Virus record (IMG/VR): IMGVR_UViG_3300020442_000563 | Span: 1 to 59,924 of that record | Reading direction: 5' to 3' (one strand) | Length of the DNA: 59,924 bases | Source: a virus | Part shown: one piece after another, positions 1 through 59,924 of the stretch | Position numbering within the stretch: the first letter of the stretch is position 1 | Layout: every line of letters begins with the position of its first letter | The notes under the pieces: generated by a model | The model's database searches: none | The model's input: only the letters and a program-made list of their open reading frames with translations | Told to the model about the DNA's origin: nothing | Made by a program: the position numbers and the translations under genes

Positions 1-335
1 GCATATGTGAGTGGTGGCACCGATAAGAAATAAGTAGTATCTGCACTTTCATCGTGAAGTTTATGTAAACTCTCTTCACATGATAAGTCACAAGAAACAA
101 AATCTAACCAATGAAAAAAATCTATTGGATAATGTCCAAGATGTTCTAACCATTGATCTCTACTATATTCTCTCCTTGATGCACCAACAATCAATATATT
201 ATGTGGTAGTAATTTTTTCTCCCACAGTTTATAGAGTGCTGGAATAAGTTTTCTTTTAGCAAGGTCACCAGTTGCACCAAAAATAACAATGCGTCTAGTG
301 AGCGGTTCCGTTTCCGTCATAGTCATCTGAGTCAT
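1..335 (-). CDS. zwf: Glucose-6-phosphate dehydrogenase, N-terminal part (cut by window edge)
   Basis: About 111 residues are visible before the window ends. The Rossmann NADP-binding motif GATGDLAKRKL lies at residues 20-30, and the stretch around SVPPLTYA near the edge fits the family. The enzyme oxidises glucose-6-phosphate to 6-phosphogluconolactone and makes NADPH, the first step of the oxidative pentose phosphate pathway. The next enzyme but one in that pathway, gnd, lies directly upstream, so both are likely on one transcript. The start is taken at the ATG at 335 because AAAGGTGA lies about a dozen bases before it; ATGs at 326 and 320 are in the same frame. The 5' end overlaps a small membrane-protein ORF by about 40 bases. 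The rest of the gene lies beyond the left edge. Confidence 0.93.
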   Translation of the reverse strand, partial: MTQMTMTETEPLTRRIVIFGATGDLAKRKLIPALYKLWEKKLLPHNILIVGASRREYSRDQWLEHLGHYPIDFFHWLDFVSCDLSCEESLHKLHDESADTTYFLSVPPLTY

Positions 336-423
336 AATACGATATTTCACCTTTATATCTTCCAAATGCGAGGGTGGCACATACAAAGGGTATTGCCAAG
401 ATTGCAAGGACATCAGCGAACAT
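295..423 (-). CDS. Small single-span membrane protein between gnd and zwf (42 aa)
   Basis: This 42-codon ORF starts at ATG 423 inside the last codons of gnd and ends at TAG 295 inside the start of zwf. It overlaps gnd by 11 bases and zwf by about 40, which suggests translational coupling. Residues 2-20 form one hydrophobic helix (FADVLAILAIPFVCATLAF). A basic GRYKG and a short acidic, Tyr-rich tail (SYYDSDDYDG) follow. I do not recognise the family. It fills the otherwise empty gap between the two pentose phosphate genes exactly. It could be a membrane peptide acting on the photosynthetic membrane, but that is a guess. Confidence 0.6.
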   Translation of the reverse strand: MFADVLAILAIPFVCATLAFGRYKGEISYYDSDDYDGNGTAH

Positions 424-1450
424 TGTGTCCCCCAAACATATACCTCATACCATTAAGAACTTTGTTTGCATATTCACCTAATTTTCTAGAACTAAATCTG
501 GAATATAGAGCAGTGGTTATTACAGGAGCAGGAACACCAAGATCCACAGCAGCGTGAACAGTCCAACGACCCTCACCACTGTCTGATACTCCACCATCAA
601 AACATTCTAATGTACTGTCTTTGCGTAAGACATCAGCGGCAAGATCAAGTAACCAACTACTAACAACACTACCACGCCTCCATACTTCAGCGACTTCGGC
701 AACGTCAATATCATATTGATAATCTTTTGGATTCTCCATCGGAGCAATCTCAGCATCCCCTTCCTTAACATACTTGGAGCCAAGATTCCCAGAATGCAAA
801 ATATCCAACCCTTCAGCGTAGGCTTGCATGATTCCATATTCAATCCCGTTGTGAACCATCTTTACAAAATGACCTGCACCAGCAGGACCACAATGTAACC
901 ATCCATGTTCAGCAGATGTTACGTAACTACGTTCATCTGTGCGAGGGGCAGATGATATGTCTGGTGCGAGGGCACGGAAAACGGGGGCGCAAACCGATAC
1001 TGCATGATTTGCACCACCAACCATAAGACAGTATCCACGCTCCAGACCAAAAACACCACCACTAGTACCACAGTCAAGATATTGGATGCCAAGTTTAGCA
1101 AGCCTTTCTGCCCTGCGGCGAGAGTCTTTAAAATTGGAATTGCCATGATCAATAATAATATCACCCTCCACACAAAGTGGTAATAGCTCATTGAGTGTGT
1201 CCTCCACTGTTTCTGCTGGTACAACCATCATGAAGACACCTGGCACTTCACCAGTCATCTCCAATCCTTCGTGGACTACTTGAACAAGGCTTTCCAAAGA
1301 AGTGGCATATCCACTGATATAACCCTTCTCATATTGCTCATTTGCTTTTTGAACATTATTACGATACCCATGTACTTCAATTCCCGATTTGATCATACGA
1401 CGAGACATGCCCTCGCCCATACGACCGAGACCAATCATTCCAACTTTCAT
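413..1450 (-). CDS. gnd: 6-phosphogluconate dehydrogenase, decarboxylating
   Basis: The 345-aa product oxidatively decarboxylates 6-phosphogluconate to ribulose-5-phosphate and makes NADPH. The N-terminal Rossmann motif GLGRMGEGM is at residues 7-15. The substrate-binding segments DHGNSNFKDS (101-110) and DCGTSGG (126-132) are present. The catalytic-helix signature HFVKMVHNGIEYG is at 194-206, with K197 as the likely catalytic lysine. It is much shorter than the roughly 470-aa E. coli enzyme and matches the short bacterial and cyanophage type. GGAGATG lies ahead of the ATG at 1450, and an AATAAATA late-type octamer lies about 25 bases upstream. With zwf it should boost NADPH and pentose supply for phage nucleotide synthesis. 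Confidence 0.95.
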   Translation of the reverse strand: MKVGMIGLGRMGEGMSRRMIKSGIEVHGYRNNVQKANEQYEKGYISGYATSLESLVQVVHEGLEMTGEVPGVFMMVVPAETVEDTLNELLPLCVEGDIIIDHGNSNFKDSRRRAERLAKLGIQYLDCGTSGGVFGLERGYCLMVGGANHAVSVCAPVFRALAPDISSAPRTDERSYVTSAEHGWLHCGPAGAGHFVKMVHNGIEYGIMQAYAEGLDILHSGNLGSKYVKEGDAEIAPMENPKDYQYDIDVAEVAEVWRRGSVVSSWLLDLAADVLRKDSTLECFDGGVSDSGEGRWTVHAAVDLGVPAPVITTALYSRFSSRKLGEYANKVLNGMRYMFGGHNVR

Positions 1451-1472
1451 TTAATTCATCTCCAATATAAAG

Positions 1473-1480
1473 TATTTATT
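1473..1480 (-). promoter_or_regulatory. T4-type late promoter octamer ahead of gnd
   Basis: The minus strand reads AATAAATA, one base off the T4 late consensus TATAAATA. It sits about 25 bases before the gnd start and just after the stop of the small gene at 1481-1612. Octamers like it recur at other operon starts in this window. That recurrence is the main support, since AT-rich DNA produces such strings by chance. Confidence 0.45.
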
Positions 1481-1612
1481 TCAGTGTTCAAGATATTTTT
1501 TTGGATTTTTTCTTACATCAAATGTAAAATAACTAAAGGGAACAAGCAATAAAGTTCCCAGTAAAGAACCCAACAATGCTGGGTCAAGTGTTGTTAGAAG
1601 TGAATGAATCAT
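1481..1612 (-). CDS. Small single-span membrane protein (43 aa)
   Basis: The ORF runs from ATG 1612 to TGA 1481 and fills the gap between gnd and the 99-aa gene. It begins MIHSLLTTLDPALLG, continues in one hydrophobic span (residues about 12-28), and ends in a basic tail (VRKNPKKYLEH). A TAAGAG string upstream is a modest ribosome-binding candidate. Family unknown. Its size, single span and place within a photosynthesis gene cluster recall small photosystem-associated subunits, but there is no recognisable match. It is too short for a firm call. Confidence 0.55.
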   Translation of the reverse strand: MIHSLLTTLDPALLGSLLGTLLLVPFSYFTFDVRKNPKKYLEH

Positions 1613-1636
1613 AGTAGTCTCTTAAGAATTGATTCT

Positions 1637-1936
1637 TTAGTCACGTTGTCTCCAATCATCAGATCTTTCTTCATGAAACCAGTCAACGATTTCGTCTGGT
1701 GAATTGAAACCCCTTTTGTGATTACTTGAATCGGGGTTTCCAATATTCAAGTTATTCAAAAAAGAATCGTTTGGGTTTGTCGCCATACGTCTTGCAATTT
1801 TCAACATTCCTCTAGCAGATGTATTTGCTTTAGAAAGTTTTTCTGCCCAGATCATATCTTCTATAGATACTTCCTGTCCTGCTGCAATTGCTTTACAGAT
1901 GCCTTCAAGACGCAGGCGATATTGAGTTGATAACAT
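1637..1936 (-). CDS. Conserved-type cyanophage protein of unknown function (99 aa)
   Basis: This soluble, charged 99-aa protein starts MLSTQYRLRLEGICKAI and ends DEIVDWFHEERSDDWRQRD. The N-terminal half looks helical, with EDMIWAEKL and an Arg-rich MLKIARRMA segment. The C-terminal end is strongly charged. No catalytic motif is visible. It lies between gnd and ferredoxin inside the metabolic cluster and would be co-transcribed with it. I do not recognise a family with a known job. Confidence 0.75.
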   Translation of the reverse strand: MLSTQYRLRLEGICKAIAAGQEVSIEDMIWAEKLSKANTSARGMLKIARRMATNPNDSFLNNLNIGNPDSSNHKRGFNSPDEIVDWFHEERSDDWRQRD

Positions 1937-1961
1937 AAAAAAGATTTACTAATAATATTAT

Positions 1962-2252
1962 TTAATACAGTTCTTCTTCCACTTCCGTTTGCACCACACA
2001 ATCAGAGGTAGGATATGAAACACACAATAGTGCAAATCCAACTTCTAATTGGTCATCATCAAGGAAAGATTGTTCTTCTTGATTGACTGTTCCAGAAATA
2101 ACTTTACCAGCACAAGAAGAACAAGCACCTGCCCTACAAGAGTAAGGAAGATCAACTCCTGCTTCTTCAGCAGCATCTAAAATAAATTGGTCGTCTTCAC
2201 AAGTGATACTTTGATCACCATCCGTGGTCTTTAGCGTAATAGAATAATTCAT
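1962..2252 (-). CDS. petF: Plant-type [2Fe-2S] ferredoxin
   Basis: The 96-aa product carries the plant/cyanobacterial ferredoxin cluster motif: Cys39, Cys44 and Cys47 in [13 protein letters not shown], and Cys77 in ALLCVSYP. Length and acidic C-terminus match the family. Ferredoxin accepts electrons from photosystem I and passes them to FNR, nitrogen assimilation enzymes, thioredoxin reductase or bilin reductases. It lies one base from plastocyanin, so the two are co-transcribed. Together they would supply electron carriers on both sides of photosystem I. It may also feed phage-encoded bilin reductases, none of which is in this window. Confidence 0.96.
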
Positions 2253-2253
2253 A

Positions 2254-2598
2254 TTAGTTTACGTGTACTGTACCAATCATACCTGCTCCCTTATGAGGAC
2301 CACACCAGTATGAATAATCACCTGCATCAGGGAAAGTAACATCAAATTCTTCACCAGGCATCATTGCTAATGCTTCGTGAGAAAGTTCATCGTGATTCTC
2401 CACAATTACATTGTGTGGTGGTAACATGTTATTGACAAAATGGACTGATTCACCAGCGGAAATTGTAACTTCAGCAGGCTCAAAAACAAGATTGCCATTA
2501 GCCCCCATTTGAACGTCTACAGCATATGCTGCACGGGGACCAATAGCAATCGCAATAAAGATAAATGTGAGTAAGAGTAGTCTTCTTAGTAATTTCAT
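2254..2598 (-). CDS. petE: Plastocyanin precursor
   Basis: This 114-aa blue-copper protein has an N-terminal signal peptide: basic MKLLRR, a hydrophobic core, and a likely AYA|VDV cleavage after residue 26. Copper ligands are visible as His62 (PPHN), Cys99 and His102 (CGPHKGAG), and Met107. It carries electrons from cytochrome b6f to photosystem I in the thylakoid lumen. It is followed at one base by ferredoxin. A palindrome at 2622-2639 lies in its leader. Plastocyanin is a known auxiliary metabolic gene of T4-like cyanophages. Confidence 0.96.
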
Positions 2599-2621
2599 AC
2601 ATGTGTGTACGACTACACTAT

Positions 2622-2639
2622 CTAGTTATTTTTAACTAG
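2622..2639 (-). promoter_or_regulatory. Perfect palindromic hairpin in the plastocyanin leader
   Basis: Two 7-base arms (CTAGTTA and TAACTAG) flank a 4-base A/T loop in the short gap between the 226-aa gene and plastocyanin. There is no GC-rich stem and no U-run, so it does not look like a standard terminator. It could be an operator-like site or a weak RNA hairpin, or chance in AT-rich DNA. Confidence 0.3.
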
Positions 2640-2653
2640 TGACTTTTAGCATG

Positions 2654-3334
2654 TTAGGATCTCCCTACAATAAATCCATTTTCTTCTAACCACTCTCGTG
2701 TCTTGGGAGTTGGTGTATATACTTCCCACATGCTACCTGCTGCACATGCTTCTAGTGCATCCTTAGTCATACCTTCAGTTTTACCCGCCCATGTTGCTTC
2801 CTTTTCCCATGGAATTGCATGTGGCATATCTCGGTATGTGTCAGTAGCAATCTCTTGCCAAATCATAGGAACATCTTCTTCGTTCATAATAATAGCAATG
2901 AAATTATTTTTAATGCTACCTGCCATACAGTCTTGAGCAGCGTGCCATCCTTCATGACGCATCACAGACATTAGTGTGTTAGGACGATGCATAAAACTTC
3001 TATTCAAAAAGAAGTTATTGCCAACGGTATGATAGACTCCACGATGACCAACAGGAAAGTATTTTGAGTCTGCTAGAAACACTTTAACTCCGACCCGATT
3101 GAGAGCAGAGAGCATTGAGTGGAATTCGTCAGCAACGATATTATAATCAGTACTAGGGTAGACATCAGCAATATCGCTGACACTGAAAATTTGGGTGACA
3201 TTATCGTTACATTCTCGTAGTAGCATACATCCCATAGAATGCATGGTATAATATTCATTGTCCTTTAGAGGATCTGCAAGTACAGGGGAAGTCAAAGATA
3301 GACTAGCAAGCATACTAACCAGCAGTTTTTTCAT
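2654..3334 (-). CDS. Putative secreted HExxH metallopeptidase-like protein
   Basis: The 226-aa product begins with a clear signal peptide (MKKLLVSMLASLSLTS, likely cleaved after VLA at about residue 20). HEGWH at 127-131 fits the zincin HExxH motif, within MRHEGWHAAQDC. WQEIATDTY (about 159-167) could give the third ligand, E161. Several cysteines (36, 42, 136) would suit an exported protein. The gene starts 4 bases inside the end of PTOX and precedes plastocyanin, so it belongs to the photosynthesis operon. Export to lumen or periplasm is inferred. No peptidase family can be named by eye, and the motif might be structural. Confidence 0.75.
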   Translation of the reverse strand: MKKLLVSMLASLSLTSPVLADPLKDNEYYTMHSMGCMLLRECNDNVTQIFSVSDIADVYPSTDYNIVADEFHSMLSALNRVGVKVFLADSKYFPVGHRGVYHTVGNNFFLNRSFMHRPNTLMSVMRHEGWHAAQDCMAGSIKNNFIAIIMNEEDVPMIWQEIATDTYRDMPHAIPWEKEATWAGKTEGMTKDALEACAAGSMWEVYTPTPKTREWLEENGFIVGRS

Positions 3335-3837
3335 ACAATCAATTCAATAGCTTGCTGTAATTCTACTGCATGATTCTTCTCATCGTTCATAATATCACGG
3401 ATTCTGTCGTCATCTCTATCAATGTATAAGAGATACTTTTCATAGGTCTCCGCTGCGTGTACTTCTATTTTGTAGGAGAGATCATAAGCAGACCTAGGAG
3501 CCAACCAGTAATAAACCACGTTGATCCAATAGTAGATAAGTACGAGGTGTCTGGCGACAAAGCGATCCACCCAATAAGCACTACCGCCCCTACTTTCCAT
3601 GTATTCAAGATGTTCTGTTTCGTTAAGAGTTTGAGCAAAATGTTCCTCCATCAGATAGATGTGTTCAGGACCTCTCAATCCAAGAGATTCTCTTAAATGT
3701 AAGACACTCAAAAAAGCAAAATAGGGTGCCCGAGCTATTTCCTCAAGCACCCAAAATCTTTGAAAGTGTCTACCTCTATAGAGGTAATCAATAATTGATA
3801 CTGTGTTATCTAAAACAAAAGAGTTTAATTGTTTCAT
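3331..3837 (-). CDS. ptox: Plastoquinol terminal oxidase (alternative oxidase family)
   Basis: This 168-aa di-iron carboxylate protein belongs to the AOX/PTOX family. Likely iron ligands are E32 (LEEIARAPYF), E73 and H76 (NETEHLEYME), E125 or E130 (KIEVHAAETYEKY), and E153 and H156 (DEKNHA). The two E-x-x-H pairs are the family hallmark. It oxidises plastoquinol and reduces oxygen to water at the thylakoid membrane, relieving over-reduction upstream of cytochrome b6f. Hydrophobic helices at about 38-50 and 97-113 fit monotopic membrane binding. It overlaps its neighbours on both sides by 4 bases, so it is translationally coupled in the cluster. Confidence 0.95.
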   Translation of the reverse strand: MKQLNSFVLDNTVSIIDYLYRGRHFQRFWVLEEIARAPYFAFLSVLHLRESLGLRGPEHIYLMEEHFAQTLNETEHLEYMESRGGSAYWVDRFVARHLVLIYYWINVVYYWLAPRSAYDLSYKIEVHAAETYEKYLLYIDRDDDRIRDIMNDEKNHAVELQQAIELIV

Positions 3838-4118
3838 TTAAGCACTTCACTTTTTACCTTATCTATAATGTCATCAATGACATTTACATCAATATGCATG
3901 AATGGAGGAATAATTCCTAAAATCCTTAACAATCCATCTACAAATAATGCAAGACACGTGAAACCTAATATCATGCTAATGATCGTCGCTTCACGATTAT
4001 GTTTTGCCATAGACGCTTCATCAATTGCTCTTGCTTCTTCTAGTGCTTTAGCGATTAGAGCATCTACTTCTTTCTTTGTATAGAAACTACCTAACCATGG
4101 TATGTCATGTCTATCCAT
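3834..4118 (-). CDS. Small membrane protein of unknown function (94 aa)
   Basis: The start MDRHDIPWLGSFYTKKEVD at 4118 overlaps the end of the upstream gene by 8 bases and is preferred; an upstream in-frame start at 4148 would lengthen the overlap. A helical, Ala/Glu-rich N-terminal part (about residues 16-40) is followed by one or two hydrophobic segments (about 45-70). A C-terminal amphipathic tail (DIIDKVKSEVLK) ends it. It overlaps PTOX by 4 bases, so the two are coupled. Function unknown; a membrane role near PTOX is inferred from context only. Confidence 0.65.
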   Translation of the reverse strand: MDRHDIPWLGSFYTKKEVDALIAKALEEARAIDEASMAKHNREATIISMILGFTCLALFVDGLLRILGIIPPFMHIDVNVIDDIIDKVKSEVLK

Positions 4119-4323
4119 AATATGCTTTGTAATATGCCACAACACCATCAGGTCTCATGTTTCCTTGGGATACCCAATCATGAGCACATTGGTATATGGA
4201 CTCGTTTGTATTGGTAGAAGAACCATCTTCTTTTAGTTGACTACCAAATTTGTGTAATAGAATCTTTAATACAGATTCTCTGACGAACATTTTTTCGTCA
4301 CTGTAACGCCAATCTTCAGTCAT
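4111..4323 (-). CDS. Small protein of unknown function (70 aa)
   Basis: The start MTEDWRYSDEKMFVRESV at 4323 is chosen because ATGACTGA overlaps the stop of the upstream gene, a typical coupled junction. A longer in-frame version from 4368 would intrude further into that gene. The protein is soluble, with Trp/Tyr-rich ends (HDWVSQGNMRPDGVVAYYK). I do not recognise a family. It belongs to a run of tightly overlapping small genes between gp16 and PTOX. Confidence 0.65.
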   Translation of the reverse strand: MTEDWRYSDEKMFVRESVLKILLHKFGSQLKEDGSSTNTNESIYQCAHDWVSQGNMRPDGVVAYYKAYYG

Positions 4324-4501
4324 CAAGAATACACTCCCCTTCTGTAATAGCACAGTAACCTTGTTCACACAAGTTCCTTAATTTTTCAATGAGATCTTCA
4401 TAAGTATCCCACATAAATTCAGAACCTGTTTTTTCTTGATAGGACTTACATGCCCTGATCAAGTGCTGTACATCATTTTCGTTTAGTCTCATGGTTTCCA
4501 T
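4316..4501 (-). CDS. Small acidic protein of unknown function (61 aa)
   Basis: The product is METMRLNENDVQHLIRAC... ending AITEGECILDD; a second possible start (MRLNEND) is at 4492. It is mostly helical and acidic with three cysteines, and no known motif is visible. On the minus strand a TATAAT string at 4516-4521 lies just upstream, but it has no well-placed -35 box, so promoter use is doubtful. The downstream gene overlaps it by 8 bases. Confidence 0.65.
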   Translation of the reverse strand: METMRLNENDVQHLIRACKSYQEKTGSEFMWDTYEDLIEKLRNLCEQGYCAITEGECILDD

Positions 4502-4551
4502 GCTACGCTAAACTAATTATAACTATACTGTCAACTACTGTACCAGAAATG

Positions 4552-4803
4552 TCAGGGTTCGTCAACTTCTTTTTCGTGTGACGGAATTTCTGTTAAAGAA
4601 TGTTCGCACATCATGGCATATAATCTAGTCTTCATGAAACGCAAATACTCTTGTTCCTCTACAGGTCTTCTTGGAGAACCTGGCCAGGTTTCAAACGCAT
4701 AACATATTGTACTATACAATAAGCGAACCTCATCTATGCCCATGGAGAAAGTACAATACCATTCTCCTTCTTCACGGGGATCATCTTGAGGTTGAATAGA
4801 CAT
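4552..4803 (-). CDS. Small protein of unknown function (83 aa)
   Basis: The protein starts MSIQPQDDPREEGEWYC and contains the helical stretches IDEVRLLYSTICYAFETW and EYLRFMKTRLYAMM. It overlaps the end of the preceding repeat-protein gene by one base (start and stop share a base), so they are co-translated. No signature motif is seen. It lies in the variable region after gp16. Confidence 0.7.
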   Translation of the reverse strand: MSIQPQDDPREEGEWYCTFSMGIDEVRLLYSTICYAFETWPGSPRRPVEEQEYLRFMKTRLYAMMCEHSLTEIPSHEKEVDEP

Positions 4804-5060
4804 TACGCTGATACCGTATTATTAGCAGAATTTCTTCTTTGATATGCTGCTGGTGTTCTTGTATTGTTATTAGACAATCTTGCTTGGAATGCAGCGGGTG
4901 TTCTTGTTGAGTTGTCAGACTTTCTTGCCTGATAATCTGCGTTCCAATTTTTGAATGTTCTAGTAGCCCATCCCTCAGTTCCTGAGAAATGATTTACAGT
5001 GCTGCTGCCTGGTTGGGGATTAACAGCATTACAATCTTTATCATTTCTTTGATATGCCAT
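4803..5060 (-). CDS. Short TRTPAA-repeat protein (85 aa)
   Basis: After MAYQRNDKDCNAVNPQPG, the chain consists of imperfect 15-18 residue units. Examples are DYQARKSDNSTRTPAA, FQARLSNNNTRTPAA and YQRRNSANNTVSA, with a weaker first unit around GWATRTFKNWNA. It is rich in Asn, Thr, Ser and Arg and has no hydrophobic core, so it is probably extended or disordered. It shares a base with gp16 upstream and with the 83-aa gene downstream. A virion or DNA-packaging role is possible from position, but unproven. Confidence 0.7.
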   Translation of the reverse strand: MAYQRNDKDCNAVNPQPGSSTVNHFSGTEGWATRTFKNWNADYQARKSDNSTRTPAAFQARLSNNNTRTPAAYQRRNSANNTVSA

Positions 5061-5473
5061 TAGCGTTTACCTCCGTTCATTTGTTTGAGCATCTTCTGTA
5101 GTTCTGCTGTAGAACCTACAAACATAGCGTTGTTTGTAACCTTGGATGGACCTTTCTTTTCTTCGTCAAGATCCTTCATCTTCTTGTGAAGATCCTGTAG
5201 TTTCTCAGTCATGTCTGCGACGTGCTTCATTGCCGCTACAGCGACTTCATATGCTCTTGGATGCCCTGACTCCTGAGCAACCTCTAAGGCACCTCTGACC
5301 GCCTCCTGACCCTGATCTATAAGGGAATATAATTCACCACGGGTATATCTATAATCTTTTTCACGATCCTCTTCATCCACCTTGGGTGGAACTGGTTTAG
5401 ATGGTTTGGATTCCTCAACAGGTTCAGCACTGATGTTGAGAATTTCCTCCATGTTATCTTCTAGACTGCTCAT
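5060..5473 (-). CDS. 16: Terminase small subunit (gp16-like)
   Basis: The 137-aa product follows gp13-gp14-gp15 in T4 order. An acidic, Pro-rich N-terminus leads into a helical core with YRYTRGELYSLIDQGQEAV, GALEVAQESGHPRAYEVA and a coiled-coil-like MTEKLQDLHKKMKDLDEEKK. The C-terminal NNAMFVGSTAELQKML is typical of cyanophage gp16. It recognises DNA and regulates the large terminase ATPase/nuclease (gp17) during head filling. No gp17 is seen directly downstream, so it must lie elsewhere, probably beyond the metabolic island. It overlaps gp15 by 4 bases. Confidence 0.85.
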   Translation of the reverse strand: MSSLEDNMEEILNISAEPVEESKPSKPVPPKVDEEDREKDYRYTRGELYSLIDQGQEAVRGALEVAQESGHPRAYEVAVAAMKHVADMTEKLQDLHKKMKDLDEEKKGPSKVTNNAMFVGSTAELQKMLKQMNGGKR

Positions 5474-6267
5474 AAGAAACTCATCCCTTCGTTAAATCCA
5501 AAATCATCATCGGCAGTTACTAATGCGTCATCAGCAGCAGTAACTTGACCGTCCTGATTGATATCAGTTTTTGCTTTTGGTGTGTAAGATAGTTCAACAT
5601 GTCTCTTATTGACATTGAGATCACCAATGGTTTCAATAATACGAGACTTGCGAATAACATCTGCCTTGCTGTAAGGACCGTAGATGTATGTTTTAGCAGT
5701 AAATTGTAATGAATAAGTTATACTACGTCTCGTAGTAAAATCATCCTCCCAGTCATCATCAAAATCAACGCTGTTTAATACAACAGCAACATCTCTAACT
5801 TCATTCATATCTGGTATGAATTTCAAACTCATGCTAAAAGATGGTTGGAAGAAAGGAAGAATCTGTTCTAAAATTTGAAGACCATCATCTTGGGACTTAG
5901 CAATAATACCAACCTCAAACGAAACATTATAAGGAACTGGTACGTATTGAGTCCTTACTTCCTTACCGTTATCTTCAATAACTGTTTTGTATTTTTGAGT
6001 AGCAGGTGTTTTTCTTGCAGCATCATACTCAATACCAGTCATTTCAAAATAAATTCTAGGTAATGTAATCGCTACCTTCTTACCATCAGAAGGGTTACCT
6101 TGTAATCTATATAAAAATTTCTGTTTAGGACCATAAGCAAGAGGAACTTTTTCTGTTTCCAATACTTGTCCATCAACAGTTTTCTTCAATTCAATGTTAT
6201 TGAAAAGAGTACCAAATGCTATGACAGTTTTTCTAACTGCCTGATTGTAAAATTGTGTTCCTAACAT
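5470..6267 (-). CDS. 15: Tail sheath stabiliser and completion protein (gp15-like)
   Basis: The 265-aa product resembles T4 gp15, which caps the tail tube and sheath and joins tail to head. Matching segments include the N-terminal FYNQAVRK, the ILEQILPFFQPSFSMSLKF region (133-150), and the RRSITYSLQFTAKTYIYGP strand region (180-198). The order gp13-gp14-gp15 supports the call. Near the C-terminus (235-247) a DINQDGQVTAADD loop looks like a dockerin or EF-hand calcium site, which is not part of T4 gp15. It shares one base with gp14. Confidence 0.92.
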   Translation of the reverse strand: MLGTQFYNQAVRKTVIAFGTLFNNIELKKTVDGQVLETEKVPLAYGPKQKFLYRLQGNPSDGKKVAITLPRIYFEMTGIEYDAARKTPATQKYKTVIEDNGKEVRTQYVPVPYNVSFEVGIIAKSQDDGLQILEQILPFFQPSFSMSLKFIPDMNEVRDVAVVLNSVDFDDDWEDDFTTRRSITYSLQFTAKTYIYGPYSKADVIRKSRIIETIGDLNVNKRHVELSYTPKAKTDINQDGQVTAADDALVTADDDFGFNEGMSFL

Positions 6268-7682
6268 CAGAAGCTTCCTGTATAATTACCAAATTCACCA
6301 AAGGGATTTCTTTCACCCCAATCTACAATATCGTCAGCACCAGTCTCAATTGCTTGGTTTTGATCAAACTCAGTGCTTGCGTTGTCAATAGTTGAGAATG
6401 TTCCTAATGTATATATGGCATTAGATTCAACGCCTCTGATCATATCACCATCAATAAAGTTGCCAGTGCGGTTCATAACTTCAAGGGTATATGTTACGCC
6501 ATTCCAATCAGCAACCTCAGCAATAGTAGCACTCATGAGATCATATAATGTTGCTTGTCCACCACTAGTAGTAGTTTCTGTCCAAGCATTTATAATATAT
6601 CTCACATTAGCACTGTCGTAATAGAAGAAACCAGGCGTTGTAGTTGCTGTAGTTCCATTATATTGATACACGTAACAAATTCTCTTATCTTCAAACTTCC
6701 AATAGAAGTATTTCTTTTGTGTTGTAGTTGCAAAAACAGGATCAAATCCACCAGTACCAGTTACTGTGATAACCTTATTAGAAGATGTCCATGTTCTGCC
6801 AGAACCTTGCTCAACAAATCCACCAATAACAACATGTTCGTCATTAACAAATTGTACTGGTTCTGCTGGAGCAGCAATAGTTATAGTTGGTGGATTCAAA
6901 TTAGTAGAATCATATCCAGTTCCACCATTCTCAATAGTGAGAGTGACAACACCACCGTCTAATATAGATGTTGTAATTACACCACCAGTACCATTGCCAG
7001 CATTTCCAATGGTCACAGATGGAGGAGAACTATATCCTGTTCCTGCAAGTGTTACTGTTGCCTGTGATATAGCACCAGAAGAATCTACTAATAATGTTCC
7101 TGTCGCTTGTGTTCTTGTAGTAGGAGTAAGATTTAACGTAGTAATATTACTAAACTCTCTTTCTACATCATCAATCTCATCAATACCAGTATCAAACTTA
7201 TCTGCACCCTGCTCATAGAGTTCAGCAGTTAGTTGATAAAAATATTGTTTTCCTAATTGGAAGAAAGGATTTTCTCTTTCAACATACTTGACTTCGTAAA
7301 GATCTTCTGTTAGTGGAAAGTAAATTAAATCTCCCTCATTAGGTCTACCATCCACAGCAAGATTTAACGCTGGATTAGCAGACTGTTCCCATCTTCTACG
7401 AGAAACAACAAAAGTTATTTCATCAGTTATTCTTAAACCAAACTTACTAACAAACTCAGCACCAGCTCCAAATCCTTCTACGTTCACTAAGAACATTTCA
7501 ATCATATAACTTTGATTGAATTCAGATTGTATAACTTCCCCTAGCGTTTTATCCTTTAGATGAACTCTAGGAATATAAAACACATCAGATCCAAACAACT
7601 TGATTTGTTCGTCAACCAAGTCTTGTACCAGATTTTGTTCGGTGGCAACACCACCGTGTTGAGGAAAGTATACTTTTTTCAT
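6267..7682 (-). CDS. 14: Neck protein (gp14-like) with a beta-repeat insertion
   Basis: The N-terminal half matches T4 gp14, a head-completion and neck protein. Shared elements include a VFYIPRVHLKDKTLGE segment, the conserved GDLIYFPLTEDLYEVKYV and FFQLGKQYFYQLTAELYEQG. The protein is 471 aa against 256 in T4. The extra length includes two GTGY-type units (GTGYSSPPSVTI and GTGYDSTNLNPPTITI) in roughly residues 185-280, then further beta-rich sequence. The C-terminal end returns to a gp14-like DWGERNPFGEFGNY. It overlaps gp13 by 4 bases. Confidence 0.92.
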   Translation of the reverse strand: MKKVYFPQHGGVATEQNLVQDLVDEQIKLFGSDVFYIPRVHLKDKTLGEVIQSEFNQSYMIEMFLVNVEGFGAGAEFVSKFGLRITDEITFVVSRRRWEQSANPALNLAVDGRPNEGDLIYFPLTEDLYEVKYVERENPFFQLGKQYFYQLTAELYEQGADKFDTGIDEIDDVEREFSNITTLNLTPTTRTQATGTLLVDSSGAISQATVTLAGTGYSSPPSVTIGNAGNGTGGVITTSILDGGVVTLTIENGGTGYDSTNLNPPTITIAAPAEPVQFVNDEHVVIGGFVEQGSGRTWTSSNKVITVTGTGGFDPVFATTTQKKYFYWKFEDKRICYVYQYNGTTATTTPGFFYYDSANVRYIINAWTETTTSGGQATLYDLMSATIAEVADWNGVTYTLEVMNRTGNFIDGDMIRGVESNAIYTLGTFSTIDNASTEFDQNQAIETGADDIVDWGERNPFGEFGNYTGSF

Positions 7683-8485
7683 CCGATCATGTCAAATGGT
7701 GGTAATTCGTATGTAGAGAATGACTTCTCTTCTATCTCTGCAATTTCTTTTTGAGCATCTTCAAAAATTTCTCTACCATTAATGGCAACTCCACCAGGAA
7801 GTTGGATGCCATTAAACTTAATTAGGTTCTGACCCCACTGTCTTTTAATAAGAGCAGTAGTATATTTCTTTAAAAAGATGTCACTATAGACTTGAGTATA
7901 TGTATCAGGATCTAATGCTCTATGACATTCAACAATAACATGTACATCTTCGTCTAACATATCTTTGCCGACATCAATGTAAAGTCTGTCCTGTCTCATA
8001 TTAAATCTAAATTGAACAAAAGCACCATTGTTCAACACCATATCCATAGTCTCCATCCAAGTCTTAACCATATAATAGTTAAGAAAATCAAGAGATCCTA
8101 CAGAATATAGATCGTTTAAGAAGATCTGATATTCAATACCAAATAAATTGTTTCTAACTGCATTACTGGCAAGACCAAATACTTTAGTAACACCAACTAC
8201 GTCCGCAGGTAACTCAAGGTATCTATCCCTAACTTCCCATTTAGTACCACTAGCTAGAGTGGTTGTTGTGTTTTGTGTTTCAAATTTTGTCTCATCAGCA
8301 GCAGTGAATAAATGCTTCATATAAGCAAGTTCAGTACCATCGTAATGTCTCATACGATAATACTGGAGTGCATCATCAATAGCGTCCTCTATCTGATCAT
8401 CATCTACATTGATCTCCAAGACAGGGAATCCCAACTTTCTTAAGCAATAATCCTTAAGTTGAGATCTACTGGCAGGTTCTGCCAT
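7679..8485 (-). CDS. 13: Neck protein (gp13-like)
   Basis: The 268-aa product matches the T4 gp13 neck subunit family. The helical N-terminus SRSQLKDYCLRKLGFPVLEI leads into acidic NVDDDQIEDAIDDALQYY and RMRHYDGTE. The middle and C-terminal parts, including RQWGQNLIKFNGIQLPGG and INGREIFEDAQKEIAEIEE, are typical of this family. gp13 and gp14 form the collar that closes the filled head and receives the tail. It begins a four-gene overlapping operon (13, 14, 15, 16). An AATAAATA late octamer lies about 28 bases before the start. Confidence 0.93.
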   Translation of the reverse strand: MAEPASRSQLKDYCLRKLGFPVLEINVDDDQIEDAIDDALQYYRMRHYDGTELAYMKHLFTAADETKFETQNTTTTLASGTKWEVRDRYLELPADVVGVTKVFGLASNAVRNNLFGIEYQIFLNDLYSVGSLDFLNYYMVKTWMETMDMVLNNGAFVQFRFNMRQDRLYIDVGKDMLDEDVHVIVECHRALDPDTYTQVYSDIFLKKYTTALIKRQWGQNLIKFNGIQLPGGVAINGREIFEDAQKEIAEIEEKSFSTYELPPFDMIG

Positions 8486-8512
8486 AACATATACCTACTA
8501 TTTTCCTAGAGG

Positions 8513-8520
8513 TATTTATT
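8513..8520 (-). promoter_or_regulatory. T4-type late promoter octamer ahead of gp13
   Basis: The minus strand reads AATAAATA at the end of the oxygenase gene, about 28 bases before the gp13 start. It would drive the neck and terminase operon (13-14-15-16) separately from the fibre genes. Confidence 0.5.
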
Positions 8521-9140
8521 CATTTAAAGAACGTTCCATAATCTATATGCACATTTGTTGCTATACAGATGCGATCTTCATTACCAAAATGAGGTGTTGT
8601 GGAGTGTGGTAACCAACCAGGAAATATCAAACCAAATCCTTCTACAGGACTATATCTCATAGGAGATGGCATCATATTCCTGTCAAATAGAGATGCAGGT
8701 CTTGGATCATGATATTCAAATACACCTTCATCTTGATACATCTTAGGAACTTTACAATAATAAACCGAAGATAAATCAGCGCCTGGATGCATGTGATACT
8801 TAGAACATGATCCAGAACCATAAATCATAGCCCATGAAGTCATTCTTGTATGTTCCCCTAAGACTGTATCACTAATACGAGGAACATACTCTAACACTAC
8901 TTCACTAATTTTTTTATGAAATTCTTTTATAAAAGGATTGTCTCTACGCAACAAATCATCTGGAGTATGGTATCCATTTACTCCAGACATAGATCTTTGT
9001 AATGATGGTTCGTTGTCTCTAATCTCATACAGAAACTTAACTAACCCTTCATTTAATTGTTTAGAATTTTCAATTTCAAATTTCCCCACTGGCGTAGGAA
9101 AAGCATTAGTTATCTCCATACAGTTCAATCTTTGTGGCAT
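8520..9140 (-). CDS. 2-oxoglutarate/Fe(II)-dependent oxygenase family protein
   Basis: The roughly 206-aa product has the FPTPVGKFE opening and double-stranded beta-helix motifs of phage-type 2OG-Fe(II) oxygenases. HMHPGADLSSVYY carries an H-x-D pair. LIFPGWLPHSTTPH carries the distal His, and RICIATNVHI the following Arg. Such enzymes hydroxylate a substrate using O2, 2-oxoglutarate and iron; the substrate here is unknown. The ATG at 9140 is used, with an alternative at 9119 (MEITNAF). No strong ribosome-binding site decides between them. The gene stands between a terminator and gp13. Cyanophages often carry several such genes, perhaps to modify virion proteins. Confidence 0.85.
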   Translation of the reverse strand: MPQRLNCMEITNAFPTPVGKFEIENSKQLNEGLVKFLYEIRDNEPSLQRSMSGVNGYHTPDDLLRRDNPFIKEFHKKISEVVLEYVPRISDTVLGEHTRMTSWAMIYGSGSCSKYHMHPGADLSSVYYCKVPKMYQDEGVFEYHDPRPASLFDRNMMPSPMRYSPVEGFGLIFPGWLPHSTTPHFGNEDRICIATNVHIDYGTFFK

Positions 9141-9170
9141 CAAACAATTAAATGATACCTATATTAGCAT

Positions 9171-9197
9171 AAAAAAAGAGGGGTAACAACCCCTCTT
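9171..9197 (-). terminator. Rho-independent terminator after the tail-assembly-chaperone-like gene
   Basis: The minus strand has an 8-bp GC-rich stem (AAGAGGGG with CCCCTCTT, 9190-9197 and 9176-9183) around a 6-base loop, then a run of seven Ts. It closes the transcription unit that ends at 9206. Confidence 0.85.
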
Positions 9198-9205
9198 GTT
9201 ATTTA

Positions 9206-9700
9206 TTAAGTGTTCCAAGAATCACCATTTGGATGCTCTGGCCACGTTACATCATAAGGATCTGGAGTATTTGCTGGTAAATCTCTTAATGCTTTACGAT
9301 ATGTTTTAATTGCAGCAGGCATTGTTACATCAGAGTTGCCATAATAATCTGTTAATGACAGAAGATAATCTCTTCTTGCTCTTAAATCAGTATATGCTCT
9401 GGCTTTAGCGGATGCTTCTTCTTCAGCAGACATAGTTCTGTCTACTGTTTTCCAAGCATTTGACCAATGACCAGTTTCTAATTCTACGTCTTCATCAGCA
9501 GCAAATTCTTTGTTGTATTTACCACTTAGAAAAGATTCGTCTGGCATTGGGGTGTTGTCATATTTGACATAACCAGCAGAAACAATAGCAGATAAATCGT
9601 CAAGATCTACACTTGGAAGAATTTCTTGTAAATTCTTTTTACTAATTAGTCCACCTGTGGGACTACTACCATCTAGTTTTTTATATGTTTGGCAAGACAT
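9206..9700 (-). CDS. Tail fibre assembly or chaperone-like protein
   Basis: The 164-aa product ends in a region like the phage tail assembly chaperone-type domain found next to tail fibres. Features are LRARRDYLLSLTDYYGNSD, AAIKTYRKALRDLP and a final PYDVTWPEHP. The N-terminal part (YKKLDGSSPTGGLISKKN) is unrelated to that domain. Such small proteins often help assemble or attach tail fibres and sit just after the fibre gene, as here after the glycine-rich protein. A terminator follows immediately. Confidence 0.7.
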   Translation of the reverse strand: MSCQTYKKLDGSSPTGGLISKKNLQEILPSVDLDDLSAIVSAGYVKYDNTPMPDESFLSGKYNKEFAADEDVELETGHWSNAWKTVDRTMSAEEEASAKARAYTDLRARRDYLLSLTDYYGNSDVTMPAAIKTYRKALRDLPANTPDPYDVTWPEHPNGDSWNT

Positions 9701-9715
9701 TTGTAAATCCTCTCT

Positions 9716-10912
9716 TTATACTTGTGCTGCGTTGTTAGGGAAGCTTCTATTAACACCCCAGATGATTCTTACAGCGCCACCCGCAGGTCCATTGCCAGAA
9801 CCGCTGGATTGACAACCACCATGACCGCCACCAGGGAAACCACCGTTTCCACCATTTTGACCTTGACCTGCTCCACCATTACCACCACCAGAACCGCCGT
9901 TACCGCCTGATCCATTGTTGCTGTTTTGTGCTTGACCTTGACCGCCAGTACCGTTGGAACCTATGCCATAGATACCTGTGCCGCCGCCACCGCCGCCACC
10001 CATTTCGGACTGACCGCCTTTGCCGCCGCCACCACCAGCGCCTCCACTACCACTAGAACCATTGGATGCACCAGTATTAGGAGCAGAAGCACCAGCACCA
10101 CCAGCACCACTGTATCCACCTGCGGCACCGCCGCCAGGACCACCGTGGTTACTGCTGTCTTGACCGCCAGAACCGCCAGATCCACCACCATCATAGTTGC
10201 CTCCAACGGTGCCACCAGATCCAGGATTACCGCCACTACTGCCATCACCATTTCCACCACCGCCGCCATTGGCGACAGCATAATCAACACCACCATAATT
10301 AAACTTGGATAGTCCACCAGCGTTACCATTGTTTCCACTATGGTTACCAGGTCCACCAACAGTCACTGTACCAGTAGAACCAGGTGTTACTGAGATACTA
10401 TTTTTCCATGCTAGGGCACCACCGCCACCAGCTTGTCCAGAGTTACCAATGCCGTTTTTTCCACCAGCACCAACACAAACAACGCATAACTGAGTTACGT
10501 TAGCAGGAACTGTAAATGTGTAAGTTCCAGCACTTGTGTACTCCTGGTTTCCTGGAGGAGCAGAAGCTCTGAATGGTGCAACCTCGTCCTGTTGAACTAA
10601 CCAACCCTTAGTACTATCTGCATAAACTAAAGTTACACCAGTACCAGAATCATTAAAAATTGGGTTAGTATCACCACCTGCCATCTTATGACCATTAAGG
10701 TTAATGGTTAGGTTGTTTGAACCCCATGTCCTAGCATAGTCATTAAGTTCAATGGTGTCGCCCAAACTAGCAGAGGCAGGCAAGGTTACTGTAATTGCAC
10801 CACCACTGGTGTTTACGGGATACCCCTTTCCTGCTTCCATGGTAAGAGCAGATGTAATAGGAGCTTGCCACTCAACAAACCCAGGTGGAAAAAAATCTTT
10901 TAAGTTTGACAT
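9716..10912 (-). CDS. Glycine-rich tail fibre tip or adhesin-like protein
   Basis: The 398-aa protein has two parts. Residues 1-110 form a beta module (TVTLPASASLGDTIEL, then WLVQQDEV) that resembles the C-terminal module of the 1523-aa neighbour. From about residue 135 (CVVCVGAGGKNGIG) to near the end, it is dominated by Gly-Gly-Gly, Gly-Ser and Gly-Asn runs. It closes with GGAVRIIWGVNRSFPNN. Glycine-rich tips are known in T-even adhesins (gp38 of the S16 type), where polyglycine helices bundle and present receptor-binding loops. A TATAAATA late octamer precedes it. Confidence 0.75.
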   Translation of the reverse strand: MSNLKDFFPPGFVEWQAPITSALTMEAGKGYPVNTSGGAITVTLPASASLGDTIELNDYARTWGSNNLTINLNGHKMAGGDTNPIFNDSGTGVTLVYADSTKGWLVQQDEVAPFRASAPPGNQEYTSAGTYTFTVPANVTQLCVVCVGAGGKNGIGNSGQAGGGGALAWKNSISVTPGSTGTVTVGGPGNHSGNNGNAGGLSKFNYGGVDYAVANGGGGGNGDGSSGGNPGSGGTVGGNYDGGGSGGSGGQDSSNHGGPGGGAAGGYSGAGGAGASAPNTGASNGSSGSGGAGGGGGKGGQSEMGGGGGGGTGIYGIGSNGTGGQGQAQNSNNGSGGNGGSGGGNGGAGQGQNGGNGGFPGGGHGGCQSSGSGNGPAGGAVRIIWGVNRSFPNNAAQV

Positions 10913-10940
10913 TGTTTACTATAATACCTCTGTATGAATT

Positions 10941-10948
10941 TATTTATA
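10941..10948 (-). promoter_or_regulatory. T4-type late promoter (perfect TATAAATA)
   Basis: A perfect TATAAATA octamer on the minus strand lies about 28 bases before the glycine-rich adhesin-like gene. It sits in the gap behind the 1523-aa gene, where a start site is expected. Confidence 0.65.
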
Positions 10949-10951
10949 AAT

Positions 10952-13900
10952 TTATGCTAGATTCAAGAACTTCCAACCGTAAGTGCTGCCAGTGTAAACA
11001 AGGGAGAACGCATTGTTGGCACCGTCTACGGTCATGTCTTGAGCAATGTTCATAATATCTTGACCATTTCTAGCAATCACAAGTGGGTTTGTACCAAATG
11101 TACCAGCTAGATCCATGAAGGAGACCTCATCACCAACATTTGGACTTGAAGGTAATGTAATTGTAAGTGCAGAACTAGTAGTATCTACAAACAATCTATC
11201 TCCAGCAGATGCGATGTAATTGGCAGACTTGGTTGCCCATGGGTTACCACCACCAATACCACTCCAAGCAGTTCCGTTGTAACCTTCAAAACTGTTGCTG
11301 CTAGTGTTGAATCTCAACATACCAGCGGCACCTGTAGGTCTTTGGTTCTCTAGACCAGCTGGAACCTTAAGACTGCCAGTACCACTACAAGTCACATTGC
11401 CAGCTACTGTAAGTGCAGTTAGTGTACCAACAGATGTTAGTGAAGATGATGTAACTCCAGTACCAAGTCCACCACCTGTTAGAACATCAACATTACCAAT
11501 TCTAAATGCTAGACCAGCACTAAGATTGACTTTTTGGTTGAAGTCAAAACTATCATTGGCATTTGACCAAGTAATTGTTTTATCACTAGAACCCTTAAAT
11601 GTCAAACCTGCGCCATCACAAGTTGCGTCTGTTGGACTAGCAACCTTGGCAAGTTCAATGTTCTTATCAGCTACACTCAAAGTAGTAGAATCAACAGTAG
11701 TGGTTGTACCACTAACTGTTAGATTACCACCAACAGTGAGGTTACCTGCAACACTAGAAAGGTTATCAACGTAAGTCTTAACTGCTTTCTGAGTTGGAAC
11801 TTTAGAATCAGTATTCTGTGATAGAGATCCATCTGTTGAGAACTCATCAATTGTAGCACCCAACTGAGCACCAATAGCACCTAGTCTCAATGTATCAAGA
11901 CCAGTTAGGTCAAAGGCATTAGCATTTAGTGTTGCCTTACCAGTAGACTGCTCAACCTTGAAGAAGTTACCAACTGCAAAGTTACCATCTTGGTCAGTAG
12001 ATACGTAGTAAACACGACCTGGACGTAGTTCGTCAATTTCATAAGAAGGTTCATTCTGTTGTTGTGGAAGACCAGGCCAGTTTGTTTGTGCTCTGTTTCC
12101 AGTACCAACTTCTAGGAAGTCGTGTGCAGTTAGACGCACCTGTGAATATTGATAACGAATCCTAAAGTCTTGACCATCACCAGCAGGGACTACCTTCTCA
12201 TCAGATAGAGTTGCAATAACAATACCTGTATTGTCAGTAGTGACAGCGGTAATCTTCATGAACTCGTTGTCAATCTTGATGTAGTCACCTGCACCAAAAC
12301 TAACGTTTGAAGTCTTGACTCTGGCATTGCCAGTAACACCCATGTCTTCAATTAGTTCATCTTGTGTAGCAGACTTAGTACCAAGAATGATAATATTATC
12401 ACCAGATGTATGTGCTGCTGCTGTTGTTCCTTCTTGAGCACGTTCAACAGAAACTGTATCTGCATCAACGAAGGAAGCAATCTTGAATAGTTCTGTTCCT
12501 ACAATTAGATAACCATTAACAACCATGTGGGTAACAGCGTTAACGTCCATGTTAATAGGACCTGCTGCACCAGCAGAAATATTATTCTGCAACGTTGCTG
12601 TATTTGTATTGGTATCAAAGTAAGCAATCTGTGAAGTACCATCATGAGCAGCTGCGGTAGAACCTAACTGTGCTCTGTTGACTGTAAGAGTACCTCTACC
12701 ATCAGGTGTAGTGTAACTAGATTTTTGAATAACGTAAGAACTAGGATCGTTATTACTACCATTATCTACAAATTCAATAGAACCGCCTGGTGCAGGAGCA
12801 GCATCTAGTCCTTCCAAGATCATGACGAATCCCTTGGAACCAGTTACAGCGTTGCTAGACTCCAGAGTAATAGTTGCACCAGATGTAGCACCCGTAATAA
12901 CTTCACCATCTTGGAATGTGCCCTTAACAGGTAAGTAGTAGATGCGGTTTGCTTGAGCAGTTTGATCACTTCTTAAGTCACCGATAGCACCTGATGTACC
13001 ACCAGTAATTCTTTCACCCGCTGCAATGAATGTACCACTCTTAGCAGCTTGTGGATTTGTGGTAAGCATCAAACCTTCATTCTTACCATTCTTGGTAACT
13101 TCATCAGCATTGAATCCTCTAGATAAGCAACCATACTTACCATAAGAAGAGTTACCAGATACAGCACGAATCTTACCACCACCAGTGGAGACGTAAGAGA
13201 TGTGAGCATAGTAAGTGAAGCAAGACACAACTTCCATTGCAGAAGTGCCCTTACAATAGAATCCTACACCGCCCTCTAAGACCTGTGTGAAGGAGTCAAA
13301 CACCATTGACTTAAAGGAGGGGGTAGCAGAGTTATCAAAGTGCTTGTGGGCGTTTCCATCGCAGTATACGGAGACACCTGCACCACCGATAGCAGAGCAG
13401 TTTTGAACGTAAGGTGATTTTGTAATAGGAGAGTCTGGATCTAACTTAACATAGACACCTTTGATAGTAGAATTATCAATATCTTTATCATCGCTACCAT
13501 TAGGAACAAATCCTGTCATACCACCCATCAAAAAGTCTTTGATGATGGTGTGTGTTGCCATGAAGAACATGGTTGACTCTGCATTACTAACAGTAGTTGC
13601 AGTAGCGATGTTAATATATGGTTCTGTTTTGGTAGCATGAGTCATGTTACCATTTGCAGAAGCAGTTGTGATAATTGCTGCTAAAGTTGTAGCAGCACTA
13701 CGAACTTGAGCACACTTTGGATTTCCAGTATCACTAGTTCCAGTAAATCCAACAGGAGTTAAGTTGTTACCTGTTGAAGGTGAAATTGTTTCTCCATTGA
13801 ATAACTTAAGAGCATTATCTCTAATGTTATTAATTAAGAATTGGTCTTGTGCTTGAACACTAGTAATTGGTGTACCGCCAACAAACGCTGTACCATAATC

Positions 13901-15523
13901 ATGAACTTTATTGTTGCTACCGTGCTTGATGTTGTAACCTAAAGCATCAATAAACGCCTCTAGACGAGCCTCAATGGCGGATTGTGTGCCAGTAACATTT
14001 GATCCATTTGCTACATTGTACGCATAGTATGCTTCTCTAGCAAGGAACGCTTTGTTATTGATAACTAAATCACGACCATCTGCATGTTTATTATCTACAA
14101 TATCAACATACTTGTCGGTAGTAGTCCATGACCCACCAGAAACAGTAAGGATAGAAATTGTAGTTCCGACTTTATCAAGAACCTTTGCAACCTTAGATCC
14201 TGTTGAATCTGTAATAGTTTCGCCAAGTCTGATGTGAGAAACATCTTGAGCGAGAGCAAGATCTTGCTCATTAGAATTGCCAGATTTGGCATTAACAATG
14301 GTGTTTCTAATGTTATCACCAACTAAAGTTACATAGTTTGGTAGGTGAATTGGTAGTGTTTCATTGTAAACACCAGATTTCACATAGATTGTAACTGGAT
14401 TTGATGCTGATGGAGAAGCATTAGCAGAAACATAATCGGTAGCATATCTAATAGAAGCAAATGCTCTACTGATTTGATCACCAGCGTTTGCATCACTACC
14501 TTCTTCTGAAACGTAGTAAACTGTACCTGTTACGTTATTCTTTTCCCATCTTGGTAGTAATGGAGAACCACCAACTGTTAGAACTTGTCCACTTGCAGCA
14601 GCTTGTTCAGCAGCAGTACCAGTTGAACCAGCAGGAAGTGCAATTCTGTTAATACCAGATGCAGATTGATAAAGTAGGTCACCCTGTGTGGTTAATACCT
14701 GAGCAGCAGATCCACCTTGAGCAATGTAATTCCAGTAATTTCCTGAAGGATCATTTGCTGGAGATTTTGCAACTCCTTCTACATCATCAGCAATACAAAC
14801 ATAAGTGTTGCTGTTTGCAGTAACACAATCACCTTTTTGATAGACATTAGAAGCTGCCCAGTTACCATTCCACTCAAAACCTTTTGCTAATACATTCCAG
14901 TATGTAGTGTCGTGAGGTTTGTTACCGATAGAATTTAATTTACATTCGTAACTATAACCACCAAATCTAACAAGATCACCTGGAGCATAGTTAGTGGAAG
15001 CACTGTATACACCTTGGTTTTTGAAACCTGTTGTTAGTACATCCCAATTAGTAGGATCAAGGTTGGGAGAATCGGTAGCACCGCTATGATCTTTCTTAGC
15101 AGTATAAGTGTAACCACCGTAGTTTACAATATCACCTTTTTGGTAGACAGTTCCAGCAACCCAAGTGCTTTCAAATTTAAGACCTTCAACATAAGTTTCA
15201 AAATTGGCAGCAGCAAAAGAAGCACCAGAAGTATGTGCTGCAATAACACGGTATTGATTGTTACCATACTTAACTACGTCGTTAAGTTTGTACCAAGTAG
15301 AGGCAGCCCAATCCCCCTTGCTAGTTAGTCCTTCTGTGTGAAGAGACCAGTTACCAATATCAGAGGAATAGAATAAATTCTCATTCGCAGCTGCGGTGTG
15401 GTTAGTTGTACAAACATAGGAGTTTGCACCGTACTTGACAATATCGTCAATGACGTAAGAAGTGCCAGCTGCCCATGCACCTTGCCACTTAAACTTCAGT
15501 CTGCCGAGTCTAAAATCTGCCAT
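10952..15523 (-). CDS. Large tail fibre-like structural protein with pectate-lyase-like region (1523 aa)
   Basis: Residues 1 to about 275 hold at least five W...GTxYxxGDIVxYGxxxYxC units like carbohydrate-binding modules of the CBM5/12 type. A linker follows, then VYYVSEEGSDANAG and IYVKSGVYNETLPIHLPNY, typical of right-handed beta-helix (pectate-lyase-like) phage spikes. Near the C-terminus come KVPTQKAVKTYVDNL and VGGNLTVSGTTTTV, shared with two other fibre proteins here. The final module (LTITLPSSPNVGDEV) is shared with the glycine-rich protein. It is probably a receptor-binding or polysaccharide-binding virion protein. Enzymatic activity is not shown. Confidence 0.85.
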   Translation of the reverse strand: MADFRLGRLKFKWQGAWAAGTSYVIDDIVKYGANSYVCTTNHTAAANENLFYSSDIGNWSLHTEGLTSKGDWAASTWYKLNDVVKYGNNQYRVIAAHTSGASFAAANFETYVEGLKFESTWVAGTVYQKGDIVNYGGYTYTAKKDHSGATDSPNLDPTNWDVLTTGFKNQGVYSASTNYAPGDLVRFGGYSYECKLNSIGNKPHDTTYWNVLAKGFEWNGNWAASNVYQKGDCVTANSNTYVCIADDVEGVAKSPANDPSGNYWNYIAQGGSAAQVLTTQGDLLYQSASGINRIALPAGSTGTAAEQAAASGQVLTVGGSPLLPRWEKNNVTGTVYYVSEEGSDANAGDQISRAFASIRYATDYVSANASPSASNPVTIYVKSGVYNETLPIHLPNYVTLVGDNIRNTIVNAKSGNSNEQDLALAQDVSHIRLGETITDSTGSKVAKVLDKVGTTISILTVSGGSWTTTDKYVDIVDNKHADGRDLVINNKAFLAREAYYAYNVANGSNVTGTQSAIEARLEAFIDALGYNIKHGSNNKVHDYGTAFVGGTPITSVQAQDQFLINNIRDNALKLFNGETISPSTGNNLTPVGFTGTSDTGNPKCAQVRSAATTLAAIITTASANGNMTHATKTEPYINIATATTVSNAESTMFFMATHTIIKDFLMGGMTGFVPNGSDDKDIDNSTIKGVYVKLDPDSPITKSPYVQNCSAIGGAGVSVYCDGNAHKHFDNSATPSFKSMVFDSFTQVLEGGVGFYCKGTSAMEVVSCFTYYAHISYVSTGGGKIRAVSGNSSYGKYGCLSRGFNADEVTKNGKNEGLMLTTNPQAAKSGTFIAAGERITGGTSGAIGDLRSDQTAQANRIYYLPVKGTFQDGEVITGATSGATITLESSNAVTGSKGFVMILEGLDAAPAPGGSIEFVDNGSNNDPSSYVIQKSSYTTPDGRGTLTVNRAQLGSTAAAHDGTSQIAYFDTNTNTATLQNNISAGAAGPINMDVNAVTHMVVNGYLIVGTELFKIASFVDADTVSVERAQEGTTAAAHTSGDNIIILGTKSATQDELIEDMGVTGNARVKTSNVSFGAGDYIKIDNEFMKITAVTTDNTGIVIATLSDEKVVPAGDGQDFRIRYQYSQVRLTAHDFLEVGTGNRAQTNWPGLPQQQNEPSYEIDELRPGRVYYVSTDQDGNFAVGNFFKVEQSTGKATLNANAFDLTGLDTLRLGAIGAQLGATIDEFSTDGSLSQNTDSKVPTQKAVKTYVDNLSSVAGNLTVGGNLTVSGTTTTVDSTTLSVADKNIELAKVASPTDATCDGAGLTFKGSSDKTITWSNANDSFDFNQKVNLSAGLAFRIGNVDVLTGGGLGTGVTSSSLTSVGTLTALTVAGNVTCSGTGSLKVPAGLENQRPTGAAGMLRFNTSSNSFEGYNGTAWSGIGGGNPWATKSANYIASAGDRLFVDTTSSALTITLPSSPNVGDEVSFMDLAGTFGTNPLVIARNGQDIMNIAQDMTVDGANNAFSLVYTGSTYGWKFLNLA

Positions 15524-15534
15524 TTGTAAAAATC

Positions 15535-15900
15535 CTACTTAGGTCCGTTTGTTGTGTGATCATATGTTTTATTTAGTCTTGCGACTAAGTAACCCTCATC
15601 ATCAATAAAATAAGTCAAATTCCTAAAATCAAATCTGAATTGTTGATACTTATCGTTGGGGTCATTTGTATATGTTTTTGCTCCTGAATTGGCATTAACA
15701 TACTCAGTTCCCTGAAGGAAATCTGTATACTCTTCGCCATCAGTTCTGTGAAAATCAAAAACAGCATCTTCAGTAGACCTTGCTTTGGTGTAGTGAAGCA
15801 TACCATCCTTATCTCTACGAAGAGCATGAACAGTAAAATCGTTTGATTGTGCAACTGTCTGTCCGACAACAGCAGTACTTGCGCTTAGATATAAAGCCAT
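15535..15900 (-). CDS. Small structural-region protein of unknown function (121 aa)
   Basis: The start MALYLSASTAVVGQTVAQ at 15900 is chosen because TAATG overlaps the stop of the preceding gene by one base. A longer in-frame version to 15933 would run into that gene. The protein contains DFTVHALRRDKDGML, FDFHRTDGEEYTDF and a tail LVARLNKTYDHTTNGPK, and looks beta-rich. Placed between fibre genes, it is likely a small virion or fibre-accessory protein. Family not recognised. Confidence 0.7.
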   Translation of the reverse strand: MALYLSASTAVVGQTVAQSNDFTVHALRRDKDGMLHYTKARSTEDAVFDFHRTDGEEYTDFLQGTEYVNANSGAKTYTNDPNDKYQQFRFDFRNLTYFIDDEGYLVARLNKTYDHTTNGPK

Positions 15901-16361
15901 TACGCTAAAATCCTCCAGTGAGTTCCGTCCCAAACAAACTGGGCGTATAGTCCAGCAACATCAAGAATAAATGTGGTATCTGTACTTCCGAAAATATCCA
16001 GAAACTTCTGCGAACCACTTGCAGTTAAAGTTACATTATTTAGTGCCCACGTTGTTTTAAAGTCAACAACTTCAAGCATGTCTCCTATATGGGGGACAAC
16101 ACCATTTTGTTCATAGGGCATTGTTAGTGTTAGAGGTCCACCAGAGGTATCTAGCAGATATCTAAGTCCACAATCAAGTTGTCTGTTGGAATTGACATGT
16201 TCCCAACGAGCTCGTTGAAGTTCATATCCTCCAACATCAGTACCATCATGTACAACGGCAGTTTTTTTCTTGGTGTCAACTGTAATTTCAGCATTAGCAC
16301 CAGTAAACTGAGCGTGTTCAGTGGTAGTACCCTTCCTAAATTGTACTTGGGTTGTAGCCAT
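15900..16361 (-). CDS. Small fibre protein with an Mtd-N-like N-terminus (153 aa)
   Basis: The N-terminus MATTQVQFRKGTTTEHAQF, then AEITVDTKKKTAVVHDG, is the classic short beta motif of phage tail-fibre and major-tropism-determinant-type N-terminal domains. The rest (LTLTMPYEQNGVVPHIGDM, FVWDGTHWRILA) resembles the C-terminal beta module of the adjacent 1523-aa and glycine-rich proteins. It probably trimerises as a fibre component. A CATAAATA late-type octamer lies just upstream. No reverse transcriptase or variable repeat is nearby, so this is not evidence of a diversity-generating element. Confidence 0.75.
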   Translation of the reverse strand: MATTQVQFRKGTTTEHAQFTGANAEITVDTKKKTAVVHDGTDVGGYELQRARWEHVNSNRQLDCGLRYLLDTSGGPLTLTMPYEQNGVVPHIGDMLEVVDFKTTWALNNVTLTASGSQKFLDIFGSTDTTFILDVAGLYAQFVWDGTHWRILA

Positions 16362-16388
16362 CTACATTTACACACTTTTCTCACATTA

Positions 16389-16396
16389 TATTTATG
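16389..16396 (-). promoter_or_regulatory. Late-type promoter octamer CATAAATA
   Basis: The minus strand reads CATAAATA about 28 bases before the 153-aa fibre gene. It sits in the only gap between the 1733-aa gene and this operon. It has one mismatch from the T4 consensus. Confidence 0.45.
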
Positions 16397-16398
16397 GT

Positions 16399-19300
16399 TT
16401 AAATAATCCAGACCTGTGTAAATGGTGGTTGGAATAGTTGTACTTGTACTATTGCAATACCAGAAAGCCTGATGGTTCCGCTGCCTTGATATGGCGCACG
16501 TACATATGCGTCATCGGCATTATTAACATTAGAGATTCTACCAGAACCTTGATATGAGCGAGTACGGAGATCAATGCTATCTCCTGTAATATCAATCTCA
16601 ACTCTTGGTTGTTCAGCGAATGTGAGTAGTGGATCTCCAGATGTTCCTCTGATTGCAAGAGTTCCACCTGCACTGATAAGTTTGGATGCTCTTCTTTGTT
16701 GACCTTGACCTGTAAAGGAGAAGAGCATTTGCTCTTCTGTTGGATTGAAGGTAAGAGATTCTGCTGCACCAGATAGTTTTCTGAGTGAACCAAATCCAAC
16801 AAAGTCTCTTGCTCTGACGACAGTTGCATCTCCAGAAACTCTTGCTGTACCAGAACCAATGTATACAGGAGAGAAACGTGCAACAGAATCGCCAAGTGTT
16901 CTGACTGTTCCTTGACCAACTTTGTCTCTTGCTCTTGTAGTCGTAGCCTGACCCAAGATAGAGAAGAGCATTTGCTTCTCGTCTGGGTTGACTGTAATAG
17001 ACTCCGCTGCACCACTGAGTTTTCTGAGAGAACCAGATCCAATGTAAGGTCTGCTGCGTGCAATATCGCCATCGCCATATACTCTGAATAGAGATGGCAA
17101 TGTAGTAATATCAATTGCTCTAGATTCTGCTGCACCACTGAGTTTTCTAAGTGAACCAGATCCAGCAAAGTCTCTTGCTCTAACTGCGTTGGCATCACCA
17201 GTAACGAAGATAGTACCCGAACCAATATTGTTTGGAACGAGAACAATTCTTGCATCACCACTGAGTTTGACAGTTCCACCCTTACTAATTTCTCTAGCAA
17301 GTCTGCTTTCAGAACCTTGACCTGTGAAGGAGAAGAGCATTTGCTCTTCTGTAGGATTAACAGTGAGAGACTCAGCAGCACCACTGAATTTCTTAAGTGA
17401 ACCAGAACCAATCCAAACTGGAGCGAATCTATATGCTGCGTAAACACGAACCTTGATTCCACCAGAAGTATTCCAGTTAGGTACGAATCTGATATCCGAA
17501 GCTTCTGGATATATTTTGAGTCCACCAGATCCAACTTCAACAGAAGTAACTGCATCACTTCCTTGACCTGTGAAGGAGAAGAGCATTTGACGCTCTTCTG
17601 GATTGAAGGTAAGTGCTTCGGCAGCGCCACTGAATTTCTTGAATGTTCCAGAACCGACGTGAGATACAGATCTGACATTGAGAGATATGCCAGAAACTGT
17701 GAACAGACCAGTAGTTTCGTATGCAGCAGCAGATACAACTGTTGCACTATTGAAGCTGAATAGTCTGCCGTCTCCTTCTGGAGGAACTGCAACTGTTCTC
17801 TCGGATCCTGTTCCTGTAAAGGAGAATAGAAGTTGTCTTTCGTCTGGGTTGACTGTAATAGACTCGGCAGCACCGCTGAATTTCCTGAGAGAACCAGAAC
17901 CAATATGGCGTAAAGTTGCTCTTGCAAATACATCTCCAGAAATTGCAACACGAACTTCTGGTTGCTCTGCGAATGTAAGAATTTCTGGTTCTGTTGTCCC
18001 ACGAAGACGAAGTTCTGCAACTTCTTCTGGAGGATTTGCAGAGAATACTTCCGTTCCAGATCCAGTAAAGGAGAAGAGCATTTGCTTCTCTTCTGGATTG
18101 AACGTGATGGATTCTGCTGCTCCAGAGAATTTCTTGAATGTTCCAGAACCAATGTATACAGGAGAGAATCTTGCATCTGCAACACCAGAAATTGCAATGC
18201 GAACTTCTGGTTGCTCTGCGAATGTACGAATTTCTGGAGCAGTAGAACCAGATAGACGAATTTCTGTTCCTTTCTCTGGTGGATTTGCAACAAAGACTTC
18301 TGCACCAACTCCAGTAAAGGAGAAGAGCATCTGTCTTTCCAGTGGATTGAATGTTGCAGACTCTGCTGCACCACTGAATTTTCTGAGAGAACCAGATCCA
18401 ACATGACTTGCTGGAGTAAAGGATTCTTGCTTCGTTCCAGATACGGTAATGATACCTGAGCCTGGATGTAGAAGACTGAATAATGTATATCCTTCCGATC
18501 CAAATCTGAAGAGACCACCAGAAACTGCACCAATTGATGTAGATTCTGCTGCACCTGAGAATGCATAAAGTACACCAGATCCAATATGTGGTGCTGGAGT
18601 ATAAGATTCTGTTGCTGTACCTGTAATATTGGACAGACCATCCGCAAGATATGGAGGAGTCCAGAAAGTTTTTGCTTCACCAAATAGTGTGATACCAGAC
18701 TTACCACTAACGGCAAGACCAGTAGAGACAATATTCTCAACGTAGTGTGTCTTAGCAACACCTGTAATTTTGAATGCACCAAATGGACATTTCTTAGAAC
18801 GAGTTCCAAGAATGTGTCCGTAATCTCTTCTTTCTGGTGCATTCGCTTCAGAAACAAGACCGTAATCTTCAGTAACAGATGGAGTTGTTAACTGATTTGG
18901 AATTGTATATGTAACACCTGGTGCAATAGCAAGTGTTGTATTAGGTGCAACCTTGATACAACCATTTGCAGCAGTTGTGTTTGTGGATATAGTTCCACTA
19001 TTCTGAACACAATTAGTTAGATTTTGATTAACAAGATCACCGTAATCAAGATCTACATCATCTACACATGCAGAATTATTATATGCCTCTGTATGTTTCT
19101 CGTGAGATTCTTCAAGGTTTAACCACTTGAGTTGTACAGGACCAAGGTTGGTATTTGCTTGGTTGTAGAAATCAATGTTGCCGAGATTAATGTAAGCATT
19201 GTAAAGACTGTAGAAGTCAAGAGTAAATGCTCCAAGTTCACTAAGCTCGTATGTTTGTGGTTTTCTTGGATTAACATTGAGTGTACCACTACCAACATAA

Positions 19301-21600
19301 TCAAATGTCTGTTTGACATCTTCAACTTTGGCAAAGTTTCTAAGTAATCCAGAACCAGTATACTCGTAAGTATTTTTGACAACAGCTCCACCTGTAAAGG
19401 AGAAGAGCATTTGTTTCTCTTCTGGATTAAAGGTGAGAGATTCTGCTGCACCAGAGAATTTCTTGAGTGAACCAGAACCGACATAAGATTCTGTATGCTT
19501 CTCAACGAGAACACCAGAAATTCTGTATAGTCCTGTGGTGTGTTGAGCACTCCAGCGTATTGACTCTGCTGCACCTGAAAGTGTGGAAAGTCTTCCAGAT
19601 CCAATTTCTCTGAATGTAGAACTTTCTTTTCCGAGTCCAGCAAAGGAGAACAGAATTTGTTCTTCTGTTGGATTGAAGGTAAGAGATTCTGCTGCACCAC
19701 TGAATTTCTTGAGAGATCCAGAACCAACAAAGTCTCTTGCTCTAGTTGTAGTAGCAAGTGATAAGAATCTGAACAGACCATCTACACCAAGAGCAGCAGA
19801 TGTTGTTTCAGCAGCACCACCTGCTGTAAAGAGAATACCACTACCTTCTTCAGAAACATCAAGTGGTAATGAAGTCTTACCAAGAATCTTGAAGATTGGT
19901 GGTTCGCCAGTACTTGTCCAATCGTAAACACGAAGAGGAATAACCTCAACTTGAGAAGTAAATCGTAGACCGAGACCGTAAGGTCTTCTTAGATCACTTC
20001 TCTCTCCAAGTATCCAACCATGATCAATTCTTGGGGCAGCAGCCTCAGCAACATTTCCATAATCAATGTAATCAGATGGTGTTGTTTGTACTGTTGGAAT
20101 TCCATAAGTAACACCTGGCGCAATAGCAAGTGTAGTGCCAGGTGCAACCTTAGTACATCCAGTAGATGCTGTAGTATTTGTGGATATAGTTCCACTGACA
20201 GCAGTACAATTGGATACATTTTGATTAATAAGGAATCCATAGTCAACGTCTTTGTATGGAACAAACGCTGTCTGACTAAAGACATCAGTGTGCTTCTCGT
20301 GTGAAGTCTCGTTAAATTGTTTGAGTAGAACATTACCAACTTTTGTGGTAGCATTCCATCTATTAGTATTATCGCCAGGATCTCGCCAGTATTTTCCTAG
20401 AGCTTGATCAATCTCTAGTGTGAGGTTTGCAAGTTCTCCTAACTCATAGGTTACTGGTTTCCTTGGTTTTAACTTAAGGACACCACCAGAACCAGTGTAA
20501 TCAAATGTATTCTTAACATCCTCAACCTTAGCAAAGTTCTTAAGTCTTCCAGAACCTACGTAAGTTTCAGTATGTTTTTCTGCTGTGATACCGCCAACAA
20601 ACGAGAACAGCATTTGCTTCTCGTCTGGATTAAATGTAGAGGACTCGGCGGAACCACCAAATTTTCTAAGATTACCATCACCAGAAGTGATCGCAGTAAT
20701 AACTGGAATTCCGTTACCATCAAGATGAAGGGTTCCACCCTCGCTGAAGTAGAAGCGAGGGATGGATTCTCCTCCAGTACCAGAAATATGGAAACTTCGG
20801 ACCTTCCCATCCACAATATATCCATATATTGCAGGAGATACTTGAGCACCAAATTTCTTGAGTCTACCAGAACCAACCCAAGAGTTGGTTGCTCTCGCCT
20901 GTGCCTCGCCAATAATTTTCTTGAATCCGAAGCGAGTTACAAATCCATCTAGGATATGTCCGTAATTCTCTTCGCCACTTCCATGCTCTTCAGCAACACT
21001 ACCATAATCATTGGTTATTGTTGCATTAGCAGTTATCAATCCATAATCTAATTCGTTATAATCTTCTGTATAATCAGGTTCGTAGTTATAAACTCTACAT
21101 TCAGCAGCACCAACGAACCTTGATATTGGTTGCCATACATCAAATACAAACTGGAACGAATCAATTCTTCTCGCACCAATTCCAGCATTGATTACAGAAG
21201 GACCATGTTGTCCTACTGTTTCTGATATATTACCTGCTTCATAGGAGTATACACATACTCCACCACTACACACAATACTTGTTACAGGTTGAGATTTGGT
21301 AAACGTTGTTGCAGCGCCACCAATTAAAAATCTTCCTCTAGAACCAACAACAAAAATACCACCAGTTGCTATTTGAGTATCATTACCAACACCACTTCCT
21401 TTTACCTGAGATCCAATTCCATATGAACCATATTCTCCAACAGTTCCATATGTAACTTCTTCAATTCTCTGAGTTTGTTTTGTATCTTCCCACCAATCAT
21501 CCAGAGTATATGAAACATTCAAGTCGCCAACAGTCAGATCCCGATAATCAGAAAGATATCGGGATGTTCTGCCGCCTGATTTGTAGGAGAAACTTGTCAT
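16399..21600 (-). CDS. Giant tandem-repeat structural protein (1733 aa)
   Basis: The product is built from many copies of a unit with the cores GSGSLRKFSGAAES, NPxEEQMLFSFTG and a variable 20-40 residue link. I count about 13 SGAAES-type copies, several nearly identical. Two longer internal blocks share CTAVSGTISTNTTAS-like and PGVTYxIP motifs. The N-terminus (MTSFSYKSGGRTSRYLSDY) is unique. The ending, PPFTQVWII, is hydrophobic. Such repeats suggest an elongated, beta-rich fibre or sheath-like appendage. I know no T4 equivalent. A large overlapping open frame opposite in phase comes from the repetition and is not treated as a gene. Confidence 0.8.
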   Translation of the reverse strand: MTSFSYKSGGRTSRYLSDYRDLTVGDLNVSYTLDDWWEDTKQTQRIEEVTYGTVGEYGSYGIGSQVKGSGVGNDTQIATGGIFVVGSRGRFLIGGAATTFTKSQPVTSIVCSGGVCVYSYEAGNISETVGQHGPSVINAGIGARRIDSFQFVFDVWQPISRFVGAAECRVYNYEPDYTEDYNELDYGLITANATITNDYGSVAEEHGSGEENYGHILDGFVTRFGFKKIIGEAQARATNSWVGSGRLKKFGAQVSPAIYGYIVDGKVRSFHISGTGGESIPRFYFSEGGTLHLDGNGIPVITAITSGDGNLRKFGGSAESSTFNPDEKQMLFSFVGGITAEKHTETYVGSGRLKNFAKVEDVKNTFDYTGSGGVLKLKPRKPVTYELGELANLTLEIDQALGKYWRDPGDNTNRWNATTKVGNVLLKQFNETSHEKHTDVFSQTAFVPYKDVDYGFLINQNVSNCTAVSGTISTNTTASTGCTKVAPGTTLAIAPGVTYGIPTVQTTPSDYIDYGNVAEAAAPRIDHGWILGERSDLRRPYGLGLRFTSQVEVIPLRVYDWTSTGEPPIFKILGKTSLPLDVSEEGSGILFTAGGAAETTSAALGVDGLFRFLSLATTTRARDFVGSGSLKKFSGAAESLTFNPTEEQILFSFAGLGKESSTFREIGSGRLSTLSGAAESIRWSAQHTTGLYRISGVLVEKHTESYVGSGSLKKFSGAAESLTFNPEEKQMLFSFTGGAVVKNTYEYTGSGLLRNFAKVEDVKQTFDYVGSGTLNVNPRKPQTYELSELGAFTLDFYSLYNAYINLGNIDFYNQANTNLGPVQLKWLNLEESHEKHTEAYNNSACVDDVDLDYGDLVNQNLTNCVQNSGTISTNTTAANGCIKVAPNTTLAIAPGVTYTIPNQLTTPSVTEDYGLVSEANAPERRDYGHILGTRSKKCPFGAFKITGVAKTHYVENIVSTGLAVSGKSGITLFGEAKTFWTPPYLADGLSNITGTATESYTPAPHIGSGVLYAFSGAAESTSIGAVSGGLFRFGSEGYTLFSLLHPGSGIITVSGTKQESFTPASHVGSGSLRKFSGAAESATFNPLERQMLFSFTGVGAEVFVANPPEKGTEIRLSGSTAPEIRTFAEQPEVRIAISGVADARFSPVYIGSGTFKKFSGAAESITFNPEEKQMLFSFTGSGTEVFSANPPEEVAELRLRGTTEPEILTFAEQPEVRVAISGDVFARATLRHIGSGSLRKFSGAAESITVNPDERQLLFSFTGTGSERTVAVPPEGDGRLFSFNSATVVSAAAYETTGLFTVSGISLNVRSVSHVGSGTFKKFSGAAEALTFNPEERQMLFSFTGQGSDAVTSVEVGSGGLKIYPEASDIRFVPNWNTSGGIKVRVYAAYRFAPVWIGSGSLKKFSGAAESLTVNPTEEQMLFSFTGQGSESRLAREISKGGTVKLSGDARIVLVPNNIGSGTIFVTGDANAVRARDFAGSGSLRKLSGAAESRAIDITTLPSLFRVYGDGDIARSRPYIGSGSLRKLSGAAESITVNPDEKQMLFSILGQATTTRARDKVGQGTVRTLGDSVARFSPVYIGSGTARVSGDATVVRARDFVGFGSLRKLSGAAESLTFNPTEEQMLFSFTGQGQQRRASKLISAGGTLAIRGTSGDPLLTFAEQPRVEIDITGDSIDLRTRSYQGSGRISNVNNADDAYVRAPYQGSGTIRLSGIAIVQVQLFQPPFTQVWII
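16700..20700 (-). repeat. In-frame DNA repeats coding the SGAAES/LFSFTG units
   Basis: The repeated protein units are also similar at DNA level. Strings such as gagaagagcatttg recur along the gene wherever MLFSF is coded, with a spacing that is not constant. Such tracts invite unequal recombination and could change the number of units between relatives. The boundaries given are approximate. Confidence 0.6.
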
Positions 21601-21618
21601 ATCAACCTAGAAACCAAC

Positions 21619-21644
21619 AAAAAAGGGGTCGCAATTGCAACCCC
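21619..21644 (-). terminator. Rho-independent terminator after the 482-aa structural gene
   Basis: An 8-bp stem on the minus strand (GGGGTTGC with GCGACCCC, one G-U pair) encloses a 4-base AATT loop and is followed by TTTTTT. It falls between the stop of the gene ending at 21689 and the start of the giant repeat gene. Confidence 0.85.
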
Positions 21645-21688
21645 CACATGAAAGTAATGAATATAAACTGGGTATACTCTATGTATAA

Positions 21689-23137
21689 TCAGTCTAGGCT
21701 GACGTTTAGAGTAACTTTAATCTGGTCACCGTTGTTTTGAATAGCGTAAGGACCATTTGTAAACTGTTCAGCGAAGAAGATGCTGCTATAAAGAGTGGCA
21801 TCTCCTGTTCCAGATAGAGCTGGAGTTGTAGTAAATGTACTAGAAGAAGGAACAGTATGAACTGTGTAATGTTGTGCAGTGATTGTACTTGTAGTACCTT
21901 GTGCAATGTAGATAACATCACCAGGATTCAGACCGTGAGCAACAGCAGAACCACTAGGATCTGTAGTCATGACTGAATAATCAAAGTCTACTTTATCGTT
22001 GCTACTTGCTGTACCTACGTTATCTGTAAGTTGATTGCTTAGGTAAACACGAGGACCGATGTCACCTGCTTTCTTAGCAAAATCAATACCAACAATAGTT
22101 GTATTTGCAGGGAATGCATCAGGACCTGTTTGACCAGAACCACCAGTTTTAGTAACTGCTTGACCAACAGTTAGTTCTTTGGCAACATCTGGAATGAAAG
22201 TAGCATCTCCAGAAGCATTACCACCTGTAACTGGTTTATCAATGTAGATGTTCTGACCATCAATACCAGAAACACGTGTCTCAGCAGGAATGTTAGTTCC
22301 AGAAACTCTTTGACCAACTGCGATGGAAGATAGATTGCCACCAGCAGCAACACCTAGAACAAATGCGTTTTGAGCACCACTAGAAATTGCTTGAGTGAAA
22401 GGAGTTTCAATTAGTTCAATGTAGTCGTTACCGATAACACCTTTACAACCTGCTTTTTCAATTGAAGTTCCAAGAGCAGCAACAGTACCACCGTCAACAA
22501 CACCTTGAAGTGCAACTGGCATATTGTTTGCACGTGCTAGATAGTAACCATAAACATTACCAGCAGCAGAAGTGAACGTAAAGATCTGCTCAGGATAAGA
22601 AGCAGTTGTTCTACCTCTACCAAAAGAACATGCTGTACCAGCAGTAATAGTGGCAGTTAGTTTCTGACTTAGTTCAATATTGGCACCATCAATATCAACA
22701 ACATAGGTATTATCAGGAATTCCTGAGGCAACGGCGTAGTCACCTTTTTTAATATCTGTATTAGAAGCAACGGTAATCTGGTATGTACCAGTAGTACCAG
22801 CACAAGTTGTGTTAGCAACGGCAGAAGCGGTAGTAGCAATCGTCCATCTGTTACCATTAAGGAGGATTCCGTACTGTGCATCAAAATCTTGATTCTCCTC
22901 AGTTCTGTTGTTTACAACAAGAGGATATCCTGTAGTAGGTGCAGATCCATACCCACTGTTGTTAGTGGCATTATATGGTTCAAAATACTTTGTCGCAGAA
23001 GGAACGTCCTGCTCTGACGGAGCCGTAGCAGGTCCAGTGTAGAGCTTCAATACCAAGTTCCTTGGAATTTCATGTGTCGCATTCAATAAGGTGCGGAGTG
23101 AATCAATCTCACCCTGATCGGTAACTAGCAGTGCCAT
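21689..23137 (-). CDS. Virion structural protein of cyanophage type (482 aa)
   Basis: The product starts MALLVTDQGEIDSLRTLL and continues ATHEIPRNLVLKLYTGP. It is beta-rich with alternating Val/Thr strands and DGQNIYIDKPVTGG-type turns, and has no signal peptide. Both the order among fibre genes and the composition fit a virion protein. It is followed by a terminator, and an AATAAATA octamer lies just beyond its upstream end. A specific role (collar, whisker or fibre) cannot be read from the sequence. Confidence 0.75.
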   Translation of the reverse strand: MALLVTDQGEIDSLRTLLNATHEIPRNLVLKLYTGPATAPSEQDVPSATKYFEPYNATNNSGYGSAPTTGYPLVVNNRTEENQDFDAQYGILLNGNRWTIATTASAVANTTCAGTTGTYQITVASNTDIKKGDYAVASGIPDNTYVVDIDGANIELSQKLTATITAGTACSFGRGRTTASYPEQIFTFTSAAGNVYGYYLARANNMPVALQGVVDGGTVAALGTSIEKAGCKGVIGNDYIELIETPFTQAISSGAQNAFVLGVAAGGNLSSIAVGQRVSGTNIPAETRVSGIDGQNIYIDKPVTGGNASGDATFIPDVAKELTVGQAVTKTGGSGQTGPDAFPANTTIVGIDFAKKAGDIGPRVYLSNQLTDNVGTASSNDKVDFDYSVMTTDPSGSAVAHGLNPGDVIYIAQGTTSTITAQHYTVHTVPSSSTFTTTPALSGTGDATLYSSIFFAEQFTNGPYAIQNNGDQIKVTLNVSLD

Positions 23138-23164
23138 GTCGTTGTTCTTTTCCTATGTTACTGT

Positions 23165-23172
23165 TATTTATT
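23165..23172 (-). promoter_or_regulatory. Late-type promoter octamer AATAAATA
   Basis: The minus strand reads AATAAATA at the end of the 241-aa gene, about 28 bases before the 482-aa gene starts. This is the usual distance seen at other late octamers in this window. Confidence 0.5.
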
Positions 23173-23896
23173 AAAGTGCTAGCTTCATAGAAACTACGCA
23201 CCTCTGTATATTTATAGCATAAACAATCTCAAATTGCAAAATGTCTCCAGCAGTCAATGCTGTGTTCCAAGTTGAGAGTGTTGTATTTGTATTAATACGT
23301 TGTCTTGTTCCTTGAGAAATGTCTCCCAAAGTTGGTCTTTCCGTCCCGCAAATAGATGAATAATTGGGGAAATTAGCGTAATCAACCTTCTTAACATCAA
23401 ACTGAACTTGTGCTTCTTGATCGCCAATAATTGTCCACGATTCAATTTTTCCAGAAACATCTAGAGTCATTTCTCCTTTGATTCCAGAAGACATTGGTGC
23501 GGAACCAGCGTCAACAACAAAGTTAATTGTTCTTGTTAAATCAGCAGTAGTAGAGAGTCCTACTACATAAACTTTTTGTCCACTTGTAGGTGGAGTAGTG
23601 AATACAATATTTGTTCCACTAACACTATAATCTATGCCAGGAACTTGAACCAACCCATCAAGAGCAACAATTAATTGTTGATCATTTGCAGGAGTGTATG
23701 GATCATTTCCAGGATCAATTAATGGATATAATGTGGTTGTCCCATCAAACACCCAATTTGTTGTATTGAGTATTTCATTACCATATTGAAGATACTTACT
23801 AGGTATCTCATAGTTAACACCAACAGCATACTTCTTCTGTGGTTCTGATAGAACCTGATAGTTAGAAGATTTTACTGATACATTATACTTAGGCAT
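23171..23896 (-). CDS. Virion structural protein of unknown function (241 aa)
   Basis: The N-terminus MPKYNVSVKSSNYQVLSEPQ is followed by DQQLIVALDGLVQVPGIDY and VVGLSTTADLTRTINF. A YSVSGTNIVFTTPP segment resembles beta units in the gp7-like protein (AYTVSGSNITFAQPP), a repeated phage motif for baseplate-attached or fibre proteins. It shares a base with the 111-aa gene upstream. Function unknown. Confidence 0.7.
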   Translation of the reverse strand: MPKYNVSVKSSNYQVLSEPQKKYAVGVNYEIPSKYLQYGNEILNTTNWVFDGTTTLYPLIDPGNDPYTPANDQQLIVALDGLVQVPGIDYSVSGTNIVFTTPPTSGQKVYVVGLSTTADLTRTINFVVDAGSAPMSSGIKGEMTLDVSGKIESWTIIGDQEAQVQFDVKKVDYANFPNYSSICGTERPTLGDISQGTRQRINTNTTLSTWNTALTAGDILQFEIVYAINIQRCVVSMKLAL

Positions 23897-24231
23897 TATG
23901 TAACTCCTGGCGTTACTTCAATAATACCTTCTATAACACGTGTCTTAATACTTTGAGGTGATGTCAATACAATATCATAAACATATCGTCTTGCTTCTAA
24001 TGCTGCTGTATTTGCATTAGTCAACCCAATTTTTAATATCCCATTATAACGATCAACAAAAGTTACAACAAAATCTGTCGCAGTTGTAGAATAATAACTA
24101 CGACGCATTTTTGCAGCTGCTGTATAACCAGTTAAATTAAGTGGAGTGGTATTATCTTCGTTCTGGATGTTAAAGGTGGCATCAAAGTCCGTTCCTTTTT
24201 CCAGCAATAGATTTAACGGAATTGCTGCCAT
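23896..24231 (-). CDS. Small virion protein, Ig-like N-terminal domain type (111 aa)
   Basis: The pattern LLLEKGTDFDATFNI, LNLTGYTAAAKMRRSYYS and RYVYDIVLTSPQSIKTRV fits short phage baseplate-upper or Ig-like N-terminal domains that join fibres to the baseplate. It shares one base with the following 241-aa gene, so the pair is coupled. The family link is tentative because the match rests on general pattern. Confidence 0.6.
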   Translation of the reverse strand: MAAIPLNLLLEKGTDFDATFNIQNEDNTTPLNLTGYTAAAKMRRSYYSTTATDFVVTFVDRYNGILKIGLTNANTAALEARRYVYDIVLTSPQSIKTRVIEGIIEVTPGVT

Positions 24232-24237
24232 AATTCA

Positions 24238-24759
24238 TCAATATAAGTATTCGTAGATTGACATAATAGAACCATACTGGTTATTTCTACTGTCCTCATT
24301 GTTGTTTGGGTTCCAAACTTCAAATGGTTTATTACCACTACCACCATCTTTGGTAGACCATCCAACATACCAGTTTCTACTGCCAGCAGCCAACTCTTGA
24401 GAGGAATCGGTATTATCAATGATACGATGTACGTACAAAATAAATCTTGCCCATGGTTGATTTTCGTTTACACCAGAATAATGAACTCCTCTATGTCTTG
24501 GACTATCGTTATTAGTGTTCGCTCCATCTAAATTGAAATAAATACCACACTGGTCGGAATAGTTATTGGCACCAGGAAGCATACCTTCCGCTAAAATCCA
24601 CGAAGTATTAGCATCATACTGTTTAGTAAAACTACCTGACCAGATATTTGCAGCAGAAGAGTCTGAAAGATTAGTTCTAGTGTCATTTCTAAATCTAGTA
24701 ACCTTTACTAGTTTATCTTGTACACTATCATCAGGTACGTGTAGTAATTTTCTTGCCAT
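24238..24759 (-). CDS. Fibre-region paralogue A (173 aa)
   Basis: The N-terminus MARKLLHVPDDSVQDKLV is the first of three related short proteins in a row. All are 170-190 aa, open with (M)AR-LL-P/V-type sequence, contain GMxxxxYSxQCGI or related blocks, and end in YEYLY, VYEIAR or VWEIAY. The C-terminal YVGWSTKDGGSGNKPFEVW matches the sibling at 24762. They are probably trimeric fibre components or tips. Function unknown. Confidence 0.7.
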   Translation of the reverse strand: MARKLLHVPDDSVQDKLVKVTRFRNDTRTNLSDSSAANIWSGSFTKQYDANTSWILAEGMLPGANNYSDQCGIYFNLDGANTNNDSPRHRGVHYSGVNENQPWARFILYVHRIIDNTDSSQELAAGSRNWYVGWSTKDGGSGNKPFEVWNPNNNEDSRNNQYGSIMSIYEYLY

Positions 24760-24761
24760 GA

Positions 24762-25313
24762 TTACCTCGCAATCTCGTAAACTAGAATATGGGATCCTGT
24801 TTGGTGGTGCCTACTATTGTTTGAACTATTTGGGTTTAAGTGTGTAGTTGGTCTAACATTAGTGTTAGCATTCCATCCAATATCTAGACGGTGATTTCCA
24901 ACCCCAAGATCAAAAGTTTTAAAGGACTTATGAACAATGAAAGTAGTTCTTTCATTATTACTGCCTGTATTAACACCACAGTAGTAAATACCTCCACCTG
25001 CTGGACCTGTTGGATGTCCACTAACTCCTGATGGTGAAGAGTTGTATCCATATCCAATTTGATCAATGGTGCAACACATACCAATATGTGGATAGTTATC
25101 CATACCAAGACCACCCATTACGCCAGTAACGAGGATATAGGAAGTTGCATTATCTTTTAACTTAGTAAAAACAAAATTATTTACTAATGCAGATCTTCCA
25201 GTAGCACCTGAAGAAGGACTGAGATCTCTACGAGATTCCTCTCTATATTTGCTGATATTTATAATACCCTTTGAAGGTGCAGCTGCGGGTACGTTAAGTA
25301 ATAGTCTAGCCAT
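24762..25313 (-). CDS. Fibre-region paralogue B (183 aa)
   Basis: The start MARLLLNVPAAAPSKGII at 25313 is used because TAATG overlaps the stop of the gene upstream by one base; a version from 25352 would intrude on that gene. It shares the N-terminus, the NFVFTKLKDNATSYILV-like strands, the HRLDIGWNANTNVRPT block and the ILVYEIAR end with its siblings. It is part of a three-gene paralogue set. Confidence 0.7.
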   Translation of the reverse strand: MARLLLNVPAAAPSKGIINISKYREESRRDLSPSSGATGRSALVNNFVFTKLKDNATSYILVTGVMGGLGMDNYPHIGMCCTIDQIGYGYNSSPSGVSGHPTGPAGGGIYYCGVNTGSNNERTTFIVHKSFKTFDLGVGNHRLDIGWNANTNVRPTTHLNPNSSNNSRHHQTGSHILVYEIAR

Positions 25314-25888
25314 TAGTATGCAATCTCCCAAACTCTTAAGTAACCATACCACCTTTCTTCACCCCTTTGATCCATAGTTCCTGTGTTTGAACCGTTGGTG
25401 CCACTACCTGATCTTGGGTTTGGACACCACGTGTGTCCTGGTCTATTGTTACCACCATCATTAGTTTCCCAACGAATGACAATAGGAACAGTGCCTATGC
25501 CTATATTAGAGGAAGAAATATTTGGAGAACGTCCATCCAATGTTTCGGAGTGTGCATAATTTTGATGAGTATATAAAGCAAATTCTCTTTCAGAATTACC
25601 CGTCATTCCCCAGTGATAATTAGAACCATTGTACTTATCTGACGTTTGATTTAACGCTCTAATGCATGGTGATGGAGCATATGAATATGCTTCCAAAGCA
25701 TTACAATGAGCAGTAAAGTACAAATATGTTTCGTTCGCTGCTTTTACTTTCGGATAGTTATAAGTGTATAACGTATAATTTGTAACGTCACTATTTAATG
25801 GACCAACCTGCGACATAATATACTCACCAGTAGAAACTAATTTAGAAGCTACTGATTTTGGTGGCGGATTTTTAATTGCTCTTCCCAT
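25313..25888 (-). CDS. Fibre-region paralogue C (191 aa)
   Basis: The product begins MGRAIKNPPPKSVASKLV and ends RVWEIAY, matching its two downstream siblings in overall plan though most diverged. It contains SEREFALYTHQNYAHSETL and VPIVIRWETNDGGNNRPGH. The three genes run head to tail with 0-2 base gaps. An AGGAGGT ribosome-binding site lies about seven bases before the ATG. A triple tandem set of receptor-type proteins may present alternative tips. Confidence 0.7.
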   Translation of the reverse strand: MGRAIKNPPPKSVASKLVSTGEYIMSQVGPLNSDVTNYTLYTYNYPKVKAANETYLYFTAHCNALEAYSYAPSPCIRALNQTSDKYNGSNYHWGMTGNSEREFALYTHQNYAHSETLDGRSPNISSSNIGIGTVPIVIRWETNDGGNNRPGHTWCPNPRSGSGTNGSNTGTMDQRGEERWYGYLRVWEIAY

Positions 25889-25920
25889 GATGGTGTTACC
25901 TCCTGTTTATTTGATTTTTA

Positions 25921-26232
25921 TCAGGATAATTCAACACCCCAACATACAAACGCTACGTCTCCGTTAACGGAAGTAACGTCAATTTTGTCGCCAGTTTTTA
26001 GAACAATACCAGTTCTTTCAATAACAGAACTAGCTGCTACGTCAGTACCTGATTCAATTTCGTGTTGAGTTCCACGTGTGTCCCCTTGAGGAACTGCGGC
26101 GATAGAAACATCAGTAGTAGAACCAGCTCTGTTACATGCAGAAATGTTGATAACAATTCCTGTTGATGCAGTAAAGAGAGTAGTCCATGAGTTGGATGCT
26201 GGTTTGGATGCCGCCTGTAGTCCAGATGCCAT
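25921..26232 (-). CDS. Small virion-type protein (103 aa)
   Basis: The product begins MASGLQAASKPASNSWTTLF and is a single beta-rich domain: VINISACNRAGSTTDVSI, KTGDKIDVTSVNGDVAFVCWG. It has the size of a fibre-attached domain or small cement protein. A perfect TATAAATA octamer lies about 27 bases upstream, so it heads an operon. Function unknown. Confidence 0.7.
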   Translation of the reverse strand: MASGLQAASKPASNSWTTLFTASTGIVINISACNRAGSTTDVSIAAVPQGDTRGTQHEIESGTDVAASSVIERTGIVLKTGDKIDVTSVNGDVAFVCWGVELS

Positions 26233-26258
26233 TTTTTAATTTCTCCGATTATCTTAGT

Positions 26259-26266
26259 TATTTATA
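26259..26266 (-). promoter_or_regulatory. T4-type late promoter (perfect TATAAATA)
   Basis: A perfect octamer on the minus strand sits in the 38-base gap before the 103-aa gene, about 27 bases from its ATG. This operon probably continues through the three paralogues. Confidence 0.65.
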
Positions 26267-26270
26267 ATTA

Positions 26271-28457
26271 TCAAATAAATGATCCACAGAAATATGCAAA
26301 TCCTAGACCACCACTGCCCATATTCTTATAAGTAGTGCCGTCTTCTGTGAATTGCCATTTTCCAACGGTGTTATTCCAACGAATATCTCTAGAAGTTTGT
26401 ACAACTCCAGAACCATTTGTTGTTAGAACAACACGAACACCACCATCTCCAGCAGTAACATTGTTACCAGTTCTCAAATCAATCTGAGCATCTTCAACAC
26501 TTAATGTTGCTGTATTAATTGTGGTAGTTGTACCATTAACAGTGAAGTTTCCACCAACAGTAAAGTTACCAGCAACACCTGTCAAACCATCAACATAACT
26601 TTTAACTGCTGCTTGAGTTGGAACTTTAGAATCACTATTCTGTGATAAAGTTCCATCAGTTGAAAATTCGTTGATAGTAGCACCAATCAGACCACCAATA
26701 GAACCAAGTTGTAATGTTTCTAGACCTTTCAAATCAAAAGCAGAAGAGTCAAGAGTTACTTTACCAGTTGCCTGATCTACCTTGAAGAAATCTCCAACAT
26801 AGAAATTACCTAGTTCGTCTGTTGACACGTGGTAAACACGACCAGGATCAGTCTCGTTAGTAACAATCTGATCTGCCTGTGAAGGTGCTTGTGTTGGGTT
26901 ATTAGGCCAGTTAGTAGTATCTGAACCACCAGTACCAACTTGTAGGAAGTCGTGACCTGTTAAACGAACAACAGAGAATTCCTTTCTTACAGTTACAGCA
27001 GTGCCATCAGGAACAGGAGTTGCTCTAGAAGTTGAGAATACTAGAACGTGATAAGCAATACTATTAGCAGTAACACTACTTACAGTTTGAACTTGATAAG
27101 CATTACCATCAGTTTGATTAAACTGAAGAGAATCACCTGGATCTGCTGAAGTGTTGAATTGTGTTACCAGAATTCTTCCAGACTGGTTTGTTTCTACACT
27201 TGCTGCTGCCATTGTTGCAGTAGCACCAGAAGAACCACCAGTTACAACTTCGTTTGGAGCAAATGTTCCAGACTTACCTACAATGTATAGAACTTTTGGT
27301 TCTGATTGTTGGTTTACAATATAAGCAGTTGCACCAGATGTTCCACCAGTAATTTGCTCACCAGGTGTAAACTGTGTTGTAAGAACGTTTACATAGTTAA
27401 GCATGATACCACGAACGTTTCCTCCATTTGGAGTTTCGCCAGTATCAAATCCTTTTGCAAATACACCGTACTCACCATAAGAGTTTGATGAGTTTAGTGA
27501 TCTAATTTTAGAACCGCCAGTTGCAGCATAACCAACTTGACAGTAATATGTGAAACCAGAGATACACTCTACGTTTGCATTATCTTTTGCCCAAATACCA
27601 AGACCATCACTATGAATAGCAGTATATGTGTGGAACAACATACTACGGTTTCCACCTGCATGAAGTGAACCATCAACAAGAGCACCAGTAGCACCGTCAC
27701 CAAAAGAGGTTACGTTATAAATGTATGGTGACTTATCAGAAATTGCACTTTGTGCGTTCAATGCAAAGTATGTACCACCAATAGTTGCTGCTTCTGGATC
27801 ATGTCCTGGATTACCTGGTTGATATCCGCCCATGCCATCAAGAACGCAGTCTTGAACAATCGTACCATTACTCAAACGGAATAGAACAGAACGAGTATTG
27901 AGTAGAGAACCAGAGGAATCTAGACCAGTTCCTGGTTTGATGATCGTGGCACGGAGGTTATCACCAACGATTGTTGTATAAGGAGGAACAACGATTGGTA
28001 GTTGAACTTCCTCATAAACACCTGCTTTTACAAAGATAACAGCAGGAGCACTTGCAGTGGGAGTACCAATAGCACCACAAGCATACTTTACTGTTTTAAA
28101 TGCTGTGTCAATAGATCCACCACGTCCATTAGCGTCAGTACCATTAGTAGCAACATAATAGACGTTAGTAGCACCACCAATACTACCCCAAACAACGTCA
28201 TTTCCGTCAGATTGGAGAACAGCACCAGCAGCACCAAGATTTAATTTTTGGATTCTACCATTAGAATCATAGTAGAGAACATCACCTCTAGTACCAGTGT
28301 TGATGTTCGTTCCTTGTAATGAAAGGGATCCTCCAGAAGCATAGGTTGTAGTTCCGCTTACGCTCAAACTACCACTTACGTCTAAACTATTACTATCTGG
28401 AATTGAGACTGACGTTCCAGTGCGCCCTTTAATTTTGTCTACTCTTAATGTGGACAT
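26271..28457 (-). CDS. Tail spike-like protein with pectate-lyase-like beta-helix (728 aa)
   Basis: Residues 1-100 are a beta-rich base (STLRVDKIKGRTGTSVSI). From about residue 97 come VYYVATNGTDANG, VIFVKAGVYEEVQLPIV and TTIVGDNLRATII, the pattern of right-handed beta-helix spikes. Repeated QITGGTSGATAYI-like segments and KVPTQAAVKSYVDGL follow. VGGNFTVNGTTTTINTATLS near the end is shared with the 1523-aa and 634-aa proteins. It probably trimerises and may bind or cleave host surface glycan. No catalytic residues can be assigned by eye. Confidence 0.8.
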   Translation of the reverse strand: MSTLRVDKIKGRTGTSVSIPDSNSLDVSGSLSVSGTTTYASGGSLSLQGTNINTGTRGDVLYYDSNGRIQKLNLGAAGAVLQSDGNDVVWGSIGGATNVYYVATNGTDANGRGGSIDTAFKTVKYACGAIGTPTASAPAVIFVKAGVYEEVQLPIVVPPYTTIVGDNLRATIIKPGTGLDSSGSLLNTRSVLFRLSNGTIVQDCVLDGMGGYQPGNPGHDPEAATIGGTYFALNAQSAISDKSPYIYNVTSFGDGATGALVDGSLHAGGNRSMLFHTYTAIHSDGLGIWAKDNANVECISGFTYYCQVGYAATGGSKIRSLNSSNSYGEYGVFAKGFDTGETPNGGNVRGIMLNYVNVLTTQFTPGEQITGGTSGATAYIVNQQSEPKVLYIVGKSGTFAPNEVVTGGSSGATATMAAASVETNQSGRILVTQFNTSADPGDSLQFNQTDGNAYQVQTVSSVTANSIAYHVLVFSTSRATPVPDGTAVTVRKEFSVVRLTGHDFLQVGTGGSDTTNWPNNPTQAPSQADQIVTNETDPGRVYHVSTDELGNFYVGDFFKVDQATGKVTLDSSAFDLKGLETLQLGSIGGLIGATINEFSTDGTLSQNSDSKVPTQAAVKSYVDGLTGVAGNFTVGGNFTVNGTTTTINTATLSVEDAQIDLRTGNNVTAGDGGVRVVLTTNGSGVVQTSRDIRWNNTVGKWQFTEDGTTYKNMGSGGLGFAYFCGSFI

Positions 28458-28493
28458 GCTGTTTTATTCCGTAGATTGGCACTTGTTCTGAGT

Positions 28494-28501
28494 TATTTAT
28501 A
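28494..28501 (-). promoter_or_regulatory. T4-type late promoter (perfect TATAAATA)
   Basis: A perfect octamer on the minus strand overlaps the end of the 187-aa gene, about 37 bases before the 728-aa spike gene. Confidence 0.6.
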
Positions 28502-29060
28502 CAATGAGGACTGCTGTATCTCCAATAGAAACAGTCACTCCATCTTCAATATCAATAGATATATCTTCCTTATATTCTTGAGGAATCATACAATATCCTA
28601 CTTTTTTATCACCTGATAATTCTGCATCTTGTACAAATGTTGTTCTTATATTATCTGCAAAATCTGTAAGTTTTGGTAGGTTTGTTCTCTCAGTTGGATT
28701 TGAGAAAAACAAATAATCAGTGGTATCAGTTAGAGATAGTACACAACCGTCATCAATATCAACTGTTACACCATCATCAATATCAACAGTTGCATCCTCG
28801 TGAGTATAAACTTCTGCAAACTTGTTAGGAGATTTTATACTTCTATCAGAACCAAATCCTCCATAATAGAAAAAGATAATTTTATCAATTTGGTCTGAGA
28901 CTACACCAATGTCAGCACCAGCAATTTGAATTCTACCAACGTTTAGGTTTGCTGTACCAGTGTATGCTGCATGAATGTCTGCTGCAATTTCATTGATAGC
29001 AACCCTTTGAAACTCAATGGTGTTAGATGGTTGAACAATCTTTTTATTAATGCCTGCCAT
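28497..29060 (-). CDS. Fibre-attachment-type structural protein (187 aa)
   Basis: The N-terminal IEFQRVAINEIAADIHAAY matches the FEQQRQEINEIAADLHAL segment found at the start of two other fibre proteins in this window. It probably acts as a shared baseplate or hub anchor. The middle holds two DIDDGVTVDIDDG-type units and a later DIEDGVTVSIGD, short beta repeats. It contains no clear receptor-binding region. It may be a connector or scaffold for neighbouring fibres. Confidence 0.7.
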   Translation of the reverse strand: MAGINKKIVQPSNTIEFQRVAINEIAADIHAAYTGTANLNVGRIQIAGADIGVVSDQIDKIIFFYYGGFGSDRSIKSPNKFAEVYTHEDATVDIDDGVTVDIDDGCVLSLTDTTDYLFFSNPTERTNLPKLTDFADNIRTTFVQDAELSGDKKVGYCMIPQEYKEDISIDIEDGVTVSIGDTAVLIV

Positions 29061-29075
29061 TAGCCTATAAAAATA

Positions 29076-29098
29076 CCCTCTCTAGTATTTAGAGAGGG
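29076..29098 (-). terminator. Hairpin terminator with an embedded late promoter
   Basis: On the minus strand a 9-bp stem (CCCTCTCTA with TAGAGAGGG) encloses a 5-base loop and is followed by TATTTTTAT. It lies directly after the coiled-coil gene ending at 29109. The loop and one arm spell CTAAATAC, a late-promoter-like string. Confidence 0.75.
29085..29092 (-). promoter_or_regulatory. CTAAATAC late-type octamer inside the terminator hairpin
   Basis: The minus strand reads CTAAATAC, one of the CTAAATA variants seen also at 29347 and 55752. It is about 25 bases before the 187-aa gene start, the usual distance here. It overlaps the hairpin, so termination from upstream and initiation downstream are packed into the same 23 bases. 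Confidence 0.5.
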
Positions 29099-29108
29099 CA
29101 AGATTTCA

Positions 29109-29324
29109 TCATTCAGTCGCAGGTGTCGTAGGTTCTGGGGGACCATCCGATGTCTCTACCTGCTCCTCGTTCTTTGGGGAAAGCAAATCTAGAGTTTCCA
29201 ACCCACCCAATAGTTTAATTTTATATTCTCTGAGTGCTTGTAAATTCTTTTCTGCTTCTAAAATTTTTGTGTCTGCGTCTTTAAGTTGCTTATCAAATTC
29301 AATCTTGAGACTAGCGGCATCCAT
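29109..29324 (-). CDS. Coiled-coil protein (71 aa)
   Basis: The start MDAASLKIEFDKQLKDAD at 29324 is chosen because a CTAAATAG late octamer lies about 23 bases upstream, inside the alternative longer frame from 29375. Residues 8-45 form a strong coiled coil (DTKILEAEKNLQALREYKIK). The C-terminal tail is acidic, Pro- and Thr-rich (EEQVETSDGPPEPTTPATE). It is probably a trimeric or dimeric accessory of the fibre that follows upstream. A terminator lies just downstream. Confidence 0.7.
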   Translation of the reverse strand: MDAASLKIEFDKQLKDADTKILEAEKNLQALREYKIKLLGGLETLDLLSPKNEEQVETSDGPPEPTTPATE

Positions 29325-29346
29325 AATATCTAATTTGTAATGTGTA

Positions 29347-29354
29347 CTATTTAG
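29347..29354 (-). promoter_or_regulatory. CTAAATAG late-type octamer
   Basis: The minus strand reads CTAAATAG, overlapping the stop of the 854-aa fibre gene and about 23 bases before the coiled-coil gene at 29324. It decides that gene's start. Confidence 0.5.
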
Positions 29355-31915
29355 GTGGTCTTCATAATATAGCACAAAGCATAGTAAGGTGGCAAGTTTG
29401 CACCAGTTGCAGAAGAACCTTGTGTGTTGGTTCCAGTATCAGAAGGATTTCCTGTGGTTCCAGAAATACTAACGTTTTTACTACCTGTAGTTCCACTAAC
29501 ACTAATGTTAACATTATCACTTCCACTTCCACTAAAACTAAAGCTGTGATTGTGATCCTGACTTATACCAGCAGTAGTTCCACTGTGTGAGTGACCTCCT
29601 GCACTTTTAGTATTGCGGTTGTAATCCGCAGTCCAATCAGCAGTATCTTTAGGACCAGAACCACCTTGATCATCTGTTCCATCACCAAAATCCATACCGT
29701 GTGTGTGGGATCCTGTTGAGTTCGTACTAAATGTATGAGTATGGTTCTGACTTTGATTTCCTGTAGTTCCACTACCACTAACAGAAATATTAACGGTATC
29801 ACTACCACTGCCACTGAAAGAGTGATCGTGACTGCCACTGCCACTGAAAGAGTGAGTGTGATTATTGATGGTGTGTGAGTGAGATACTAACGTAGCATCA
29901 GCACTACCACCAGTGTCTCCTACATTGTAAGTAGAACCCGCACCAATAACAAATGTATTTCTAAGATCTGGTGGGGTTACCTGACTACCATTAATAGTAC
30001 GTGTTTGACCATCACATAGTATCCAACCAGATGGAATAGCATTTGCTGCACCAGACCATAATATAATTCCACCAGGAGGAAATACATGATATGCACTACT
30101 ATCTACAGATCCATCTGCTTTTAAAAATTCACTAGATGAACCACCTGTTTTCTTAAATCCACCTGCCTCTATTTGACCAGAAGCAGAATTAAATTTTAAA
30201 TTAGTTCCTGTCTTAGGTTCTAAATTTCCAGTTGAATCCTTAACAAATAATGGATAACAACTATCATCACTACTCTCATCTGCTACTGTAATTTGTGTAG
30301 GGGTTGTAGTGCTAATAACTCCAGCAGTAATATCAATTCCACTACCAATTTTTACACCACCTAAAACAGTGCTAGATGCTGTAGGTAATGAATAAACTGT
30401 ATCCGTTGAACTTACAACACCATTGCCATCAATACTAAGATTTGTACCTATCTTAATTCCACCAAGAACTGATGATGATGCAACTGGAATAGATGTTAAA
30501 AATCCAGATACATCTGGAGGTGTATATGTAAATGTTCCGTTAGTATTGTTGTAAGAAAGAGCAGCAGATCCAGGTGAATTTGAAACAACAGAAAAACTAG
30601 TAAGAGAAACACCGCCACCACTAGATTGTGCTATCCAAGCATAGTCATTACCATTCCAACTTAATACTTCACTAGCAGAAGCAGAAGATGTATTTAAATG
30701 AGTATCAACATTAGAATCTCCATAGGAACTTCCAGTTCCAATAGGATGTGCATCTACCCATTGATTACTATCACCATCAGTATAATATATTTTTAATCTA
30801 CCCTCGTCAGATTTATACCAAAGGTCTCCATTTGAAGGAGAAGATGGAGCAGTATCTGAAACAGATACGGTAGCACCCCCACCACCACCAGAAGCAGTGG
30901 CATCAGTATCATTTGTCCAAGAACTACCATTGTACTTTAACACCTGTCCGTTAGATGGACTTGTTATAGTGACATTGGATAAATCTTGAAGATTGACTGG
31001 TATAGTTGGTTTATTTAAAATTACTGCTAACCCACTAGTAGCAGCCCAATCAGATTGCACTGCTCCATCATCATCAGCGATGACCCAAGAAGTACCATTA
31101 TATTTTAAGATTTTATTGTTTGCTAGTCCACTTGTATTGACATCACTGAGATCATTCAATGCAGATACAGTAGATTTTGAGTTCCAAGAATTAATATCTG
31201 CTTGAGTGATATTCTTTACATGTGTTGGAACTGTAGGATCAGTTTCTGTAAATGATGTTAGATAACCAGGCGTAAAGTTTACCCAATTACTACCATTCCA
31301 TTTTAATAGTTGATCTGTTTGAGCACTGGTAATAGAAACATCACCAATATCATTAATACCACTAATTGTTGTTCCTGTGTTATCTGTACCATTTACCCAT
31401 GCAGTACCATTCCACTTGAGAACCTCATTTGCTTGTGGATTGTTGATAGTTACATTTCCAACTTGACTGAGAGTAGAAATGTTTGCAGAAGTATCAGTAC
31501 CGTTTTCCCATGCAGACCCATTCCATTTAAGAACTTGTCCTACGGATGGACTGTTGACAGTTACATCAGTGTGTCCACTAACAGAACCAAGAGTAGTTAA
31601 AAATCCACTAAGATCTGGTGGAGTATATGAGAATACCGCAGTGCCATTATTGTAAGAAAGAGCACCACCTCCACTAGCAGGATTAGTTATAATAGAAAAA
31701 CTAGTACTAACTACGTCCGTGTCTAGAACCCAAGCAGTACCGTTATACTTAATTATTTGCTGTACGTTAGGATTGGCAGCAGTTACATCAACAAGATCAT
31801 CTAAAGAAAAATTTGCAACTGTAGTATTGAGAGCATGAAGGTCAGCAGCAATTTCGTTAATTTCTTGCCTTTGCTGCTCAAACGTATCAGTTTTTGGGAC
31901 GTTCCGTAATACCAT
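29351..31915 (-). CDS. Tail fibre with phage collar domain and seven HxH motifs (854 aa)
   Basis: The N-terminus has the FEQQRQEINEIAADLHAL anchor. Residues about 40-450 carry short repeats of the type QVLKWNGSAWENGTD, a common fibre-shaft unit. From about residue 612 a phage collar domain appears (PPGGIILWSG, SGWILCDGQTRTINGSQ, TPPDLRNTFVIGAG). A His-rich tip follows, with seven HxH triads (HSH, HTH, HDH, HTH, HTH, HSH, HNH), and ends LPPYYALCYIMKT. T4 gp37 and gp12 bind metal through HxH groups in the same position. It is the best candidate for a receptor-binding fibre tip here. Confidence 0.88.
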   Translation of the reverse strand: MVLRNVPKTDTFEQQRQEINEIAADLHALNTTVANFSLDDLVDVTAANPNVQQIIKYNGTAWVLDTDVVSTSFSIITNPASGGGALSYNNGTAVFSYTPPDLSGFLTTLGSVSGHTDVTVNSPSVGQVLKWNGSAWENGTDTSANISTLSQVGNVTINNPQANEVLKWNGTAWVNGTDNTGTTISGINDIGDVSITSAQTDQLLKWNGSNWVNFTPGYLTSFTETDPTVPTHVKNITQADINSWNSKSTVSALNDLSDVNTSGLANNKILKYNGTSWVIADDDGAVQSDWAATSGLAVILNKPTIPVNLQDLSNVTITSPSNGQVLKYNGSSWTNDTDATASGGGGGATVSVSDTAPSSPSNGDLWYKSDEGRLKIYYTDGDSNQWVDAHPIGTGSSYGDSNVDTHLNTSSASASEVLSWNGNDYAWIAQSSGGGVSLTSFSVVSNSPGSAALSYNNTNGTFTYTPPDVSGFLTSIPVASSSVLGGIKIGTNLSIDGNGVVSSTDTVYSLPTASSTVLGGVKIGSGIDITAGVISTTTPTQITVADESSDDSCYPLFVKDSTGNLEPKTGTNLKFNSASGQIEAGGFKKTGGSSSEFLKADGSVDSSAYHVFPPGGIILWSGAANAIPSGWILCDGQTRTINGSQVTPPDLRNTFVIGAGSTYNVGDTGGSADATLVSHSHTINNHTHSFSGSGSHDHSFSGSGSDTVNISVSGSGTTGNQSQNHTHTFSTNSTGSHTHGMDFGDGTDDQGGSGPKDTADWTADYNRNTKSAGGHSHSGTTAGISQDHNHSFSFSGSGSDNVNISVSGTTGSKNVSISGTTGNPSDTGTNTQGSSATGANLPPYYALCYIMKTT

Positions 31916-32114
31916 CAGGATCCACCAATTGTTTTAATAGAGATTTGATCTCACTCATCTCACCTTTAAGATAATCTAATTCATGTTTCATATTTTGAAA
32001 CTTTGATTTAGATCTCTTGTATTTCTCAAAAGAAGACCTATCGGTATTTATGATAGCGCCAGAATTCACATCCCTGTAGAGATGATCATTATCTTTAACT
32101 TTTAAATGATCCAT
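31887..32114 (-). CDS. Small coiled-coil protein of unknown function (75 aa)
   Basis: Starting MDHLKVKDNDHLYRDVNS, the protein has a YRDxxSGAIINTDRSSFEKY motif. A C-terminal heptad-like helix (MKHELDYLKGEMSEIKSLL) follows. It overlaps the collar fibre gene by 29 bases and shares a base with the LamG-like gene. Its size and coiled coil suggest a fibre chaperone or attachment peptide. I do not recognise a named family. Confidence 0.65.
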   Translation of the reverse strand: MDHLKVKDNDHLYRDVNSGAIINTDRSSFEKYKRSKSKFQNMKHELDYLKGEMSEIKSLLKQLVDPDGITERPKN

Positions 32115-33007
32115 TATAATCCGAATCTTCCTTTCTCAGCATTCCAATGTGCAGCAATCTCTTGATTTGATAATGATCTATTGTAGATTCTAACAATAGC
32201 AACTTTACCTTCTAATCTTTCGTAATCATCTGCTCTTGATGCAATAGCAAATCCAGTACTACTTGAGACTGCCATACTACTACCCTGACTATGACTACCT
32301 TTCAATGAGTTATTAACCCACCAATAGTGAGTGCCACCAGTATACTGCCATACACAATGGAACCAAACATTATCACCAAATGAATCCCAGTCTCTATCAC
32401 CAGAACCAGCACTAACTCCAGAACTATTAAAGTGGAACTGACCACCAGGATCTACAATATGGTTAAACTGATTAGGGAATCCACTACCATATCGTGATAC
32501 AAGTACATCTCTTCCAGATCCATTGTACATGTACCACCCTTCAATACACAAAGAAGCAGTATTTAATTTATCTGACATCGCAGGGTTTCCACTACCTGCA
32601 CCAACAGTAATTCTACAATTATTAGTGTAAGTGTCTATATGTCCACCATTAGCAGTCTTATAATTAAAAGATCCACCATTCAAGTTTACTGGAGTATTAG
32701 ATGAACTACTACCCCAATCTGTTGAACTATGGTCTAATGCTGCTGCTAATGATGTTGAACCAGTAATTTGTTGATTATCAGAATAAGACAGTCTTCCAAA
32801 ATCAAGGTCCATCAATAAACCAGATCCAGGACCTTGAGAATAAGCAGCACCTCCACCTAATGCACTCCATGCAGAACCATCCCATGCTTTAAGTTTATCA
32901 TCAGTTGTATTGTAAACAATACTACCCTCGTCATTTGCTCCAAGTCCACTTGGATCTGAGGATTCTGGTCCGTAAATTCTTCTGTTTCCTACGTAAATTG
33001 GTGACAT
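32114..33007 (-). CDS. LamG/concanavalin-like lectin-domain fibre protein (297 aa)
   Basis: The start MSPIYVGNRRIYGP at 33007 is chosen because GAGGATAAT precedes it at proper distance; an in-frame start at 33034 overlaps more of the preceding small gene. Residues 1-70 are a small beta unit with SIVYNTTDDKLKAWDGSAW, like the fibre shaft repeats. The rest is a jelly-roll lectin pattern: SLCIEGWYMYNGSGRDVLV, HYWWVNNSLKG and the LamG end VAIVRIYNRSLSNQEI. It probably binds host glycans. No catalytic site is apparent. Confidence 0.78.
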   Translation of the reverse strand: MSPIYVGNRRIYGPESSDPSGLGANDEGSIVYNTTDDKLKAWDGSAWSALGGGAAYSQGPGSGLLMDLDFGRLSYSDNQQITGSTSLAAALDHSSTDWGSSSSNTPVNLNGGSFNYKTANGGHIDTYTNNCRITVGAGSGNPAMSDKLNTASLCIEGWYMYNGSGRDVLVSRYGSGFPNQFNHIVDPGGQFHFNSSGVSAGSGDRDWDSFGDNVWFHCVWQYTGGTHYWWVNNSLKGSHSQGSSMAVSSSTGFAIASRADDYERLEGKVAIVRIYNRSLSNQEIAAHWNAEKGRFGL

Positions 33008-33018
33008 ATTATCCTCTA

Positions 33019-33165
33019 TTAAGCATCCACCCAAGCGGTTCCATTATAAACTTTTAGTTTATTTTCGGTGGTATTATAGTATTCATCTCCTTCTGTTGGA
33101 GCAGGGGATGTTGGAGCAGAACTAGATTCAGCGTAATACTTACGACCGCCAATGTGTAGTGGCAT
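33019..33165 (-). CDS. Small fibre-unit protein (48 aa)
   Basis: ATG 33165 overlaps the TGA of the 634-aa fibre gene in an ATGA junction. The product begins MPLHIGGRKYYAESSSAP and ends YNTTENKLKVYNGTAWVDA, which matches the N-terminal unit of the LamG-like neighbour. It seems to be a free-standing copy of the shaft unit. It might be a short capping or accessory protein, or a remnant of a split fibre gene. Confidence 0.7.
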   Translation of the reverse strand: MPLHIGGRKYYAESSSAPTSPAPTEGDEYYNTTENKLKVYNGTAWVDA

Positions 33166-35069
33166 CACTGAACCTCCTGAAGCATGAACTTGTACTTCTT
33201 ACCGCTTCTCCTATTTATTAGGAAGAGGTCTGTTTCACCCTCTTGAATTGTGTATTGACCCCAAGTTCCATCAACATCATTAGTACCACCCTCGTTAGAT
33301 AGTTGAAGGTCAGCAGAGTAGATGTTTGCCCAGCGAGCATTAGATGCTCCAAGGTCTTGTGTACCATCAGTACCAGGAAGAACTTTTCCATCTCCACGAA
33401 CAAGGAATTGTGCTGCCTTAGCACCACTTGCTCCAGTGTTAGCATAAACAGCAAAAGTATTTCTTGTTGCTGTGACTCCATGTTTTTGATAGATTTCAAA
33501 ACCATTACTATTATCATCACATTGTGATACAAACAGATGACCGTTAATAGCAGTGTTTAAATCTGCACCTAAAGTTCCAGAAACGTCTCCAGTTTCAAAT
33601 CTACCATTTCCAAAAGCTTTTAGTGTAACATTTGTACCACTACCAGATGTATTAACAATTTGGAAACAGTCTGTCGTATATCTGGTAGTGTAGATATTCA
33701 AAGAACCGTTACTACCACCAACTGATACACCATTATTATTAGTAGAGTTTGAAGCAGCTCCAAAATTTCCTAAACCATTAGCGTAGAGTTCAAATGTGGT
33801 GGCACCAGCAGCATTATCACCAGTGAAATTACGACCATCAGCGAGGTTTCTAGCATATACAGCAGACTTGTTTGAAAGACTATTTGCGTTCGCATAAGCA
33901 ATCAAACCATAGTCATCAGGAGCTGCAGATCCACTACCAATAGTTACGGTTTCAACAAACGAAGCAGATCCGTCAGAGTTAATTCTGGCAGTACGATCAT
34001 TTGCTGTTAAACCACCTTTGTAAACTTCATACACAGGATTGTTGGTAGAGTCGTTGCGAGCAACAACATTTGCTCCATCACTTACAAAGTTGAGGAATAA
34101 ATTACCAGAAGCAAACGAAGCACCACCATTGTGGTAAATAGCTGCCTTCAATGAACCAGCAGTAGTTCCACCACTGTAGATAGAAATTGCCTGACCTGTA
34201 GCAGGTCTAGAATCACTTCTTAACTGGAAGTATCCACTATCTCCCATGTTAATTCCATCATTATTTTGGAATGTTCCAATGTTATACTGACCTGTTTGAG
34301 TAAGTCCAGTAAGAGTTCCAACAGAAGTGATGTTATTTTGACCAGCAGTTGCAAGGACACCAGTAATAGTCTTACCAGACTCCATGGTTAGTCCAGTACT
34401 ATTAAAAGTACCAACTAAAGCATTACTAGTTCCTGTGTAGATTGGAACTGAAGCACCCTTAATTCTAAGAGGATTCCATGTTGAAGTTCCTCTGTTAAAA
34501 GAAGATATCTGACCAGTATTAGCATCAGGTGCAAAAACCTCAACACCAGAACCAGTAGAAGGAGTAAAATTACCAGTAAAATGTCCACCACCAATACTAC
34601 CTAGACCTGCTACTGTTAACGTATTTGATTTTAAGGAAGTGGCGGCTTCAAGACCAATACTACTTACAAGAGCATCTTTAGCATCAACAAAATTAAATGT
34701 TATATCTGTAGCAGAATCAATTGTAATACCTGCACCATCAGCCTGAGCATCACTGGTGCTTCCTTTAGCAATTAAAATATTTTTATCGGTAACTTCTAGA
34801 TTGGCAGAAGAAACGGTTGTGGTGGTTCCTGTAACATCAAGGTTACCAGCAATCGTAACAGTACCTCCACCACTGTTAGCGTTGATTGTGAAGGCATTAG
34901 GGACTGCTAAATTAGCACCAGTGAACCCATTAGTCCCATCTACCTTTAAGAAGGTAGCATTTGCTGTAGTTTGAGAACTATAAAAAGACCAATGATCTTG
35001 AGCAACAAGATTAATCTCTTGTCTTTGTTGCTCAAAAGTAAAATTGGTTGCTACATTTCTTTGTGGCAT
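33165..35069 (-). CDS. Tail fibre protein with shared N-terminal anchor (634 aa)
   Basis: The N-terminus MPQRNVATNFTFEQQRQEIN carries the shared FEQQRQEIN anchor. The TVTIAGNLDVTGTTTTV and LEVTDKNILIAKGST segments also occur in the 1523-aa and 728-aa proteins. The middle is beta-rich with NSTNN-type turns. It ends in GETDLFLINRRSGKKYKF, a short conserved-type tail. It probably joins to the baseplate by its N-terminus. It lies immediately after the 2732-aa gene and so may be the first fibre on the baseplate. Confidence 0.8.
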   Translation of the reverse strand: MPQRNVATNFTFEQQRQEINLVAQDHWSFYSSQTTANATFLKVDGTNGFTGANLAVPNAFTINANSGGGTVTIAGNLDVTGTTTTVSSANLEVTDKNILIAKGSTSDAQADGAGITIDSATDITFNFVDAKDALVSSIGLEAATSLKSNTLTVAGLGSIGGGHFTGNFTPSTGSGVEVFAPDANTGQISSFNRGTSTWNPLRIKGASVPIYTGTSNALVGTFNSTGLTMESGKTITGVLATAGQNNITSVGTLTGLTQTGQYNIGTFQNNDGINMGDSGYFQLRSDSRPATGQAISIYSGGTTAGSLKAAIYHNGGASFASGNLFLNFVSDGANVVARNDSTNNPVYEVYKGGLTANDRTARINSDGSASFVETVTIGSGSAAPDDYGLIAYANANSLSNKSAVYARNLADGRNFTGDNAAGATTFELYANGLGNFGAASNSTNNNGVSVGGSNGSLNIYTTRYTTDCFQIVNTSGSGTNVTLKAFGNGRFETGDVSGTLGADLNTAINGHLFVSQCDDNSNGFEIYQKHGVTATRNTFAVYANTGASGAKAAQFLVRGDGKVLPGTDGTQDLGASNARWANIYSADLQLSNEGGTNDVDGTWGQYTIQEGETDLFLINRRSGKKYKFMLQEVQ

Positions 35070-35085
35070 TGTATTGATCCTCTAA

Positions 35086-38000
35086 TTAGTATGATGCGAC
35101 TGCTCTTATATCCTGAATTTTGGGGACATAAGCGGGGTTACGAGATTTCATAACAAGTTTTACAGCAAATGATGAAAACTCAGGAAGATCTTCAACACTA
35201 TAACTCAATTCTTGATATGATGATTGTTTCTCAGTGATGCCACTGATAGAGTTTTCTGAGGTTGCAAGTGTATCTACGTCAGGTAAACCAGTACCATTGA
35301 AGTAAATCCATTCAATATCCTCAAAATTCTCTTGAGATGAAGATTTCTTTATTCTATATAGGAGTCCAATGTTGCTTATGTCACTGGTATTAGCAGTGAT
35401 TCTAACATTGATTCCAGTTGCAGGATTTTCAATTGCAACTTCTTTAGTTACATACTTAGCAATAGTAGAACTATTCTTAGATTTGATATCTGAAATAAAG
35501 TCAACACCATCAGTATAAGATATCTTAGATACCTGAATGAATCCTGCCTCGTCTGCTGACTGTCCCTCGTATGATAAGAAATCATCTACACGGAAAATAT
35601 CAGTTGCTTGTGACCCTACAACAGAATTTCTAGCAAATGGATCATTTGCGATACCAGTTGCCTTACTTGTGTAATCATTGTTAATTGGTTGCTTATCATT
35701 AGTAACAGTTAGTTTTCCTGCTTTACTATCCCAAAGAACAATAGCAGCATTAATTGTATTGTCGTAGGTATTAGCAAATCCATCTGGACTTCTGCCAGTT
35801 ACTGTACTTACTGCTACTGTGTTGGGGAAAGAAGGAATTACTCTTGTAATAGAAGCATTATCAACTGTAACTTTATTCGTACCATTATCATTCAATGCTG
35901 TTTGTGTTGTGAATTTCAATGTCTCACCAGCTTGGAATGTATTGGTTGTTTTCACAACTACAGTTACTTCGTTTCCATCTACTTTAACAATCTTACCAGA
36001 GGCATTACTAGCAACACCAGTCAAGGTATCTAAACCTTGTACATTAGTGCCTGGTGTTGTAATAGTAGTTCCACTGTGAGTGTTAGTAACTGTAAACTTA
36101 TATACAGGGTAGAATTCAAGAATTTGATCTCTACGTCCAAATCTATCTTCCTTACCAAGAGGATACTCAACTCTATTAGAAATAGTTTTAAGTGATGCTC
36201 TAGAAAGATCAACTAGTGGAGATAGGTGATCAACTGTACTAGAAAGATCAAGTTTATATGTAAGAGATCTTTCAAGGTTATTAACAGATTCGTTAATGGT
36301 TGATGCAATAACCTTTTGGTTGATAAAGAAGAAATCTTCATTCAAGAATGTCTTCTCATATTCTGTTTGTGAATATGATGTAAATGTGCCAACATTATCA
36401 TCTACAGGTTTAACATTAGTTGTCTTGACTGTAGTATCAATTTTAGTTTGTGTAAATGATAGATTTGGAACAATAGCATGTACCTTCTCAAACTTTCTAT
36501 TGTATGTTGCTAGTACATTTGTACCACCACCAAATGCGTTAGAAGATGCTCTGCTAGATGTTGTAATTACATAACTATCAACACCACTATTGGTTACTTG
36601 ATACAACTCAGAATTTAATTTAGTTGCAGTTACTCCACCAACATCAGATGCAGACTTGAAGAATACATATGAATTGCCAGAATCTTCAAATCCATTATCA
36701 AAGTGATTAACTTTAACTTTAAAGTTATTATTCTTGAATAGACTTGATGTAGCACCAGTATTTGCAGATGCATTTGTTTCAATTGGATTTGAATCTAATC
36801 TTTCATATCCCAATTCTTCATTGGTAAGAAGTAGAGATGCAGTTCTTGAAACATCAAACTTAGCACGCTTAATTGTAAACTTCAGATCTTCAAATAGATC
36901 TTCTGTCCAAGCATTAGTATTCTGAGACTTAAATAGAGATCCTAGTGCAGGTTGGGTTGTGACAGTTGTGCTAGTGGCAATCTCTGTTTCACCTAACTTA
37001 GATGCCCAAACAAGATAGTCAACAGAATCTGTTTCTAATACTAAAGCATACTCAGTATCGTTTTCTAGATAAACTGGATAATCAAAAGCAAAGTTAGTAG
37101 CAGTTGTAGAATTTACAGTATTGTTTGTTGCATCATCAATGGCAACACCCATTCTTACTGCTGGACTATCAATAGTAATAGAAGATGAAATTACAGCACC
37201 AGCATTACCTGTTCCTGTACCTGCAATAACAACAGCAGGGGGTTCAGTGTATTCAGAACCAGAAAGAACAACCTCAGTATGATATACTTTACCACCACCA
37301 ACTCTAACTGTTGCAGTAGCAGTACCGCCACCTGGCAGTTGAGGACTTTCAATACTTACAATTGCTGAATCATAAGAAGAACCAGTATTAGTAACTTTTA
37401 GACCAGTTACTCTACCAGAATCCTTCGCAATCTTGAGAGTGTTAGCAGTGTTGTTTGTATTGTTAGCAAGAGTTAGTGAAGGAACTTTTAAGTCTTCATC
37501 TTGCTGGAAAGATACACCAGTGTGATTGCTTAATACTAATGTATATACTTGATCGCTAGTTAAAGAGAATATACCAGAAGAAGATGGAGTTACTTCTAGT
37601 TTATTCTTGTCATATACCTTAGAGATAGGACCTGAAGCATTAGATACAGAACCAGTTACTTTCTCTCCTTGTGTAATTGATAGATTTGCACTAGCAACAA
37701 CCCTCAGATAAGTTTCGGGGCAAAGAACCTTTTGTGTACCAGGAACAATGTTTTTACCAGGCTTACTGTTTTGTACATCAGTCAAGTAAACTCTAATAGG
37801 AATATCATCACTCTTAGCATTGAAGAATAGATCAACACCTGTTGCAAACACACCACCATCAAAGTTCTCAACCTTAAATGTTTGAGCAAGTGGATTTGGT
37901 CTGATTGGATTTGAAGTATTGCTATCAGTTAACTGAGTTCCTTCATTTGCTTTGAAGAATGCTGGAGAGGTAGAAACAATAGATGAAGGATTGTCTGGAA

Positions 38001-41000
38001 TAACACCTGTTGCATAATACTTAACTTCAGCATAAGTATCAGCAGAATCTTTATCTGCATCAGTTGAACTAGAAGTAAATCTAATAGTTTTTATACCAGT
38101 GGTAAATCTAACTTCATCACCAGCATCGTCATAAAGAACTGTATCAACATTACCAGTCCAAGAAGTATTTTCTCTTGGTGGTTTGCCAGCAGGAATTAGA
38201 AGAATACCACTAGCATTTCCATTCTCATCAGTCTTAATTTCTCCATTAAATGCAGATAGTGAATTACCAGCAATACCAGTATATCTTGCATCAGGAATAA
38301 TCCAACGAGAAACATCCTGACCTTCCATGAAAGCATAGACTTTCGTGTTTGGTTTTAGACGATTGATTACATACTTAACAGGAATGCTTCTTGCAAAGAA
38401 TGATAGAGACGTTGCAACAACATTAGATCCAACACCCTTAGTATTGATACCTTTACCTACTTCATTGTTTTCTGGACTAATATTTGAAGAACTTCCAACA
38501 GAAGCATTGGTAACACTAGATTCTGATAGACTAGTATTTGTCTCAGCAAAAGATCCAATGTTAAAGAATGCTCTGTTTGCACCAATCCAGTTAACTTTGT
38601 AAGAACTGTATAGACTAGAAAGTGAATCTCTAACAGTGCTCTTCGCTAGGAAGATAGAATATAGATTAGTGTTATTATCTTTTACTAATGGAGCAGTGGT
38701 ATTGTCATACCAAGAATCTGCGTTAGGACCGATAAATGAATCACCAACGTACTGAAGTACAACAAATGGATTGGGGTTGATTGTCTTGGTAGCAAAATCA
38801 TTACCAAGCATTTTCAATTCTGAATATGGAAGTGTTACACGATCTCCACTTCTCTTATAACCAGCATTTGTTCTTTGGTCATCTCTTGTATAGACTTCTT
38901 CCAATACAAGTGAATCTTCTTTAGATTGTGCTCTTAGAACAGACTGTTGTGTGTCAATAGCACACTTATAGTCATCAGATCTTAAAGATCCAATTTTATG
39001 TGCCTCAAAGTTATCAACAATGAAACCACTCTTATAACGATTGTTACCATCAGCATCAATAATTTCCATATTGAGTGCTTGCTGCTCTAGAATACTAAGT
39101 GTGGTGTAGTATTCAAGACGTTCAATACGCTTCTCCAATTTACCAATGTCACGCATTGTGTAACGCTTATTGTCAACTGGATTGATTCTTACATCTTTAT
39201 TAGACTGTGTAAAAGCAGGAATATAAAGATATGCTAGTGCAATAGCATCACTAACAGGATCTGGTTTAGATGGATTTAGAGAAGAGTTACCTTCTTTAAC
39301 GATAAAGTTGCCCTTTTTGTTTAAGAAGACACCATCAATTCTATCAAGATACTGTTTCTGTGTGAATGAGAATGTAAATTCAAGACTAGAATCAGGAGCA
39401 GGAGTGCTAGAGACAACACCACCACTACCAGAGAAAGATCTTGTATTAGATGCACCTAGAAGAGTAGCATTGGTTGTAGGACTATTCTGGAAACCAGAAA
39501 TGATAGCATTGCTATCAACTTTAGGTCTAAAGTCAATAACATCACCTAGACTGACATTTCCTAGTGCAGGAGAATTGAATTTAGGAATCTCACTTGCTGG
39601 AACACCTGCTTCATGCAAGTAAGAATCTACCACACAGAAATCACCTGCTGTATGCTCAAAATAATCAAAAGCAATTACAAGTTTACCTGAAGGAACATCT
39701 GCACCTGCTTTTAAAATAATTCTAGAAACATCATACAAAGTGTCTCTTTGACCATCATCAAATGTAAATCTGTTTGTAACATCAGTACCACTAACTAGAG
39801 TACCATTCTTATCTACGACAGGTGCATCAGAAGATGTACCCATGTAAACATATCTTAGTTTGTATGCATCAGCATATGAGGATACAGTTGTAGCAGTAGT
39901 ATCGTAGTCTGTACCACGAATAGGAATTACTCTATCACCAACAGAATCTACTACAACTCTCTTGTTTTCAATAGATGTCTTAAGTCTTGGTTTTGCATTA
40001 GTTACTTCTAATGTAGCAGTCAACTTAAGTTTGGGGAAAACTGTGTAAGTTGAAGAGGCAGGACCGAAGTAATTATCTGGGAGGTTTAGTGTTACACTAC
40101 CAGAAGTTAAACCACTAGCAGCATCAACAGAAGCAGCAATGTTTACTTGTTCTGATGTGATATAAATTACATCACCCTTAGCAATCTTAGATGTGCCAGA
40201 GGTAGTGCCAGGATCAAGAACTGTAATTAGGAAGTTGCTTTCAGTAAATGACACAAAACGTTGTGTTCCATATTCTAGTTGTGCAGCAAAAGCAAATCCA
40301 CCGTTAGTCAATCCACTACCACTACTTACAAAATCTCTTCTTAAGAAATAAGAGATCTTGGAGTCATCAGAATTTGCAACTAGTGAACTAATTTGGTTAG
40401 TCCCTGTTTTAAATAAAAGAGTTCCTGAGTTAAAGTTTTTAATAGTAGGACGAACTCTAACCACACTAGTATTAGTTACAGTAGCAGGTAGAGATCTGTC
40501 TAGATAAATTCTAGATTTTAATACACCAGAAGATTGAGTTGCTTGTTGAACAATAGCACGGATAGTAGTGTCAGTTGTATCTGCAAACTGAATTAGGTCT
40601 CCCTGCTGCAAGAACTTAGATGTATCACCACCAAATCCATTACATTCAATATATTTCTTACCAAGTTCTCCACTAAATGTGAAGTCTGTTACTGCTTTAA
40701 CTTCAGCATACTTTTCTCTATTGACTTCAATATCAGATGTATATGTATTGGCATTACCAGAACCAAACTCACAGAAGAATGACTTAACATTCTGTGGAGT
40801 GAAGGTTACTACAGAATCTCTTGCAAGAACTGGGATAACAACAGCACCAGAACCCGCACCACCACTAGGATTAACTACAGTGACAATAGGAGGTCTTGAG
40901 TATTCAGTGCTAACAAGATCTCTGTTTACAATATTTGCACTGATAACTTTGTTGCCTGATAGAGCAAGATTTACTTTGGAAATATCAAAATCAACACCAT

Positions 41001-43284
41001 CAATTCTTAACTTTGTTCCTGCATTATAGTTGTTACCTCTAGCAGCAACAATGAAATGAGAAATAGTGTTATCTTTACGAATTCTTAGGGTGTTGTTGCC
41101 CTCATCTCTAATTGGTTCACCTGATTGGAAAGTTCCAAACAAGGTCTTAACCATCAAAGTTTTGTTTGTGGAGAATGCTGTATCTGTTGCACCTTCCACT
41201 ACACCGTAAGCACCACTTACTAGACCGTATACATACTGACCATAAGTAAATGTACCTGTAGTAATTGGTTGATCTAGTACAATTTTCGTGAAGAATTGTG
41301 GATCAAAATATGATAATCCAAAAGTTGTATTGTATACAGGATCTCCATTGGATTGTCTTCCCTTAGATACTACTACATCAGTATCTGTATCAAAACCAGA
41401 ACCTTTCTCTACAAGAGTCACATTACTTGGTTTAGCAATACCAATTATAGGTGTAATAGTTTCGTTATAATCAACAATAGTTGCAAATTCTGTAGAAGAA
41501 GAATTCTTAGCATCATTCTCACTTAAGAATACTCTTCTATTAAAACTAGTCTCTCCATTATCATATTCAATGAAGAACTCATCCAAATAGTTCTTCTTAC
41601 CACTTAGAGTAACTTCAAAGAAAGTATTTGCTGTATTAGAGTCTACTTCAACTCTGTTTACAATTGACAATGCGATAACAGAAACATTATCAACTACTGA
41701 AGGTGCTCCACTATTAGTTCTACTAACAACAAACCAAAGATTTGAAATTGCACCTAATTTAGAATCATTATCAGTAGTTGCATTACCACCAATATTATCA
41801 ATGTTAATGCTACTATCAATTTTGAGGTATACTGTCTTTAGACCAATGTCAATACCAAAATACTTACCACGACGATCTGTAGTTTGCTTGAGTGCAGTTA
41901 CAGTCTCAGTATTGTTTAGACCAATAGAACCATCATTGAAGTTGGAACAGAGGAATACATTTGGATATACAGTTAGGTCAGCACCTTCTGCATTTAGGGG
42001 AACTGTACCAAAAGTATTGTTAACCCTATAGGTTGGTAAACCAGAAGTTTGTAAACGAACATCAGATCTATCAAGTGTTTCTCTTGCTTTGCCTAGAGTT
42101 AAATATTTTGTTTCTTTATTAACAATCTCAAAACCTTTTACATATGCTTTGCCAGGTCCGATACTTGCAACTAGTTTGTCAGATGCTTCACTGGTAGTAA
42201 AACCATTTACTAAACCAAAAACATCAGCAGAGTAAACACCTAGATTGCCATTGTTTTGATAAAACTCTCTAACATCAATAGAGAAGTCATCAACAACATA
42301 ATCACCAGACTCATCAAAAGTTCTTCTTGCTAAAGTTTGCTCAAGAAGATTATAGTCTGTTTGTACTACTTGACTCTGTACAGAACCAGACTTAATTGTT
42401 AATAGTTGAATAAAATTCTTATCGGTTGTCGCAGTATATGCGAAGTTAACTAGAGATAGAGAAATCTTTAGTCTGTCAGCACCAGGCGCACTGAAGTTGG
42501 TAGAACCAATAGCATTATCATATAGAGACTCATCTGTCTCAGATGAGACAATAGTTTCTTCAATTTTAAAACCTACTTTTGCTGAAGGCTTATCATAGTA
42601 AGGATCAATAACCTTGAGTTGAGATGCGTTTCTTACAAAATACCCATTGACAAAATAAATTCCTTCTTCCACCTTTACAGCAGAAGCAAATCCCATTGCA
42701 TCACTAACTAATGATGCTGTTGCACCTGTATCAGGATTAGTAACATCAATACTGGTTGGCAAGACACTGCCATCAGTACCAACAACTAAAAGAGGTGTGT
42801 TAACACCATCTACAACTTCTAGTGTCTCACCTTGTCTAAAAGTTTCTTCGTTGCCAGCGTTACCACTGTTTACATAATTGACATAAACAACATCTGAAGT
42901 TGTTTCTGTTGCTTTTGTTGCCTCAACTACACTAGCAACAACGCCAGATGTGATACCTTTTAACTGTTGTCCTTTCAGTAAGGTTATGTCATATTTTTTG
43001 TAAACTATATTCCCATCAACATTGGTAGGAATTTCTGTTACTGAAGATAGTTTAACAAAGTTAAGTTTAGTATTAAGAGCGACTTCACCTGGTATTACCA
43101 GTTCACCTTGTTTAAAGGCATATTTACCAAAACTCTCAATCTGATTCTGAAGAGAAGACTGTAACTGGGTTAACTCTCTCGCTTGGATAGAATAGCCAGG
43201 GCGAAAGAGCACCTTGTAGAAGTTCTTATCCTGTGCAAAATCGTCGTAGTATGGGGCTACATTAAGGTTCGTCTTCTGAGGCAT
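35086..43284 (-). CDS. Large baseplate or structural protein, DUF4815-like N-terminus (2732 aa)
   Basis: The N-terminus APYYDDFAQDKNFYKVLF, then RPGYSIQARELTQLQSSLQ, is the signature of DUF4815-type phage structural proteins. The following Ig-like and beta-rich domains are long and varied. The GTGYxxxP-type unit seen in gp14 and gp7 appears as SGSEYTEPPAVVIAGTGTG, with a companion NTGSSYDSAIVSIESP. By gene order this protein fills the place of T4 gp9 and gp10 between gp8 and the fibres. It is probably the fibre-holding baseplate or pin component. The exact T4 equivalence is inferred from order, not similarity. Confidence 0.82.
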   Translation of the reverse strand: MPQKTNLNVAPYYDDFAQDKNFYKVLFRPGYSIQARELTQLQSSLQNQIESFGKYAFKQGELVIPGEVALNTKLNFVKLSSVTEIPTNVDGNIVYKKYDITLLKGQQLKGITSGVVASVVEATKATETTSDVVYVNYVNSGNAGNEETFRQGETLEVVDGVNTPLLVVGTDGSVLPTSIDVTNPDTGATASLVSDAMGFASAVKVEEGIYFVNGYFVRNASQLKVIDPYYDKPSAKVGFKIEETIVSSETDESLYDNAIGSTNFSAPGADRLKISLSLVNFAYTATTDKNFIQLLTIKSGSVQSQVVQTDYNLLEQTLARRTFDESGDYVVDDFSIDVREFYQNNGNLGVYSADVFGLVNGFTTSEASDKLVASIGPGKAYVKGFEIVNKETKYLTLGKARETLDRSDVRLQTSGLPTYRVNNTFGTVPLNAEGADLTVYPNVFLCSNFNDGSIGLNNTETVTALKQTTDRRGKYFGIDIGLKTVYLKIDSSINIDNIGGNATTDNDSKLGAISNLWFVVSRTNSGAPSVVDNVSVIALSIVNRVEVDSNTANTFFEVTLSGKKNYLDEFFIEYDNGETSFNRRVFLSENDAKNSSSTEFATIVDYNETITPIIGIAKPSNVTLVEKGSGFDTDTDVVVSKGRQSNGDPVYNTTFGLSYFDPQFFTKIVLDQPITTGTFTYGQYVYGLVSGAYGVVEGATDTAFSTNKTLMVKTLFGTFQSGEPIRDEGNNTLRIRKDNTISHFIVAARGNNYNAGTKLRIDGVDFDISKVNLALSGNKVISANIVNRDLVSTEYSRPPIVTVVNPSGGAGSGAVVIPVLARDSVVTFTPQNVKSFFCEFGSGNANTYTSDIEVNREKYAEVKAVTDFTFSGELGKKYIECNGFGGDTSKFLQQGDLIQFADTTDTTIRAIVQQATQSSGVLKSRIYLDRSLPATVTNTSVVRVRPTIKNFNSGTLLFKTGTNQISSLVANSDDSKISYFLRRDFVSSGSGLTNGGFAFAAQLEYGTQRFVSFTESNFLITVLDPGTTSGTSKIAKGDVIYITSEQVNIAASVDAASGLTSGSVTLNLPDNYFGPASSTYTVFPKLKLTATLEVTNAKPRLKTSIENKRVVVDSVGDRVIPIRGTDYDTTATTVSSYADAYKLRYVYMGTSSDAPVVDKNGTLVSGTDVTNRFTFDDGQRDTLYDVSRIILKAGADVPSGKLVIAFDYFEHTAGDFCVVDSYLHEAGVPASEIPKFNSPALGNVSLGDVIDFRPKVDSNAIISGFQNSPTTNATLLGASNTRSFSGSGGVVSSTPAPDSSLEFTFSFTQKQYLDRIDGVFLNKKGNFIVKEGNSSLNPSKPDPVSDAIALAYLYIPAFTQSNKDVRINPVDNKRYTMRDIGKLEKRIERLEYYTTLSILEQQALNMEIIDADGNNRYKSGFIVDNFEAHKIGSLRSDDYKCAIDTQQSVLRAQSKEDSLVLEEVYTRDDQRTNAGYKRSGDRVTLPYSELKMLGNDFATKTINPNPFVVLQYVGDSFIGPNADSWYDNTTAPLVKDNNTNLYSIFLAKSTVRDSLSSLYSSYKVNWIGANRAFFNIGSFAETNTSLSESSVTNASVGSSSNISPENNEVGKGINTKGVGSNVVATSLSFFARSIPVKYVINRLKPNTKVYAFMEGQDVSRWIIPDARYTGIAGNSLSAFNGEIKTDENGNASGILLIPAGKPPRENTSWTGNVDTVLYDDAGDEVRFTTGIKTIRFTSSSTDADKDSADTYAEVKYYATGVIPDNPSSIVSTSPAFFKANEGTQLTDSNTSNPIRPNPLAQTFKVENFDGGVFATGVDLFFNAKSDDIPIRVYLTDVQNSKPGKNIVPGTQKVLCPETYLRVVASANLSITQGEKVTGSVSNASGPISKVYDKNKLEVTPSSSGIFSLTSDQVYTLVLSNHTGVSFQQDEDLKVPSLTLANNTNNTANTLKIAKDSGRVTGLKVTNTGSSYDSAIVSIESPQLPGGGTATATVRVGGGKVYHTEVVLSGSEYTEPPAVVIAGTGTGNAGAVISSSITIDSPAVRMGVAIDDATNNTVNSTTATNFAFDYPVYLENDTEYALVLETDSVDYLVWASKLGETEIATSTTVTTQPALGSLFKSQNTNAWTEDLFEDLKFTIKRAKFDVSRTASLLLTNEELGYERLDSNPIETNASANTGATSSLFKNNNFKVKVNHFDNGFEDSGNSYVFFKSASDVGGVTATKLNSELYQVTNSGVDSYVITTSSRASSNAFGGGTNVLATYNRKFEKVHAIVPNLSFTQTKIDTTVKTTNVKPVDDNVGTFTSYSQTEYEKTFLNEDFFFINQKVIASTINESVNNLERSLTYKLDLSSTVDHLSPLVDLSRASLKTISNRVEYPLGKEDRFGRRDQILEFYPVYKFTVTNTHSGTTITTPGTNVQGLDTLTGVASNASGKIVKVDGNEVTVVVKTTNTFQAGETLKFTTQTALNDNGTNKVTVDNASITRVIPSFPNTVAVSTVTGRSPDGFANTYDNTINAAIVLWDSKAGKLTVTNDKQPINNDYTSKATGIANDPFARNSVVGSQATDIFRVDDFLSYEGQSADEAGFIQVSKISYTDGVDFISDIKSKNSSTIAKYVTKEVAIENPATGINVRITANTSDISNIGLLYRIKKSSSQENFEDIEWIYFNGTGLPDVDTLATSENSISGITEKQSSYQELSYSVEDLPEFSSFAVKLVMKSRNPAYVPKIQDIRAVASY

Positions 43285-43316
43285 CTCACGTTATCTCTGA
43301 TTGTTGTCGGGTATGA

Positions 43317-45026
43317 TCAGAATTCAATTACGAGCTTAATGTCCTCAATCTGGTCAGCAGCTCTAGTAATTTGTCTTCTGTTCTCTATGTATACGATATC
43401 TCCAGAGTTAGGTGCGATCTCAGGGGTTGCTTTTCCGTCTGTGAAAGAGATGTCAGCAAGTGCTGTATCTTGGTTTCCATCAATAGGACGTGCAGTAGAT
43501 GATGTAGCACCAGTCACATTATTTGTAGCATGATCAAATGCTAGAACTTTACCATTGTGTGTATGAAGGTCAGGAGATTGGAAATACTTTAAAATACCAT
43601 TGGTTGCATCCCATGAGACAACTCTACCTTTAGCAGTACCACCACTAACAGTTTGTGTAATCTCTTCATCAATGGTATAGTCACCACTACCTGTTAACTT
43701 AAGTGCAGCAGTACCACGTAGAGTACTTGCAGAAGCAACAGTTGTAGTGCCGTAATTATATGGGTCTTGGATAATACCAATACGACGGAAGTCGTTATCT
43801 ACTGGGAAGTCTCCAGAACCTTCTGCATAAGTTAGACGAACGTTCGTCATAACTCTCTTTGCAAAGAACTCAGAAGCGAGATCAGCACCATGACCACCCT
43901 CAGGTGACATAATTACCTCAATAGCACCTGTAGCGTTTGCAGCGACTGTAGCAGCGGTAGATAGAGCAGCATCGGTATATACGTTACCGTTTACTAGGCG
44001 AACATTGCCATAAGTATATCCACTACCAACCGCTTCCATTGTTGCAGCAGTGATAACACCACTACCATTAGTTGTAATCTTAACCTTAGCACCAGCACCA
44101 TCTCCATCAACACCAACATAAAGTGTTGCAGATGTAGGCATATTAGCACCACCGTCCTTAACTACAGCGATATGCACAGCACCATCAACTACAGCAGGAC
44201 CATCATATGTTCCCATTGGAAGGAAATCACTGGATAGGAATGCAATAACGTCAGCAGTACCTAGAGTATACATATACTTCCAGATGTACCCAGTAGCACT
44301 CTCAGTAAAGATGCCATTAGCATATGTACCTTGACCAGCACTAGGTGTAGTCTTAGGTTCATACACAGCGTTAACACCTGTTGCATTAGCAGGAGTTTGA
44401 CCATTGTATAGACACTTGAACACCTCATAGTTGGAGTTCATTACATAATACTTAGATCCAGACAATGAAGCACTACCAAGTGCAGTTTGAGTACCAACTG
44501 CACCACCGCCACCAGGTGTTACTGAGTAGGATGGGCGATACATGTCAAACTTAGGATTAGTTGACAGACTCCAGTTATAACGAGGAGCAACCAGACGAGC
44601 AAATGTAGATGTGATACGTTTAGCAGCAATCAAATCATCATATACGGCAGCTTTCTCAGTTTGATTGTCAATAGGAGCAGGAGGAGCGTCTTCAGTAGCA
44701 AATCTATAGGTGCTCCATTTAGCAGTAGCACTAGATGTGCCTCCTGTAATAGTAGACCCAGATGCGGGAACTGCTGTAGTATTAGTAGTAGCAAGTAGCA
44801 AACTGTTAGGATTTACTTCCTGTACAGTTGCAGAGTAGGTTCCACCATCACTAACAGTTTCTCCAACTTGGAACGTGCCACTCACATTATGAATCTCAAG
44901 ATAAGAGTACCACTTTTGTGGACGACCAACAAAGAAATACATGTTGGTAGGTGACGCTTCGCTAAGCGACTCTAAGAATTGCTTCGCATTGAAGATTCTA
45001 AACTTTTCTGAAATAATAGCTGCCAT
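43317..45026 (-). CDS. 8: Baseplate wedge subunit (gp8-like)
   Basis: The 569-aa product fits T4 gp8. The N-terminus SEKFRIFNAKQFLESLS and MYFFVGRPQKW match the gp8 opening. The C-terminus has FRRIGIIQDPYNYG (T4: FRQISIITNP) and a closing GDIVYIENRRQITRAADQIE with the T4-like MENRP.. / DQTEEI pattern. It is longer than T4 gp8 (334 aa), with added beta regions. A GSGYTYGNVRLVNG element resembles the GTGY unit. Two tandem late octamers precede it. Confidence 0.88.
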   Translation of the reverse strand: MAAIISEKFRIFNAKQFLESLSEASPTNMYFFVGRPQKWYSYLEIHNVSGTFQVGETVSDGGTYSATVQEVNPNSLLLATTNTTAVPASGSTITGGTSSATAKWSTYRFATEDAPPAPIDNQTEKAAVYDDLIAAKRITSTFARLVAPRYNWSLSTNPKFDMYRPSYSVTPGGGGAVGTQTALGSASLSGSKYYVMNSNYEVFKCLYNGQTPANATGVNAVYEPKTTPSAGQGTYANGIFTESATGYIWKYMYTLGTADVIAFLSSDFLPMGTYDGPAVVDGAVHIAVVKDGGANMPTSATLYVGVDGDGAGAKVKITTNGSGVITAATMEAVGSGYTYGNVRLVNGNVYTDAALSTAATVAANATGAIEVIMSPEGGHGADLASEFFAKRVMTNVRLTYAEGSGDFPVDNDFRRIGIIQDPYNYGTTTVASASTLRGTAALKLTGSGDYTIDEEITQTVSGGTAKGRVVSWDATNGILKYFQSPDLHTHNGKVLAFDHATNNVTGATSSTARPIDGNQDTALADISFTDGKATPEIAPNSGDIVYIENRRQITRAADQIEDIKLVIEF

Positions 45027-45062
45027 TGTCTAAGCTCGTGATTTATAAGACTGAATCTGGTT

Positions 45063-45070
45063 TATTTATA
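45063..45070 (-). promoter_or_regulatory. T4-type late promoter (perfect TATAAATA)
   Basis: A perfect octamer on the minus strand lies about 36 bases before the gp8 start, in the gap behind the 2815-aa gene. Confidence 0.65.
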
Positions 45071-45072
45071 CG

Positions 45073-45080
45073 TATTTATT
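45073..45080 (-). promoter_or_regulatory. Second late-type octamer AATAAATA, tandem with the first
   Basis: A near-consensus octamer 10 bases upstream of the TATAAATA at 45063. A tandem pair is unusual in this window and may give extra strength or two start sites for gp8. Confidence 0.4.
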
Positions 45081-48000
45081 ACGCACTTCTGAAGAAAGGT
45101 TCGCTGGTGGTATGCGCTTTTGCTGTAGTACCATTCGCACCTCTCGTACATCCCGTAAAACGATCACTCTGTTTACCAGTATAGGTGATCTGTTCTGTTC
45201 CTAATTGTAGAGTTCCCGCTGCGGGGAAATTAGTAGTGTTTTCAACATAAACAATAGTATCACTACTGTTTAGGTTTTGGTTGATTCTTCCTAGGTAATA
45301 ATTTATGCTTGGATAACCAACATTAAATGCATACCCAGCATCAGAAACACCTGAGCCAGGATGATTAGCAAAGTCCTCTAGGTCAAATCCGTATCGTGTA
45401 AATTCATCAATTGTATATGCGGAAACAGATACACCATTATGTAGTATGTTTCCTGTATCCATAAATTTAGCATTCTCCCACATCTGGAAAGAAGGTCTTA
45501 ATGTAATGTTTGCAAATCCAGTAGGGACAGTAGACCAGATCCTATGATCTGTAAATCCAAACTGATAACCAAACACTCTCCAAACCTGAGTTGATAGAGA
45601 TGGTTGAGACTCAATAGATCTATCTAGTTCAATATGAACCTTAACCACTGCATCCGATGTCTTAACGTCAGCAGTTCCTGTGCTTGTAGGGCGGATAAGA
45701 AGTATTTCCTTATTAACAGCAAATGTTGATGCTTGATTGAGTGCAATAGAAGGGAATTCAACTGTTATTAATGTGCTTGCAATTGCAGCAGGTGATAGCA
45801 CCGTAGTAACGATGGCATTACCTATTGGAACTCCACCAACAGTTCTTGTTCTAGTGTATGAACTTTCTGCATTGACAGGACCTGGCGCACCAACACTAGA
45901 GAATTGATTATGTAAAATTAAGTTTACAAAAGAATCAATTTTTCTATTTTGTTTCTTGACTATGTACTGTTTTGCAACAACAACTCTTGGTGCTTGTGTA
46001 TAACCAGTTCCACCATCAGTTATAACAATATCTATTACAGTGCCATTTACAACAATAACTTCTGCTCTGGCACCACCACCTTCTTGGTTCTCAGGAACGA
46101 AGTGTAGTATAGGTGCTTTCTCATAACCAGAATTAGGAATAGATTTATTCCATGTTATAGTGTCAACTGAACCATTTTTTATGGTACAGGATACCGCAAG
46201 ACTAGTTCCTCTTTCATCACCATTATAATTTGTAGTAGCAACTGTACCATAGAAACTTTGTGAAGGATCTGCACCTGGTAAGTAGTTTTTAGGTTCAAAG
46301 TATTGAGGTAACTCATTGATAGTTCTATACTCATTCTCACCATTAATTTTGATGAGATCACCTTTGTTTAGGTTAGCAATACCATTCTTTCTAACATAGA
46401 ATGCTTCATCTGCTTTCTTTGTTCCATACAACCATCTAGATGCATTTCTTTGCATTCTGTAAGTATTATCAAAGTTCTTGACAACACTTGTAGTCTGTGT
46501 TTGAGAGACAGAGATTTCATCACTGAAATCATCTAGTCCAGAGAAGAAGATAGGATCACTATTAACATCTGGATTAAATCCAGCAATTTGTACCTCTAGA
46601 TCATCGCTACTATCAATAACGTAAGATTTTAGACTACCAATAAACTTCTTAATGCCGCCACTCTTCTGATATGCCACCATATCAGTTTCTCTAAACTTAC
46701 TCCACCACTGGGTAAAGTTATCAAAGTCTCCACTGTTGCCAGTAAATTTGATTTTAATTTCGTTAAAGTATTCGCCTCTTTCAAAATCATAGAGTGTAAC
46801 ACTCTGTGATAAATCTCTACCATACAGATAAATTACTTCAACATTATTTGCACTAAAGATATCTCTTGTAAATGTAATTACAGGACCGTTGATTATATAA
46901 GAGTCTTTCTCTCTTTGTAGAACACCATCAATGAATACAAGAGCAAACTGGGGATCTGTTACATTAACAACTTTCTTGTCATCATCTAGAATCAAGAAAG
47001 GTCCGTTAGAAGTAGCAGTATTTTCAATCTGACATCTGATGTAACTACCTACACTGTAAGCAAAGAACTTATCTACTGCTAATACTTCTTGTAGTGACTT
47101 TGTATTTACACTCTGATTCCAAATAGGAGGACTGGTGAAAACAACTTTATTTGGAACAGATGTTCTGTCAATACTATAAGAAGAATCATGTTGAATTACA
47201 CCACCGATGCCAATGAATAGATTTTCATTAGGATCAGTTGATACTCCTGTGCCATCTTCATAATACAATTCAAATATAGTATTCTTACCATCAATATAAT
47301 CAGGATATGAAATAGGAACAGTATTCACACCTCCAGCAAGAGTCTTCTCAATGATCTCACCAAGAGTAGAGATGGCAGATACTACATCTGCACACTTGTT
47401 AGGATCAGGATCAACAATAATGTTGTTATTAATGTATGGAGGAACAGTTGTGTATGTTCCAGTAGGAAGAGTGTTATTGATTGCTAGTTTTGCAAGACCT
47501 ACGAGATGCTTGTATGCCTCTGTAGTCTCTTCTAGTTCACCAATGATATAATCTAGTATATCGTTGTTAAAGTACTTCTCTATGGCGGTAACAGTGTAGT
47601 AATTGCCACCAAATCTTACGTCGTTTGCAATAGCATCAGCAACCAAACCAATATCTCTGTAACACTTAGTTTCTACTTTACCCCAAGTAACATTTGGGAA
47701 TTTGTTTTTGATGTAACCTAGTGTCTCAGACTGTAAGTATTCTCTATTGCGTTCAATCTGATTAGCAGCATCAAGCCACCTACCACTCTTAGAGAAAATA
47801 CTCTTAATCTTTCTAAGATATTTTGCGTTTAAGTTATCATTTTTAAATTGATAGTTTTTACCATAGAACTTAACGCCAGGTATTGCTTGACTATTCTTAG
47901 TTGTAGCACCTAATGGTGGTTGTGCAAAAGTGATATTACTACCAGACACTGTATATGCAACACCTGGTTCTTGGAATATTCCATCAAGTGTAATCATTAA

Positions 48001-51000
48001 TGCTTGTGCATTATATGGAGTGACAGCATTGTTATTCATATCAAGAATACCAAATGTCTTGGTTCCTGCAAGATTGCCATTATCTGACAATGCACCATCA
48101 AAAGGAGCACTCAATTTAATTTGGGTTGCTTTGATTTCAGTTGTATTAGTAGCGTCTTTTGCTACTGAACCAACGCCATCGTTAATAGTTGTAGTTTGTG
48201 CAGATACAATACTTTGAGTAATTTGTTTGGTAGTGCTCTGTACAGTAATATTTGCTTTTAGTTCTATAAAACTATTGTGAGTAGTTGATGTGCTACTACT
48301 CATAGGAGTAGGAGCAGAACTCTCAATATCAACCTCACCAAACATCTTAAACCCAGCGGGGTGGGTTGTCTCTTTAATTAATGATCTCCATGTGTCTATT
48401 GGAGTCTTTGATTTAATTAAGTATGAGAAATCTTGATAATAGTAAGAATCATGAATCTTCTGATTTTGATCACTGATCTTACCAACATCAGAAGTAAACT
48501 TTCCGATGTTATCAAAATACGTTTTAATAACAGGAGTAAACTCAGTATAATTGATGCTATCAACAACAGCAGTCTTTCCTCCTGCCAAACCAATGATCTG
48601 TTGGTTCTCTCTAAAGATACCTGTAACATTTGATACATTTAGGATATTAGATCCTTTTCTCCACGAAGTTACTCTTGCTCTTGCAATTTCTGTTGTTCCA
48701 GATTTCTGTACAACATACTCACCAATATCAAATGCTTCTTTATCAAAATTAGATACAATAAATGTATAGTTAGATCTAATGCTAGATTTAATTGTTAGAT
48801 CACTATGATATGACCCACCATTATTTTTAATTTTAATATTTCTAGGAATACCAATATCAGTACTATTCAAGAAACAATTAACATTAGTGTCAACTGTGCC
48901 ATCGTTATCAGTAATACCTGTTACGATAGGAATCTTCTTGTAATCACTACCAATATTAGTAATCTTAATTGAATTAATTTCACCAACAGAGAATAGAGAC
49001 TTTGATGTATAGGATATACTACCTGTCCCATCATGAGACGCTTTAGTCTCAGTAGAATAAAGGATTTGTGTGCTTGTTACATACAGAGCATTCTTATCAC
49101 CTTGTAGTGGATCTTCAACCACATTAAAGTAAGACGTTTCAGAATTTACTACACCGTCTCTGTCATAGTAATAATACTTAGTGTATATTACTGGTTGTTT
49201 TTTAGTATTTGTATTTGTAGCAACCCTTGCTCCAAACCCTAGTTTAATATCAACCCATGATAGATTTGCTGCAACAGTTTTTTCAGGTGTTGCAAGATTA
49301 AAGTTTCTACTGGGAGAGATGTCAAACCCAACACCACTCATTGATACATGAGAGGTATCAAACTTATATCTGTAGAACTTCTTGATATCAATAATCTGAT
49401 TTCTGGTAAATGTACTATTATCAGAAGAGAATTCAAAATAGGTATCAGGAGTGCTAAGAGACTTAATTTGTACTAACTTTTTATCAGTGCTGTTATCATA
49501 GAACACTGTTGATAAAGTTATACGATTGATTGTTGATACAGTTTGATCATAATCCCATACAAATACTATTTTTTGTGTAGATGCATCATACGATAAAATC
49601 TTGGCATCTTTAACAGTATTGCCTATTGCATAGTTGGCATTGAAGTTGAAACCAAATTCATATACTGATACATCAGCACCATCAAAGTGATCAACTGCTG
49701 TAGTAGAGTTTTGTGCTCTTGCTACTGTTAGTGCAGTACCGTTCTTAGCAGTTACCTTTACAATTTCACTGCCAATTTTTAAAAAGTCATTAATTGTAAT
49801 GTTATCAGAGTTATCAACATTCAATACAATGTTCTCTGCTGCAAAACCAGAGTGATCAACACGTAATTTTAGGTCTGGTTTAGTTGAAGGATTTGCTTTT
49901 CCTAAATCTGTTGCTCCAACTGTAAGAATATCAAATCTATTATAACCAGTTCCTTTGCTTGTCAATATAACACTATTGACGACACCAGCACTAGACACAA
50001 CAATCGTTGCTTTAGCACCAGATCCTGCTCCACCAGATAATGCAATATCAACATAAGACCCAGCAGTATAATCTCCACCACCATTCAAGATAGTAGATCT
50101 ACCAATACTGTTATCATTCAAAGTCGTTGCTATGACTGAGGTTTGGAGGACTGCTTCTTGATATACTCTCTTTCTTACGTAATATGTTGTTGTGGATGTA
50201 GCATCATCTGGATTAATATCAACGTTAATATTCTCTCCTTGTGCAACACCATGTGCAGAAGATGTAGTTAATAATGCTACATTGTCTTGTACTCTAAAAA
50301 TAGAGAGGTTTTCACTTAAAGATGATAAAGAAACAATCTTTGAACCTGTTGTATTGATTAAATTAGAACTTGTTAAGAATAAAGTTGTAGAAACACTAAA
50401 TGTACCTGTCAAAACTTTTATTTTGACATTATTTTGATCTATTGTTGTCTCTAGAACTTCACCTGTTGCGACAGGAGCAGCAACACCATCACTAAACGAT
50501 AGAGTAGCACCCTTAGTATAAGAAGACTCAGTATCAAGAATTAGATTCAATACTTTTGTGTTAGAAGATAGTACATCTGTACTATTAAAGGTTCCTGTTA
50601 CTGAACGTAAAGCAAATCTCTTAGCAGAGAATACGTTACCTACAATTTCACCAGTAGCACCTGTGTTTGCCTGTGTAATAGTATCTCCATCAAAAAGATA
50701 ACCATTGTTAATCAACTCAACGAGTAGTGCCTTAGTAGTTTGAGACTCTAATGAAGATACAGTCTTACCTTTGACTGATTCTACTTCACCAGCAGCACCA
50801 AATCCTTCTGTATCACTATCATCAATAACTAATTGACCACCAACAGCAAAATTAGATCCACTACTTAAAATTGTAGCAGATGATACAGTTCCTCTTGTTA
50901 CATCTTCAATTTGTGCTACTGCTTCTACACCATTCTTAGAAATACCAGAAGTTCTTAGTCTATTAGCACTTACTGGTAGATCATCTTGACTTAACTCAGA

Positions 51001-53526
51001 ATTATAATTTGAATCTAGTGGTAATGAATAATAACATTTACCTACAATGTATGGGAATAGAGGATCGCCATTACTATCAACTGTAATGAAATATGCATAT
51101 GTTCCATTAGGATATTCTGGTGTTACACAATAACGTCCATTGTTCTTATCTAATGTTCCAGATCCATCAGTAAATGTATAATCATCAATAAACGTACCTA
51201 GGGGATACGTTGCAATATCAGGTCCTACTCTGCTAGAGTTTCTAGAGTAACTGGTAGTCATCTGTGTGACAGAACTAGAAGCGTCTAGAGCATCACTATA
51301 ACCATATGCACCATAGATAGGGTTACCGTCGTATGCAAACCCTAGGATAGGTGAGTGAGCACTTCCTGTGTCATTTGTACGAAGCGTTGTAGGAGATGCA
51401 TAATATGCATAACCATGCCCTTTAGATGGATTGAAGTTTTGGAACCAATATCCATTATCAGAGTCTAAGTTACTCTTGTTAATAAAATACTTATCCTTTC
51501 TCCATTCTTTAATGGTTGCAGTTGCAGTTGCACCAGAACCAACAGGAATTAAATCAACTTGCAAGTTTTCTACAGTGTAACCAGATCCACCATTGATTTT
51601 TTTAAATCCAGTTATAACACCACTGCTAGATACTTCTGCAACGTAATCTGCAAATCTACCTTTTCCTGAATTATCTGTAATTCTAACTTCAGGAGGGGTA
51701 GAATAATACTCTCCAGCATTTGTAACAACAATACTTGTAATTTCACCATTTGTAATTACAGGTGTTGCAACACCATTTCTACCAGATAAAATTTCAACAG
51801 TAGGAACAGCAGTATATGCACCAGCATTACTGATTGTAATTGATTGTACTACTTGACCAGACAATACAGAGATTGCTTGACCTGCTTTACCATCTACTAA
51901 AACAAATGGAGCATCGTTGTAACCATTACCACGATCAATAACATCAATCTTCTGTAGGGCACCATTGAATACAACACTGGCATCTTTATATCCTGCAAAA
52001 GGAACACCATTGATAGCAATACCTACATCTCTAAATTTAGTCTCATTAATTTCAGTAGATGTAATAGGTGTCTTTCTAATAATTTTTAATTGCTTCTGAT
52101 CTTTTGTGTCAGATGGTTGATTGGTTGTACCAACTACATGGGAAGGGAATCCAGAAGAAGCTATGTAATAACCTTCACCATCCTCATAGATGGCTGATAC
52201 GTTAGTATTCAAATCACTGATTAGTGGACTCGCAGCTGGCAACAACCAACGAAGATTGTTCTGTGCATCAAAGATCTTGACATCAGTCGTCAAGAAACCA
52301 GGATCAGAAATCTCTAAGAAATCGCCTGGATTAGAATATGGGGAGTTTGTCTCATTAGTTGCATTATATAAGACACCATAGACTAATAATGTTACATTAG
52401 ATCCAGATACATTTGCCCCATATGTAACAGGACTACCAACAGCATGTGTAGTAGCACCTGTTCTTGTCTTAATAATAAACTGATTGACATTTTTCTCTTC
52501 AAAAGTAAATGTCTCACTACCAATAGTAAACTCTCCTTCTTTTGCCCACCCTAGAGTAGACTCTACATCAATTCTATCACCTACACCATCAGCAACAGTG
52601 ATTGCCTCTGTTAACTTTGTTCTTGCAGCAATAGAAAACTGACCATTTACACTTGCTTCATTAAGAATGATCTCGTATAGATCTTCGCCATCAAATGTAC
52701 CATTAAAACGTACATTATCAACTACAGCAGATGCAAATGGCGTTGTCTGAGAAATTGTCTTGCCAATTAAATCAGTTGGCGTTCCTGATAATACTTTTAC
52801 TTTGAGAGAATAGTTATTAATCCAATTAGACTCTGAACTCTTGAGTGTAAAATCCCTTGGATATGCAACCTCAGGTTCTGGGTCATTCTTAACTAAACAC
52901 TTGAATAAAAACTTGATAGATTTATCAGTTCCTTTTGACTGATAGAATGAACCAATATTCTTAATTAATGTTCTTTTATCAACTGCATCATTCAGGTATG
53001 CTTCAGGAAAGTCATTTAAGAACTCAGTCTCAAAGTTCTTAATAAGAGCATACAAAAATAGGTTACTGATGTTGAGGACAGTAGAACCATTGGTATGACT
53101 GGATGCTTGGGTAGTAACAAATGTACTAGAAGAATATAAGTCACCTAACTTAGTAGTACCACTTACACCACGACTAATCTCTAAGAATTGTGTGTCTGTT
53201 CTACTCTTATAGAAACACACCTCATCACCAATCTTAATGTATCCACCATTCTTAGGGAATGATGATGCATCTGCAACTGTAATTGTTGTGTCGCCAGCAT
53301 TTACTAGACCAGTTACCGTAGTGCTCTGGTTTAGTAAATTGTTCTCATAGAAATCAATATCACGATAAGTCTCAAGGTTCTCAACAATATCATATGGTTG
53401 ACCTTGTAATTCTAACTGCTCATAGTATTTTTGTATGAACTTTCCAAATAGTTCATACTCTTCATTGATAAAATCAGGAAGTTGAGAATCAATTAAATAT
53501 GAGATTCTGTTCGCAGTCTTTGGCAT
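45079..53526 (-). CDS. 7: Giant baseplate wedge protein (gp7-like, 2815 aa)
   Basis: The protein lies between gp6 and gp8 exactly where T4 gp7 sits. It starts PKTANRISYLIDSQLPDFI, NEEYELFGKFIQKYYEQLE, typical of cyanophage gp7-type products. It has at least four GxGYxxxP-type units (DRGNGYNDAPFVLVDG, SNAGAYTAVPTVEI, GGTGYTQAPRVVVA). A GFAYDGNPIYGAYGYSD motif at about residue 730 resembles the YHYH domain. The size is far above the T4 protein (1032 aa), so large decorations have been added. The gp7 label rests on position and order. Confidence 0.82.
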   Translation of the reverse strand: MPKTANRISYLIDSQLPDFINEEYELFGKFIQKYYEQLELQGQPYDIVENLETYRDIDFYENNLLNQSTTVTGLVNAGDTTITVADASSFPKNGGYIKIGDEVCFYKSRTDTQFLEISRGVSGTTKLGDLYSSSTFVTTQASSHTNGSTVLNISNLFLYALIKNFETEFLNDFPEAYLNDAVDKRTLIKNIGSFYQSKGTDKSIKFLFKCLVKNDPEPEVAYPRDFTLKSSESNWINNYSLKVKVLSGTPTDLIGKTISQTTPFASAVVDNVRFNGTFDGEDLYEIILNEASVNGQFSIAARTKLTEAITVADGVGDRIDVESTLGWAKEGEFTIGSETFTFEEKNVNQFIIKTRTGATTHAVGSPVTYGANVSGSNVTLLVYGVLYNATNETNSPYSNPGDFLEISDPGFLTTDVKIFDAQNNLRWLLPAASPLISDLNTNVSAIYEDGEGYYIASSGFPSHVVGTTNQPSDTKDQKQLKIIRKTPITSTEINETKFRDVGIAINGVPFAGYKDASVVFNGALQKIDVIDRGNGYNDAPFVLVDGKAGQAISVLSGQVVQSITISNAGAYTAVPTVEILSGRNGVATPVITNGEITSIVVTNAGEYYSTPPEVRITDNSGKGRFADYVAEVSSSGVITGFKKINGGSGYTVENLQVDLIPVGSGATATATIKEWRKDKYFINKSNLDSDNGYWFQNFNPSKGHGYAYYASPTTLRTNDTGSAHSPILGFAYDGNPIYGAYGYSDALDASSSVTQMTTSYSRNSSRVGPDIATYPLGTFIDDYTFTDGSGTLDKNNGRYCVTPEYPNGTYAYFITVDSNGDPLFPYIVGKCYYSLPLDSNYNSELSQDDLPVSANRLRTSGISKNGVEAVAQIEDVTRGTVSSATILSSGSNFAVGGQLVIDDSDTEGFGAAGEVESVKGKTVSSLESQTTKALLVELINNGYLFDGDTITQANTGATGEIVGNVFSAKRFALRSVTGTFNSTDVLSSNTKVLNLILDTESSYTKGATLSFSDGVAAPVATGEVLETTIDQNNVKIKVLTGTFSVSTTLFLTSSNLINTTGSKIVSLSSLSENLSIFRVQDNVALLTTSSAHGVAQGENINVDINPDDATSTTTYYVRKRVYQEAVLQTSVIATTLNDNSIGRSTILNGGGDYTAGSYVDIALSGGAGSGAKATIVVSSAGVVNSVILTSKGTGYNRFDILTVGATDLGKANPSTKPDLKLRVDHSGFAAENIVLNVDNSDNITINDFLKIGSEIVKVTAKNGTALTVARAQNSTTAVDHFDGADVSVYEFGFNFNANYAIGNTVKDAKILSYDASTQKIVFVWDYDQTVSTINRITLSTVFYDNSTDKKLVQIKSLSTPDTYFEFSSDNSTFTRNQIIDIKKFYRYKFDTSHVSMSGVGFDISPSRNFNLATPEKTVAANLSWVDIKLGFGARVATNTNTKKQPVIYTKYYYYDRDGVVNSETSYFNVVEDPLQGDKNALYVTSTQILYSTETKASHDGTGSISYTSKSLFSVGEINSIKITNIGSDYKKIPIVTGITDNDGTVDTNVNCFLNSTDIGIPRNIKIKNNGGSYHSDLTIKSSIRSNYTFIVSNFDKEAFDIGEYVVQKSGTTEIARARVTSWRKGSNILNVSNVTGIFRENQQIIGLAGGKTAVVDSINYTEFTPVIKTYFDNIGKFTSDVGKISDQNQKIHDSYYYQDFSYLIKSKTPIDTWRSLIKETTHPAGFKMFGEVDIESSAPTPMSSSTSTTHNSFIELKANITVQSTTKQITQSIVSAQTTTINDGVGSVAKDATNTTEIKATQIKLSAPFDGALSDNGNLAGTKTFGILDMNNNAVTPYNAQALMITLDGIFQEPGVAYTVSGSNITFAQPPLGATTKNSQAIPGVKFYGKNYQFKNDNLNAKYLRKIKSIFSKSGRWLDAANQIERNREYLQSETLGYIKNKFPNVTWGKVETKCYRDIGLVADAIANDVRFGGNYYTVTAIEKYFNNDILDYIIGELEETTEAYKHLVGLAKLAINNTLPTGTYTTVPPYINNNIIVDPDPNKCADVVSAISTLGEIIEKTLAGGVNTVPISYPDYIDGKNTIFELYYEDGTGVSTDPNENLFIGIGGVIQHDSSYSIDRTSVPNKVVFTSPPIWNQSVNTKSLQEVLAVDKFFAYSVGSYIRCQIENTATSNGPFLILDDDKKVVNVTDPQFALVFIDGVLQREKDSYIINGPVITFTRDIFSANNVEVIYLYGRDLSQSVTLYDFERGEYFNEIKIKFTGNSGDFDNFTQWWSKFRETDMVAYQKSGGIKKFIGSLKSYVIDSSDDLEVQIAGFNPDVNSDPIFFSGLDDFSDEISVSQTQTTSVVKNFDNTYRMQRNASRWLYGTKKADEAFYVRKNGIANLNKGDLIKINGENEYRTINELPQYFEPKNYLPGADPSQSFYGTVATTNYNGDERGTSLAVSCTIKNGSVDTITWNKSIPNSGYEKAPILHFVPENQEGGGARAEVIVVNGTVIDIVITDGGTGYTQAPRVVVAKQYIVKKQNRKIDSFVNLILHNQFSSVGAPGPVNAESSYTRTRTVGGVPIGNAIVTTVLSPAAIASTLITVEFPSIALNQASTFAVNKEILLIRPTSTGTADVKTSDAVVKVHIELDRSIESQPSLSTQVWRVFGYQFGFTDHRIWSTVPTGFANITLRPSFQMWENAKFMDTGNILHNGVSVSAYTIDEFTRYGFDLEDFANHPGSGVSDAGYAFNVGYPSINYYLGRINQNLNSSDTIVYVENTTNFPAAGTLQLGTEQITYTGKQSDRFTGCTRGANGTTAKAHTTSEPFFRSA

Positions 53527-53528
53527 CC

Positions 53529-55334
53529 CTACTCTTCTTTATAAGCGACGAATTTGCTCTTTGATATATCTACATCTAAATACATCTCACGCTTAACTTC
53601 TATATCCTTATTTGCAGGTTTTGCTCTTAATTCAATGCGATTGTCAGAGAAAGTTCCTTTCAATATGGTAAAGTTATCCATTTTAATCTCGCCCTTGGTG
53701 TAATCAACTGTACCTACCGAATCGTTAAGTAGAATTTTTTCACCAGTGACGGAATCTAGTCTATATAGTACCAATTTGCCATCCCTGTCTTCTAGGTAAG
53801 AAGTAAAAGATGGATATTCAAACACCACCATTCCTGTTGATGTGACTACAGGATTGTTACAATCAATTAGGAAAGGATTCTTATAGCAGATCTCATAATA
53901 TGCAGATGAATTAATCTGTGCTATGAAATCCTTTCTCATGGTTACATTGGTGTCATTAGAATTGATAGCACGGTCTGTATTATCAATCACACCAACAAAC
54001 TTACTGTATCTAAACTTACCATTGAACTTCTCTGTCTGAGAAGTCTTCAAATACTCTGTAACAGAGGTCGCAACTGATGATGCCATCTCTGTAGGTAATT
54101 GTGTGGTCTTAGTTCCACTGTAATAGATCTTACTATCTAGTTCAACAAACAGAATAGAAGGATCTACAAACTCAGGTCTAATAGAAGCAACTGTATACTT
54201 CTTAAGTTCTGATGTTAGTTCGTTCTTTGTAAATGCTGAGAGTGCTGCTGCCTCAGTGGGTTTTACCGATAAGAATACCTTACCATATGCAGGTGGTTCT
54301 TGATCCTCTCCACCAAATACAATGATATCACTCACTGCTGGATATAGGTTCCTAACAATTGCTTTATAGTCATTACCAGTTACTGCTCTGTTCTGAGAAC
54401 CATAATACTTGGGAGCATTGAACTTAATCTTGTCAATAGTCTCAATAGGTGCTCCACCACTGGCATTAGAGACAGTTGAGATACTGGTTACATTATATGG
54501 TACGGAAATGTTAGAACCATTCTCATCTTGCATCACACCATTGAAGGTAAATGTTCTCGCACCATTAGTTGCCTCACCATTAGTGACAACGTAACTCATC
54601 TCTACTACATTACCGTTCTCTAGTTTCTTACCTAGAACACCATCACCAAAGAATACCTCGTATCTTTCGTCTTCTCTTTCGTTCACAAAGAATACTTTAT
54701 CCTCTGCACCAATATCAAGAATATTGTTTGCTGCGGAATAATCATCAGCAACGCTAGTATTTGCAGACTGGAATACCTTTACCTTAATCGTATTAGTATC
54801 AGCACCCACGTTATCTATGAAGAACCTCTGATCTGATATCGTGGTGTCAATAACAGTGCTAGTTACAACCTCATTACCCTCAATGATACTGAGATTGGAG
54901 AATGTTGCTACGCTATTTGCTACCTCTACCTTTGTATCTTCCCTTACAATGTAGCGGAATAGTGATCCATCGTAGTTAGTTATGAAACCAGTTCCCGCTT
55001 TTAGTGTAACAGTTGCGGGTGGAGTTCCCGTAAAAGTGAGTACTAGATCAACTACTGCTCTAGGAGCAGTTACGGACTTGGGTGTATATCCCAGATTCTT
55101 CGCAAGTGATACTACATTATCACGCAACGTTGCGGAATCTAGATACATTTCGTTCACTACCATGTTGGTATTGAACGCTGTATAGTAAGTATTGTACGCT
55201 AATACATCAAGTAGATTACTAAGTGCGGAACCTTCAAAGTCATAATCAGTGAAGTCCGACTGTGCTCTCATATAATCTTTAAGAGCAGACTTGATATTAG
55301 CAAAGTCTAAATTGTTTAACTGGGTATATGGCAT
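53529..55334 (-). CDS. 6: Baseplate wedge subunit (gp6-like)
   Basis: The 601-aa product matches the gp6/J family. The start NLDFANIKSALKDYMRAQ is followed by FTDYDFEGSALSNLLDVLAYNTYYTAF-type sequence, which is characteristic of gp6-like baseplate wedges. The long middle is alpha/beta with a NRAVTGNDYKAIVRNLYP segment typical of this family. gp6 dimers form the inner baseplate ring that receives the other wedge proteins. It shares a base with gp25 and is followed by gp7 at 2 bases, so all three are coupled. Confidence 0.93.
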   Translation of the reverse strand: MPYTQLNNLDFANIKSALKDYMRAQSDFTDYDFEGSALSNLLDVLAYNTYYTAFNTNMVVNEMYLDSATLRDNVVSLAKNLGYTPKSVTAPRAVVDLVLTFTGTPPATVTLKAGTGFITNYDGSLFRYIVREDTKVEVANSVATFSNLSIIEGNEVVTSTVIDTTISDQRFFIDNVGADTNTIKVKVFQSANTSVADDYSAANNILDIGAEDKVFFVNEREDERYEVFFGDGVLGKKLENGNVVEMSYVVTNGEATNGARTFTFNGVMQDENGSNISVPYNVTSISTVSNASGGAPIETIDKIKFNAPKYYGSQNRAVTGNDYKAIVRNLYPAVSDIIVFGGEDQEPPAYGKVFLSVKPTEAAALSAFTKNELTSELKKYTVASIRPEFVDPSILFVELDSKIYYSGTKTTQLPTEMASSVATSVTEYLKTSQTEKFNGKFRYSKFVGVIDNTDRAINSNDTNVTMRKDFIAQINSSAYYEICYKNPFLIDCNNPVVTSTGMVVFEYPSFTSYLEDRDGKLVLYRLDSVTGEKILLNDSVGTVDYTKGEIKMDNFTILKGTFSDNRIELRAKPANKDIEVKREMYLDVDISKSKFVAYKEE

Positions 55335-55726
55335 TATCTCGTCCTAGCAAGGAAGAAGTCTACGACAACTGGTGGATTCTCTGAACCTCTAATCTCATAT
55401 TGCAATTCAACGCTGAACCCATTCTCATCAAAATTAGGTCGGCATTCTAGATTTAGAACTTCAATTCTTGGTTCGTATGATTTTAAACAATATGTAATAC
55501 TACTTTTAATCTGAGCAGCAGTACCATAGTCTAACTGTTCAAAGAGATAACTCCTTATATTAGATCCGTAATCGGGTTGGAATACACGTTCGCCCTTATT
55601 AGTCAATAGGAGATTCACAATTGCTTGCTTAATAGCAGAAGCATCCTTACTAACAACAAGGTCATTAGTTACAGGATGCTTCTTAAATGTGATATTGATA
55701 TCCTTAAAGGACAATTTGGTCGCCAT
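55334..55726 (-). CDS. 25: Baseplate wedge subunit, lysozyme-like fold (gp25-like)
   Basis: The 130-aa product is a clear gp25 homologue. Typical elements are LLLTNKGERVFQPDYGSNI, RSYLFEQLDYGTAAQIKS and the ending PPVVVDFFLARTR. gp25 forms the core bundle with gp6 and gp53 in the T4 wedge and is homologous to the contractile injection-system protein TssE. The conserved EPR pattern (YEPRIEVLN) is present. A CTAAATAT late octamer lies about 26 bases upstream. Confidence 0.95.
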   Translation of the reverse strand: MATKLSFKDINITFKKHPVTNDLVVSKDASAIKQAIVNLLLTNKGERVFQPDYGSNIRSYLFEQLDYGTAAQIKSSITYCLKSYEPRIEVLNLECRPNFDENGFSVELQYEIRGSENPPVVVDFFLARTR

Positions 55727-55751
55727 TTACCGACAATATACGAAGTCAGTT

Positions 55752-55759
55752 ATATTTAG
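55752..55759 (-). promoter_or_regulatory. CTAAATAT late-type octamer ahead of gp25
   Basis: The minus strand reads CTAAATAT about 26 bases before gp25, in a 39-base gap. It probably starts the gp25-gp6-gp7 transcript. Confidence 0.5.
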
Positions 55760-55765
55760 CGAGTT

Positions 55766-56053
55766 TCACGTTACGTTATAGAATGTATATTTCAAAAACA
55801 ACTCTTCCCCTTCTTTGATCTTTCTAAGCGTCTTAATAAACCATTTGTTATCCTCACACCACTTCATACAATTGGGGTCGTCAGAGTGGTTTATAAACCC
55901 TCCTAGGGGCGTTCTAATAATAGATCCGTCTATAATAATATGAGACATACCTAAAAAGAAGTCAGCAGGGATATCTTCACATGCAAAACACCCCTGCCCT
56001 GCTATGGGACTATCTTTAATATGCAACCGACTTGGAAGTGCCTGATAAGTCAT
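55766..56053 (-). CDS. Minimal SET-domain protein (95 aa)
   Basis: The chain has the SET-domain motifs in order: GQGCFACEDIPA (19-30), GGFINHSDDPNC (51-62, with the core N-H-S pseudoknot) and GEELFLKYTFY (82-92). SET proteins transfer methyl groups from S-adenosylmethionine to lysine. This one is near the minimum size and lacks pre- and post-SET zinc clusters. It ends just before the gp25 promoter and abuts a 60-aa gene, so it is part of a small operon. The target is unknown; a virion or host protein is possible. An inactive SET-like fold cannot be ruled out. Confidence 0.85.
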   Translation of the reverse strand: MTYQALPSRLHIKDSPIAGQGCFACEDIPADFFLGMSHIIIDGSIIRTPLGGFINHSDDPNCMKWCEDNKWFIKTLRKIKEGEELFLKYTFYNVT

Positions 56054-56236
56054 TCAGAGTCCCTCGGCGTTTTCGGCGCTCGGAGACCTCCCCCCATAAC
56101 GTCTCTCAAAATCAATCTTAGACCAAAACGCATTCTCATCATCATACCGAGTATTTAACTTCTCAAAAGCATCGGCAATTCTCTCCATGGATTCTGCAAT
56201 CCTATGGAGATCATAATTAGACCCAAACTTATTCAT
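56054..56236 (-). CDS. Small helical protein of unknown function (60 aa)
   Basis: Starting MNKFGSNYDLHRIAESMERI, the product has a helical N-terminus (RIAESMERIADAFEKLN) and an Arg-rich KIDFERRYGGRSP. The start overlaps the TGA of the basic 44-aa gene in ATGA form and the end touches the SET-domain gene. Function unknown. Confidence 0.65.
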   Translation of the reverse strand: MNKFGSNYDLHRIAESMERIADAFEKLNTRYDDENAFWSKIDFERRYGGRSPSAENAEGL

Positions 56237-56367
56237 TTACCTTGACCACGATACCGTTTGGATGCGCCATTCCTAGAACTAGCAGAACGCTTCGTATTCT
56301 GCGAGCATCCCTGACGGGTCTTCTTAGGCTTCGCTTTGATATAGTTGGTGTTATTATAAAGTGCCAT
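56233..56367 (-). CDS. Small, strongly basic protein (44 aa)
   Basis: ATG 56367 to TGA 56233 gives MALYNNTNYIKAKPKK, TRQGCSQNTKRSASSRNG and ASKRYRGQGK. It has about a dozen Lys/Arg and no acidic residues. It fills the gap between the PAAR-like gene and the 60-aa gene with an ATGA overlap at its end. Such short basic proteins often bind nucleic acid or package within virions. No family is named. It is too short for most gene callers. Confidence 0.7.
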   Translation of the reverse strand: MALYNNTNYIKAKPKKTRQGCSQNTKRSASSRNGASKRYRGQGK

Positions 56368-56370
56368 AAT

Positions 56371-56739
56371 CTATGGTGTTGGGTTTGCTATGTTAATTGT
56401 AGGGTATCTGAACGGTCCTGTCAAGAGTCTGGGTGTACCAAGTAACTTTGCTTCATCTCCCTGTACAGCGGGTAACTTTCCATTAATGAATACTGACGTA
56501 TTAACAAGTGGAACAACTACCCTAGTACCTGGTTGACAGGGTAAAGGCACCAAAGGATTCACCTTTACCCCAGTGACAGGTGCAACAACAGATGTACTAT
56601 CATAATACTCTACTGCTTGATTCTCAAAAAATACATTTACAGAAACATTCGGTGTGCCTGCTAACGGTGCTGCTGGATATAAGCAATTACCATCGGTATT
56701 TGCTGTATCCACACATTCACTTGCTGCTATGTTAGGCAT
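56371..56739 (-). CDS. PAAR-like spike-tip protein candidate (122 aa)
   Basis: The product has a Pro/Gly-rich beta pattern, with NPLVPLPCQPGTRVVVPLV and NTSVFINGKLPAVQGDEAK, the short "NG-x-P/A-x-x-GD" feature of PAAR-repeat tips. T4 carries a PAAR protein, gp5.4, which sharpens the spike made by gp5. Location next to gp25 and gp6 supports this. Metal-ligand histidines common in PAAR proteins are not obvious, so the call is tentative. It overlaps the coiled-coil gene upstream by 8 bases. Confidence 0.6.
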   Translation of the reverse strand: MPNIAASECVDTANTDGNCLYPAAPLAGTPNVSVNVFFENQAVEYYDSTSVVAPVTGVKVNPLVPLPCQPGTRVVVPLVNTSVFINGKLPAVQGDEAKLLGTPRLLTGPFRYPTINIANPTP

Positions 56740-56944
56740 CTCTCTCTTTCAAACTCTGTACATCATTATGTAGTTTGTCCAGTGTCTCTGCTATCGTCTC
56801 ATGCGTCTGGGATTGTGGTGGACGGTACATCAACTGTGGACGTTCTAGCTGTAATATCCTCTTCTCCAACTGTGTCAATCTCTCTGACAATTGTTGGAGT
56901 AACTCGTTGGACTTCTGCATTGTCCACTGGTTGTCTGCTGTCAT
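56732..56944 (-). CDS. Coiled-coil protein, paralogue 1 (70 aa)
   Basis: The central helix NELLQQLSERLTQLEKRIL has regular leucines and resembles AEVLEQLTERVLQLEEKI in the gene at 57056. A GGAG ribosome-binding site precedes the ATG at 56944. It overlaps the frame at 56799-57059 by 146 bases, so one of the two may be over-extended. The regular Leu pattern and clear ribosome site favour this one as real. It could be a trimeric linker on the spike or baseplate. Confidence 0.65.
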   Translation of the reverse strand: MTADNQWTMQKSNELLQQLSERLTQLEKRILQLERPQLMYRPPQSQTHETIAETLDKLHNDVQSLKERDA

Positions 56945-57059
56945 TATCTACTCCAGAAAATCGTTTGGCGGCAGCAAATTCAAATTCATCACAGAATGTG
57001 TCAAAGTTATCTAAGATCTTCTGATAATAATTTTCATCTACTGGAAGGTCGTCTCTCAT
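56799..57059 (-). CDS. Acidic protein with long overlap of the next gene (86 aa)
   Basis: The first half (MRDDLPVDENYYQKILDNFD and FCDEFEFAAAKRFSG) looks like a normal acidic helical protein and has an ATGA junction with the upstream gene. The second half lies in the 146-base overlap with the coiled-coil gene. It reads as a Thr/Val/Asp-rich tail (VPSTTIPDA) of no clear form. The gene is likely real because the first half fills a gap that would otherwise be empty. The tail is forced by the other frame. Function unknown. Confidence 0.55.
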   Translation of the reverse strand: MRDDLPVDENYYQKILDNFDTFCDEFEFAAAKRFSGVDNDSRQPVDNAEVQRVTPTIVREIDTVGEEDITARTSTVDVPSTTIPDA

Positions 57060-57256
57060 TGTTTTACCTCAGGGAAATCCTTGAGGGGGTCATTCACATC
57101 TGGGAAAGACAACTCAGTGATCTTCTCCTCTAGTTGAAGCACCCTCTCTGTTAACTGTTCTAGAACCTCGGCAAATTTATTAATTTGGTGCCCATGTGCC
57201 GCTACGGCATATCTTGGGTCACGCATCAAATCATCATGAGTCAGGTTTTCAGTCAT
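57056..57256 (-). CDS. Coiled-coil protein, paralogue 2 (66 aa)
   Basis: The start MTENLTHDDLMRDPRYAVAA leads to a coiled coil (INKFAEVLEQLTERVLQLEE). The leucine register matches the paralogue at 56732. The ending FPDVNDPLKDFPEVKQ is acidic and Pro-rich. It is the first gene after the boundary at 57257-57425 and stands about 25 bases from a sigma70-like -10 box. Function unknown. Confidence 0.7.
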   Translation of the reverse strand: MTENLTHDDLMRDPRYAVAAHGHQINKFAEVLEQLTERVLQLEEKITELSFPDVNDPLKDFPEVKQ

Positions 57257-57282
57257 TTTTTTACCAGGAAAATTTTTTTTAA

Positions 57283-57311
57283 ATTATAGCAAAATTTTTT
57301 TGATTTTGCAA
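57283..57311 (-). promoter_or_regulatory. sigma70-type promoter (TTGCAA, 17 bp, TATAAT)
   Basis: On the minus strand TTGCAA (57306-57311) and a perfect TATAAT (57283-57288) are separated by 17 bases. Transcription would begin about 20 bases before the gene at 57256. This would let the host polymerase read the baseplate operon without the phage late factors. Confidence 0.7.
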
Positions 57312-57315
57312 TTAT

Positions 57316-57323
57316 TATTTATC
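57316..57323 (-). promoter_or_regulatory. Late-type octamer GATAAATA beside the sigma70 promoter
   Basis: The minus strand reads GATAAATA, immediately upstream of the -35 box at 57306. Together the two would allow both host-type and late transcription of the same operon. The 57257-57425 stretch holds no gene. Confidence 0.45.
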
Positions 57324-57425
57324 GCTCGTTTGGATACTTTTGTAGGTTAGGGTAGTTTGCGTTTTTGGCATCGCTCGGCGCACCCCCAATCGGGGCGGGC
57401 GACCCCTTATACTGCCCGCTGTGTG

Positions 57426-58112
57426 TTATACTGTCAGCGAGCAGCATCCCTCAGGTGCAAACCCTGTGAGCACTCGGTAGTCCCATGCAAAGTCTAGTGC
57501 CTCCTGCTCTAGTGGTCTGCCCCTGCGTCCTTTCATGTTCGCTGCTTCGGGTAGACCGTGCTGGTTGAACTGGAAGATGATGGGTGCGTTGACGTGGGTC
57601 TGTCCCATCCAGTCGCATGTCCACACCTCGGTCGCCTTGCCTTTGTACCCAGCATACCACAAGTCCATTTCCCTGAGAAGCAATTCTCTAGGGGCACAGA
57701 ACCACTCGGTGCCACCACGCTGTCTCTGGAAGTATGGTTTGAATTCTTCGGGGATATTTCTGTCCATGCCCTTGATGGTGGAGTATCCCTCGCCTCTCCA
57801 TATCTGATGGGCGATCGCCTCGGTACGTCCCACGTTCTTGACTGGGTAGTTGCGTACCTGGTCATAGTCGCCGCTATTGCCTGTGCGTTGATCACCTAGG
57901 ATCTTAAAGGATGACTGCTCACCGTCAGACGCTAGACCGATCTTGAAGCATGTCCACTCGCCGCCGCTGAGTTCTTTGACGGCACAGTTCTCAGACTCGG
58001 CAACGTAGAGAGAACCCCATCCATGAGGTTGACTGCCGACCTGCTTTCCTTTTTTCTTGGTCATGCCCCCACGGATGTCGTGGGTCTTCGGGAAGTCCTT
58101 TGATAGCATCAT
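57426..58112 (-). CDS. T5orf172/GIY-YIG-like protein (228 aa)
   Basis: The motif order matches T5orf172-type GIY-YIG proteins: GSLYVAE (33-39), CFKIGLASD (55-63, with KIG for YIG), LGDQRTGN (72-79), GRTEAIAHQIW (95-105) and GGTEWFCAP (133-141). The family is found in phage genomes and in host proteins, with nuclease-like folds; activity is not shown. The C-terminal part (WTCDWMGQTHVNAPIIFQFN) is separate. The gene lies in the GC-rich block. The first Met is double (MMLS); the start may be at 58112 or 58109. Confidence 0.75.
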   Translation of the reverse strand: MMLSKDFPKTHDIRGGMTKKKGKQVGSQPHGWGSLYVAESENCAVKELSGGEWTCFKIGLASDGEQSSFKILGDQRTGNSGDYDQVRNYPVKNVGRTEAIAHQIWRGEGYSTIKGMDRNIPEEFKPYFQRQRGGTEWFCAPRELLLREMDLWYAGYKGKATEVWTCDWMGQTHVNAPIIFQFNQHGLPEAANMKGRRGRPLEQEALDFAWDYRVLTGFAPEGCCSLTV

Positions 58113-58114
58113 GA

Positions 58115-58339
58115 TCAGTGGCGGTCGCTGATGTTCCAGACACCCCAGTTGTCGTATCTGGGGAGAGGGCGGCGACCCTCACGAATTTCCTTTCGTTCCT
58201 GTGCTTCTCTGAGCATGTCTGCCTTGATGGATTCCATGGCAGCGAAGATGACAGGATCGGTGCAACCCTTGTTGATGATGAAACCGTCTCGGATCTCGTA
58301 ACGGTCTTGCATGTGCTTGGGGAGTGTTTGTTCGTTCAT
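58115..58339 (-). CDS. Small early protein of unknown function (74 aa)
   Basis: The protein reads MNEQTLPKHMQDRYEIRDGF and ends GRRPLPRYDNWGVWNISDRH. Three in-frame starts are possible: 58357 (MAYNKD), 58339 (MNEQTL) and 58312 (MQDRYE). A TATAAT at 58346-58351 lies within the 58357 version. If it is a promoter, the longest version is excluded and the mRNA would start near 58339 (leaderless) or use 58312. The helical core is Glu/Arg-rich (SIKADMLREAQERKEIREG). Function unknown. Confidence 0.6.
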   Translation of the reverse strand: MNEQTLPKHMQDRYEIRDGFIINKGCTDPVIFAAMESIKADMLREAQERKEIREGRRPLPRYDNWGVWNISDRH

Positions 58340-58345
58340 GTCCTT

Positions 58346-58351
58346 ATTATA
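58346..58351 (-). promoter_or_regulatory. Early-type -10 box in a shared leader (TATAATAAGGACAT)
   Basis: The minus strand reads TATAATAAGGACAT. Two other early genes have TATAATAAACACAT and TATAATAAAGACAT at their starts, so the whole 14-base string is a shared element. No clear -35 box is seen. Confidence 0.5.
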
Positions 58352-58370
58352 AGCCATGAGCAGCACCCGT

Positions 58371-58601
58371 CTACACGAGGTGGGACAGTTCTGCAACTGT
58401 CATACTGCGAGCGTGCTCTTCACCATAGACACGAACCCAGCGGATCGGTTCGCCGTTGCCGTTGATTCGCCAGATCATCATGTCCTGAGGTTGCTGCGCC
58501 ACTCGGTAGGCATGGTCAATGGAGATGCAGTAGTCTGCCCCGTGTGGGTCAAAGTTAAACCAGTCAGCGGGTTGGACTGCCCAAGTGGTGGAAGTGGTCA
58601 T
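58371..58601 (-). CDS. Small early protein of unknown function (76 aa)
   Basis: The product begins MTTSTTWAVQPADWFNFDPH and has DYCISIDHAYRVAQQ and MMIWRINGNGEPIRWVRV. It ends in TVAELSHLV, and it resembles short early phage proteins without known function. An AAAGGAG site lies 5 bases before the ATG, and the shared -10 element lies about 25 bases upstream. It is Trp-rich. Its neighbours are also small early genes. Confidence 0.75.
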   Translation of the reverse strand: MTTSTTWAVQPADWFNFDPHGADYCISIDHAYRVAQQPQDMMIWRINGNGEPIRWVRVYGEEHARSMTVAELSHLV

Positions 58602-58625
58602 GTGCTCCTTTGTTTGTATGTGTTT

Positions 58626-58631
58626 ATTATA
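58626..58631 (-). promoter_or_regulatory. Early-type -10 box in a shared leader (TATAATAAACACAT)
   Basis: The minus strand reads TATAATAAACACAT about 24 bases before the ATG at 58601, followed by an AAAGGAG ribosome site. No convincing -35 box lies 16-18 bases upstream, so it may need an activator or an extended -10. Confidence 0.55.
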
Positions 58632-58636
58632 AGGGG

Positions 58637-58753
58637 TCAGCGGCAGATCTGCTGCTGGGTGAGTGACAGTCCTGCAACTGCCCCCTGCTTGAGGTAGTCT
58701 CCTGCGAAGACTCCTACAGTCAAAGCGAGAGCGAGAGAAGCGAAGAGGCGCAT
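58637..58753 (-). CDS. Small secreted or membrane protein (38 aa)
   Basis: ATG 58753 follows the stop of the DUF3574-like gene by one base (TGACATG). The 38-residue chain, MRLFASLALALTVGVFAGD then YLKQGAVAGLSLTQQQICR, is a signal-peptide-like hydrophobic helix plus a short polar tail. It may lie in the membrane or be exported with its neighbour. A longer open frame to 58975 overlaps that neighbour and is not accepted. Function unknown. Confidence 0.6.
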   Translation of the reverse strand: MRLFASLALALTVGVFAGDYLKQGAVAGLSLTQQQICR

Positions 58754-58754
58754 G

Positions 58755-59060
58755 TCAGTTAAAAATGGCGTTGGTTTGGACTTGTGAGATGAGGACTGAC
58801 TCTTGTCTGAATTGCTTCTTATAGACCGCTGCAATGCAGTTGAGAGAGACCATATGGTCATCAACCTCAGAGTCAGGCACCTCAAGGTAGAAAATTTTGG
58901 TTTGTTCCAGTTCTCCCTTCCATAGACCCTCGCCGTCAATGAAAGTGCCGTAATCAAAGTGTGGCATGATCTCACGTCTGATGAAGTCGTTCATCATGCG
59001 ATCCGTGACGATACCATTGTCTGGTATGTTGCGTCCCATGATCAGTTCAAGGCGTTTCAG
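58755..59060 (-). CDS. DUF3574-like protein with probable CTG start (101 aa)
   Basis: The sequence LELIMGRNIPDNGIVTDRM, GLWKGELEQTKIFYLEV and AVYKKQFRQESVLISQV matches DUF3574, whose members have a (L)YFGRxIP start and an AYKQRFxQESVL end. The only ATG (59039) would remove the first strand and leaves 26 bases to AGGAGG. A CTG at 59060 sits 5 bases after AGGAGG and restores LKRLELIMGRN, so it is the better start. A TTGGCA-17 bp-TATAAT promoter precedes it. Function unknown. Confidence 0.75.
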   Translation of the reverse strand: MKRLELIMGRNIPDNGIVTDRMMNDFIRREIMPHFDYGTFIDGEGLWKGELEQTKIFYLEVPDSEVDDHMVSLNCIAAVYKKQFRQESVLISQVQTNAIFN

Positions 59061-59086
59061 GTTGTCCTCCTTTGGTTGATGTCTTT

Positions 59087-59115
59087 ATTATATACCCCAG
59101 CGGGTGTGGTGCCAA
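59087..59115 (-). promoter_or_regulatory. sigma70-type early promoter (TTGGCA, 17 bp, TATAAT)
   Basis: On the minus strand TTGGCA (59110-59115) and TATAAT (59087-59092) are separated by 17 bases and followed by AAAGACAT. The AGGAGG ribosome site follows about 18 bases after the -10. It shares the TATAATAA..ACAT element with the two downstream early genes. Confidence 0.7.
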
Positions 59116-59156
59116 CCGAGGTAGTGCCAGTTTGAAAATTGGTTGTGGGTCTTACA

Positions 59157-59219
59157 TGGTCAGAGGTCTCCACACATAAAAGGCATTTTCCTCTGGGGTC
59201 GCCTACCCTTGCCTGACCA
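59157..59219 (-). other. Competing inverted repeats in a gene-free gap
   Basis: TGGTCAG (outer) can pair with CTGACCA, and CAGAGG (inner) can pair with CCTCTG, but the two pairings share the CTG bases in CCTCTGACCA. They therefore exclude each other. The 170-base gap 59061-59230 has no other gene. It follows the DUF7249-like gene, so it may be a terminator, an attenuator-like switch or a small RNA. There is no long U-run. Confidence 0.35.
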
Positions 59220-59230
59220 ATGCCCCGATG

Positions 59231-59488
59231 CTAGAATTCCTCTAGCATCTCATCCATCTCAACGGCGTTGATCTTGGGGTCGTCCCACCTCACGCCGTCG
59301 CCTGTGGTCTCTGATCCGTAGCAGGTGAGGATCTCTAGCAGGTGATCCCAATCCATAGCACGGCGGGCGATGCTGTAGAGTCCTTCATCGTTGCCGATCC
59401 ATAGTGCTGCGTTCCATGTCTCGTAGTTTGTCCACCCGTTGTACTCTGTGTCAGGTGAGAGGAGATCTGCTTGATAAGATGCTGTCAT
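59231..59488 (-). CDS. DUF7249-like early phage protein (85 aa)
   Basis: NGWTNYETWNAALWIGNDEG is a known pattern of small early phage proteins ("GWTNYETW"), recorded as DUF7249 type. The C-terminal DDPKINAVEMDEMLEEF is acidic. The ATG at 59488 lacks a clear ribosome-binding site. A TTGCAA-16 bp-TATACT promoter lies about 26 bases upstream. Function unknown; the wide spread of this short family in phages suggests a host-takeover role. Confidence 0.8.
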   Translation of the reverse strand: MTASYQADLLSPDTEYNGWTNYETWNAALWIGNDEGLYSIARRAMDWDHLLEILTCYGSETTGDGVRWDDPKINAVEMDEMLEEF

Positions 59489-59513
59489 GTGTGGTTTTGT
59501 GTTGTATGATCAT

Positions 59514-59541
59514 AGTATAGGGCATCGGGCGACCGTTGCAA
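59514..59541 (-). promoter_or_regulatory. sigma70-type early promoter (TTGCAA, 16 bp, TATACT)
   Basis: On the minus strand TTGCAA (59536-59541) and TATACT (59514-59519) are separated by 16 bases. They stand ahead of the DUF7249-like gene. A TATGATCATA palindrome follows at the start region. Confidence 0.6.
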
Positions 59542-59573
59542 CCCGATGCGTGCCACTTTCTAAACTGTCACAC

Positions 59574-59756
59574 TCATGCAAACAAAGGACGCATGTAGTC
59601 TTTAAACTGTTCACGTTTAAAGTCTGCGAGGTGTCGCATCTCATCTTCATTTAACATGAGATCTAATCCCTCTCCTCGCATTTCATCATAACATGCTTGA
59701 GAGATACCCCTATCAGTGAGGGGGTACTCATGCAGCGAAATGTGTTTAAAGAACAT
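59574..59756 (-). CDS. Small early protein of unknown function (60 aa)
   Basis: The product reads MFFKHISLHEYPLTDRGISQ and ends FKREQFKDYMRPLFA. It is mostly helical, with an acidic middle (GEGLDLMLNEDEMRH). The gap to the gene upstream is only three bases, so the two are likely co-transcribed. There is no clear ribosome site. Function unknown. Confidence 0.65.
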   Translation of the reverse strand: MFFKHISLHEYPLTDRGISQACYDEMRGEGLDLMLNEDEMRHLADFKREQFKDYMRPLFA

Positions 59757-59759
59757 AAT

Positions 59760-59924
59760 TTAAAAAACTCCTACTGGTGATGGTGTGAATTTTCTCTCTC
59801 CAAGAGAGGCGGGGCGAACACCGTATTCGCCGTGATGTTGACCCCAGTTGTCAATGATCTCAGAATATGCATAATCCCAAGTGTACACATAATCGCAACA
59901 CATTTCCGTTGCTTGCCAGTTGCG
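59760..59924 (-). CDS. C-terminal part of an unknown early protein (cut by window edge)
   Basis: The last 54 codons of a gene are visible. They read RNWQATEMCCDYVYTWDYAY, then SEIIDNWGQHHGEYGVRP, and end PSPVGVF before TAA at 59760. The chain is Trp/Tyr/His-rich with no motif I recognise. The gene begins beyond the right edge. It precedes the 60-aa gene by three bases. Confidence 0.65.
   Translation of the reverse strand, partial: RNWQATEMCCDYVYTWDYAYSEIIDNWGQHHGEYGVRPASLGERKFTPSPVGVF

Follow-up and report, generated by a model that had tools for sequence, protein, structure and literature searches.

Among the closest described systems are the T4 gp12 and gp34 shafts, whose quasi-repeats contain an alpha-helix and whose triple beta-helix has no clear motifs at the sequence level (PMC3004832, PMC5537660). 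In gp34, about 370 residues rise over 18 nm (PMC5537660). A virion proteome has been reported for S-CREM2 (PMC10665884), a phage whose proteins in the slot described below are not homologous to the protein studied here. Like the gp12 and gp34 shafts, which are long repetitive virion fibres, this protein is long and repetitive.

The repeat-protein gene and its family

We analysed a window of 59,924 nucleotides (positions 1 to 59,924 of IMG/VR virus record IMGVR_UViG_3300020442_000563), which contains the following gene:

16399..21600, minus strand: repeat protein, 1733 aa, family phrog_11522 (open reading frame; PHROG E 1.4e-175; 68 IMG/VR loci)

The single 1733-aa reading frame of the preliminary description was recovered intact, with its ATG at 21600 and its stop at 16399-16401. 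Among named families only phrog_11522 was matched; it carries no functional annotation, and its profile covered most of the protein in nine stretches. One scan of viral contigs returned the 68 distinct IMG/VR loci, and among genome contigs a single match was obtained, to a 9.3-kb contig from a metagenome-assembled Synechococcus genome. Clear isolate homologues occur in the Synechococcus phages S-CAM1 and S-CAM3, and divergent homologues lie in the same slot of S-SCSM2R, S-SSM7 and Sf-FS3; a query with the S-SSM7 protein yielded 52 further loci. P-SSM2 gene 298, at the corresponding position upstream of a hoc-like gene and annotated as a proximal tail fibre, was found to be unrelated, and S-CREM2 virion ORF130 was likewise rejected as a homologue. 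In the single-cell virus Marine virus AG-345-P14, the two contigs (MH319765 and MH319766) terminate in the partner genes on either side, upstream and downstream, and this assembly appears to break at the repeat-protein gene.

Gene neighbourhood

The gene order is gp6, gp7, gp8, gp10-like, fibres, the repeat-protein gene, fibres, gp13, gp14 and gp15. The slot between the gp10-like gene and gp13 corresponds to the gp11/gp12/wac stretch of T4. The gene sits in the tail gene block alongside fibre genes, as would be expected of a virion tail fibre, and it belongs to a conserved cassette:

23896..24231, minus strand: small L-shaped tail fibre assembly / LtfC-like protein (phrog_3304, E 2.7e-23; 39/39 relatives with room)
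23171..23896, minus strand: upstream virion structural protein family phrog_10330 (241 aa; 47/47 relatives with room)
21689..23137, minus strand: upstream partner gene, phrog_10467 (482 aa; 51/51 relatives with room)
15900..16361, minus strand: downstream tail protein with Mtd_N domain (64/64 relatives with room)
15535..15933, minus strand: downstream 132-aa gene, phrog_8997 (63/64 relatives with room)
10952..15523, minus strand: downstream 1523-aa tail fibre, phrog_9851 (five CBM5/12 matches; 64/64 relatives with room)

The Pfam LtfC score of the LtfC-like protein is below its cut-off. Mtd_N denotes the domain at the N-terminus of the major tropism determinant of Bordetella phage. In the 1523-aa fibre, the best of the five CBM5/12 (carbohydrate-binding) matches lies at the N-terminus. 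S-SSM7 genes 107-113 follow the gene order of the window, and one of them is labelled a structural protein. Elsewhere in the window, all on the minus strand, a 2OG-Fe(II) oxygenase-like gene (8520-9143) lies between the tail-fibre genes and gp13, four consecutive reading frames of 173, 196, 191 and 103 aa (24238-26232) gave no PHROG match at E 1e-5, and a protein with a Laminin_G_3 / concanavalin-like lectin domain (32114-33034) is encoded among the fibre genes.

The gene order and the fibre-type neighbours favour a baseplate-linked side fibre. A virion protein decorating the head, collar or whiskers instead would accord with the T4 slot, which also holds wac (whiskers), with an S-CAM1 neighbour annotated as possible hoc, and with neighbours that fall in head-and-packaging PHROGs; however, the immediate neighbours bear tail-fibre, Mtd_N and LtfC-like signatures, and we regard such a decoration as unlikely. 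Our searches returned no mass-spectrometry record or proteome of a phage with a phrog_11522-type protein, and the lack of proteomic evidence for virion presence would suit a non-virion or secreted adhesin-like protein. This is nevertheless very improbable, given that the gene is inside the virion gene block in all relatives with room and is co-conserved with structural genes. We infer that the product is located in the virion as part of a side fibre.

A 20.6-residue register in the C-terminal array

The C-terminal part of the protein is organised as follows:

16402..18345, minus strand: C-terminal array, 31 units of ~20.6 aa, conserved length (residues 1086-1733)
16402..16449, minus strand: conserved C-terminal end VQVQLFQPPxxQVWII (residues 1718-1733)

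The approximately 13 SGAAES/LFSFTG copies described previously were confirmed as 13 matches to GxGxxxx[FL]xGx[AS]E and 14 LFSF-like strands. They are the best-conserved members of a finer ~20.6-aa repeat, of which 31 consecutive units occupy residues 1093-1733 (19-22 aa per unit; mean 20.57, SD 0.62), each with a central strand hxhx[G]. The unit profile matched the protein 38 times, compared to a total of 3 matches over 50 shuffled copies. The hxhxG spectrum peaked at 20.54 aa with a power of 18.7 (at most 6.8 in 200 shuffles), and the large neighbouring virion genes showed no comparable peak. Across the family, the A-to-B spacing was 24 in 555 of 574 cases and the A-to-A spacing was mostly 40-41 or 81-83. 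The hydrophobicity peaks at 10.25, 8.18, 13.7 and 4.09 aa each correspond to a fraction of 41 aa, the pattern that four strand-turn elements in every 41 residues should produce. The turns are G/S-rich, and the array contains no Cys.

Position-specific sequence is kept only in the last four to five units; in the other units, identity shifts from one position to the next. The C-termini of distant relatives read YVVII, YVTII, FTIIV or YGWII. The statement that the protein consists almost wholly of one unit was too strong: residues 1-1040 contain other material and, as a block, give no 20.6-aa signal. Recent tandem expansion was also rejected, as no repeat exceeded the TRF threshold and the synonymous sites of the copies are well diverged. 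Where the SGAAES copies have an identical residue, the codon is shared in only 57% of cases versus 44% expected from codon usage. The repeats are accordingly not recent DNA duplications.

The S-SSM7 clade aligned end to end with the window type (profile probability 99.95%, E 1.2e-37, 24% identity), and its averaged spectrum peaked at 20.66 aa. In S-SSM7 alone, the power at the pre-specified 20.6 aa was 6.6, which is only suggestive since shuffles exceeded this value at other periods; taken singly, the Sf-FS3 and S-SCSM2R sequences gave no clear 20.6-aa peak. As the S-SSM7 clade keeps the period and the profile match without the SGAAES consensus, the structural constraint probably acts on the 20.6-aa register, with SGAAES/LFSFTG as the form that this register takes in one lineage.

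A fixed rod and a variable number of DYG modules

The N-terminal 1040 residues hold a conserved region and two copies of a different module of ~100 aa with [DE]YG motifs (DYG module), present in 1-6 copies per protein within a 30-member clade:

20776..21048, minus strand: conserved N-terminal region with DYG motifs (residues 185-275, family alignment)
19990..20298, minus strand: DYG module copy 1 (residues 435-537)
18790..19101, minus strand: DYG module copy 2 (residues 834-937)

We measured distances from the C-terminus on 34 complete, non-redundant proteins. The SGAAES-type units were located at 132-133, 213-216, 254-257, 336-341, 418-422, 499-505 and 581-593 residues in 30 of the 34, and the unit at 254-257 was absent in a few proteins. 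The last 694 residues aligned nearly without gaps in the 34 relatives; the more distant L063 and L068 required 94-residue insertions and deletions in the C-terminal alignment. Family members range from 1450 to 2359 aa, and this variation is N-terminal and tracks the DYG module copies. Within the 30-member clade, whose proteins are related to each other, total length correlated with DYG module number (r = 0.92, 199 aa per module). The SGAAES copy number showed no such relation to length (r = 0.10, all 34 proteins). These results contradict the earlier suggestion that SGAAES copy number sets length or valency, as the C-terminal copies are fixed in number and position; a setting of this kind may instead apply to the DYG module, which varies in number.

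Three relatives (L028, L024 and L056) carry 5-6 DYG modules. Several modules of L028 are closest to each other, which suggests module duplication inside that lineage. Flank distances indicated a constant gene length among S-CAM1 isolates and among S-CAM3 isolates.

Fold and proposed assembly

Residues 1040-1733 (694 aa) were modelled with AF2 as a single chain using 37 alignment rows, giving a pLDDT of 25.8. Eight units (168 aa) modelled as a single chain with a 137-row repeat alignment reached a pLDDT of 55.7 and a pTM of 0.14, with no secondary structure assigned. The preliminary description had named the absence of a stable predicted fold as evidence against it; taken literally, no such fold was obtained in either run, but single-chain predictions are uninformative for an obligate oligomer. 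Nor do the failed predictions prove an oligomer. Failure with 137 rows is a weak, negative argument for strand pairing between chains, as a propeller or solenoid would usually do better, and a chain without secondary structure would agree with strands that pair solely between chains, as they do in the triple beta-helix of T4 gp34 (PMC5537660). Searches with phmmer and profiles gave no significant match to solved fibre structures or the PDB, and Pfam returned no family match and no known fibre fold.

The 41-aa period with about four strand-sized elements could also describe a string of TolB/WD40-like beta-propeller blades, each of 41 aa and four strands, that forms no fibre; the NPDEKQMLFSF motif is superficially PD40-like, and the S-SCSM2R relative is annotated TolB. 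However, no propeller family was found in Pfam or PHROGs, the Pfam propeller repeat was not matched, the PDB gave no match, the 137-row AF2 run (pLDDT 55.7) produced no secondary structure or closed domain, and the 31-unit run is unbroken. We therefore consider blades distinctly unlikely.

Our preferred reading, which we hold to be somewhat probable, is that the protein forms the structural shaft of a side fibre (tail fibre) of a T4-like marine cyanophage, with a C-terminal rod that is probably paired between chains, most likely as a homotrimer. Of the shapes proposed earlier, a long fibre fits the position in the virion block and the long repetitive structure, and sheath or lattice found no support. 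The constant rod would comprise ~31 beta-strand/turn units of 20.6 aa, arranged as 41-aa pairs, and would assemble by strand pairing between chains. N-terminal to the rod, the length of a segment would be set by the 1-6 inserted DYG modules, and the cassette (LtfC-like protein, structural protein, Mtd_N protein and CBM-bearing fibre) would supply attachment and tip. If the T4 gp34 rise applied, the array might span very roughly 30 nm.

Depletion of out-of-frame stops in the array

A second open frame overlies the array:

16449..18857, minus strand: 802-aa same-strand +1 open frame over the array, probably not a gene (shows out-of-frame stop depletion)

As a null, we permuted codons between positions that encode the same amino acid over the last 800 codons. 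In the window gene, 1 stop was seen in the +1 frame compared to 16.4 expected, and 34 in the +2 frame compared to 61 expected, while the antisense frames were not depleted in this permutation. The +1 depletion was present in all slot genes tested (weakest in S-SCSM2R, 10 vs 16.6) and in 13/13 additional S-SSM7-type loci with ~24% profile identity to the window type; L119 had 0 of 10 and 0 of 55 out-of-frame stops. No depletion was seen in about 40 further genes from these phages, among them those for sheath, tube, portal and capsid, or in the fibre genes of P-SSM2 and S-CREM2. Over the family arrays, 25 +1 stops were observed for 356 expected (+2: 551/1157), with permutation z-scores that carry no phylogenetic correction although related sequences are not independent. 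Unit-like segments further upstream were also depleted (+1: 35/144), compared to 206/256 in the DYG modules and 153/100 in the first 150 codons. The stop depletion goes with the repeats.

With counts normalised to control genes, TAG (3 vs 73) and TAA (5 vs 72) showed by far the strongest depletion among +1 triplets. In the array, A/G hardly ever follows a Leu/Ile/Val codon that ends in A, a combination that would give +1 TAA/TAG: in the window array 1 stood before A/G and 24 before C/T (p 8e-10), with corresponding counts of 0 vs 17 in S-CAM1, 1 vs 17 in S-SSM7 and 0 vs 13 in L119. Odds ratios for T-A-R contexts were 0.00-0.03 in seven arrays compared to 0.38-0.97 in control genes, whereas C-A-R contexts, which make no stop, were not avoided in arrays (0.67-1.94).

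Several explanations were rejected. An overlapping +1 gene behind the 802-aa frame was discounted because +1 amino-acid identity equalled the null and many relatives carry interruptions in the frame; over the array, synonymous identity was not clearly raised. Compensated frameshifts or frame swapping left no trace: across 459 close alignments no stretch longer than 37 nt was out of frame, and no alternative frame matched a main frame. High expression is contradicted by the sheath, tube and capsid genes, which lack the avoidance, and homopolymer avoidance is genome-wide and hence not specific. Shared repeat ancestry is unlikely to be responsible, since the arrays of S-SSM7, L119 and L121 are for the most part not repetitive at the DNA level.

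The PE_PGRS genes of Mycobacterium tuberculosis are repetitive and likewise depleted in out-of-frame stops, largely as a passive GC effect (PMC13328622). Unlike them, the cyanophage array has a local GC of 38-49%, and its depletion exceeds the codon-usage permutation. We regard the depletion as a robust constraint. As a tentative explanation, to which we give limited weight, the array could be under selection to stay stop-free in its unused forward frames. Translation of its mRNA in other frames may be frequent enough to have consequences, whether as a buffer against frameshifts in a long subunit or through alternative-frame products whose sequence is unconstrained; we know of no such mechanism described for phage fibres. 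Array-confined stop avoidance in lineages with strongly diverged proteins runs contrary to the expectation of the ambush hypothesis, and it could bring to light either frameshifting or a novel constraint acting on structural genes with repeats.

Comparison with known systems

S-CAM1 C030809_099 (2130 aa, phrog_11522) shows homology along most of its sequence (E 1.4e-175) and lies in the same cassette; it differs in having 7 SGAAES copies and no DYG module of the window type. SSSM7_110, Sf-FS3_93 and S-SCSM2R_111 share the slot and neighbours of the window gene and differ in lacking the SGAAES/LFSFTG consensus, and the C-terminal end of the S-SSM7 clade is hydrophobic, similar to that of the window protein. 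The gene slot matches that of T4 gp12, with no detectable homology to gp12 or gp34; the earlier remark that no named T4 counterpart is known fits the fibre reading. An abundant, unnamed marine phage family thereby gains an anatomy of a fixed rod and a variable module count, and a giant repeat protein becomes the source of testable claims on fibre length and valency. The protein is genuine, of fibre type and regular in structure, with one unusual property at the nucleotide level.
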